Source: Entrophospora sp. SA101
Taxonomy: Eukaryota > Glomeromycota > Glomeromycetes > Entrophosporales > Entrophosporaceae
Assembly: GCA_958430865.1 (NCBI GenBank)
Contig: CAUDNR010003779.1
Location: 13,768-60,596 of the forward strand
Direction of reading: 5' to 3'
DNA length: 46,829 nucleotides
Shown: piece by piece, positions 1 through 46,829 of the stretch
Position numbering within the stretch: position 1 is the first letter of the stretch
How the letters are laid out: each line of letters starts with the position of its first letter
Program-made: the position numbers and the translations under genes
The notes under the pieces: model-generated
What the model was told of the DNA's origin: nothing
Databases searched by the model: none
The model's input: the letters and a program-made list of their open reading frames with translations, nothing else

Positions 1-310
1 TTTTAAGATTGATGAAAGCCAGATAAATAATTCAGTATTAAGCAGAGTACATAAACCTAAATATGCAATATATCACGATAGACGATATATTACTTTTACC
101 GAAGATAACATAAAATTCAATGATATTTTGTTAGATTTTACTGATTTACAACTATTTAAGAGTATTACTAGTAAATTATATTGTTATTATTCATTTTATA
201 ACGATGCTCAAGAAGATTTTTATGAAAATAACTTGAACCTTGTCAAAAATAATTCGGCAGTTCATCTATTGGAGGATTTTGAAGTTTACAAAGTGGTAAA
301 GAGAAAATAA
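1..310 (+). pseudogene. 3' fragment of BTB/BACK/TLDc gene (left-arm copy, cut by window edge)
   Basis: The frame is open from base 2 to the TAA at 308-310. It encodes the last ~102 residues of the same protein that is complete on the minus strand at 16,234-17,919, and every residue I compared is identical. The segment carries the C-terminal part of the TLDc domain (for example IFKIDES and the AIYHDRRYITF strand). The 5' portion, with BTB, BACK and the start of TLDc, would lie left of the window, so this may be a truncated copy or simply the edge of a longer inverted repeat. It is called partial for that reason. No independent function can be inferred. Confidence 0.8.
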
Positions 311-1595
311 TAAAGATAATCTATAGGATTCAACTTTTTTAGCAAATAAAAGAATTTATATTAACAATGATGATTATAGAATTTATTGAATGCAAATTCA
401 TTATAACCATAATAACACATTAGAATTCTGATGTAATTTCATGTGTAATGTTAAAGTGGGATTTTCTCTTCCAGTTATCTTTTTCATTATCAGGGAGGGA
501 TGCAGTTGAAGTACATCAATATTACAGACTACACGAATCAGTAACATCTATTCGGTATTCAACAATGGTCTTTGTCAATTTTACAAAACATTTTATTGGT
601 TAATATGTCCCTGTGCAGAGCACACGTGCGTAAATCTAACAGAAATATTGAACTATGTGCCGAGTAAGTTTATTTTGATTTTCATGTAACATTGTGTGGT
701 TGGCTCAACATCATATAATCACACATTTCCATGCGATCTAGATAATCATAGGTCAGTTGATACAAATAATAATAATCAAATTTTTTGAATGTATCGGTAT
801 AAATTTTCCCCTTAATTAATTAGACTTTTATAATGGTTCACAAAAATATGTTAAAATATTTGACAATTGGAATTTATCTTGACATAAATAAACACTAATA
901 TCATAAATACCAGAATATCACATGATGGCCTCGAAAATTTGCTTATTAACCTACCTTTTACGCTCTAATGAAAAAATTCCTCATGATTTTGGTATAGATA
1001 CTTTTTTTAAACCCCTGACCTAACCCTAACCTCGAAATTGGCTTAATGTCATCCATCGATCAAATCAGGTGCATTCAGGCCAGAATTATTTGATTACATA
1101 ATTGTTGATGACTTCATTTCACATAAGACAAACGAGTGTAATATCGTTAGCGTTAATGCCTTACTAAAAAGATTATAACCATTTCATATGATTTATACTA
1201 ATAAAGTGGCTTAACTTGCATGATCTTGCATGATCTTTAAAAATTTCCCGATACAGTATTAATATAACAGAGTTCTTCTCAATTTGTGTCAATTTTATAA
1301 CGAAAACGGTAACTTTTAATGATTAGTGATCATTTTAATCATTTACGGGGGTTGATTACTTGTGATGATGAATAAAATGATAATAATACTGATTTGGACT
1401 CTAGGTATTCCAATGTTTGACAAGTGCAAGCTCTACACAGCGACCTAAAGATGAGCAGTTACGTGCAACTGGTGCTTCCCTTTTACAAATTTTTTTAAAT
1501 CTCCAGAGATATTATAGTGATGATGGGATTGACTAAAAAAATTCCGATGTGATCAAGGAAACCTCCATCTAAAAACAGTCCACACACAAACTCTA
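311..1595. other. AT-rich non-coding part of left arm
   Basis: No open frame of useful length and no recognisable domain. A short telomere-like motif (two CCCTAAC-type units in CCTAACCCTAACC) lies at about 1,018-1,031. It is mirrored in the right arm at about 15,513-15,526. The rest holds no structure I can name. Confidence 0.5.
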
Positions 1596-2318
1596 TTTTT
1601 CGGTTCGCGTAACCACCAGGTTACGTTTTTGAAATGATTTTTATTATAACCAATTTTATTTCATATGATTGAATAATATTAAAGCGCGGTAGATTTTTTT
1701 ATTATAGAATTATTTGCTTTTTCGACTATTTGGACTAAAGAGTGGTTTACTACGTTTGTTTTTGCCGTAATAGTAATAAAATTCATTATCAGTTGATAGA
1801 TTTAACATATCCTCTTGTTCACATTGTTCACATCTCATATTCGAACAGCCCATATGAATAGTATGAAATTTCCATCTTACTTTGACAATTTAATTTATCA
1901 TTGACTTTTATTTTTAAAATAATTTCGAGAACTCATTTGTTAAATTCCTAAGAATCCCACAAGTATATTGAATACCATCTAAAATCTACTTAATCTAGTA
2001 GTAGATACTTCATGATTATGTTTTACATAACTCGCCATTTATCACATTTTCCACATCGCACAACCATACCAACATTTTTTGTATATTGCGCTCTAGGACT
2101 AAATCCCATTCTAAAAAATCTTCAATAGTTACATTTCTTTACAAGAATACCTTCATCGAATAAAATAGAATTTTTATGTTTTACAATTAAGTAAATAATT
2201 GGCATCTTGATTGCGCAAAAGTACTATTACTATTAGCGATCAGAGTTCGTCAAATTTACAAAATAAAAGGCGGGTCACGGGTCATTTTCAAAATCCTAGT
2301 GTTACGCGAACCGAAAAA
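1596..2318. mobile_element. TIR element with TTTTTCGGTTCGCGTAAC ends (left-arm copy)
   Basis: An 18-base perfect terminal inverted repeat begins at 1,596 (TTTTTCGGTTCGCGTAAC) and its reverse complement ends at 2,318, giving a 723-base element. I found no clear target-site duplication. On the minus strand the interior retains broken coding similarity to a Cys-pair protein: VVRCGKCDKWRV, then SNMRCEQCEQEDML in another frame. This looks like a decayed zinc-ribbon gene of the kind I associate with multicopy families in Rhizophagus; that link is from memory and unverified. The element is probably non-autonomous. Confidence 0.6.
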
Positions 2319-2326
2319 TCCGGAAG

Positions 2327-2482
2327 TATATCAACTTGCTTGTTGAAGGCGTAACTTTAGAAGAGTATGAACGTCATGATGATATGCTTACAGTTGGTGC
2401 TCGAATTAATTTTTGGCAAAAAAACTTCACTATATCATTATATGGAGAGTTTATATTAAAAATCATTATATTGAGCTGAATT
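2327..2482 (+). pseudogene. Short coding relic, unrecognised
   Basis: One frame reads YINLLVEGVTLEEYERHDD followed by MLTVGARINFWQKNF before a TGA. It has protein-like composition and starts right beside the TIR element, suggesting a gene interrupted by the insertion and then lost. No family is recognised. The same relic occurs reversed in the right arm at about 14,062-14,217. Confidence 0.35.
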
Positions 2483-4560
2483 TATATATTATATCATATG
2501 ATTCACTATATAGTAGGTTCACTATACCGAAGCATAATGGACATCCTATTTATCACAAAGTGACAAAATTGAACGTCGATCTTTTTTATATTGTGAAACA
2601 GAAATTTCAATTATTTTAAAGTAAAAAAAGAAGAGGAATATCGGTACAAAAAAACCAATGCACCTTGCATATTATTTTTTTATATTGATAAGTTGTTTAT
2701 TCTTTTCTTTATGTTTGGGCAAAATAAGATCATCAGATCTTGGTCCTATCAAAAACTAGATGAGAAACAAAATTTTTAAGGCACATAACATAATAATAGT
2801 AGCATAGCAGGTCATAAGTAACATGACTAAAATACATTGTAACAACAAAGAATGTTTTGCAAGAACATACCTTCCTTTGAAAACTTTGCTTGGTTAAAAA
2901 ATAAACCAGTTAATCCAGCAGATTGCAAAATCTAAATCAGAGGTAAAAATTCCAAAAAGTATACATATTTTTTACCAAAGTGCGCAAAAATTAATGATTC
3001 AATTACATTTCTTATTCTTTTTCATTTATTTCTTTAGACATAAATGTAATTGTGCTAGAGCAACACATACATACATATTATTTATTACATATTGGGATAA
3101 TAATAAGTACACTAATAAAAAAGTTATTTATACATGATTGACTCGAGACACAAAAGGTAGTCATAAATGTATACATATATATTATTTTTTTTTTATTACA
3201 TATCAGAAAGTACACACTAATAAAAAACGTTATTTATACATGGATGCTGTATGATTGACTTGAGACATAAAAGGTAGTCGTAAATGTATTATTTTTTACA
3301 TACTAATAAAAAACGTTATTTATGATTGATAGATGTTGGCCTTGTTTCTATTGTCCACGCCTCAAGTAAGATAAATAAAAATTTGCTTCCAATATATACT
3401 TGATAAAACTTGCACACTTTTTTATAAATTGGTTAAATGTTGGGTTAGCAAGATACACGCAAGAATTTATTTAGTTGGAGCTTCATTAAAAAATAAAATT
3501 CAATTACCGAAGTGTTGCACAAAGTCATTAATGATTAATAAAACAAAATATAAACAACGCACAAACGAACTAGAAGACTAGATAAACCTGTTCAATTCAA
3601 ATAGAATGAGTATTTGGAAAATAGTAAAGAAAAGGGGCTGGACCTAAAAATAATACATTCGGAAAGTTTTAATTAAAGAATGGAAATAAAGAAAGAATTG
3701 AATACCGAAAGGATAAGTAGGATCATTGATGGAAGAACAATTGCAATAATGCAAGAAGAAAGAAACGTCAAAACAAGTGATTGTTATAAGATCAAAGTTT
3801 TGCAAAACAAAGTCTAGAAAAAAAGAGACTGTTATAAAGAAAATTACAATGAATTAGGAAATGTAAAATGCCGATAAAGAATAACTGTAATTAAATAGCA
3901 GGAAAGAATTTTTTTAAGCATTAATGTGGAACACCATGTTTGAATTAAAAAAAGAGCTAAGACGTTAGAAGAAACATAAATGAAAGCGTAAAAAGCGAAG
4001 AAATTAATTTTTGTTTCGTGGGAACATTTGAAAATTTCTACTTGCGAACAAAACAATTTGTTAATCTCTCTATTGTTAATTATCTTAGTGATTAATTTCG
4101 TATATAATCTTTGTCGTTAATTATCTTGGTGATTAATTTCATATATTATCTATCGTTAATTATCTTGGTAATTAATTTCGATGATGCTAAATATCGTAAG
4201 ATAATTATCAAAAATTATCTTATTTTGTTAATTTTCGATTTTTTTATTGAGATAAATATCGATAAATAATGTATCTCAATATTTATCTCCTAAAAAAATT
4301 TCCTGATATGAAAAGAAAAATAGACTCCCCTTTTAAAACTAAATTGAATGATGGTGGTTTTTTTAAAATCCAATGTTTGGATCACATAATCTTTCAAAAA
4401 TTTTAACTTTTAGTATAGATGATCTACACTATATCATTATTTTATTCCCATTTAAATTGGCACATATAAATCTTTTCAAATTATAATAAGCACCTATTGT
4501 GTATGAACTGTTTTATTTATTTTCGCTTCTTATGTTATAATATAAACACTATAGTTTGCA
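2483..4560. other. AT-rich arm sequence with small repeats
   Basis: No credible gene. A stretch at about 3,110-3,330 repeats a motif around ACTAATAAAAAACGTTATTTATACATG with AAAGGTAGTCATAAATGTAT two to three times. At about 4,070-4,180 a ~47-base unit centred on GTTAATTATCTTGGTGATTA occurs three times. The segment at about 4,320-4,440 belongs to a dispersed family: a diverged copy lies at about 34,518-34,640. Confidence 0.45.
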
Positions 4561-4685
4561 TGAATCTTAAGCAACGTAAAAATTATAACCAACAATAAAA
4601 AATAAAGATAAATATAAGATGAAAGTAAAAAAAGTAAAAGAGATAAATGAAGTTATCAAAGAGCCAAAGAGCAAATACAGCCTAT

Positions 4686-6944
4686 TTACTCTATTTTCTA
4701 TTTAAAATAAAATGAAAATCAATCAACAGTTAATATTTTTTCAAAACAATTGAATGTAATAATGGTAAATGATAAGAATACTTGCCTATTTATTATTTAA
4801 AATAAATTGAAAATCAAACAGTTAATATTTTTCAAGCTTTAATAATAATAAACAATAAAAATACTTGCCTATTTATTATTTAAAATGAAAATCAATCAAC
4901 AGTTGATATGTTTACAAAAACAATAGTAATGGTAGTAAATGATCAAAACACTTACCTTTTATTTATTATTTAAAATAAATGAAAATCAGCAGTTAATATT
5001 TTTCAAGAATAATATTGGCTGTAATAATGATGATCAAAATACTTACTTTCTATTTACTATTTAAAATAAAACAAAAATCAACAGTTAATATGTTTTCAAA
5101 AACAATGATATTGACTGTAATAGTGAAATGATGAAAATACTTACTTTCTATTTACTATTTAAAATAAACAAAAATCAACAATTAGTATGTTTTCAAAAAC
5201 AATGATATTGACTGTAACAATAGTGAAGTGATGAAAATACTTACATTCTATTTTTTATTTAAAATAAACGAAAATCAACAATTAGTATGTTTTCAAAAAC
5301 AACAATATTGACTGTAATAATAGTGAAGTGATGAAAATACTTACTTCCTATATTTATTATTTAAGATAAATGAAAATCAACAGTTAATATTTTTTCAAAA
5401 ACAATGATATTGACTTAATAATAGTGAAATGATGAGAATACTTACACCCTATTTATATTTAAAATAAAATAAAACCAAAGTTAATATGTTTTCAAAAACA
5501 ATGATATTGACTGTAAAAATAGTGAAGTGATGAAAATACTTACATCCTATTTATTATTTAAGATAAAACAAAATCAACAATTAGTATGTTTTCAAAAACA
5601 ATGATATTGACTGTAATAATAGTGAAATGATGTAAATACTTACACACTATTTATTATATTTATTATTTAAAATAAAACATAAATCAACAGTTAATATGTT
5701 TTCAAAAACAATGATATTGACTGTAATAATAGTGGAATGATGAGAATACTTACAGGCTATTTATTATTTAAAATAAAACAAAAATCAACAGTTAATATGT
5801 AAAAACAATGATATTGGCTGTAATAATAGTGAAATAATGAAAATACTTACATCCTATTTATTATTTAAAATAAAACGTAAATCAGCAATTAGTATGTTTT
5901 CAAAAACAATGATATTGACTGTAATAATAGTGAAATGATGAAAATACTTACTTTCTATTTATATTTAAAATAAACAAAAATCAACAGTTAATATGTTTTC
6001 AAAAACAATGATATTGACTGTAATAATAGTGAAATTATGAAAAAATACTTACAGGCTATTTATTATTTAAAATAAAACAAAAATCAACAGTTAATATGTT
6101 TTCAAAAACAATGATATTGGCTGTAATAATAGGGAAATGACAAAAATACTTACAAGCTATTCATTATTTAAAATAAAATGAAAATCAACATTTAATATGT
6201 TTTCAAAAACAAAGATATTGACTATAATAATAATGAAATGATGAGAATACTTACCCACTACCATTATTTAAAATAAAATGAAATCAACAGTTAATATGTT
6301 TTCAAAAACAATGATATTGGCTGTAATAATAGTGGAAAGATGAAAATACTTACCCACTACCATTATTTAAAATAAAATGAAATCAACAGTTAATATGTTT
6401 TCAAAAACAATGATATTAGCTGTAATAATAGTGGAATGATGAAAACACTTACAGGCTATTTATTATTTAAAATAAAACAAAAATCAACAGTTAATATGTT
6501 TTCAAAAACAATGATATTGGCTGTAATAATAGTGGAATGATGAAAATACTTACCCACTACCATTATTTAAAATAAAATGAAAACCAAAGTTAATATGTTT
6601 TCAAAAACAATGATATTGACTATATATAATAATAGTAACTTACTGCTCTAATTATTATTTAGAATAAATGAAACCAATAATTAATATGTTTTCAAAAACA
6701 ATGATATTGATTGTAATAGTAGTACAAAAATACTTACGGAACTATTTATTATTTAAAATCAAATGAAACCCAATAGTCAGTATTTTTTCAAAAACAATGA
6801 TATCGAATATAATAGTATTTATTGTAAAGTAAATATAATAATAAATGAAGTACTTCGCTTCACCAAATTATTGTTATGAGTTGGGCTTGCTAAAGCCACA
6901 ACAGCAAAGATAATCAAAAAGAGAAGAGAAATATTGAATTTCAT
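4686..6944 (-). CDS. Secreted Kex2-type prepropeptide encoded by a run of single-codon micro-exons
   Basis: Exon 1 (6,944-6,854) encodes a signal peptide, MKFNISLLFLIIFAVVALAS, then PTHNNNLVKR with a dibasic KR at 29-30. Exons 2 (6,741-6,738, TTCC) and 3 (6,647-6,644, AGCA) complete codons I, P, A. Then come sixteen 3-nt exons, start bases 6,556, 6,455, 6,356, 6,257, 6,156, 6,055, 5,954, 5,853, 5,756, 5,646, 5,546, 5,448, 5,347, 5,247, 5,147 and 5,049, giving W,P,W,W,L,P,K,D,P,C,D,G,E,N,K,K. The terminal exon (4,697-4,686) gives K,I,E, stop. Introns are 87-112 nt, with GTAAGT donors (GTACTT for intron 1), a TATTAACTG branch-like motif and TAG acceptors. The total is 159 nt, 52 residues. The signal peptide and splice motifs are seen directly; splicing and secretion are inferred. 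Function is unknown; a secreted signal, pheromone-like peptide or effector are all possible. The exact terminal acceptor is uncertain. Confidence 0.72.
4699..6845 (-). repeat. Tandem intron-plus-codon array, ~22 units of ~95-100 bp
   Basis: Each unit reads, on the minus strand: GTAAGTATTTTC, CTATTATTACAG, CCAATATCATTG, TTTTTGAAAACATATTAACTG, a T-rich stretch, AAATAATAAATAG, then three variable bases before the next GTAAGT. Variation is concentrated in those three bases. The three TGG units (6,556, 6,356, 6,257) share the unusual acceptor context AATGGTAG, which suggests duplication of a unit with its codon. The last three units before the terminal exon differ: one has no TAG acceptor (4,956-4,961) and two join TAG directly to GCAAGT (near 4,868 and 4,785). 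Confidence 0.9.
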
Positions 6945-7020
6945 TTTGATTTATTCGGATAATTTTTGTCAAGTTTTCACTTTTTCTTGATTTTCAAATT
7001 GTATAGGATTACTGTAAAAG

Positions 7021-7028
7021 TATTTATA
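7021..7028 (-). promoter_or_regulatory. Candidate TATA box for the micro-exon gene
   Basis: TATAAATA on the minus strand lies about 77-84 bases upstream of the ATG at 6,944, a usual distance. In DNA this AT-rich the match alone is weak; the position supports it. Confidence 0.4.
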
Positions 7029-7161
7029 AAAAAAAAAATGAAAGTGAATTTTGTATGCAGTTTTTATTGAAATTAGGATTTAATGCTGACTTGCTGGTCG
7101 AAATACCCTAATTCCGAATCAAATCTTTTTATTTCTATTTATATCTTTATTCATTTATTCC

Positions 7162-8119
7162 ATAATCGTGTAGTTTTCCGCCAAAATTCATCCGCCAATT
7201 TGAATTCCCGTGACATCCACCAAAATTAAAATATCTGAAATTAGTATTCAATTAATAAATTAAAATAATTTATTTTTTTTGAGGTTTAAAAATGTATATA
7301 ACTTAAATTTGCGTAGAAATCAAATAAGTGTATCCAATCAATTTTTGTAAAAAATTAATGATCATCATTGTACTTAAAATACATGTCAAAACCAGGGCTG
7401 GCTGCGTAACTCAAATGAGTACTTGGCTAAACTGACTAAACTATTTAGTCATATGTTAAGTCAAGTTTAGTCAAGTTTAGTCAAGATGATTGTTACTAAA
7501 TTAGGTTTTTAACCCCTTTACGCTGCCACGCCCTGGTCAAAACATACTTAAAACATATCTCTATAAGAAAATTAAGTATTTAAACTTTGCATAGGGTAAT
7601 TTTTGTAATAAAAAACCATTTTTTTCAATTTATGATCATTTTTATTATATAGATTTTATTATTATGTATATTTTTTGTGTTTGTTTCGTTTATATATATG
7701 TTTATTTATATATATTTATTTATAAAAATTAGAATTATACATAAATATTTGGTTTTTTTCTGTATATTAAAAAAGGTGGTGGTGGTGATTATTGAACTAT
7801 TACTTTAGTTTTAAAAATAAGAATAAAAATAAAAATAAAAATAATACCGTTGTCTTTATTTTCTTTGTTTAAAGCGCTTTGGCAAAAAGCCATATTTTAT
7901 TTGCTTTATTGAGGAAGCAAGGTTAATATCAACGTTGGTTAACTAGTGAATGTTAATGAAGTATCGTCCAAAGTTAATCGGAAATACTGTAGTGTTATTG
8001 TAATCGTAAACGTAAGGCTATTAAACAAGCTGCCGAAGAGAGGTCGCAATGGGCTAATAAATATAAACGATTGAAATAAATTCGGATATTTTAATTTTGG
8101 CGGAAAACTACACGATTAT
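7162..8119. mobile_element. Mutator-like (MULE) MITE with 9-bp target-site duplication
   Basis: A 27-base perfect terminal inverted repeat (ATAATCGTGTAGTTTTCCGC... at 7,162-7,188; reverse complement at 8,093-8,119) is flanked on both sides by the direct repeat ATTTATTCC (7,153-7,161 and 8,120-8,128). A 9-base duplication with long TIRs is characteristic of Mutator-like elements. The 958-base interior contains no transposase. It carries TTTAGTCAAG repeated near 7,465-7,492 and a short frame ending at about 8,078 that reads RKRKAIKQAAEERSQWANKY, like the basic coiled-coil tail of some captured gene. Likely non-autonomous. Confidence 0.8.
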
Positions 8120-8188
8120 ATTTATTCCTTATATTTCTTATTTCATTTCTTATTTTATTATAATAATAAGGGAATTGTTATTAGAGAT

Positions 8189-8355
8189 GCGATCCGCAGA
8201 TATCCATTATCCGTCATTTATCTCTAAAATCAACCCGTCATCCGTTAATTGCTCAAAAAATACATCTGTCGAATTTAAACGGATTATCCGGATTATCCGT
8301 AAAATTGAACGGATCATCCGGATTGTATGGATTATCTACGGTTTGAACGGATAAT
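8189..8355. repeat. Cluster of CGGATTATCCG palindromes
   Basis: ATCCGT/ACGGAT motifs recur about a dozen times in 167 bases, including palindromic ACGGATTATCCGGATTATCC. Further ATCCG words occur near 8,838-8,850. The cluster produces a spurious open frame rich in R-I-I-R. Its role is unknown; it could be a protein-binding array or the core of an old repeat. Confidence 0.6.
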
Positions 8356-8399
8356 TCAGCAATATTAGTATTAGTATTAATAAAATGTTACAAAAAGAG

Positions 8400-9139
8400 T
8401 AGTAATACTAATAATTTTATGACAAACAATTCGTTTATATTTATTATAAAGTTAATTCAGTGGGTGGATACATTTAATACAACTTGCATTTCTTTTTAAA
8501 AACAAAATTTGTTTAAATAATTCTAAATCAAAACGTGATCTTTTAGCAGTCAATAAATTCCCTGCAAGGTAAGTTCACTCTCATTATCATTACCGACATC
8601 ATTGCCATTGTAATTATATTCGTTATTATCATAAGTAATCTTACAAACTAGTAAAGAATAATGGAAATAAAAACATCGAAAAATGAATTAGATAAAGATG
8701 ATAAAAAGTATTATATTTTTTAATGTTATAAAAAAATTTTTTTTTGATGTTACATTATGATGTATAATTTGTAACTAGTGCATGAAAAATTTTTTTTTAT
8801 ATTAATATGTTTTATTTACACGGACCTAAAATTTCAATCCGCAATCCGTTATGGTGCGTGTCACCTAAAGTCATCAAGAATTTATGGGTGACTTTAAAAT
8901 GTATCTAGTCCCTCAATTTTTATGCTACAAAAAAAAGAAACCGTAAAAATGATAGATTAGAATTTCCTCTTTCAAAATTACAGTTTACTTTTTTGATTTC
9001 TCAATTATGTACAAAGTTATTAAGGTTTAAAAACACACAAGTTTACTAGTATATTTCAAATTTCGGACGCTGATCATTCAAATTCTGTCCAATAAAATTC
9101 CTCCTAATAACAATCAATTTATGTCACACGAGAAATAGC
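8400..9139. other. AT-rich non-coding stretch
   Basis: No recognisable gene, repeat family or RNA gene. It separates the palindrome cluster from the transposase gene. Confidence 0.5.
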
Positions 9140-9245
9140 ACGTAACTTTTGAAATTGAATATTAAAATATTTTACGTGTAACTTTTGAATTGAATATTAA
9201 GATATTTTACACATAACTTTTGAATTGAATATTAAGATATTTACA
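9140..9245. repeat. Three tandem ~35-bp units
   Basis: A unit of the form GTAACTTTTGAATTGAATATT plus AAGATATTTTACAC occurs three times with small changes, immediately upstream of the transposase start. It may be part of the element's terminal or promoter region. Confidence 0.65.
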
Positions 9246-9305
9246 TCAATATTAATTAAATCATTATTAATTGTTATAAAAGTTCAATCAACCAAACAAG
9301 ATAAA

Positions 9306-11151
9306 ATGCCTTTATCTTCAAAAGGAAAAAGAAAAAGTAAAAATCAAGTAAGAAATGCAGAAGGTAAGTATGAATCAAAAAAGGCACGCCAAGATGATAA
9401 CATCATTATGGATGATTACAATCATGAATTTTTTGGTACAATTGAGCATGGTGTAGTAAATTATGATAGTGATGAATTAAAAAACATTGACGCTGGTGAC
9501 AGTGAATTGGATGCTGGTAGTGAAAGTGGTTGGGATGATGTAGATGATATGGAGGAGGAAATTAAAATAAATCAAAAGCTCAAAGAATTAAAATTGGAGT
9601 GGAAGGAAAATGTTCAGCTGGAGAAAACTAAAAGAGGACCATACATGAGAGGTAAGACACCAAAATCCACTTATTATGATAAATATGGACCAAGTGGCTT
9701 GTTTACCAAAGCAGCTGCTGGAAATGAAAAAATTACAAGTCTTTTTAAAGTTCAAACTAAGGATCCAGAGCAGTTCAGGTATAACACAACAGAAGAAGCT
9801 TTAAGTGATTCAGAAGAGGAAAAAATTAATCTTAACAATTATTTAATTAAAGAAAAAATAACAGAGTTGAAAGATCAATTAGAGAAAAAGCATAAAGAAA
9901 TGAATGTAATTGAATATAATCAAAAGAGAGCCATTTATGAATATCTTGTATTATTGGATGATAAAGGATGTGGAAGAATTGATGCTAGTTTGCAGGTAGC
10001 TAAAAAAGTTTTTATAGGTGCTGGTCCATGGAAAGCACAAAAGATTAGATATGCTGCAAATTATTGGTTGCTTAACAATAAACTTCCAATGTCTAGACAT
10101 GGTAAACATCAAAAAANNNNNNNNNNNNNNNNNNNNNNNNNNNNNNNNNNNNNNNNNNNNNNNNNNNNNNNNNNNNNNNNNNNNNNNNNNNNNNNNNNNN
10201 NNNNNNNNNNNNNNNNNNNNNNNNNNNNNNNNNNNNNNNNNNNNNNNNNNNNNNNNNNNNNNNNNNNNNNNNNNNNNNNNNNNNNNNNNNNNNNNNNNNN
10301 NNNNNNNNNNNNNNNNNNNNNNNNNNNNNNNNNNNNNNNNNNNNNNNNNNNNNNNNNNNNNNNNNNNNNNNNNNNNNNNNNNNNNNNNNNNNNNNNNNNN
10401 NNNNNNNNNNNNNNNNNNNNNNNNNNNNNNNNNNNNNNNNNNNNNNNNNNNNNNNNNNNNNNNNNNNNNNNNNNNNNNNNNNNNNNNNNNNNNNNNNNNN
10501 NNNNNNNNNNNNNNNNNNNNNNNNNNNNNNNNNNNNNNNNNNNNNNNNNNNNNNNNNNNNNNNNNNNNNNNNNNNNNNNNNNNNNNNNNNNNNNNNNNNN
10601 NNNNNNNNNNNNNNNNNNNNNNNNNNNNNNNNNNNNNNNNNNNNNNNNNNNNNNNNNNNNNNNNNNNNNNNNNNNNNNNNNNNNNNNNNNNNNNNNNNNN
10701 NNNNNNNNNNNNNNNNNNNNNNNNNNNNNNNNNNNNNNNNNNNNNNNNNNNNNNNNNNNNNNNNNNNNNNNNNNNNNNNNNNNNNNNNNNNNNNNNNNNN
10801 NNNNNNNNNNNNNNNNNNNNNNNNNNNNNNNNNNNNNNNNNNNNNNNNNNNNNNNNNNNNNNNNNNNNNNNNNNNNNNNNNNNNNNNNNNNNNNNNCATA
10901 AAAATTGCTATGAAATGAAAAATAATCAATGTACCTATTGCTTGGAATTTTATAAAGCGGGTATAATTTCCAACGTATCTTCTTATATAAAAAGACTAGA
11001 AAAAGAAAGTTTGACTGATTCGTTGGATGATGATGATGAATTCGAAGAGCCTGATGTAACAGGAGACGAGGAGGTAGAGGAAAATATAACTGAAGAACAA
11101 AAAATAGTTTTAGACTTTAAAAACGCTTTTGATTTAATTAAAAATTGGTAA
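9306..11151 (+). CDS. DDE-endonuclease-type transposase, interrupted by assembly gap
   Basis: The preferred start is the ATG at 9,306 (MPLSSKGKRKSKNQ), after the tandem repeats. The N-terminal part runs to 10,116: a basic head, an acidic stretch (VNYDSDELKNIDAGDSELDA), a coiled-coil-like stretch and the block LPMSRHGKHQK. That block is also found in decayed form in the pseudogene at 18,145-19,500 as EEKHQKIKSLVYDED. After 780 N a frame from 10,897 to 11,151 ends in an acidic tail with CTYCLEF and DFKNAFDLIKNW. The gap hides the catalytic core, and the frames on each side match only if the true gap length is not exactly 780. The C-terminal part might belong to another gene. The family link rests on motif memory. 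Confidence 0.55.
10117..10896. other. Assembly gap (780 N)
   Basis: Bases 10,117-10,896 are all N. The gap lies inside the palindrome spacer, so the left and right arms come from separately assembled contigs joined in scaffolding. This matters for judging whether the inverted repeat is real. Confidence 0.99.
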
Positions 11152-11450
11152 AATAAAATTTTAATTTGAATAAAATGTTTACATACACGTAGTGTTTATT
11201 TCAAACTTTAGTTCTCATCTAACTTTTGATCTAGACATGATCTTTTGATCTTATTTAATCTACTAGTAAAGGCAAACATAAAAAACGTTTCTGCGCAAAA
11301 AAATTAATATGTACCTTAATAATATTTTTTTTGTATACATATACGCCTTTTTTCTATTTTAAAACAATTGAAATCACATGTTTCACAACATAAAAAAGAT
11401 CAACAATTGATTTTGTCACAAAGTGATAAAACGAGTGTCCATTATGCTCA
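11152..11450. other. Intergenic, with a diverged copy of an arm segment
   Basis: No gene. Bases ~11,345-11,440 resemble ~13,910-14,010 of the right arm: both contain TGTTTCACAA-TATAAAAAAGATC, GTCACAAAGTGATAAA-like and GTCCATTATGCT words, with many differences. This is a dispersed repeat that abuts the truncated array. Confidence 0.5.
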
Positions 11451-11920
11451 TTATTACAGTCAATATTATTCTTGAAAAATATTAACTGTTGATTTTCGTT
11501 TTATTTTATGTAATAAATAGAAAGTAAGTATTTTGATCATTTCACTATTATTACAGCCAACATCATTGTTTTTGAAAACATATTAACTGTCAATTTTCGT
11601 TTTATTTTATGTAATAAATAGAAAGTAAGTATTTTCGTTATTACAGCCAATATTATTCTTGAAAACATATTAACTGTTGATTTTCGTTTAATTTAATAAT
11701 AAATAAAAGGTAAGTATTTTTATTGTTTGCTATTATTACAGCTTGAAAAATATTAACTGTTTGATTTTCAATTTATTTTAAATAATAAATAGGCAAGTAT
11801 TCTTAACATTTACCATTGTTTTGAAAAAATATTAACTGTTGATTGATTTTCATTTTATTTTAAATAGAAAATAGGCTGTATTTGCTCTTTGGCTCTTTGA
11901 TAACTTCATTTATCTCTTTT
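11450..11920 (+). pseudogene. Truncated right-arm copy of the micro-exon array
   Basis: The array here is the reverse-oriented partner of the left array and keeps only its 3' end: AAA (11,521-11,523), AAA (11,622-11,624), an AAG unit with no TAG acceptor (11,707-11,709), one TAG|GCAAGT junction at 11,792/11,793, and a terminal exon from 11,868. The signal-peptide exon and every codon before the two lysines are absent. The left copy has two TAG|GCAAGT units where this has one. The terminal exon differs too: it reads AAA ATA GGC TGT and continues for ten codons before TGA, because a 9-base stretch of the left copy is missing. Probably not expressed as a secreted peptide. Confidence 0.75.
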
Positions 11921-14900
11921 ACTTTTTTTACTTTCATCTTATTTTTTATTGTTGGTTATAATTTTTACGTTACTTAAGATTCATGCAAACTATAGTGTTT
12001 ATATTATAACATAAGAAGCGAAAATAAATAAAACAGTTCATACACAATAGGTGCTTATTATAATTTGAAAAGATTTATATGTGCCAATTTAAATGGGAAT
12101 AAAATAATGATATAGTGTAGATCATCTATACTAAAAGTTAAAATTTTTGAAAGATTATGTGATCCAAACATTGGATTTTAAAAAAACCACCATCATTCAA
12201 TTTAGTTTTAAAAGGGGAGTCTATTTTTCTTTTCATATCAGGAAATTTTTTTAGGAGATAAATATTGAGATACATTATTTATCGATATTTATCTCAATAA
12301 AAAAATCGAAAATTAACAAAATAAGATAATTTTTGATAATTATCTTACGATATTTAGCATCATCGAAATTAATTACCAAGATAATTAACGATAGATAATA
12401 TATGAAATTAATCACCAAGATAATTAACGACAAAGATTATATACGAAATTAATCACTAAGATAATTAACAATAGAGAGATTAACAAATTGTTTTGTTCGC
12501 AAGTAGAAATTTTCAAATGTTCCCACGAAACAAAAATTAATTTCTTCGCTTTTTACGCTTTCATTTATGTTTCTTCTAACGTCTTAGCTCTTTTTTTAAT
12601 TCAAACATGGTGTTCCACATTAATGCTTAAAAAAATTCTTTCCTGCTATTTAATTACAGTTATTCTTTATCGGCATTTTACATTTCCTAATTCATTGTAA
12701 TTTTCTTTATAACAGTCTCTTTTTTTCTAGACTTTGTTTTGCAAAACTTTGATCTTATAACAATCACTTGTTTTGACGTTTCTTTCTTCTTGCATTATTG
12801 CAATTGTTCTTCCATCAATGATCCTACTTATCCTTTCGGTATTCAATTCTTTCTTTATTTCCATTCTTTAATTAAAACTTTCCGAATGTATTATTTTTAG
12901 GTCCAGCCCCTTTTCTTTACTATTTTCCAAATACTCATTCTATTTGAATTGAACAGGTTTATCTAGTCTTCTAGTTCGTTTGTGCGTTGTTTATATTTTG
13001 TTTTATTAATCATTAATGACTTTGTGCAACACTTCGGTAATTGAATTTTATTTTTTAATGAAGCTCCAACTAAATAAATTCTTGCGTGTATCTTGCTAAC
13101 CCAACATTTAACCAATTTATAAAAAAGTGTGCAAGTTTTATCAAGTATATATTGGAAGCAAATTTTTATTTATCTTACTTGAGGCGTGGACAATAGAAAC
13201 AAGGCCAACATCTATCAATCATAAATAACGTTTTTTATTAGTATGTAAAAAATAATACATTTACGACTACCTTTTATGTCTCAAGTCAATCATACAGCAT
13301 CCATGTATAAATAACGTTTTTTATTAGTGTGTACTTTCTGATATGTAATAAAAAAAAAATAATATATATGTATACATTTATGACTACCTTTTGTGTCTCG
13401 AGTCAATCATGTATAAATAACTTTTTTATTAGTGTACTTATTATTATCCCAATATGTAATAAATAATATGTATGTATGTGTTGCTCTAGCACAATTACAT
13501 TTATGTCTAAAGAAATAAATGAAAAAGAATAAGAAATGTAATTGAATCATTAATTTTTGCGCACTTTGGTAAAAAATATGTATACTTTTTGGAATTTTTA
13601 CCTCTGATTTAGATTTTGCAATCTGCTGGATTAACTGGTTTATTTTTTAACCAAGCAAAGTTTTCAAAGGAAGGTATGTTCTTGCAAAACATTCTTTGTT
13701 GTTACAATGTATTTTAGTCATGTTACTTATGACCTGCTATGCTACTATTATTATGTTATGTGCCTTAAAAATTTTGTTTCTCATCTAGTTTTTGATAGGA
13801 CCAAGATCTGATGATCTTATTTTGCCCAAACATAAAGAAAAGAATAAACAACTTATCAATATAAAAAAATAATATGCAAGGTGCATTGGTTTTTTTGTAC
13901 CGATATTCCTCTTCTTTTTTTACTTTAAAATAATTGAAATTTCTGTTTCACAATATAAAAAAGATCGACGTTCAATTTTGTCACTTTGTGATAAATAGGA
14001 TGTCCATTATGCTTCGGTATAGTGAACCTACTATATAGTGAATCATATGATATAATATATAAATTCAGCTCAATATAATGATTTTTAATATAAACTCTCC
14101 ATATAATGATATAGTGAAGTTTTTTTGCCAAAAATTAATTCGAGCACCAACTGTAAGCATATCATCATGACGTTCATACTCTTCTAAAGTTACGCCTTCA
14201 ACAAGCAAGTTGATATACTTCCGGATTTTTCGGTTCGCGTAACACTAGGATTTTGAAAATGACCCGTGACCCGCCTTTTATTTTGTAAATTTGACGAACT
14301 CTGATCGCTAATAGTAATAGTACTTTTGCGCAATCAAGATGCCAATTATTTACTTAATTGTAAAACATAAAAATTCTATTTTATTCGATGAAGGTATTCT
14401 TGTAAAGAAATGTAACTATTGAAGATTTTTTAGAATGGGATTTAGTCCTAGAGCGCAATATACAAAAAATGTTGGTATGGTTGTGCGATGTGGAAAATGT
14501 GATAAATGGCGAGTTATGTAAAACATAATCATGAAGTATCTACTACTAGATTAAGTAGATTTTAGATGGTATTCAATATACTTGTGGGATTCTTAGGAAT
14601 TTAACAAATGAGTTCTCGAAATTATTTTAAAAATAAAAGTCAATGATAAATTAAATTGTCAAAGTAAGATGGAAATTTCATACTATTCATATGGGCTGTT
14701 CGAATATGAGATGTGAACAATGTGAACAAGAGGATATGTTAAATCTATCAACTGATAATGAATTTTATTACTATTACGGCAAAAACAAACGTAGTAAACC
14801 ACTCTTTAGTCCAAATAGTCGAAAAAGCAAATAATTCTATAATAAAAAAATCTACCGCGCTTTAATATTATTCAATCATATGAAATAAAATTGGTTATAA

Positions 14901-16543
14901 TAAAAATCATTTCAAAAACGTAACCTGGTGGTTACGCGAACCGAAAAATAGAGTTTGTGTGTGGACTGTTTTTAGATGGAGGTTTCCTTGATCACATCGG
15001 AATTTTTTTAGTCAATCCCATCATCACTATAATATCTCTGGAGATTTAAAAAAATTTGTAAAAGGGAAGCACCAGTTGCACGTAACTGCTCATCTTTAGG
15101 TCGCTGTGTAGAGCTTGCACTTGTCAAACATTGGAATACCTAGAGTCCAAATCAGTATTATTATCATTTTATTCATCATCACAAGTAATCAACCCCCGTA
15201 AATGATTAAAATGATCACTAATCATTAAAAGTTACCGTTTTCGTTATAAAATTGACACAAATTGAGAAGAACTCTGTTATATTAATACTGTATCGGGAAA
15301 TTTTTAAAGATCATGCAAGATCATGCAAGTTAAGCCACTTTATTAGTATAAATCATATGAAATGGTTATAATCTTTTTAGTAAGGCATTAACGCTAACGA
15401 TATTACACTCGTTTGTCTTATGTGAAATGAAGTCATCAACAATTATGTAATCAAATAATTCTGGCCTGAATGCACCTGATTTGATCGATGGATGACATTA
15501 AGCCAATTTCGAGGTTAGGGTTAGGTCAGGGGTTTAAAAAAAGTATCTATACCAAAATCATGAGGAATTTTTTCATTAGAGCGTAAAAGGTAGGTTAATA
15601 AGCAAATTTTCGAGGCCATCATGTGATATTCTGGTATTTATGATATTAGTGTTTATTTATGTCAAGATAAATTCCAATTGTCAAATATTTTAACATATTT
15701 TTGTGAACCATTATAAAAGTCTAATTAATTAAGGGGAAAATTTATACCGATACATTCAAAAAATTTGATTATTATTATTTGTATCAACTGACCTATGATT
15801 ATCTAGATCGCATGGAAATGTGTGATTATATGATGTTGAGCCAACCACACAATGTTACATGAAAATCAAAATAAACTTACTCGGCACATAGTTCAATATT
15901 TCTGTTAGATTTACGCACGTGTGCTCTGCACAGGGACATATTAACCAATAAAATGTTTTGTAAAATTGACAAAGACCATTGTTGAATACCGAATAGATGT
16001 TACTGATTCGTGTAGTCTGTAATATTGATGTACTTCAACTGCATCCCTCCCTGATAATGAAAAAGATAACTGGAAGAGAAAATCCCACTTTAACATTACA
16101 CATGAAATTACATCAGAATTCTAATGTGTTATTATGGTTATAATGAATTTGCATTCAATAAATTCTATAATCATCATTGTTAATATAAATTCTTTTATTT
16201 GCTAAAAAAGTTGAATCCTATAGATTATCTTTATTATTTTCTCTTTACCACTTTGTAAACTTCAAAATCCTCCAATAGATGAACTGCCGAATTATTTTTG
16301 ACAAGGTTCAAGTTATTTTCATAAAAATCTTCTTGAGCATCGTTATAAAATGAATAATAACAATATAATTTACTAGTAATACTCTTAAATAGTTGTAAAT
16401 CAGTAAAATCTAACAAAATATCATTGAATTTTATGTTATCTTCGGTAAAAGTAATATATCGTCTATCGTGATATATTGCATATTTAGGTTTATGTACTCT
16501 GCTTAATACTGAATTATTTATCTGGCTTTCATCAATCTTAAAA
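11874..16543 (-). repeat. Right arm of giant inverted repeat
   Basis: This is the reverse complement of 1-~4,682. It contains reversed copies of the small repeats (12,364-12,474), the coding relic (about 14,062-14,217), the TIR element (14,226-14,948) and the TLDc 3' end. It holds no other gene I can support between about 11,920 and 16,233. Confidence 0.9.
14226..14948. mobile_element. TIR element with TTTTTCGGTTCGCGTAAC ends (right-arm copy)
   Basis: Same 723-base element as at 1,596-2,318, inverted with its arm. On the plus strand, broken frames around 14,338-14,835 read FDEGILVKK, VGMVVRCGKCDKWRV and RCEQCEQEDML, then FYYYYGKNKRSKPLFSPNS. These are consistent with a decayed Cys-pair (zinc-ribbon-like) protein with several frame breaks. 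Confidence 0.6.
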
Positions 16544-17919
16544 ATAAAACTTTGATCTGTTTCGATGTAATATTTATCATTTAGAGACTTTTCTATCAAG
16601 TTCCAACAAACTGGATTATATCCACCAACCAATTCTCCAGTTTCTTTAATCTTCATAATAACCAATGTTTGTTCAATGTTATAACATTTGTTTTCAAGAA
16701 TTGGTCTGGTAAATCCATCTTCTGATCCACAAAGTATTAATTTAAATTTGTATGGCAAATCATTTTTATTATTATATAAATCATCATCATTCTTGTAGTC
16801 AATCCAACTGGAAATTAAATATTTAACTTCTAAGCTTAATAACTTTCCTTTTTCTGTCCTTGGACCTTTTTGAAGTAATAAATTTGGTTGCCATTTATTA
16901 GTGAGGTGGTATTGTAGTAGTTCTTCATACAGTTCTTTATTAAAAACCTTCTCATAAGGTTTGATTTTATCATAAAAATCATTTTTAGAAATTTGATTAA
17001 ACCTCATTAATGGAATAATATCTTTTAAAATATTTTTTAACTCAATGAAGTCATCCTCATTCCATTCTAAAATATTTGTTTCATCCAAATTTTCAACTTG
17101 TACAATTCCCCATTGAATAATATAATCCCAAATTTTAATTTCATCCAATTCCAAGTTATCTTTTTCTAATATAGATACAAGTATGGATTTGTCAATTATT
17201 GAAATGTCATCAAATTCTAACATCAATTCTGGGATATCATTAATTAATTTCTTAAAATAATCTTGAAGTATAATAAATGATTGGTGCCTAGATGAAAAAT
17301 CATAGAAATAAACTACATTCCGTTGAATCCATTCTTCTTTTTGTTTAATTAAATAGTTTTGTAAATCTTCAATTAACTCATCAAAATTTAGTTCATCACA
17401 AGCTTCAAGAAGTTCAACAATTTCATTTGGATTCATGTTATCTATATCAATTATTCCATTGTAAATATATCTTTTAAAAAATAAATAATATTATTAATAA
17501 TGATGATGATGATAATTTTAGAATACTGGTTTGAAAATTAATTATTATTATAAATAAAAAATTTAATATTTTAATTAAATTTACGTTAAAAGAACTTCAA
17601 ATATACTTGGGGAAATATTTTCTTTTTCAAATAAAATATTACTACCATCTTCAGATCTTTTTACCCAATCATTTGACAATGCTGCTTTGAAATATGGCGA
17701 TCTTGCTTTTAAAATGTTGGAATGAGCTTTAAAAGTTTTGATCCCTTGGTCAACTCCAACTCTAATTTCCATATCATAAAAATCAGATTCATTCAACATT
17801 ATTGTTAAATCATTTACAAGTCTGTTAATATATTTTAATGGTGTGGCATCTTTATTGGTATTAACAAGGTTGTTTAATAATATGCTTAGATTTTCCAAGG
17901 ATGAAAAACAATTCGACAT
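16234..17919 (-). CDS. BTB/BACK/TLDc domain protein
   Basis: There are two exons, 17,919-17,585 and 17,470-16,234, joined by a 114-nt intron (GTAAAT to AAAAG). This yields 523 residues in a continuous frame; the junction gives FEVLLTYIYNGIIDIDN, the usual end of a BTB fold. The BTB domain is near residues 45-135 (SDFYDMEIRVG, FKAHSNILKARSPYFKAAL). A BACK-like helical region follows, and a TLDc domain occupies about the last 190 residues (ILCGSEDGFTRPIL, TLVIMKIKETGELVGGYNP). BTB proteins with BACK typically act as Cul3 adaptors. TLDc is linked to oxidation resistance and V-ATPase binding, but the BTB-TLDc families expanded in AM fungi have no assigned role. The 3' half falls inside the inverted repeat, so the C-terminus is duplicated at 1-310. 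Confidence 0.88.
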
Positions 17920-18120
17920 TTTGATTTTTGATCAAAGAAGAAATTAACATTTAACGGGGTGGTAAAAATATGGGATCGAGTCCGGTAGGACAACCGATTG
18001 GTCCTGCCTGACCAATAAAATTTTTTTTCGGTCCTCTCAGTCATTTGATTGATATAAATAAGTGTCCGACTTGTTTTATATATTTATTTATTATAATGAA
18101 GAAAAACATATATCAATTAA
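17920..18120. other. Short intergenic region with imperfect hairpin
   Basis: AGGACAACCGATTGGTCCT at about 17,988-18,006 forms an imperfect inverted repeat upstream of the transposase relic. It could be a remnant of the element's end; no matching terminus was found at the other side. Confidence 0.3.
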
Positions 18121-18144
18121 AAATTACATTGAAGGATTTTCAGG

Positions 18145-19500
18145 ATGAGCATTATCAGTTCTAGAGATATTAATCCTGGTGTTAAAACACGCATCCAAAC
18201 AATGTGCTAATTTTTTAGATTGCACATTAAAGATTATGGTGCATGTAATGCAAGCAAAATAATTGCGGCGCAAAACTTGGCATGCTCGTTTTATTCGCGC
18301 ATTCCCAACTTCAAGAAAGAGGAAAAACACCAAAAAATCAAAAGTTTAGTATATGATGAAGACCTTCTTCATGGATTACTTGTGGAATATCTTTGATCAA
18401 AAAAGTAAGAGATTTAAAAAATATGCTAAGAAATATTCCCTTCAATTGAAATTGAAGAAAAAAAAGAAATAAGCGAAACAACTATACGTGTATGGCTGAA
18501 AAATCTTGGATGGATTTATCAGAAAATTCATAAAGATATTTATATAGATGGCCGCGAGAAATTTTCTTGATGAATTAAGTTATTATGACCCATCCCTAGT
18601 GAATATAATGATGATATCATGTACCAACGCTTGCACCTGGAGAAGAAAATGCATATAATGGTAGTCCGTGATGGCAAAAAACTTATTGGGACCAAAAAAC
18701 CACATTCCTTTAAGAAAAAAAAAAAGAATCAGTTTAAGTCTTCATGTTAGTGATTTTTTAACTGATGATTAAAATTTTATGAAGACGAAGCATGGAGCAA
18801 AAATTGTGATAACAGGTATTTTTATTAATGATTTATTTATTCATTCTAAATTATGCCTTCACAGATTCAAAACAAGGTAATTCCTATTTTTGAAAAGAGC
18901 TTTTCAGATACAGTTGGGTTTTTGCATTTGACAATGCAACCAGTCATTCATGCTTTACTAGTGATGCTTTTATTGTTACCCAAACGAACGAACCTCGGAC
19001 CTGGTGGTAGTGATAAATAGCATTTAGGGATGTATTACCTGGTGGAGAAACTCAAAAAAAGCATTTAGAAGATGGAAAACCAAAAGGAATAGAGATGATT
19101 TTAATAGAATGTGACCAGCTGACAGAAGAATTTCCCGAATATGTAACTGTTGTGCTGCATGTATTCTGTCTTTACAACAAGATTTTGCTTTTCAGTATCC
19201 TTCAATTCAAGAGATTATTGAAAGGTGTGGTGGGCATAAAGTTATCTTTTTCCCAAGTTCCATTGTAAACTTAATTTCATTGAGTATTTTTGGGGAGCCA
19301 TAAAAAATACACAAGGAATAATTGTGATTTCACCTTTAAAGTATTGGAAAAAACAGTTCTTGACTCTGTATTGTTTGAACAAATACGTAAATATGCAAGG
19401 TATTCTTGGAGATTTATTGATGCCTACCGTAAAGGATTGACTGGTGTCTGTGCCTTATATTAATATGCTGTAAAGATATATAAATCTCTTGCCGGAAAAT
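18145..19500 (+). pseudogene. Decayed DDE-endonuclease transposase
   Basis: Several frames must be joined: EEKHQKIKSLVYDED (about 18,320); ISETTIRVWLKNLGWIYQK and IYIDGREKF (about 18,465-18,570); EKMHIMVVRDGKKLIGTKK (about 18,642); FAFDNATSHSCF, around the second catalytic Asp (about 18,920); FIEYFWGAIK-like, around the catalytic Glu (about 19,280); then RKYARYSWRFIDAYRKGLTG (about 19,387). The order matches a DDE endonuclease of the type common in AM fungi and related to the gene at 9,306. Multiple frameshifts and stops rule out activity. This is an old insertion. Confidence 0.75.
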
Positions 19501-20337
19501 GTTTCAATGGAATAATAATTAATTTTTTTGTTGAGTGAAGCTTGCCTGACCAAACAAACATTTTATGTTGATCATGCTATTCTTGGAATAGGTGATCGCA
19601 CAATGATTGATTCAGTCATGGTGGTATCCCCATTACAAAAAATGCCTTTGAATGGGATTGCTATAGCTCCTTTATTAAATAAAATTAGTAAATTATTATG
19701 GTTATCCCTTCCATTTCTGCCCCCTTGTAATCCTATTTCCTTTTCATTGTATGAATGATACTGTCACACCTCGCTCTCCAGATTTCTCTTTGGATTTTTC
19801 CACAACAAGTTCCTTGTTGATTTAATTTGTTTTTAGATGTTTTTGTTCTTCTAAACATGTCTTGAATTCATTTGGTGTAAAATGGAATAATAATTACATA
19901 TATAAATAAATACACCAAAACCACATGAACTCCATTTTTGGAAATATATATCTTTTTTTTTATTGATTTTGAGGCCATGATCGTCTGGATTTTTTTTCAA
20001 AAAAGGCCAACCGATCTATTTTGGCAGCTTTAACTGACAATCTTCTTTACACAAAGATGCTAATGGTCTTACATTACCTGTATTAATTAATCTTAATTTT
20101 GCTTATTTTTATATATCGTGTTACAAATATAAATAATACAGTTATAAATTTAGTAAAATTTTAAATTAAATTGGAAGCTATTTCTCAATTATTAAGCCGA
20201 CTAACGCAAAAAAAATTTTTTAACAATTTTTCTTTCTTTTTAAAAAAAAATCTCGTCCCATCCACTTTCATATAATTTTTTTCTAATAAAACAAAAAAAG
20301 AATTTTATCAATTAATAAATAATCTAATAATAAAAAA
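19501..20337. other. Intergenic, no supported gene
   Basis: A frame at 19,528-19,758 is open on the plus strand, but the minus strand of the same stretch also reads protein-like (AIPFKGIFCNGDTTMTESII), so neither is trusted. The rest is AT-rich. The last ~100 bases presumably include the promoter of the secreted-protein gene. Confidence 0.4.
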
Positions 20338-20625
20338 ATGAAACAAACTATAACAACAGTTAATCATTTTACATTCTATATCGTTTTCCTAATTTTCATT
20401 ATAGCTGTAAACTCCATTCCTGCAATTGAAAGAATGGAAAATTCGAATAACAGTGGTTCACTAAAACGTCGAGGTATTTGCTCGGGAGATTCAGAATCAA
20501 TCTGCAGTGGCGACAGTATTTTTCTAGTGGAATTAGATTGTAATACTAAATTTGTCAAAAGTCAAAAGCCTTGTCCTGATGGGACAACTTGTGTATTCAA
20601 CGGCAAGACTGCAAAATGTTCATAA
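20338..20625 (+). CDS. Small cysteine-rich secreted protein, effector candidate
   Basis: A single exon of 95 residues. The N-terminus has a hydrophobic signal peptide (FTFYIVFLIFIIAVNS, residues ~11-26) and a polar propeptide-like stretch, IPAIERMENSNNSGS. A basic LKRR at about 43-46 fits Kex2 processing. The mature part begins GICSGD and contains six cysteines (GIC, SIC, LDC, KPC, TTC, AKC), ending AKCS, which could give three disulfides. Small size, six cysteines and a Kex2 site are typical of fungal secreted effectors or antimicrobial-like peptides. The fold and target are unknown. The next gene, TPS1, starts about 380 bases downstream on the same strand. Confidence 0.8.
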   Translation: MKQTITTVNHFTFYIVFLIFIIAVNSIPAIERMENSNNSGSLKRRGICSGDSESICSGDSIFLVELDCNTKFVKSQKPCPDGTTCVFNGKTAKCS

Positions 20626-21002
20626 AATATTATATTACTTGGGACTCGAGGGATAATGGGAAGGAGGGCTAAAACAATTAGAATAATATTACAATTAATT
20701 TTTTTTTTTTAATTTGATATAAAAATTTTTTTTAAATGATGTGTAGGAATACTTATATGAATTTTTATAAATATATAAATAGATCGTTTTTGATTTTTTT
20801 TTTTTAATTTCTTTATCTATAATTTATTTATTATTTTTTTTTCACGTCATTTTTAAAAACATTTTAACTAAATTAATATAAATAATTGATAAATTTAGAA
20901 ACTTGACTTGTAAATCAATTTATTTAAATTATGAGTTGTATTAATTACCATGACATACAAAGTCCTTTTAATAAAAGTTTTTTATTTTATTGATTTAACA
21001 AA
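20626..21002. other. AT-rich intergenic/promoter region of TPS1
   Basis: Long T and A runs with no open frame. It contains the 3' end of the secreted-protein transcript and the TPS1 promoter, with no motif I can single out. Confidence 0.5.
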
Positions 21003-22861
21003 ATGTCAAAAACCGTCAACGCACATTTATTCGTAGTTTCCAATCGTCTACCAATGACAATCACAAAAACTGATAATGGATATGATTATAAAATGTCTTC
21101 TGGTGGATTAGTTAGTGCTTTAAGCGGTCTAAAGAAAATGATGTCTTTTACTTGGATTGGTTGGCCGGGTTAGTTTAAAATAAGTTTGAATTGTACTTTA
21201 TTTTATATGTATTTCATCAATTCACCAATTATTATAATTTATAAACAAACAAATACTGTATACATAAATAAATGCACAAACATATATATGTTTATCTTAG
21301 GTATTAATATACCTACTGAAGATCGAGAAGCTGTTACCAAGCATTTAAATAGTCTTTCATGTTCACCTGTATTTGTTGACGACGATATAGCAGATGGACA
21401 TTACAATGGATTTTCCAATTCTATCTTGTGGCCATTATTTCATTATCATCCTGGTGAAATCTCGTTTGATCAAGAAAATTGGAACTCTTATCAAACTGTT
21501 AATAATTTATTTGCTGAGGCCATAAGTAATGTTGTTAAAGATGGTGATTTGGTCTGGGTACAGGATTATCATTTTATGTTGCTACCACGTATGTTAAGAG
21601 AGAAAGTTGGTAAGAGCAAACCAAATATTAAAATTGGATTTTTTTTACATACCCCTTTTCCAAGTAGCGAAATCTACAGGTATTCGTTTGAAAGTTTTAT
21701 TTATCTATCCATCCATTCATCGATATCATATCATCTAATTAATTTACATTCATTCCTATTATTCTCTTTAATAGAATTTTGCCTGTAAGAAAAGAAGTAC
21801 TTGATGGTGTATTGAATTCTGATTTGATTGGATTTCATACATATGATTATGCTAGACATTTTTTATCATCGTGTACACGAATATTAGAATTAAATGCTAT
21901 GCCAAATAGGATTGACTTTGAAGGTAGACATGTTCATGTTGGAACTTTTCCAGTAGGAATTGATCCTGACAGGTTCGCTGAAGTAAGTTTATGTTAAACA
22001 TTAAATATTATTATTGTTATCATCGTTGTTAATATTAATGATTATTATTATAGGGATTGAAGCAACCAAAAATTCAACAACGTATCAAAGCTCTAGAAGA
22101 AAGATTCAAAGGCGTAAAAGTTATAGTAGGAGTCGATAGACTTGATTATATAAAAGGTGTTCCTCATAAACTACACGCGCTTGAAGTATTTTTAAGCAAA
22201 AATCCAGACTGGATAGGCAAAGTGGTGTTGGTACAAGTAGCTGTACCCTCAAGACAAGATGTTGAAGAATATCAAAATTTAAGAGCTGTTGTTAATGAAT
22301 TAGTTGGTAGAATAAATGGTAAATTTGGTACTGTAGAGTTCATGCCAATACATTTCATGCATAAAACTATTCCCTTCGAGGAATTGGTTGCTTTGTATGC
22401 TGTTTCTGATGCTTGTTTGGTCAGTTCTACAAGGGATGGTATGAATTTGGTTTCTTACGAGTATGTTGCTTGTCAACAACAAAGACATGGTGTTTTAATT
22501 CTAAGTGAATTTGCTGGTGCTGCGCAATCGTTAAATGGTATATCTTAAATATATATGATTTTTTTTTAAAAAAAAATTACCTCGCAATAATGATAATTAA
22601 CGCTATTTTTATATTTTTATTCATTTTCAAAAATAAGGCTCAATTATCGTTAATCCTTGGAACACCGAAGGGCTTGCCAATGCAATTAATGAAGCTGTTA
22701 CTATGCCTGAAGATTTACGAATTTCTAATTTTCAAAAACTATATCGTTATGTTACAAAATACACCGCCGAGTATTGGGGAGATAGTTTTGTAAAAGAGTT
22801 AAGATTAATGAACATTGAAAAAAAATATCAACAACCATCATCATCGAAAACTAAAAAATAA
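21003..22861 (+). CDS. TPS1: Trehalose-6-phosphate synthase (UDP-forming)
   Basis: Five exons: 21,003-21,168, 21,301-21,679, 21,775-21,982, 22,054-22,537 and 22,638-22,861. They total 1,461 nt and 486 residues, close to the usual length of stand-alone fungal Tps1. GT20-family landmarks appear in order: LFVVSNRLP near the start, SGGLVSAL, WIGWPG across the first junction, LVWVQDYHFMLLPRMLR, FFLHTPFPSSEIYR, DLIGFHTYDYARHFLSSC, VGVDRLDYIKGVPHKL and DGMNLVSYEYV. It transfers glucose from UDP-glucose to glucose-6-phosphate in the cytosol, the first step of trehalose synthesis, and is normally partnered with Tps2. No phosphatase domain is present. All four introns have GT-AG ends and keep the frame. 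Confidence 0.96.
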
Positions 22862-23340
22862 TTAATTTGGCAATCATTATAAATTTTTATTCTAATAAAT
22901 TTATCAAAAAAAAAAAAATTTATTTATGACAATGGGTTCATGCATCCATTTAATCTGATCTGGTATGATGTATATTGATCATGCTATACTGCCAACACAA
23001 ATCGGCATATTCACGATTTAAAATTATACCTGAAAAGGTTTTTAATACTTATCATTCTTTATTTTTTTTTTTATATCATACATCAGACAATTATTATCTT
23101 TATGTTACTATTCTGTTACTATTGCTGTTACTATTATTTTTTACTCGTGTAGTAGTAGTATTTCATACATCAAATATCTCTTTTAATCCCTGTGACATTT
23201 ATCTGGCATATTACTTCAGACGCCATTTTTTTTACATTACCTAGCATGTTACAATAAATCCCTTGGATTTGGGATTCGATCTGAAAAACGTTTAAATTTG
23301 TATCACACCATTTTACGGTGACACAATTTCTTTAATAATC
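22862..23340. other. Intergenic region
   Basis: AT-rich, with a T-rich open frame (22,975-23,244) that looks like chance. It should contain the TPS1 3' UTR and the promoter of the downstream GTPase gene. Confidence 0.5.
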
Positions 23341-24818
23341 ATGATTGTAAAAAATATTCCCACTTCATTACCAGAACAGATTCTTAAAGTTCGTAATCAA
23401 AGTGTACAATACAAATTAAGAGATAAGGTTTGTTCTAACACGACCAATTCAATATTTCATAGTAGTAACAAATAACGTAGATATAAATACCATATATCGC
23501 ATAATATACTTATACAGCATAATTGTGTAATAATTTCTTTTTATTCAAAAAAATATGTTACAAGACAAGACAATTTATTGATTTTATGCGTATCACTATC
23601 AATGGTGGTAGGGGTGGTGATGGGTGTATATCATTTCATCGTGAAAAATATGTTGACAAAGGCCCACCTGATGGTGGTAATGGTGGTAGAGGTGGTAATG
23701 TGATTTTTGTTGCATCATCAAATCATTCATCACTACATACCGTTCCCAAAAATATAAAAGGTGGCAGCGGAGGTCCCGGTAAAGGTCGTTTAAGGCACGG
23801 ATTATCTGGAAAAGACGTAATGATAAACATACCTTTAGGAACAATCGTAAAAGAGGTTGATCCTCCACAGAGAAAACTCTCTAGCAATGATGACGACGAC
23901 GATAATAATATTATTAATGAGGATGATAAAAAACTTGACGAGGAAGCTTCACTTGCACGAAAAAGAGCTGATATATGGGTGCATTATCCTCGCTATGAAA
24001 CACAAAATCCTTTAGGCTCTTTTTTCTTGGAAGCAGAGAAATTACTCCAATCAGAATCTCGTAAGAAAAAAAAACTCAACGATAAATTGTATCTAGACGT
24101 CTCGACTCCAAATGTTCAACATGTAGTTGCACAAGGCGGCTCGGGCGGTAAAGGAAATCCACATTTTTTAACAAGCGCGAATCGCTCGCCCAAGTTTGCA
24201 ACACGTGGTCAACGAGGTCAAGTCAAATATTTAGAATTGGAACTTAAAACAATAGCGGATGCGGGTCTTGTAGGTTTGCCTAATGCTGGTAAAAGCACAT
24301 TCCTCACTGCTGTCTCCAATGCACATCCAAAAATAGCTGCTTATCCTTTCACAACGCTTAATCCCTATATCGGAACTGTTGATTATAATGACAAATTTCA
24401 ATTGACCATTGCCGACATTCCTGGTTTAATTCGTGGCGCACATAAAAATATTGGTTTGGGTCATTCGTTTTTACGACACGTGGAAAGATCAAAAGTTTTG
24501 GTGTATGTGATAGATTTGTCTGGCGAAAGTCCATGGAATGATTTAACTATTTTACAAAATGAATTGGAATTATATAATAGTGTTCTAACAAAACGTCCTT
24601 CGCTGATCATAGCCAATAAAGCTGATGTCACCGAAGTAGCTAAAAAAAATCTGCCAATACTTGAATCAAAAGTTAAAGAAATTGAAAAACAGCTTGACCA
24701 ACAATTTATCGTTGTGCCCATTTCAGCAAAATATCGTAAAAATATTCATAAAGTAACTTCATTACTAAGAAGCACAGTTGAAGATTTTAAAAACAATGAA
24801 TCAGATGTGACAGCTTGA
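23341..24818 (+). CDS. MTG2: Obg-family GTPase, probably mitochondrial (Mtg2-like)
   Basis: Two exons, 23,341-23,427 and 23,565-24,818, give 446 residues. The junction reads LRDK/TRQFIDFMRITI. The glycine-rich Obg domain follows (GGRGGDGCISFHREKYVDKG, then GGNGGRGGNV). It is split by a charged insert with a run of Asp (DDDDDNNIINEDDKK, about residues 140-210) before the second glycine part, VAQGGSGGKGN. The G domain shows G1 GLPNAGKSTF, G3 DIPGLI, G4 NKAD and G5 SAK. The fungal homologue Mtg2 assists assembly of the large mitochondrial ribosomal subunit; location here is inferred from similarity and N-terminal extension. It is convergent with RNR2, with ~130 bases between the stop codons. Confidence 0.9.
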
Positions 24819-24946
24819 TGGGTGGATGTGTATTTGTGTACATTATTAACATATTTATTTATATGTATTTATTAAAACAATTATTAAAAAGATAAATTGA
24901 AATTTGTAAATATCAAACACGTACATACATATTTATAAATATATGT

Positions 24947-26383
24947 TTAGAAATCAGCATCAAGTGTAAAAATATTTTCTGAAGGATCACCATTTGACAT
25001 AACACCAGCCTTTTGATATTCCGATACACGTTTTTCAAAGAAATTAGTTTTACCCTGCAAACTAATCAAGTCCATAAAATCAAAAGGATTTTCTGATTTA
25101 TAATATTTAGGACAATTCAATGACACTAATAACCTATCTGCAACGAATTCTATGTAACGTTTCATTAGCGTTGCGTTCATACCAATGAGATTGCATGGTA
25201 ATGCATCGGTCAAAAATTCTTGTTCAATAATAACCGCTTCAGTGATAATTTTTGTAACGAGTTGTTGAGATATTCGATTTTTCAAATGATTAAACAATAA
25301 ACATGCAAAATCAGTGTGGAGTCCTTCATCTCTGGAAATCAACTCGTTGGAGAATGTTAAACCTGGCATCATTCCTCTTTTCTTCAGCCAGAAAATAGAA
25401 GCAAATGCCCCAGAAAAAAATATTCCTTCGACTGCTGCAAATGCTACAAGCCTTTCCGCAAACGATGATTTCTGATCGCATATCCATCTCAATGCCCATT
25501 CAGCTTTCTTTTTAATACATGGTACTATATTTTATAAGAGATATTTATGTTTAATTAGCATGTGTATGTTTATATAAATCACATTTATATTATGAGTATT
25601 ACTAACTGGTTTCAAAAGCATCAAATAAATATTCTTTCTGCACAGGATCTTTTATATAAGAATCGATAAGAAGAGAATACATTTCCGAATGTATGTTTTC
25701 AATCATTATTTGAAATCCATAGAAGCAACGTGCTTCAGGAATTTGTACTTCATTGCTAAATCTTTCCACCAAATTCTCATTAACAATACCATCTGAAGCA
25801 GCAAAAAATGCCAATATATGCGAAATAAAGAATCTTTCATCATCGTTAAGTCTATTCTCCCAATCATGATTGTCTTTTGATAAATCGACTTCTTCAACGG
25901 TCCAAAATGATGCTTCAGCTTTCTTATACATTTGCCAGATCTATCATTATTATATATATATATATTGGTCGGGATTAATTATTTGAGGATATATAAAAAA
26001 CATAATTAAATCTATTTTATTCATTAATTAAATAAATAATAAAATCTTACCTCATGATATTGTATAGGAAATAAAACAAATCTTCTTGGATTTGGCTTTA
26101 ACAAAGGTTCATCTAGTTGATATTGATCAACTATTTCCTCGATTTCAGTTGATTTTTCTTCTAGTTTATTTAAAGCCTTTTTAACAACAGCGGTTGTTTT
26201 TGTGGTAGTTATTGTTGCGGCAAAGATGTTTTCATTTTCCTTGTTAGTTATTTTTTTCACAAGTGATTTCTTTAAAACGGCCTTTTTATTGTTGTTGATA
26301 TCGTTGTTATTGTTAGTAGTCTCTTTTACGTTTGCAATTATGTTTTGTGTATTAGAAGTAAGAATTTTAATTGTTGAATTCAT
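24947..26383 (-). CDS. RNR2: Ribonucleotide reductase small subunit (R2)
   Basis: Three exons, 26,383-26,051, 25,940-25,607 and 25,524-24,947, total 1,245 nt and 414 residues. The junctions give [14 protein letters not shown] and [16 protein letters not shown]. Class I R2 landmarks: [40 protein letters not shown] (metal ligands Glu and His), [16 protein letters not shown] and [15 protein letters not shown]. The C-terminal FTLDADF is the tail that docks on the large subunit. The enzyme makes dNTPs with R1 in the cytosol, using a diiron-tyrosyl radical. The ~110-residue N-terminal extension is polar (poly-Asn, poly-Thr) and contains a KEN motif at residues 48-50, a possible APC/C degron. Upstream MluI-type motifs suggest G1/S control. 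Confidence 0.96.
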
Positions 26384-27063
26384 GTTTTTTTTTTTTTTAT
26401 TAAAAATTTCGTAAGAAATAATTTTTAAAAAGGACGGTGGGTGGGCGATATTTATAAATGTTTTTAAAGTTACAAATTTGGAACAACGCGTTAATTAGTA
26501 TTTTGTTTGACACGTGTATGATCAAAAATTCCGGAACTTTTTATTAATTTGAAAAAAAGAAGTTTCTATATATTTTATACTCGAACCGTTTTACATATTA
26601 TTGATTAAACTACACATGAAAATAACTCGCGTCATTAATAAAATGATTCACTCAGTATGAATACTTGTAAAATATCGCAATAATACGAAATTTCCTAGCA
26701 TATTAATAATATTAATAATATTAATATCGCGTATTATGTCACTGGATCTTATTATTATCGCGTCAATCATCGCAACAAATAAACAAACAAATAAATAAAT
26801 ACACAAATGTGTAAATATAGAAATATTAAAAAAAAAATTTTTCTCGATTGAATTTCCAGTTTTAGTAAGTACGATCAGGGTGCGAATTACCTGAACCTAT
26901 TTTAGAAGGATTTTTAAAGATAAAATTTTATAATAGTAATAATTGTAACAGTAACAGGATTTAGCCACGATTCAAAAAAAAAGTTACATCCCAAAAACAA
27001 ATTATATCTTTCACTCAACAATCGTATAGTAAATTTAATTATAATAAAAATCCTTGATCGATT
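26384..27063. promoter_or_regulatory. Divergent promoter between RNR2 and the SDR gene
   Basis: A 680-base region separates two divergent starts. It is AT-rich yet has four CGCG words: ACGCGT at 26,486-26,491, and CGCGT inside CTCGCGTCA (about 26,627), TATCGCGTA (about 26,728) and TATCGCGTC (about 26,758). CACGTG lies at 26,511-26,516. ACGCGT is the MluI cell-cycle box bound by MBF in yeasts, and here it is about 105 bases from the RNR2 start. The assignment to RNR2 control is inferred. Confidence 0.5.
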
Positions 27064-28258
27064 ATGGCGAATGAATTATCATCATCAAATTTATTCTCAT
27101 TGAAAGGGAAAATAGCTTTGGTAACAGGAGGTGGAACTGGAATTGGTAAAATGATTTCTAAAACTTTTGTAAAAAATGGCGCAAAAGTTTATATTGCCTC
27201 GAGAAATAAAAAGACTTTGAATGAAGGTAAAAAATAAAAATTAAAACTTATTATTTTAAATTAATCTTTTTTAAAAAAAAGATTTAATTCATTATATATA
27301 AATAGCTGCCAAAGAACTAAATCAAATAGGATCATCATCAGGAGGGAAATGTATCCCAATACAAGCAGATCTATCATCAAAATTAGCATGTGATAACTTA
27401 GCAAACGGAATTGCTAATATTGAGGATGGTAAACTTGATATTCTAGTCAATAATTCTGCTGTCTTTACACATGCTCCCCTAACAAATATACTTGAAAGTT
27501 CGTGGGATGCAGTTTGGAAAGTAAATGTTGTTAGTGTATTCTATTTAACTATAGCGTAGGTTATTATTGATCGTTTATTTATTACTGTTGTTATCTTGAA
27601 ATTGAAATATAATGCTATTTTCTTTGTCTAATAAATAGATGTTTACCATTACTCCAAAAAGCTAGTAATGCTCCACAACATCCTTCCAAAGTTATTATTA
27701 TTGGCAGTGCAGCTGGCAAGTTCTATATTCTGTGTGGATAAATGACAATGCACATTATAATTTTAATAAAGTATTGTTCACTTTACATGATAGGCATGGG
27801 CGAAGGTAATTTGGAAAGTTTGGTTGCTGCTCAAAAGGATACTGCTTTACCATATAATGTATCTAAATGGGCATTAAACGGTCTTTCAAGAAATTTGGCT
27901 GCTTATCTCACGTGAGTATTAGCAGCAATAATAATAATTAAATAATAACATTAATTTCATTGTAAATAAAAATTAAACAAATTTTGATTTTGATTATAGT
28001 CCACATGGTGTTAACGTAAACTTAATTGCTCCAGGTTTAGTCCCGACTAAAATGACAGAAACCTATCATCAAAGTTCTGTTTCAAGAAAATATAGAATGG
28101 GCAATGAAGTGGATCTAGGTGCTGCTGCTTTATATTTAGCATCTGATGCTGGTAGCTGGATATCAGGTGCTGAACTTAGAATTGATGGTGGTGCTTCTTT
28201 ACGAGGAAAAAATTTTGACAAAAAATTAGCTCGAGAATCAACAAAATCAAAACTTTAG
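27064..28258 (+). CDS. Short-chain dehydrogenase/reductase
   Basis: Five exons: 27,064-27,226, 27,306-27,555, 27,639-27,715, 27,794-27,911 and 28,000-28,258. They total 867 nt and 288 residues. Rossmann cofactor motif TGGGTGIGK is near residue 20; NNSA is the structural Asn motif; the catalytic Ser lies in IIIGSAAG, and YNVSKWALNGL is the YxxxK pair. The C-terminus has the usual LRIDGGASLRG. This looks like a classical SDR of the gluconate-dehydrogenase/3-oxoacyl-ACP-reductase type; the substrate cannot be told. Intron 3 has a GC-AG boundary (GCAAGT donor at 27,716), required to keep the frame GSAAG/MGEGN. The product ends KSKL, a possible but weak peroxisomal PTS1-like tail. Confidence 0.93.
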
Positions 28259-28415
28259 ATTCCATTCATCATCACATAGATATTATAGATTATAGATTTA
28301 TTTATTTTTATTTATTTGTCTCACGTGAAATTTTGTGCAAATCTTTAAATTGTGTATATACCGTGTTGTGTTTTAATAATAAATAAAATTAAATCCTTTT
28401 TGCTTCAGAGAAAAA

Positions 28416-30356
28416 ATGGTAAAACAAACAAAACTAGGGTAAAACTCACTTATATATTTATCTGTATATTTAAATAAGCAAAGTATTACATATATATCTC
28501 TTCAACATAACAATATAAATTCTATCAAATTAGCGCGTTTTTTGGAAAAGCACAAGATGGGCATCAAAAAAGAACCCAAAGTTCAAATGAAGAATTATCG
28601 GTGGTTAATAAAAGAATAAAAGTTGAGCAAAATCAAGACATGGATGTTGATGACGAAAAGGTAAAAGAGGAAGAGGGAGTGGATAAGGAAAGAAAAGAAT
28701 CAGAATTAGAAGAGGAAAAGGACAAAGGAAAAATAGATAAAGCAAAAAAAAGAATAGAGAATGAATCAGCAAAAGAAGAAATAAAAGAACCAGAGCCAGA
28801 AGCAGAAGAAGAAACAGAAGAGGAAAAGGCAGAAGAGGAAGAAGCAGAAGAGGAAGAAGCAGAAGAGGAAGAAGCAGAAGAGGAAGAGCAAAAAGAAAAA
28901 ATCGAAACAAAAAAAAGGCTTATTGAATTGTAAGTAACCATATGGTATCATGTGAAAAACTTTTTTCTTCTTATGTCAGTTTGGAATTTTTTACTGCCAT
29001 TTACAAAGGAGTTGTCAATTAATGAACTATTACAAGAAGGCAATTAAATAATAAATCAATTTTAGGAAAGACTTGGGTGTGAACTGGAAGAAAGGAGATC
29101 CGTAAGATATTGTTAAGATTATCAATCACATTGAATTATAATTAATAATATATAGCTTGCTGAATCTTTAACATTATTCTAAAATGAACACATAATATTA
29201 GTGTGCCTTATTCTGTATTATGCAAAACTTTTGAAATGGTTGAATCAACTACCAAACGTCTAGAAAAACAAGATTATTTGGTTACTCTCTTTGCGCTTAT
29301 TATTGAAAATACTCCAGAAAATTTGTTAGACTCATTATATTTGTGTATCAATCGAGTAAGTTATTTATAATGACTCATTACTCGCTAATGGTAAATCTTT
29401 TTTTGATTCTTACTATAAATTTTTTATTAAAAAAAAAAAAGGTGGGTCCAGATTATGAAAATGTTGAATTAGGTATTGGTGAATCTTTATTAATTAAAGT
29501 AATTGCAGATACTACTGGTAGAAAAACTCAAGCAATCAAAGAAGAGTTGGCAAAATGGGGTGACTTAGGAAAAGTGGCAAAGGTTAATAATAATTGATAA
29601 TAATAATTAAATTAAATCAGTTGTATATTTAAACTCTTAAATTTAAATTTTATACATTCTCTATGGTTTTAGGATAGTAAAAGTACTCAACCAACATTGT
29701 ATGCTCCAAAACCATTAACTATTCCATCAGTCTTAAAATCTATGAAAAAGATTGCACATATGAATGGGCAAGATGTAATTATTTATTATTATGGTTATTC
29801 TAATTTATTACCAAATTAATATCCATTGCTTTCTGTTTAGTCGCAAGAAAGAAAAGTTCGAGAAATCAGACAATTGCTTGCTTCTTGCCAAGGTGAAGAA
29901 TCCAAATATTTAATCAGGTCTCTTGAAGGAAAACTTAGGATTGGATTAGCAGCACAAACCATTTTAATTTCACTAGCACAAGCAATTGTTTATAAGGATC
30001 CAGGTTAATTAATAAATAATATATTGCTCTGCAATTACATTATTGTTGACATTATTTTCTTTGAATATTAATGTTATCTATTTATTAGGATATGAAAAAT
30101 TACCTACACCTACCAAAATTCAATTATTAGCAGATGCCCCAATCATTGTTAAAGCTGTTTATAGGTTTATATATATATTATTTTTATAAAATTATCAACA
30201 TATCAACTTAATTACTTTTAAAAAACTTTTTTTTTGTAAAAAGTGAAATTCCATCTTATGATATTATGGTCCCAATCTTGCTAAAACATGGGATACAAGG
30301 ACTTGAAGAGCATTGTAAATTGACACCAGGTATATAAATATATAGATTTATACACA

Positions 30357-30387
<31 letters not shown>

Positions 30388-32115
30388 TGAAATTGCAAAA
30401 TGCCATGTTAGTTTTTATTAAAACTTTTTTATAATAATAAAAAAGGAATTCCACTTAAACCTATGTTGGCATTTCCAACTAAAAGTATAACAGAAGTACT
30501 TGATCGTGTTGAAGGACATAAGTTTACTTGTGAATTTAAATATGATGGTGAACGTGCTCAGGTTAGTAATTTAATAATAATAGTAGCAATAATAATTACA
30601 ATCATTGTCTTTAACTTTTTTACATATATAGATAGATAAAAATCATATTATATTATATCTAATTTAGCATGTTATTTTGATATAATAGATTCATAAATTG
30701 GATGATGGTTCTGCAAAAATTTATAGTAGAAATTTGGAAGACAATTCTGTGAAATTTCCTGATATAATTGAGAAATTGTCTAAGGTAATTTCAATTGCTT
30801 ATATTACTATTATTGTATTAGGTCATTATTATAAAATTTTTTTTAACAATTTTCTTTAATATCTGTTGCAGTTTGTAAAACATGGTATAAAATCTTTTAT
30901 ACTTGATTGTGAAGTTGTTGCATGGGATCTAGAAAAAGATTGTCTTCTTCCTTTTCAAGTGTTAAGTACAAGGAAAAGAAAAGATGTTAAAGGATCAGAC
31001 ATAAAAGTCAAAGTTTGTTTGTTTGCATTTGACCTATTATATCTAAATGGAGAGGTATGACTAATTTTATTATTATCAGATTTATAATAGTAATGATTAG
31101 ATTCAATTTTTCTCAAATATAAATTCATATTACCATTGTAAACAGTCACTTCTCAAGAAACCATTAATTGAAAGGCGTGAACTATTGTATAATTCTTTTC
31201 AAGAAATCAAAGGAGAATTTGCCTTTGCACATGAAATTATTGCAACTAACACTGAGGAAATCCAATCATTTCTTGATGAGAGTGTTAAAAATAATTGTGA
31301 AGGTTTGATGATAAAAATTTATGAAGGATCTGAATCATCTTATGAACCTTCTAAACGGTCAAGGAATTGGTTAAAAGTAATATATACATATATAGATATA
31401 GATGTATATAATATTTATTTAGATTTTTAATAATTATTATTGTTATTGTTATTATTGTATTAGCTTAAAAAAGACTATATTACAGGAACAGGAGATTCTT
31501 TGGACCTTGTGGTTATTGGTGCAGATTATGGAAGAGGAAAACGTACCAATTTTTATGGAACTTTTCTTCTTGCATGCTTTGATCCAGATAATGAAGAGTA
31601 CCAAACAATTTGTAAGCTTGGTACAGGATTTTCTGATGCAGATTTAGAAACTCATTACAAATTCCTTAAGGAACATGAAATTGAAGGAGCTAAAAGTTAT
31701 TATAATTATGATAAAGCAACTAAACCTGATGTTTGGTTTGAACCTTGTCAAGTCTGGGAAATAAAAGCAGCAGATATTAGTAAATCTCCTATATATAAAG
31801 CTGCAATAGGACAAGTAAAGTTATACACTTTTTTTCTTATTATAATATCATCTAAAAATAATTATTAAGATTATATATTTTGATGTTTTAGGCTGATCCA
31901 TCTAAAGGTGTTTCATTACGTTTTCCACGTTTTGTTAGAATAAGAACTGATAAGAAACCTGAAGAAGCAACTACTAATGATCAAGTAAAATATTTTAATA
32001 TTCATTATATATAATAAGAAGACATATATATATATGTTAACTATTATTATTATTATTATTTATAAATTAGGTGGCTGATATGTATAATTCCCAATTTAAT
32101 AATGGTGCTGAATAA
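28416..32115 (+). CDS. CDC9: ATP-dependent DNA ligase I
   Basis: Sixteen exons: 28,416-28,438; 28,534-28,929; 29,066-29,101; 29,202-29,355; 29,442-29,582; 29,673-29,774; 29,841-30,003; 30,089-30,164; 30,244-30,329; 30,446-30,561; 30,689-30,784; 30,872-31,054; 31,146-31,376; 31,464-31,814; 31,892-31,984; 32,071-32,115. They sum to 2,292 nt and 763 residues, very close to yeast Cdc9. The N-terminus has a PCNA-binding PIP box, QTKLGAFF, formed across the first intron, then an acidic Glu-rich low-complexity stretch. The DNA-binding domain contains [17 protein letters not shown]. The adenylation active-site lysine is in [16 protein letters not shown] and LKKDYI are later nucleotidyltransferase motifs. 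The enzyme joins Okazaki fragments and seals repair nicks in the nucleus. Confidence 0.95.
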
Positions 32116-32213
32116 CAAAACGAAAAATCATTTTTTTTATATTAAATATATTTTAATTATGTGTTGTGTGACACCAAATTAATAATAATAATCAATAATA
32201 ATTAATAGTTAAA

Positions 32214-34367
32214 TTAAGAATAAAGACGTTTTTCATATCTAATATCAACAGGATATTAAAAAACTAATGATTAGAATTGACTAAAAAAAAAACAAATAAA
32301 AAAGGATAATAATAATAATACTCACGTATATAATCCATGTACACCACCTTCGACTTGAGCAGCCATGGTTCTTAATTCAAATCTAACTTTACCAGATTTA
32401 ACATTCTCTCTTAATTGTGTTAAACTCTTAACACCAATATCCTGCAAACCATGCTGTAGACCCGTTACCAGATAAGGTAAAAATTTCCTAATACTTCCTT
32501 TATCAACTACTGAACCTGTTACACCCTGTGCAACTTTAATTACATCTCTTTCAGAATAATATCTTTTTGTTGATGCATTGTCAACTTTATCAATGTCATC
32601 ACCACCAACAATACTAACACCACCACTACTATTACTTTTACTTGTAGTGATACTACCATTATTATTGCTGTTACTAGCACTATTATTAATAATAGTGCTA
32701 CTGACAGTGTTAATGTTGATTACACGTTCCATAGCATCCAATGATCCCATACCACGATATTTTTTTAATCTTTGGCCATCATGATAATAATAATCACCAG
32801 GTGATTCTGTGGTACCAGCAAGCAATCCACCCATCATTACAGCAGATGCACCCAATGCTAAGGCTTTTGTAATGTGACCCACGTTTTGTATACCTCCATC
32901 AGCAATAACTGGGATACCAAATCTATTTGAAAATTCTGCTACATTATAAACAGCTGTACCCTGTGGACGACCTACAGCCATAACTTAATAGTAATAAAAA
33001 TTTGTTATTATTATTGTCATTGTTATTATTATTGCAATTATCATTATTGTTGTTGTTGCTATAGCTAATAATTGATTATATATTGTGAAATCAAATATTA
33101 ACAACAACAACAACAACAACACAACAACAATTTTTTTGTACATACTAACTTTCTTGTGTAATACATATACTACCACTTCCCATTCCAACACGTAATGCAT
33201 CAGCACCAGCTTCAATTAAATTTGCAGCCTGTTCTCTGGTAACAACATTACCAGCAATAATTTCCAATGAATCATTGTAAGTTTGTTTAATATATTTGAT
33301 CATCTCAACTTGAAAAATGGAATTGCCTTGACTTGAATCCAACACAACAATATCTAGACCAGCCCCAACCAACTTGTGTAATCTTGTTTTATCCTCATGA
33401 CGTGTCCCAATGGATGCAGCACATATCAATTGTTTGGAGTGAGCAGATTTAGAGGCCAATGGAAAATTAATATTTTTCAATAGATCAGATCTGGCTAGCA
33501 AAGAAACTAATTCACCACGAGAATTGACAATTGGTAATTTTCCTTTTTTACTAGATCGAAGTATTTGATTTGCCTCTTCAAGAGTTACTCCTTCATGTGC
33601 CACTACAAGATCAGTTGACATCACTTCTCGAAGTAATGTGGTGTGATCTTCATGGAATTGAATATCACGAGCAGTAACAATACCAAGTAATATATTATAT
33701 AATTTTCCATTAGCTAGATAAATTTTTTTAAAAATATTAATAATCATTTTAAAGATAAAAATCAAAATTTTTTAATAAAAAATAAATACAAAAAAAAAAA
33801 AATAATAATCATATTTACTAGTAATTGGAATGCCACTGTAACCGAATTGAGCTTTAATCCTATGTACATCAGCCACTGTATGATTTGGAGTTAAACATAC
33901 TGGATCTGTTATGAAGCCATTTTCAAATTTTTTCACTTTTCTAACCATTTCAGCTTGTTCATCAGACGAACAATTATGATGGATCACGCCAACCCCACCT
34001 AATAACTAATCAATTAAAAAAAAAGTCATTTATACAAAAATTGAGAGTAAAAAACAAATATCTGTTAAATTTTAATAAACTAAAAATTAAAACTGACAGC
34101 CATATTTATAGCCATATTAGTCTCAGTGACTGTATCCATCGGTGAACTCATAAAAGGAGTCTTTAAGGTGATGTTTCTTGTAATCTTTGTTTCTAAAGTT
34201 ACTTCAGAAGACAAGAAATCAATGTATCCTGGTAGAATAAGAAAATCATTATAAGTTAAGCCTCCATGTTTATGTGAATCTATAAGATTTTTGGCTGATA
34301 AGCCGTCAGAATTTTTATATTCTGATAAATAATTTAAAGCTTTTTTTGGATCAAGATATTTTTCCAT
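32214..34367 (-). CDS. IMD (guaB-type): Inosine-5'-monophosphate dehydrogenase
   Basis: Five exons, 34,367-34,098, 34,005-33,819, 33,713-33,150, 32,983-32,326 and 32,238-32,214, total 1,704 nt and 567 residues. Motifs: [34 protein letters not shown], the CBS (Bateman) region around [13 protein letters not shown] and [12 protein letters not shown], then the catalytic loop [10 protein letters not shown] with the active Cys, and [34 protein letters not shown]. The C-terminus is HGLYTYEKRLYS. It oxidises IMP to XMP with NAD, the committed step of GTP synthesis. An extra ~45-residue Ser/Asn/Gly-rich insert lies in the mobile flap between LDAMER and KRYYSE, making the protein longer than usual. It is convergent with DNA ligase I. 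Confidence 0.95.
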
Positions 34368-34446
34368 TTTTAATTTCTTGTATATTAAATTTTAAAATTT
34401 TTTATTTAAATTGTAAAGATGATTGGCAATCAATTTTTTTTTATAT

Positions 34447-35176
34447 ACAGACAAACCTCGTTATAGCGAACGTAACCTAATTGAATACGTGTTATAACGA
34501 ATTTTAATATTATATACAGTGCGGGTCATCTATACTCAAAATTTGAAATATTATGTGATCCACATGTAAGATTTTAAAAACCACCACCATTCAGTTCAGC
34601 TTTAAAAAGGGTGTCAATTCATGTAAAAAATCCGTCTCAAGTTTTTTTCTAAAGTTGAGAGTTATGCTCAGAAATGCAATAAATAATTTTCGTGTTACGA
34701 CATTTTGAATTACATGACCAAATTCGATAATGATTTCCTTTTGTTGTAAATATATAATAAGAACTTTTATCATTAATAAAAAAAGGAAATAATAAATCAA
34801 TCAATATATTTTGTAAAGAAAGAGTATTCTAATGAAAAAATTATTTTAGTTACACAAAGTTTGCTTTGTATAACAAAATTTGGAATTTTCAAAATGTTAA
34901 GGTTCTGCCAATTCAGAAAACCTAGCCGATAGGTTTTGAAGCTTGAGTCACGAACAATAAAATTTATCGATTAACTTTTTAAAATGTTATGAAACTTTTT
35001 TGATTTAGTATTTTGAAGCTACCAGTTGTTACTATAAGCAATTAATTGATTATTATCATAATAAAACCGTTATTATTATAACGTGACTATATTAGTACTA
35101 GTACTAGTAGATTCGTTATAACGGATTTTAAATGTCTGAAACCCGTTACAACGAGGGTCGTTATTACGAGATTTAA
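34447..35176. mobile_element. Tc1/pogo-like MITE
   Basis: The left end reads CAGACAAACCTCGTTATAGC after TA. The right end contains GTTACAACGAGGGTCGTTAT and ATTCGTTATAACGGATT, an imperfect inverted match. CAG plus CCTCGTTATAACGAA-type termini are typical of pogo/Tigger-like Tc1-mariner elements. Bases ~34,518-34,640 (GGTCATCTATACT, TATGTGATCCACATG, AACCACCACCATTCA) are a diverged relative of the inverted-repeat arm at ~4,320-4,440 and ~12,105-12,225. The interior has no transposase. The boundaries are approximate. Confidence 0.5.
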
Positions 35177-36060
35177 TTATCACGTATTTATATTAAAAAA
35201 TTTTTAAATAAAAAAATATAAGATGCATTATTGAAATTCGAGATGTGCGATTTTTTTTTTAAAGAAACTTTACAATCAATATTAATATTACATTGAAAAT
35301 TTTATTATTGCGAGGCAAACAAAATATTGATCTATAAGTTTCAATTTATCAAAAAAAAAAAAAAGTCTATCAACTTGCAACTTTTTAAAATATTTAAAGA
35401 ACGCTTTATTAAAAATCACGCTTGATAGAAATTATTCTAGAAAAGGAGTACAAAAAATTCCTTCGAATGTTCTTGAATTCATGGATGCAATAAGTATTCT
35501 TAGTGGATACATTAAAAATAAAATTTACCCATTTATTATTTTAATTTAATAATAATTATGTTATCTATTAGGCGTTAGAAATGGGCAATGAGCATAGCAT
35601 TTGTAGATTAAAAGTTCAATTAAATGAAACTTCTGAAAAATTTACTCCAGCTATTCGTGGGTCAGTTACATTAACAAAGTTTTACCAACGCCAAAAGGTT
35701 TACTTTTTTAGTATCGCGTCCAAAAATTCTAGCCGACTACTAGTTGGTCAAAAATTTCTTTAGTCAACTAAATTTTTTTTTTATAATAATAACTTTTTTT
35801 TTAATTTGCAAATTACGAATTCATTTCCATTTGAATCTTTCACTTTTTCAAAATACTTACACACAAACCATGTGTTACGATTCGTTTTTTTAAAGGTCTT
35901 CTGGAACCACCGCTTAAATCATTGGAACTCGAAGCCAATGAACCATTAGACCTTGTATTGGAAGTGTTTATTCATTCGCATGTAAAATTATCATCAACAA
36001 CACCACCACTATTGTCGTCATCATCATATTGATGGTATTGATACTCTTCCGCATAGAAAT
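35177..36060 (+). other. Coding-like fragments, unrecognised
   Basis: Protein-like pieces appear in order: GVQKIPSNVLEFMDAISIL (about 35,449), EMGNEHSICRLKVQLNETSE (35,578 on) and, after a plausible intron (GTGGGT to TTTAAAG at about 35,896), LLEPPLKSLELEANEPLDLV with a Ser-rich end and TGA at about 36,032. They could be exons of a small gene or a relic. I do not recognise the family, and the second intron's donor is uncertain. Confidence 0.3.
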
Positions 36061-36781
36061 TTTTCATTTTGAATGATAAAACACAAAAATCATAATTGGT
36101 CAGACAATAATAATATTAGTATATAGTATTAGTAGTCGACTATTTAGTTGATTTCAACCTCTAACAGAAGTAATGAAAAATACAACACGACACGATAAAC
36201 ATATTAATATTAATGTTAAATATTTTCTAAAATTAATTAACCAACTATACATGAAGTTGAAACTATTTTAACCATTTGTAGATCTGGTCGAAATAGGTCG
36301 AAATAAGGTCAAACCTGTTTTTTATGTAGTTTCCTCAAGTCGAAACATTTAGACTTCATGTATATAACCAACACTAGATTAGATCTATAAATCTTGGAAA
36401 GCAAGTTTTGTAAAATATACTTGATGAATGCTTTATCTAGCTGTATGGTAGACAGTAAAAATATAAAAACAACTGGTTTTCCTAATAAATTATTTGATAA
36501 AAAATTTATACAGGTTCTTGGCTGGCTAAACCGGTTAAAAAAAAAAAAAATCTCTTTACATTCATTTTTACGTTGGGAATTTTAGTGCAGAATTCAATGA
36601 CATGAAAATGTCCTCATCTGCATTACTTAGAATGACAAAAAAACATAAAAAAAAAATACAATACTCATTGCAGGATGTAGTTAGAGTTTCTATTTGAAAT
36701 ACAAATTCTTATTTAAATTAATTGTAATATAACTTAATCTTCAAATTATTATTATTATTTGTTTTATTCCCGTATTGGTTT
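36061..36781. other. AT-rich intergenic region
   Basis: An open frame at 36,394-36,585 lacks protein character. No domain, RNA gene or clear repeat is seen. Confidence 0.45.
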
Positions 36782-37693
36782 CAGTGGGAAAATCACTGGA
36801 ACTGAAACACTGGAACACTGGAACCATAATATTACACAATTAAAATTTTCTAATACTGTTCCATCTATTGGTAAACACTTAATTAATTGTGAAAACTTTG
36901 CAAACTATTAATCCAGATAAATTGGAATCAGTAAATTCATATTTAGAAGTGAGACAAAAAAGAATTGAAACAAGATTAAATAATAGAATAGAAATTAAAG
37001 TTGATGCTGATGTTGATTGTATGTATTTATATTATCATTGATTAATTGCAATAATTAATAATATTTTATTTTGTTTGTTTATGATCTTACAACAGAATTG
37101 GACAATAATTATGATAATTCATCTATTACATCTCCTCCATCTGAAAGTTCTAATTCATTGATATTTCACATGTAAATCCAAATAAATGATAATATATATA
37201 ATGAATCAAGTTCTTCATCAGGTCATCATCAAACAATGCAATTGAAAGTTATTGGTTTGAAGCACTGTATAATGAGACTTTTAATGATACTAGCGATGAA
37301 AGTGATTTGGATGATGATCCAGAAAAATTAAAAATTCTATTAAAACTAGTGTGCATCCAGCTGATAATAAAGAGGCCAAATGGATCATTTAAACTTGGAT
37401 CAAAACCCATATGAGTTCATATTATTAATTTTCAAAAAATACAATATTAGAAATTTATAAAAATAAATAAAATTGAAATCAATTTAGTTTTCATTAACAA
37501 ATAAAAATAAAATCTATTGGTTCCATTGGTTCCAGTGATCCATTGCTGTTTCCAATGGTTCCAGTTTTTCCAGCCTTTCCAGTGTTCTGTTTGTGTTCCA
37601 GAAAAAAAGTCACTGGAACACCGGAACTGGAATTGGAATTGGAACTGGAAATTTTGTTCCAGTGTTCTAGTTCCAGCAATTTTCCCAACACTG
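36782..37693. mobile_element. hAT-like element, non-autonomous or decayed
   Basis: The ends are inverted: the left begins CAGTGGGAAAATCACTGGAA and continues with CTGAAACACTGGAACA; the right, read backwards, begins CAGTGTTGGGAAAATTGCTG and continues with GAACTAGAACACTGGAACA. CAGTG(TT)GGGAA termini are typical of hAT transposons. Sub-terminal CACTGGAAC and GGAATTG words repeat several times inside both ends. The interior has scraps of coding sequence (ESVNSYLEVRQKRIETRLNN near 36,935), possibly a transposase or captured gene. No 8-base target duplication was evident. Confidence 0.7.
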
Positions 37694-39430
37694 GTTGAAA
37701 CATAGTTTTTGTTGTCTTCCAAACCAAGTATTATTTTTATGTCTTGTATCACCCGATTCTCTGATTCTTCTCTCTGATACATTACGAATTTGCCAAGGAT
37801 AGGGGATAAACACCATAATTTTCCATTTGATCATCTATTACTTCTAAACAAACGTTTTTGCAGATTTACCTTCCACAATTATTAAATTACAATTCGAATT
37901 GCCTTTTCCTGCGTTTACAGCATCTTCCAACCCAATTACATCTACTTAACTTATTGTGATCTAAGATTGTTTATATATTTAAATATAAAGAAATCAGTTT
38001 TTAATCAAGTATTAAACATATTGTGTTGACATTTTTTTTAGAAAAACTAGAGTGACAACGAGTGGCGACAACACCACCATCCTTATGATAAACACTTACT
38101 CATAAGTATCTTGTATTTCAGCATTTTTTTCTTCTTTTTCGTATTGCGAATGACATTATGAAAAAGAATTGTTATTTGATCGACAAACGCGTACACATTA
38201 ATTATTTAACACTTATAAAAGATTGCTCAAATCCCGTAAAACTGCTTTTTTCCTTCCTTAGGATAGATTGCATGGTTTTGGTTTTGATCTACTATTTTTT
38301 TTTTTTTTGTAATAAATTAAATTTGTTGTTTGCCTATATTTGTAAATAAACAGTGGTACGGGAAATAAGACATTGTAGAAGAGTGCTCATTATACATGAA
38401 CGATCGAGTGAGCGTTGAGCTGATAAAAAAATCAATTTTTGCTAAACACAATTTTTTGGGAAGCATGAGATGAAAAAAAATGAGACGTTTCTTTGATTTA
38501 GTTAAATTTTTTTTTTTTATACTTTGAAATGATTGACGTTATACATATCGTTAATTAATGATTATAATTTTTATTTATTTTATTAATTTATATATTATTT
38601 ATTACTAATTACTAATTACTAATTATTTTCACTATTCGTTCATCTGATGTTAAAAAAATTGATTTTTCCTTCCTTACCTTTTTGGTTTTATTTTTTTTAT
38701 TTTTTTTTTATCTACCACGTCCATCTATCGGAGAGGTTTCTTTTCTTTTGTTTGCTGCGGTTTAACATTTGATCAACTAACTCCAGAAATAATAATAATA
38801 AATAAAAATTGTTTGTTTATGTCGCAAACAAAGTAGTCTATCTATATATATACAACAAACAAAAATTACGCTAGTACTAAAAGTTTATGATTATTAAGTA
38901 AAATACAGTCGTTGCGTAATAAAAATCACATTTGGTCAATGAATGAATGTGCCATTGCAAAGTTTTTGTTCTGTTCGTGAATTAGTCATTTTTTTCGATT
39001 GTGATTTTTGATTGTGATCCTTCTTCCCTTTAAGTGAGTTAGTTAATTTTTTGATTGATATATAAACTGTTTGTATTTATCGATCGAGCAAAATTCAACA
39101 ACTCTCTTTCTGATAAAACGATAAATAAAAAATAACACAATAATACTTTGGCTTATCTTTTCTTTATCTTTGACTTTTTTTTCCGAAAAAATGCCATCGA
39201 TCAATGTGCGTCATTTGATTTTTTTTTCCCCCCCACAAGCTCACTTGAACAGGAGACCGTCTTTTCTTTTCTTAGATAAGCTTCAAGTGTCTAAGTATCA
39301 ATTATTTTGAAAATGTAAGGAGCAATTTTTTCACCTTGTTCCTTTTTTAAAATACTTCTAATTGTGCTATAATTCTTGGGTTCCATAGTAGATCTGATGT
39401 AAATTAGCTTCATATTATCATTTTTATATA
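37694..39430. other. Long AT-rich gene-poor stretch
   Basis: I see no supported gene in 1.7 kb. Poly-T tracts and TACTAATTACTAATTACTAA near 38,600 are simple repeats. It may include the promoter of the broken coding region that follows. Confidence 0.45.
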
Positions 39431-39443
39431 GGAGTAATTCTAT

Positions 39444-40885
39444 ATGTCACTTGATATTAAGGAAAAAACAAAGATGCAAATGGAGATTTTAATAATCACA
39501 TTACAAATTTTGATCCCTGGAATTTTTGGTAATATAAATGGTCACTTTGTCTGGTTTTGTTGCTGCATGCCCCATTTGAGATCAGTCCCAAACTGGTTCC
39601 AAATTCCTATAATTCTAAAGATTTGACAAAACAAATAATGCTACAGTTGTAAACACTTTCACAATCAACTTTTGATACATCACCTTCACTTGAACCAAAA
39701 ATCCCCCCAAAAAACAATATAGACAACAATTAAATAAGAAAGGTACAAATCCTCCATTAAGTGCACTTTGTCATTGGATGAAGGTCCTGAACCCAATTAT
39801 GAGAAAATCATCACAGAATACAAAATGTTTCATTATGATAAATCATTTATTTATGATTATAGAGGTATTTTATCTGAGCTTGATATTGCTATGAAACTTG
39901 GGATGAATAGAAGAGTAATGCTATCATTATTCAAATTGGATTATCAGAAAGTAATCATGTTAAGAGCCATGAAAAAAATATTCATCCTGTATGGTGGGGG
40001 AACTTCATTGGTAGGATTTACACTTTTTTTTTTAAAAATCTGTTTTTTTTCACAAAATTAAATTCATAATAGTAAAAACTCTCCAATTTAGGACTTTCAA
40101 TTGGCACCAATAAATTTTTTGTTATTTGTATAAATGTTATTGGCAGATGTTATGGTTTAACTGGACCATCATCAAATTGATCCATCAGATAGAAATCAAT
40201 ATGCAACCAGATTTCCCATTTGATATGGTCCATGCACAATTTTTATTATTGGAATTGATAAATTGTATGCCAGTGTTGGTAATAGATAGGTGGGATGCAA
40301 GTAGGTTATAGTTATACTGTATATATTTATGTGTTGTTTTTTATTTATTTATTTGTAGGGCGTAGGATTTTGTTTACAATATGATCCAAATTCATTATTG
40401 TACATTTCAAAAGCAATGGATCTTTTTGATATGTCAGCTTCTACATTAGACATTTTGTCTAGACAATGGGAAAAAATTTTTTGAAGAAATATCAAACCAT
40501 GGTGATATTTCTTCTATCGATCATAATAATAATTCAATATGTCATGTTAGTAGTGATGGTGATGACAATAGTAATATATCACAACAATCAGCATTAAAAC
40601 AATACCTCGCATCTTCTTCATCTTCAGCATCTAAACAACAGTGTATTTCATCACTATCTACATCAAAAGGCAATTTTGAAATTGAAGATTTAGTTCAAGG
40701 ATTATCAAACGTTAAAGTACACCATCATTGATACTTGATATTTTATTTCCATATTGGCCAAATATTTGGGAATGATAATGTGACATATTATGGACTGAAT
40801 TCCATGTATGGACATCACTCATTTTTAATTGATTTAACAAATGTTGGTGGTGCTATCAAAGGACATTTGGAATTTGATAATTAGT
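39444..40885 (+). pseudogene. Broken multi-piece coding region, unrecognised
   Basis: Coding-like pieces in order: GDFNNHITNFDPWNF (about 39,483); DEGPEPNYEKIITEYKMFHY and LSELDIAMKLGMNRRVM (39,774 on); QPDFPFDMVHAQFLLLELIN (40,205 on); GVGFCLQYDPNSLLYISKAM (40,360 on); EEISNHGDISSIDHNNNSI (40,480 on); HIGQIFGNDNVTYYGLNSMY and SFLIDLTNVGGAIKGHLEFD, ending TAG near 40,884. A run of six T at about 40,477 shifts the frame between WEKIF and EEISNH, and a stop follows KVHHH. The pieces form one ordered gene, but I could not join them without breaks. I do not recognise the family. It may be a recent pseudogene or contain a base-calling error. Confidence 0.4.
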
Positions 40886-41011
40886 CAATATAAGTAAATT
40901 TATTTATTTTCGCACATGATAAAATAATAACAATATTTATTTATTGATTGATAAATGATTTGTATGTTAAAATATATATAAATATATAATTTTTATCACT
41001 TTAATATTTTT

Positions 41012-44000
41012 TCACCATAGAGATCTAACAATGTTTGGTCTTGAATTATCCTAACATAATATAATAAAAATCAAAGTGTTAAATAATTAAAATTTAATAT
41101 ATCCATCTATATAAAAAATCAATTCCTACCGATTTTGCAGGTGAAAGTGTAGCTTTAGTTGGAGTTGCTAAATGATTTTTCTTAATTAAAGTAACTAATG
41201 ATAATGATAATAATAATTAATAATTACAACCTTTTTAGTAATAATAATGATAATTATCATAAGTATTTACCATCATATGGTAAAGTAACAATAATTGAAC
41301 GATCCTGTCCATATCTAAAATTATCAGCAACTACATTATCAGTGTAACGTTTAATTTGATAATCATCCAATTTCCCTTGTTTAACTCGACGGAAATTCCA
41401 TGTAATAACAAATGGTCCAGTACTTATATTGTTAAAAAAAAGTATTATTAATTTAGAAAAAAAATATATATAGATATATGTACATACCTCGTAACAATAG
41501 CTTTTTCTAAATCAGATTCACCTGTGTTAAATCTAGCAGGAGTGAAATCCACCTTTAAAAATGATTATTGAATTTTTTCTATTAGTATTGTTGTCAATCA
41601 GCGTCATTATAATAATAACAAATAGTAAACAAATAAATTACTTCATGTTCCATGAGAGAAACATGTTCAGGACGTAATTGTAATATTCTTGGTGTTGGCT
41701 TGTATATATAAAATTAAACAATATGTTAAATATTAAATATTAATCAGGTCCCTCCAAACAATAAATTAAAAAAAAAAACACTACCTTTTTATCTTTTGGG
41801 AAACTTTTTTCAAATCCTAATCTATGATTAGGATCTGATGGCAATTCAGTGTCTATTAACAAAAGATATCTGCTAGTGGTAGCAATAACCCATTTACCAT
41901 CAGAACTAACATCAATTCCTTTAATAGCACTACCCAAAGCTGGTAAATTGGTTTTTGCATTTTTACCCAATGTATCAAACAATTTCACATCACCCTTACT
42001 ACTCCCAACAGCAATATGCCCTTTAGAATCAGTAGTACCACAACTGAAAGCATTTTTTGTAGTGTATAACTTCAGTTGTGAATCAACTAATTTTTCATTA
42101 GGTAAACGTGGATCAACACGAAACAAAGAGTTGTGTGACATGCCAATAAAAGTTTTCTCGCCAGTCATCTGAGCATATTTTTTGTCTGGAAAAATGTTTT
42201 CACAAGGGACATCTTCATGCACTTTCCATTCCTCGACCACCTTTCCATACTCGAGATCCATTTTGTAAAGATTATGTTCATCATTTGGATCCATGAGGAT
42301 CATTGAAGAATCTTCTTCATGTAACATAGCCTATATACATATTTATATGTGTAAATAATATTGTGGCGAAATTATTGTTATATTATGCGGGAAGAAAGAA
42401 GAAAATACAAACTTTTGATGGATTAAATTGTAGCCCACTTGGTTTTTTAATTTTTGCAATATTGGTTGAAAATTCCAAATTATCATCATCAGTATGTTTA
42501 TACACTCCAATATTGTTGCCTTTTAAAACAAATGATCTATCATGTTTATATCCAACAGCAAGTTGAGTATTTGGTGATTCGCCATTGCCTGTTGTATTAA
42601 TATTATCATCATAATCATCATTCTTCTCGCCATCATCTGATTCATTTGACTCTTTTTTTTAAAGGGAAATTAATTATAATCAAAAATATTTAACATAATA
42701 TATCAATATATTTAGTACAATGCTTGCCATTGCCCGATTCTTCATTTATTGATTCAGAATCAACCATTTCAGTGTCTTCTTGATAAGCACTCATTATATA
42801 ATCTTGATCATCTTCCTAAAATAATCATATAAATATATGTGTGCATTTAATAAAAATCTTTATAGTTATTAATATATACACATTATTAAATATTATTGTT
42901 AACCTTGACTCTTGTTTCATTTAATGTTTCATACATGGCAGTAGAAAGCTTTTTCTTGAAACGGGCTTCACTTTCTTGTTCATTAAATTTCATCAATAAT
43001 GAATAAACATGACCTTCCTCTATTATTCATAAATTAAACCAAATTAGAAAATATATGTAACAAAATAATTTATTTACAATTACATATAATATTTACTATC
43101 ATAATAACACCATATGAGACATTGGTGGGTCTAAAAATAAGTGATAAATTATATAAACATTAATGATATTTATAAATAGATGTAAAAATAATATCTACAC
43201 ATACATATGTGCATATATATATAAATAAACATTATTACTTGATTAAAAACTATATTCATTCTTGGTTCAAGTTTTTGCACAATTAACCTTTGAACATCAT
43301 CAACTATTATCAAAAAATCTAAAAATTAGATAATTTGATTTCTGTTAAGGTAAATAATATAATTAATAATTGTACACATATGCATACTGTATAAACAAAT
43401 AGTAAAGGATACATTCAAATCTTTCTCCTCTAAGTATTGTAGCTGTAATTCCAGGTTTACCCAATATGAAAACACCAGCTCCAGGATCATAATAATGTAA
43501 TTCGCCATTAGCAGTACTATAAATTTCTACTTCTGGTGGTGCTCCTGGAAAATCAAATATAAGAGATTGTTTTGCTGATGACAATGACACTGGTGAAGTG
43601 TTATTATTATTGGTCTTTTTATTATTAGCTGCTGCTGTTTTTGCAGTAGCAGTTGAAGAAGATGGTGTTGATGATGTTGATTGAGCATTAGAAGTTGATT
43701 TTGATACATTAGTTGGAGTTTTTTGAGTATTTTCATCAGTTGGTCTATAAAATCAATCAAGAAACTTTAGATAATGTATATATAATTTTCAAAATTTTAC
43801 AAGGAATTTTGCTCCTACTTGTAAACAAAACTTTGAAGTTCTTCTTCAGTTGCATTCTCATTAGATTTCTTGTATTTTCTCTCATACATGCACTGATAAA
43901 TGGTTATTTCAAAAGCGTTGACTGTATGTGCAGTTGTGCTAACATCACACACAAATTCAAACACATCATCGGGATCCTATAAAATGATCATGTTATTATG

Positions 44001-44686
44001 TTAAATAATGGTGACTGTAATGGTGATTATTATCATGATAATATATGAATCATACCCCTGATAAATCTCTCCAAGAAAATGTGGATAAACCATCTATATG
44101 TCCTTTACGAAAATTTAATGTTCCATCGATTAAAAATGGCTTTTCATCATCTTAAATAAGTCAGGTAGGGTAGATGGATGTTGAGTTAATAATAAAACAT
44201 GCACATGGTTCATTTCTAATATTGTTTGTTTACCTTCAATGTCCAAGGAATCATTGATTAATTCATCTTCACCTTCTTGATAAACTCTTGTAACAACCAA
44301 TTGATATTGCCATTCGACAGCTGTACGACGTACTACAGCTTGTGCATCATGGAAACTATAATTTATGAAAATTTATCAACATTGCTTGTTATTTTTAAAA
44401 AAAAAATAAAGAAAAAGGTAACACCTATCACCATAATAATAATATTTTATCGTTAATTATACGATTACATACATGCATTCTCTCGTTCCCTTCAAACTAT
44501 TTGGTCTAACAAGATATAATTGTCCCGCTGATATCTTAATAAGTTCAGGGATGTCAGGATTCCCTTTAATATATATATATATATAATGTAAATGTAAGTA
44601 TAATATAAAGGTACAAGTATATATGCATATATATAAATCTTATAATTACCCCAGATCAATTTCCCAAGAGATTTTATCACAAACAT
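41012..44686 (-). CDS. VID27: VID27-family protein
   Basis: The gene starts MFVIKSLGKLIWG (44,686-44,650) and ends IVRSLW with TGA at 41,014-41,012, in more than a dozen short exons. The N-terminal part has a Vid27 PH-like region (QLYLVRPNSLKGTRECM; VVRRTAVEWQYQLVVTRVYQ). The middle has Ser/Thr/Asn-rich and acidic linkers. The C-terminal WD-like beta-propeller is continuous from NTQLAVGYKHDRSFVLKG and MLHEEDSSMILMDPNDEHNL through FIGMSHNSLFRVDPRLPN, GHIAVGSSKGDVKLFDTLGK and SDGKWVIATTSRYLLLIDTE to GPFVITWNFRRVKQGKLDDY and QDRSIIVTLPYD. In yeast Vid27 is a cytoplasmic protein linked to vacuole import and degradation; its biochemical role is poorly known. The small central exons (43,000-43,350) are the least certain. 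Confidence 0.88.
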
Positions 44687-44939
44687 ATTTATTTATTTAT
44701 CTTTTTGTTTTTTTGTTTTTATCTTTTGCTAAATTTTGATTTTTTGTTATTCTTTTGTGTTTGTATTAGTTGTATTAGTATTAGTACTAGTGTTATTATT
44801 ATTTAATATTAGTACTAATATAAATTGATATACTATTCAAAGTAAATATAGTTAGTCGATTAACTCTTTTTAGTAATATATAGTGTGTTAAAAATCGATG
44901 ACAAACAATTTTAATATATTAATGTACGTAAATATGTAA

Positions 44940-44970
<31 letters not shown>

Positions 44971-45120
44971 TTTCTTTTAACATTTCAATTCGACTTTGGG
45001 TTTGACATAACTCAATTGTTTGAATCTTTTAAATTATTATCTTGCTTTCTCCTTTTTATCTTCACTCTAGTATTGCTTGAAAATTATTCGAAAATGAAAA
45101 ATTCATAATAATTATAAATT
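44687..45120. other. VID27 upstream region
   Basis: AT-rich with (ATT)n simple repeats near 44,945-44,970 and tandem TTAGTATTAGTACTAG-type words near 44,765-44,815. No gene. It probably contains the VID27 promoter. Confidence 0.45.
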
Positions 45121-45124
45121 TAAG

Positions 45125-45860
45125 AGACTGATGATTATGCAGTCGAAAATCCTATCACAGCCAAAGTAACCTTGACGGGTGATATGAATGGAAAGTTCTA
45201 TATTTATGATAATCTGTTTGATAGTGACGCTCAACTAAAAGGTTACTATGATGAGGATTGGATCCCAAGGCAAGAATTGAAACATGACAAACTGTTTTAG
45301 ATTTTAGATTATAGTTGTGATAATATAACAGTTGATCTATTGTGGAGTAGTGAATTCACTTGTTACCTACCAAATGAATTTAAAAGTAAATATTTAATTC
45401 AATGCAAGGTATTTCAAGACTACCGCATCTAGTTGGTAGATTGGTAAAAATGCACCTCACACTATTGTTGTATTCGAGAAAGTTTCTCGTAAAATAAATT
45501 CAGAAGAATGGAATGGCGGCAATTATTATATATATTTTATATATTTTATTAATATTTATTGTTATTTAATGTGGAAATTCATTTCCAATTGAATATTATA
45601 AGAATGATGTTAATGAAAAAGATATCAATGGAAAATTGATAATAACAAATTTTCAATTTTCAATGGATATTTTTATAATGAGTATGAGGAATTCAATGAC
45701 TGTGAAGCCTTTGAAAATAAAGATCTTAAATTCAAGAGAATATTATTAATACTTCCAGTGCTGACAGTAGCGATAGTACTGTTAGTACTAATATTGGTAT
45801 CATTAGTGATATTATTACTGTACTACTACAGAAAATATTGAGATTATCAAAATTAACAAT
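45125..45860 (+). pseudogene. Decayed coding relic, unrecognised
   Basis: Broken frames read VENPITAKVTLTGDMNGKFY and IYDNLFDSDAQLKGYYDEDW (about 45,142-45,290), then a stop; DYSCDNITVDLLWSSEFTCY (about 45,306); FPIEYYKNDVNEKDINGKLI (about 45,582); YNEYEEFNDCEAFENKDLKF (about 45,673); and a Ser/Asp-rich tail. Composition and order look like one ancient gene with several stops and shifts. No family is recognised. Confidence 0.4.
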
Positions 45861-46829
45861 AATAATGGCGAGAATGATATAAATAATTCAGATATTCTCA
45901 ACGCTGATATTAATTCAGATATTATTATTAACAATGTTATCGAGAACATAATATAGATATTGATAATAACACTAATAATAGTAACATTGAGATTTAACGA
46001 AAGAATACAACTCAATCAAATCAGAGCAACATACTTTGTAACAATTTAGAAAAGATTGGTAATATTTAGAAAGAATTGGCAACAATACTATCTCTCTCTG
46101 GAAATTTTCGAAAGAAAAGGAAAATTTTCGTTTCACAAATTGATTGCGTTGTATAAATCTTTTGATCATTGATCATGATTATGATTATGATCATGATCAC
46201 TCTCCCAATTTTTTTTTAAAACATTCAGAGGTTGTAAAAAACAAATGAAAAAGAAATCGCTTGATTAAAATCAAGCCTTTTCCAAAATGTGTTGTTAAAG
46301 AAATTAATTAAGCTTTTTTTGAAAAAACTCCTCTCCTACTACTAAAAATACCAGCAAGAAATTAATCCATTATTGATTTAGTATTAGCATCGCCACTAGA
46401 AAAACAATTTGGAATTCATTCATTTATTATTTAAAAAAAATATTTAATTTAACAAGAAACAAACATTTGCTGTGTCATGACCACCCTGGTGGCAGAGTAT
46501 CTTTCTTTTTTTGTTTAAATAAAATTAAATGAATATTAACGTGTTACGAATTAATTAATGATAATTAAATATACGGGACGTAAACGATAAAAAATTATTA
46601 TTATACAAATAAACAATTAGAAAAATAAATAAAAATAGAGATTAAATTGTCCTGGAATTAAGAGATTTGGCCAAAAGATCTTTGTCAAAGTTTAATTCCA
46701 GTAACAATATTTTTATCCCAACAGGGATAAACAAATAATCAATTCAATTGTCATTTAATTAAATGCACATTTTAATTTTAGTAATAAACAAATAATCAAT
46801 CCAATTGTCAAGTAAATGAATAATAAATT
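45861..46829. other. AT-rich region to window end
   Basis: No supported gene. The words AAACAAATAATCAATTCAAT TGTCA and AAACAAATAATCAATCCAAT TGTCA (about 46,730 and 46,787) form a short direct repeat. TGATCATGATTATGATTATG at about 46,170 is a simple repeat. Confidence 0.4.

Follow-up and report, generated by a model that had tools for sequence, protein, structure and literature searches.

The tandem array on the minus strand of the window, by which we mean the whole 46,829-nt stretch of Entrophospora sp. SA101 DNA analysed here, very probably forms the main part of a predicted protein-coding gene that gives every residue of a short, putatively secreted peptide a 3-nt exon of its own. The array gene extends from 6944 to 4682. 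Each unit of about 100 nt consists of GTAAGT, a TTAAC-type branch motif, a T-rich stretch and TAG, and the gaps between TAG and the next GTAAGT measure, in order, 4, 4 and then sixteen times 3 bases. An earlier note on this DNA had described sixteen exact 3-nt intervals of the form TAG-NNN-GTAAGT, with no stop among them, and the minus-strand reading bears this out. The sixteen one-codon exons of the gene structure stand as proposed, but two 4-nt exons (TTCC and AGCA) and three zero-nucleotide sites had been missed. The features are listed below in the order in which the gene is read, the triplets included; micro-exons and zero-nucleotide sites are taken from the sequence parse, and P0002 is a database protein described later.

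6854..6944, minus strand: exon 1, 91 nt, ATG start, ending in phase 1; encodes MKFNISLLFLIIFAVVALASPTHNNNLVKR plus A; predicted signal peptide and KR (Kex2-type) site; 57 exon-1-like genome matches
6738..6741, minus strand: micro-exon TTCC, 4 nt
6644..6647, minus strand: micro-exon AGCA, 4 nt, restoring phase 0 (1+4+4)
6554..6556, minus strand: one-codon exon TGG (W)
6453..6455, minus strand: one-codon exon CCT (P)
6354..6356, minus strand: one-codon exon TGG (W)
6255..6257, minus strand: one-codon exon TGG (W)
6154..6156, minus strand: one-codon exon CTT (L)
6053..6055, minus strand: one-codon exon CCT (P)
5952..5954, minus strand: one-codon exon AAA (K)
5851..5853, minus strand: one-codon exon GAT (D)
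5754..5756, minus strand: one-codon exon CCT (P)
5644..5646, minus strand: one-codon exon TGT (C)
5544..5546, minus strand: one-codon exon GAT (D)
5446..5448, minus strand: one-codon exon GGT (G)
5345..5347, minus strand: one-codon exon GAA (E)
5245..5247, minus strand: one-codon exon AAT (N)
5145..5147, minus strand: one-codon exon AAA (K)
5047..5049, minus strand: one-codon exon AAA (K)
4955..4956 (junction 4956/4955), minus strand: zero-nucleotide site AAAAG/GTAAGT, ratchet-like or a dead unit
4868..4869 (junction 4869/4868), minus strand: zero-nucleotide site TAG/GCAAGT
4785..4786 (junction 4786/4785), minus strand: zero-nucleotide site TAG/GCAAGT
4682..4690, minus strand: likely terminal exon AGT AAA TAG (S, K, stop), its start suggested by the S-E end of P0002
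11448..11883, plus strand: orphan 3′ fragment of a sister array (AAA, AAA, zero-nucleotide units and terminal region) without exon 1, within an inverted duplication

The product of exon 1 has a hydrophobic N-terminus and NNNLVKR at its end, plus one further base; the hydrophobic N-terminus and the KR, both judged by eye, are the features behind the predicted secretion. Exon 1 ends in phase 1, and the sum of 1, 4 and 4 is 9 nt, so that I-P-A is added and the sixteen triplets lie in phase 0. The predicted precursor of the window gene is MKFNISLLFLIIFAVVALASPTHNNNLVKR-IPAWPWWLPKDPCDGENKK, in which IPAWPWWLPKDPCDGENKK directly follows KR, and then probably S-K-stop. The 3′ end is ambiguous, with possible starts of the terminal exon at 4697 (KIE-stop), 4690 (SK-stop), 4688 (immediate stop) or 4681. 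In subfamily B of the family described next, the terminal exon opens with TAA.

The earlier note spoke of a gene; the window gene is not single but a member of a genome-wide family. In the 101 Mb of the genome (2123 contigs), exon 1 has 40 or more matches at the DNA level, and P0002, used as an exon-1-bearing query, gave 57 protein-level matches with E up to 0.54, at least one of which (C106) lacks an array. The main array parse, made with a short donor profile, covers 39 exon-1 loci. At least three triplet exons are present at 34 of them, and the longest array has 45; the remaining five have 0 to 2 triplet exons, two of these loci reaching a contig end and one an assembly gap. Arrays are also present at seven of nine further exon-1 loci. 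Of 11 extra stretches examined, C106 lacks an array, C718 stops too soon, and in C1018 and C487 an array is present but no exon 1 was found. Of 621 micro-exons in the family, 542 are exactly 3 nt. Parses disagree in places: C783 reads CCT TTT GGA AAA AAA after the odd exons in one and has two units fewer in the main parse, C410 also differs, and the 3′ end of C2004 is ambiguous. Predicted mature parts of other members include NPGVCWACGGCISCCCAECCTKEELAALRAALREKF (C760, where the array is cut by the end of the stretch) and SVNCEADCNFPGCYPGCDELCPQASLKFLAEL (C1182).

The order expected of spliceosomal introns, GT donor, branch motif and AG acceptor, is found in the arrays. The introns have a median length of 98 nt, with the 95th percentile at 104. 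All 343 distinct introns contain a YTRAY motif, which is loose and common in AT-rich DNA, and in 325 of them the first AG behind it is the acceptor. GTAAGT is the donor in 497 of 567 cases, copies not collapsed. Variation along the unit is concentrated at the triplet, whose three columns have entropies of 1.93, 1.91 and 1.50 bits, while 16 of the first 18 columns on the donor side lie below 0.6 bits; some T-tract columns upstream of the acceptor are nearly as variable as the triplets (up to 1.63 bits).

Exon lengths respect the reading frame. Subfamilies A and B carry four kinds of leading odd exons (4+4, 4+1, 1+1 and 4+7 nt), the sums of which are equal modulo 3; 25 of 28 A/B arrays have triplets that begin in phase 0. 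The three arrays out of phase are two C1 copies, in which exon 1 is shortened by a 1-nt deletion, and C172, which lacks the acceptor of the first odd exon. It had been proposed that homologous arrays containing stops, or varying in length without regard to frame, would refute the coding reading; among the exons after the first two, 548 of 557 are multiples of three. The nine others comprise six near the 3′ end of five arrays, two copies of a single decayed unit in C1325, and one in C410. These counts leave out C1432, C252, C1612 and C1768, each with insufficient units or cut by a contig end, C1717, in which the end of exon 1 could not be recognised, and, as arrays identical to others, C774 and one C1507 copy. 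That all introns are phase 0, as the earlier note had it, holds for the window gene and the closest subfamilies; in the C65/C200/C997 and C1699/C1837 relatives, the triplets lie in other phases.

The frame set by exon 1 is open. In 23 non-identical A and B arrays, this frame contains no stop in 412 codons, against 15 and 82 stops in the other two frames (389 codons each). Codon usage is gene-like in the exon-1-set frame alone: scored with a table from six window ORFs, it gives +115.7 bits, compared with −190.3 and −594.7 bits for the others. Each array was cut at its first non-3-nt exon, and the test leaves out C65/C1117, the two C1 copies with the exon-1 deletion, C1325:43868 (decayed unit) and arrays that are not in phase 0 after two exons. 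The 325 distinct A and B units use 35 codons for all 20 residues with no stop, where 21.5 stops would be expected from the pooled composition or 14.4 from the position-specific one. No TAG triplets hidden by the parser's choice of acceptor were found in a check for them.

Relatives in which the frame and the triplets do not coincide bear on the same point. An 85-nt exon 1 and the 4-nt exon behind it put the triplets of the C65 array into another phase, and the frame set by exon 1 is not the triplet frame. Read as codons, the triplets of this array give TGA twice, which made the array a candidate for refuting the coding reading; this was dropped, since the phase shift puts them in a stop-free frame. 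The exon-1-set frame of C65 is free of stops and comes out ahead on both codon tables, with a score that is still negative (−6.5 and −12.3 bits, against −25.1 and −34.9 for the others on the window table), and one other frame is also stop-free. C65 may serve as a control in favour of coding, albeit weak in absolute score. Similarly, none of seven further arrays, some of which comprise just a few codons, has a stop in its own exon-1 frame, although two contain TGA triplets; five of the seven are open in another frame too (C200, C997, C1837 and C809 in at least one other, C1699 in one other).

Relatives were also sought among 5.8 billion predicted proteins, and two were found, P0001 and P0002, the only ones in an alignment of 171 candidates with E up to 10. 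A query from subfamily B found no spliced relatives. P0001 has exon 1 running into the intron, as unspliced DNA would. P0002, of 56 aa and from a 1024-nt JGI contig, starts with an exon 1 of this type, and 25 other residues, RLPTVWCWDEQWAQWYDCRDPYVSE, follow it precisely at the predicted donor. The first residue of this part is R, which suits a codon beginning with the exon-1 A, and its last two residues, S-E, resemble the S-K expected for the window gene. The composition of the part fits the micro-exon units better than the window ORFs by 14.0 bits, a value reached by none of 20,000 random background 25-mers. No alignment of the 25-residue part with the predicted peptides of the genome was found, so that the match consists of exon 1 and composition only; its last 11 residues are covered by none of the 57 genome matches, and a search of the plasmid collection with P0002 found nothing. 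Such a gene therefore exists elsewhere in contiguous form. P0002 is most simply read as the product of a spliced mRNA; known as a protein sequence alone, it may represent a cDNA, a retrocopy or an intron-poor relative. Together with the open frame, the codon usage and the frame-neutral odd exons, it supports the one-codon exons as coding units, as had been suggested. The observation behind that suggestion is confirmed and was understated, and the coding interpretation is, at the level of predicted genes, strongly supported.

The triplets evolve much faster than the introns around them. In 51 intron pairs with at most two differences, divergence is 0.016 per site in introns and 0.373 in triplets, about 24-fold higher. 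Single-step triplet changes in these pairs, which are not independent, are nonsynonymous to synonymous in a ratio of 17:1; the ratio is 37:4 at 3–5 intron differences and 164:8 at 6–10. The pair counts collapse identical copies and leave the zero-difference bin unused, and unit and pair counts alike are phylogenetically non-independent. Turnover of whole units can also be followed. All introns common to the window gene and two C514 copies are identical; one copy is without four units of the window gene (TGG, TGG, CTT and one CCT) and the other has three extra ones (TGG, AAA and TGT), although unit counts in near-identical copies could reflect assembly errors in the repeat. A run of 12 consecutive units occurs twice in a C1325 gene, and C1182 has a 12-unit block in common with C1325. 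Diversification by unit gain and loss is thus seen in the sequence comparison, and the claim that gaining or losing a unit edits the peptide by one residue holds as an evolutionary statement, since C514 copies with identical shared introns differ by whole units. The identical shared introns and whole-unit differences suggest that the similar introns would act as the recombination substrate and the single codons as its cargo. In TAL effectors, hypervariable positions likewise lie in similar tandem repeats that are diversified by unit exchange, and the conserved part is protein. In the window family, by contrast, the conserved part would be spliced away and the variable residue alone left.

A mechanism for such a gene can be proposed. 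The introns of about 98 nt would be removed in sequence, each splice likely adding one codon. Splicing would proceed by intron definition, with the introns excised singly, since an acceptor and a donor 3 nt apart could not be bound by U2AF and U1 together. A Kex2-type protease would then free the mature peptide at KR. Codon diversity may be maintained by selection, and residues would be gained, lost and reordered through unequal exchange between similar introns. Secretion, Kex2-type cleavage and any role towards the host are what we infer from sequence features of the precursor.

Other explanations were weighed against this one. An unlikely one, though the most probable of them, is that the array is chiefly a combinatorial splicing device, the precursor being skipped at many units so that one gene gives many peptides in place of a single constitutive one. 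Almost all units are frame-neutral, competition might be expected between splice sites 3 nt apart, and a schistosome micro-exon gene with alternatively spliced isoforms is described in the available part of PMC10399815. Free skipping would nevertheless destroy the coherence of the predicted peptides, such as the Ala/Leu/Glu-rich tail TKEELAALRAALREKF of the C760 peptide, and strong consensus donors would favour constitutive use. Alternatively, the family codes while the window copy, among others, is a relic that makes no peptide, its promoter, exon-1 donor or 3′ end being dead. This we consider distinctly improbable. The exon-1 donor of the window copy is indeed weak (GTACTT), its last three units lack an exonic base, and several relatives are visibly broken: two C1 copies, C1691 (TGA at the KR codon), C172 and C1325 (the decayed unit present twice). 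Nevertheless, the window copy has an intact exon 1 and 18 intact micro-exons, all in frame, with GTAAGT as donor in 18 of 18 micro-exons, and since its introns in common with the C514 copies are identical, it is at most a very recent relic.

It is very improbable that the array is removed as a compound intron by recursive (ratchet) splicing, with triplets partly included or excluded and the zero-nucleotide sites as the real function. Many arrays do carry, at their 3′ end, AG/GTAAGT and AG/GCAAGT sites that look like ratchet points; the 39 parsed loci have 32 zero-nucleotide sites when copies are counted. Under ratchet removal, codon content and frame would be unconstrained, which the frame test contradicts, and P0002 has a peptide of similar composition after exon 1. 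Least credible of all is a non-coding minisatellite with an intron-like unit, no splicing and three meaningless variable bases: the tandem units of about 100 nt with 84% matches (Tandem Repeats Finder) and the C1018 and C487 arrays without a recognisable exon 1 in the stretch examined would suit it, but it is opposed by stop-free triplets with gene-like codon usage in the exon-1-set frame alone, by support from subfamilies whose exon-1-set frame differs from the triplet frame, by odd exons that keep the frame, by hyperdiverse triplets within conserved flanks and by P0002, and a chance minisatellite is rejected on the frame, codon and stop tests.

The reading of the array as a run of one-codon coding exons can be compared with known systems. 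Schistosome micro-exon genes (MEG) encode secreted proteins through many short exons placed regularly between introns, with exons of 3–81 bp and introns of up to 5 kb in the text available of PMC10526429. Many consecutive short, frame-neutral exons are likewise present in the window family. Compared by description, the family differs in that its micro-exons are mostly of 3 nt (542/621) and its introns, at a median of 98 nt and a 95th percentile of 104, come from one tandem repeat and do not approach 5 kb. The aphid bicycle genes are fast-evolving putative effectors known by their structure, with about 17 small exons on average in one phase, and the megacycle genes have more than 100 micro-exons; their internal exons are almost all in phase 2, and the sections available of PMC9168663 do not mention one-codon exons or tandem-repeat introns. 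Isolated exons of 1 nt and 3 nt are used by spliceosomes, as described in the accessible parts of reports on Arabidopsis APC11 (PMC4674806) and Drosophila hth (PMC7392893). These micro-exons are single and lie in ordinary genes, whereas the window family has runs that would encode a whole mature peptide.

Among fungi, the KEX2-processed secreted peptides of Rhizophagus irregularis and other species lie, as small peptides, behind a signal peptide and a [KR]R site, and their precursors carry repeated motifs separated by KEX2 sites, according to the portions available of PMC5293756 and PMC6339444. In the window family the basic site is at the end of exon 1, and inspection of the predicted peptides found no repeated KR-separated motif. 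The words exon and intron are absent from the main text of both papers. SP7-like effectors of AM fungi have repeats with a Y[KR]Rx[AP]x[AP] island, in the available text of PMC11333574; this motif is matched by no predicted peptide of the main parse. In the genome itself, the site of an AM-fungal primer found no exact match, and one 18S copy, over the 401 bases examined, contains a stretch that resembles the site without being identical to it, which leaves an assignment to the AM fungi likely. One-codon exon arrays are not described in the parts available of PMC11333574, PMC3886924, PMC8786786 and PMC10234402. Among the matches listed for the open-licence PMC literature, with preprints outside this scope, no description of AM-fungal micro-exon genes or one-codon exon arrays was found.

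Whether the family represents a new principle of gene organisation, with genes dedicated to diversifying peptides, is, in our estimate, evenly poised. A conserved tandem repeat would be the intron, and one hypervariable residue per repeat would survive splicing. Unequal exchange, possibly together with programmed unit skipping, would edit small secreted peptides with the frame kept and hidden from gene predictors and RNA-seq aligners. If cDNA confirms the structure, there would be dozens of genes with a separate exon for nearly every residue of the mature protein, in which the lower limit of exon size is the rule and not the exception. Such genes would provide a direct test of how the spliceosome handles splice sites 3 nt apart, many per transcript. 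Secreted peptides would then evolve residue by residue, with recombination falling in introns, and they would form a class of secreted peptides that current annotation likely misses.

The 3′ end of the minus-strand array of one-codon exons is contained in an inverted duplication within the window. The second copy carries the last array units only, without exon 1, and a reading frame interrupted by an assembly gap lies between the two copies. The features concerned are as follows.

2501-5126, copy 1 of the inverted duplication (~2.6 kb; copies 96.5% identical)
11448-14043, copy 2, inverted relative to copy 1
9306-11151, TE-like reading frame between the two copies
10117-10896, run of 780 N (assembly gap) within the TE-like frame
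16234-17436, TLDc protein (Pfam)
23586-24818, Obg-type GTPase (Pfam)
24947-25372, ribonucleotide reductase small chain (Pfam)
32322-32981, IMP dehydrogenase (Pfam)
41740-42327, VID27 (Pfam)

By Pfam, the predicted neighbours of the array, from the TLDc protein to VID27, are ordinary genes.

An insertion is also found among the relatives on contig C65 of the same genome. In the gene at C65:6904 (locus L010), ~145 nt are inserted inside one array intron, between two CAC exons. The ends of this insertion are long terminal inverted repeats (AAAGACTAGTGCCGTAA...TTACGGCACTAGTCTTT), and it is MITE-like; the longer array at C65:16018 holds two copies of it.

In other relatives in this genome (G000), stop codons are predicted in two settings. 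In the arrays at C138:4542 and C1772:104881, an AGT exon comes after an exon of 10 nt (AATTTCTCCT or AATTCCTCCT), and joining the two would create a TAG stop spanning the predicted splice. Within subfamily B of the family, an in-phase stop lies directly at the start of the terminal exon (TAG|TAA) in three of the four genes on C783, C410, C1691 and C1647; the predicted C783 peptide would end, by one of its parses, in ...PYPFGKK.

At the 5′ end of the window gene, the exon 1 donor (6853-6848) is a weak GTACTT, whereas the array donors are the full consensus GTAAGT. This difference in donor sequence may point to intron 1 being the last to be removed.
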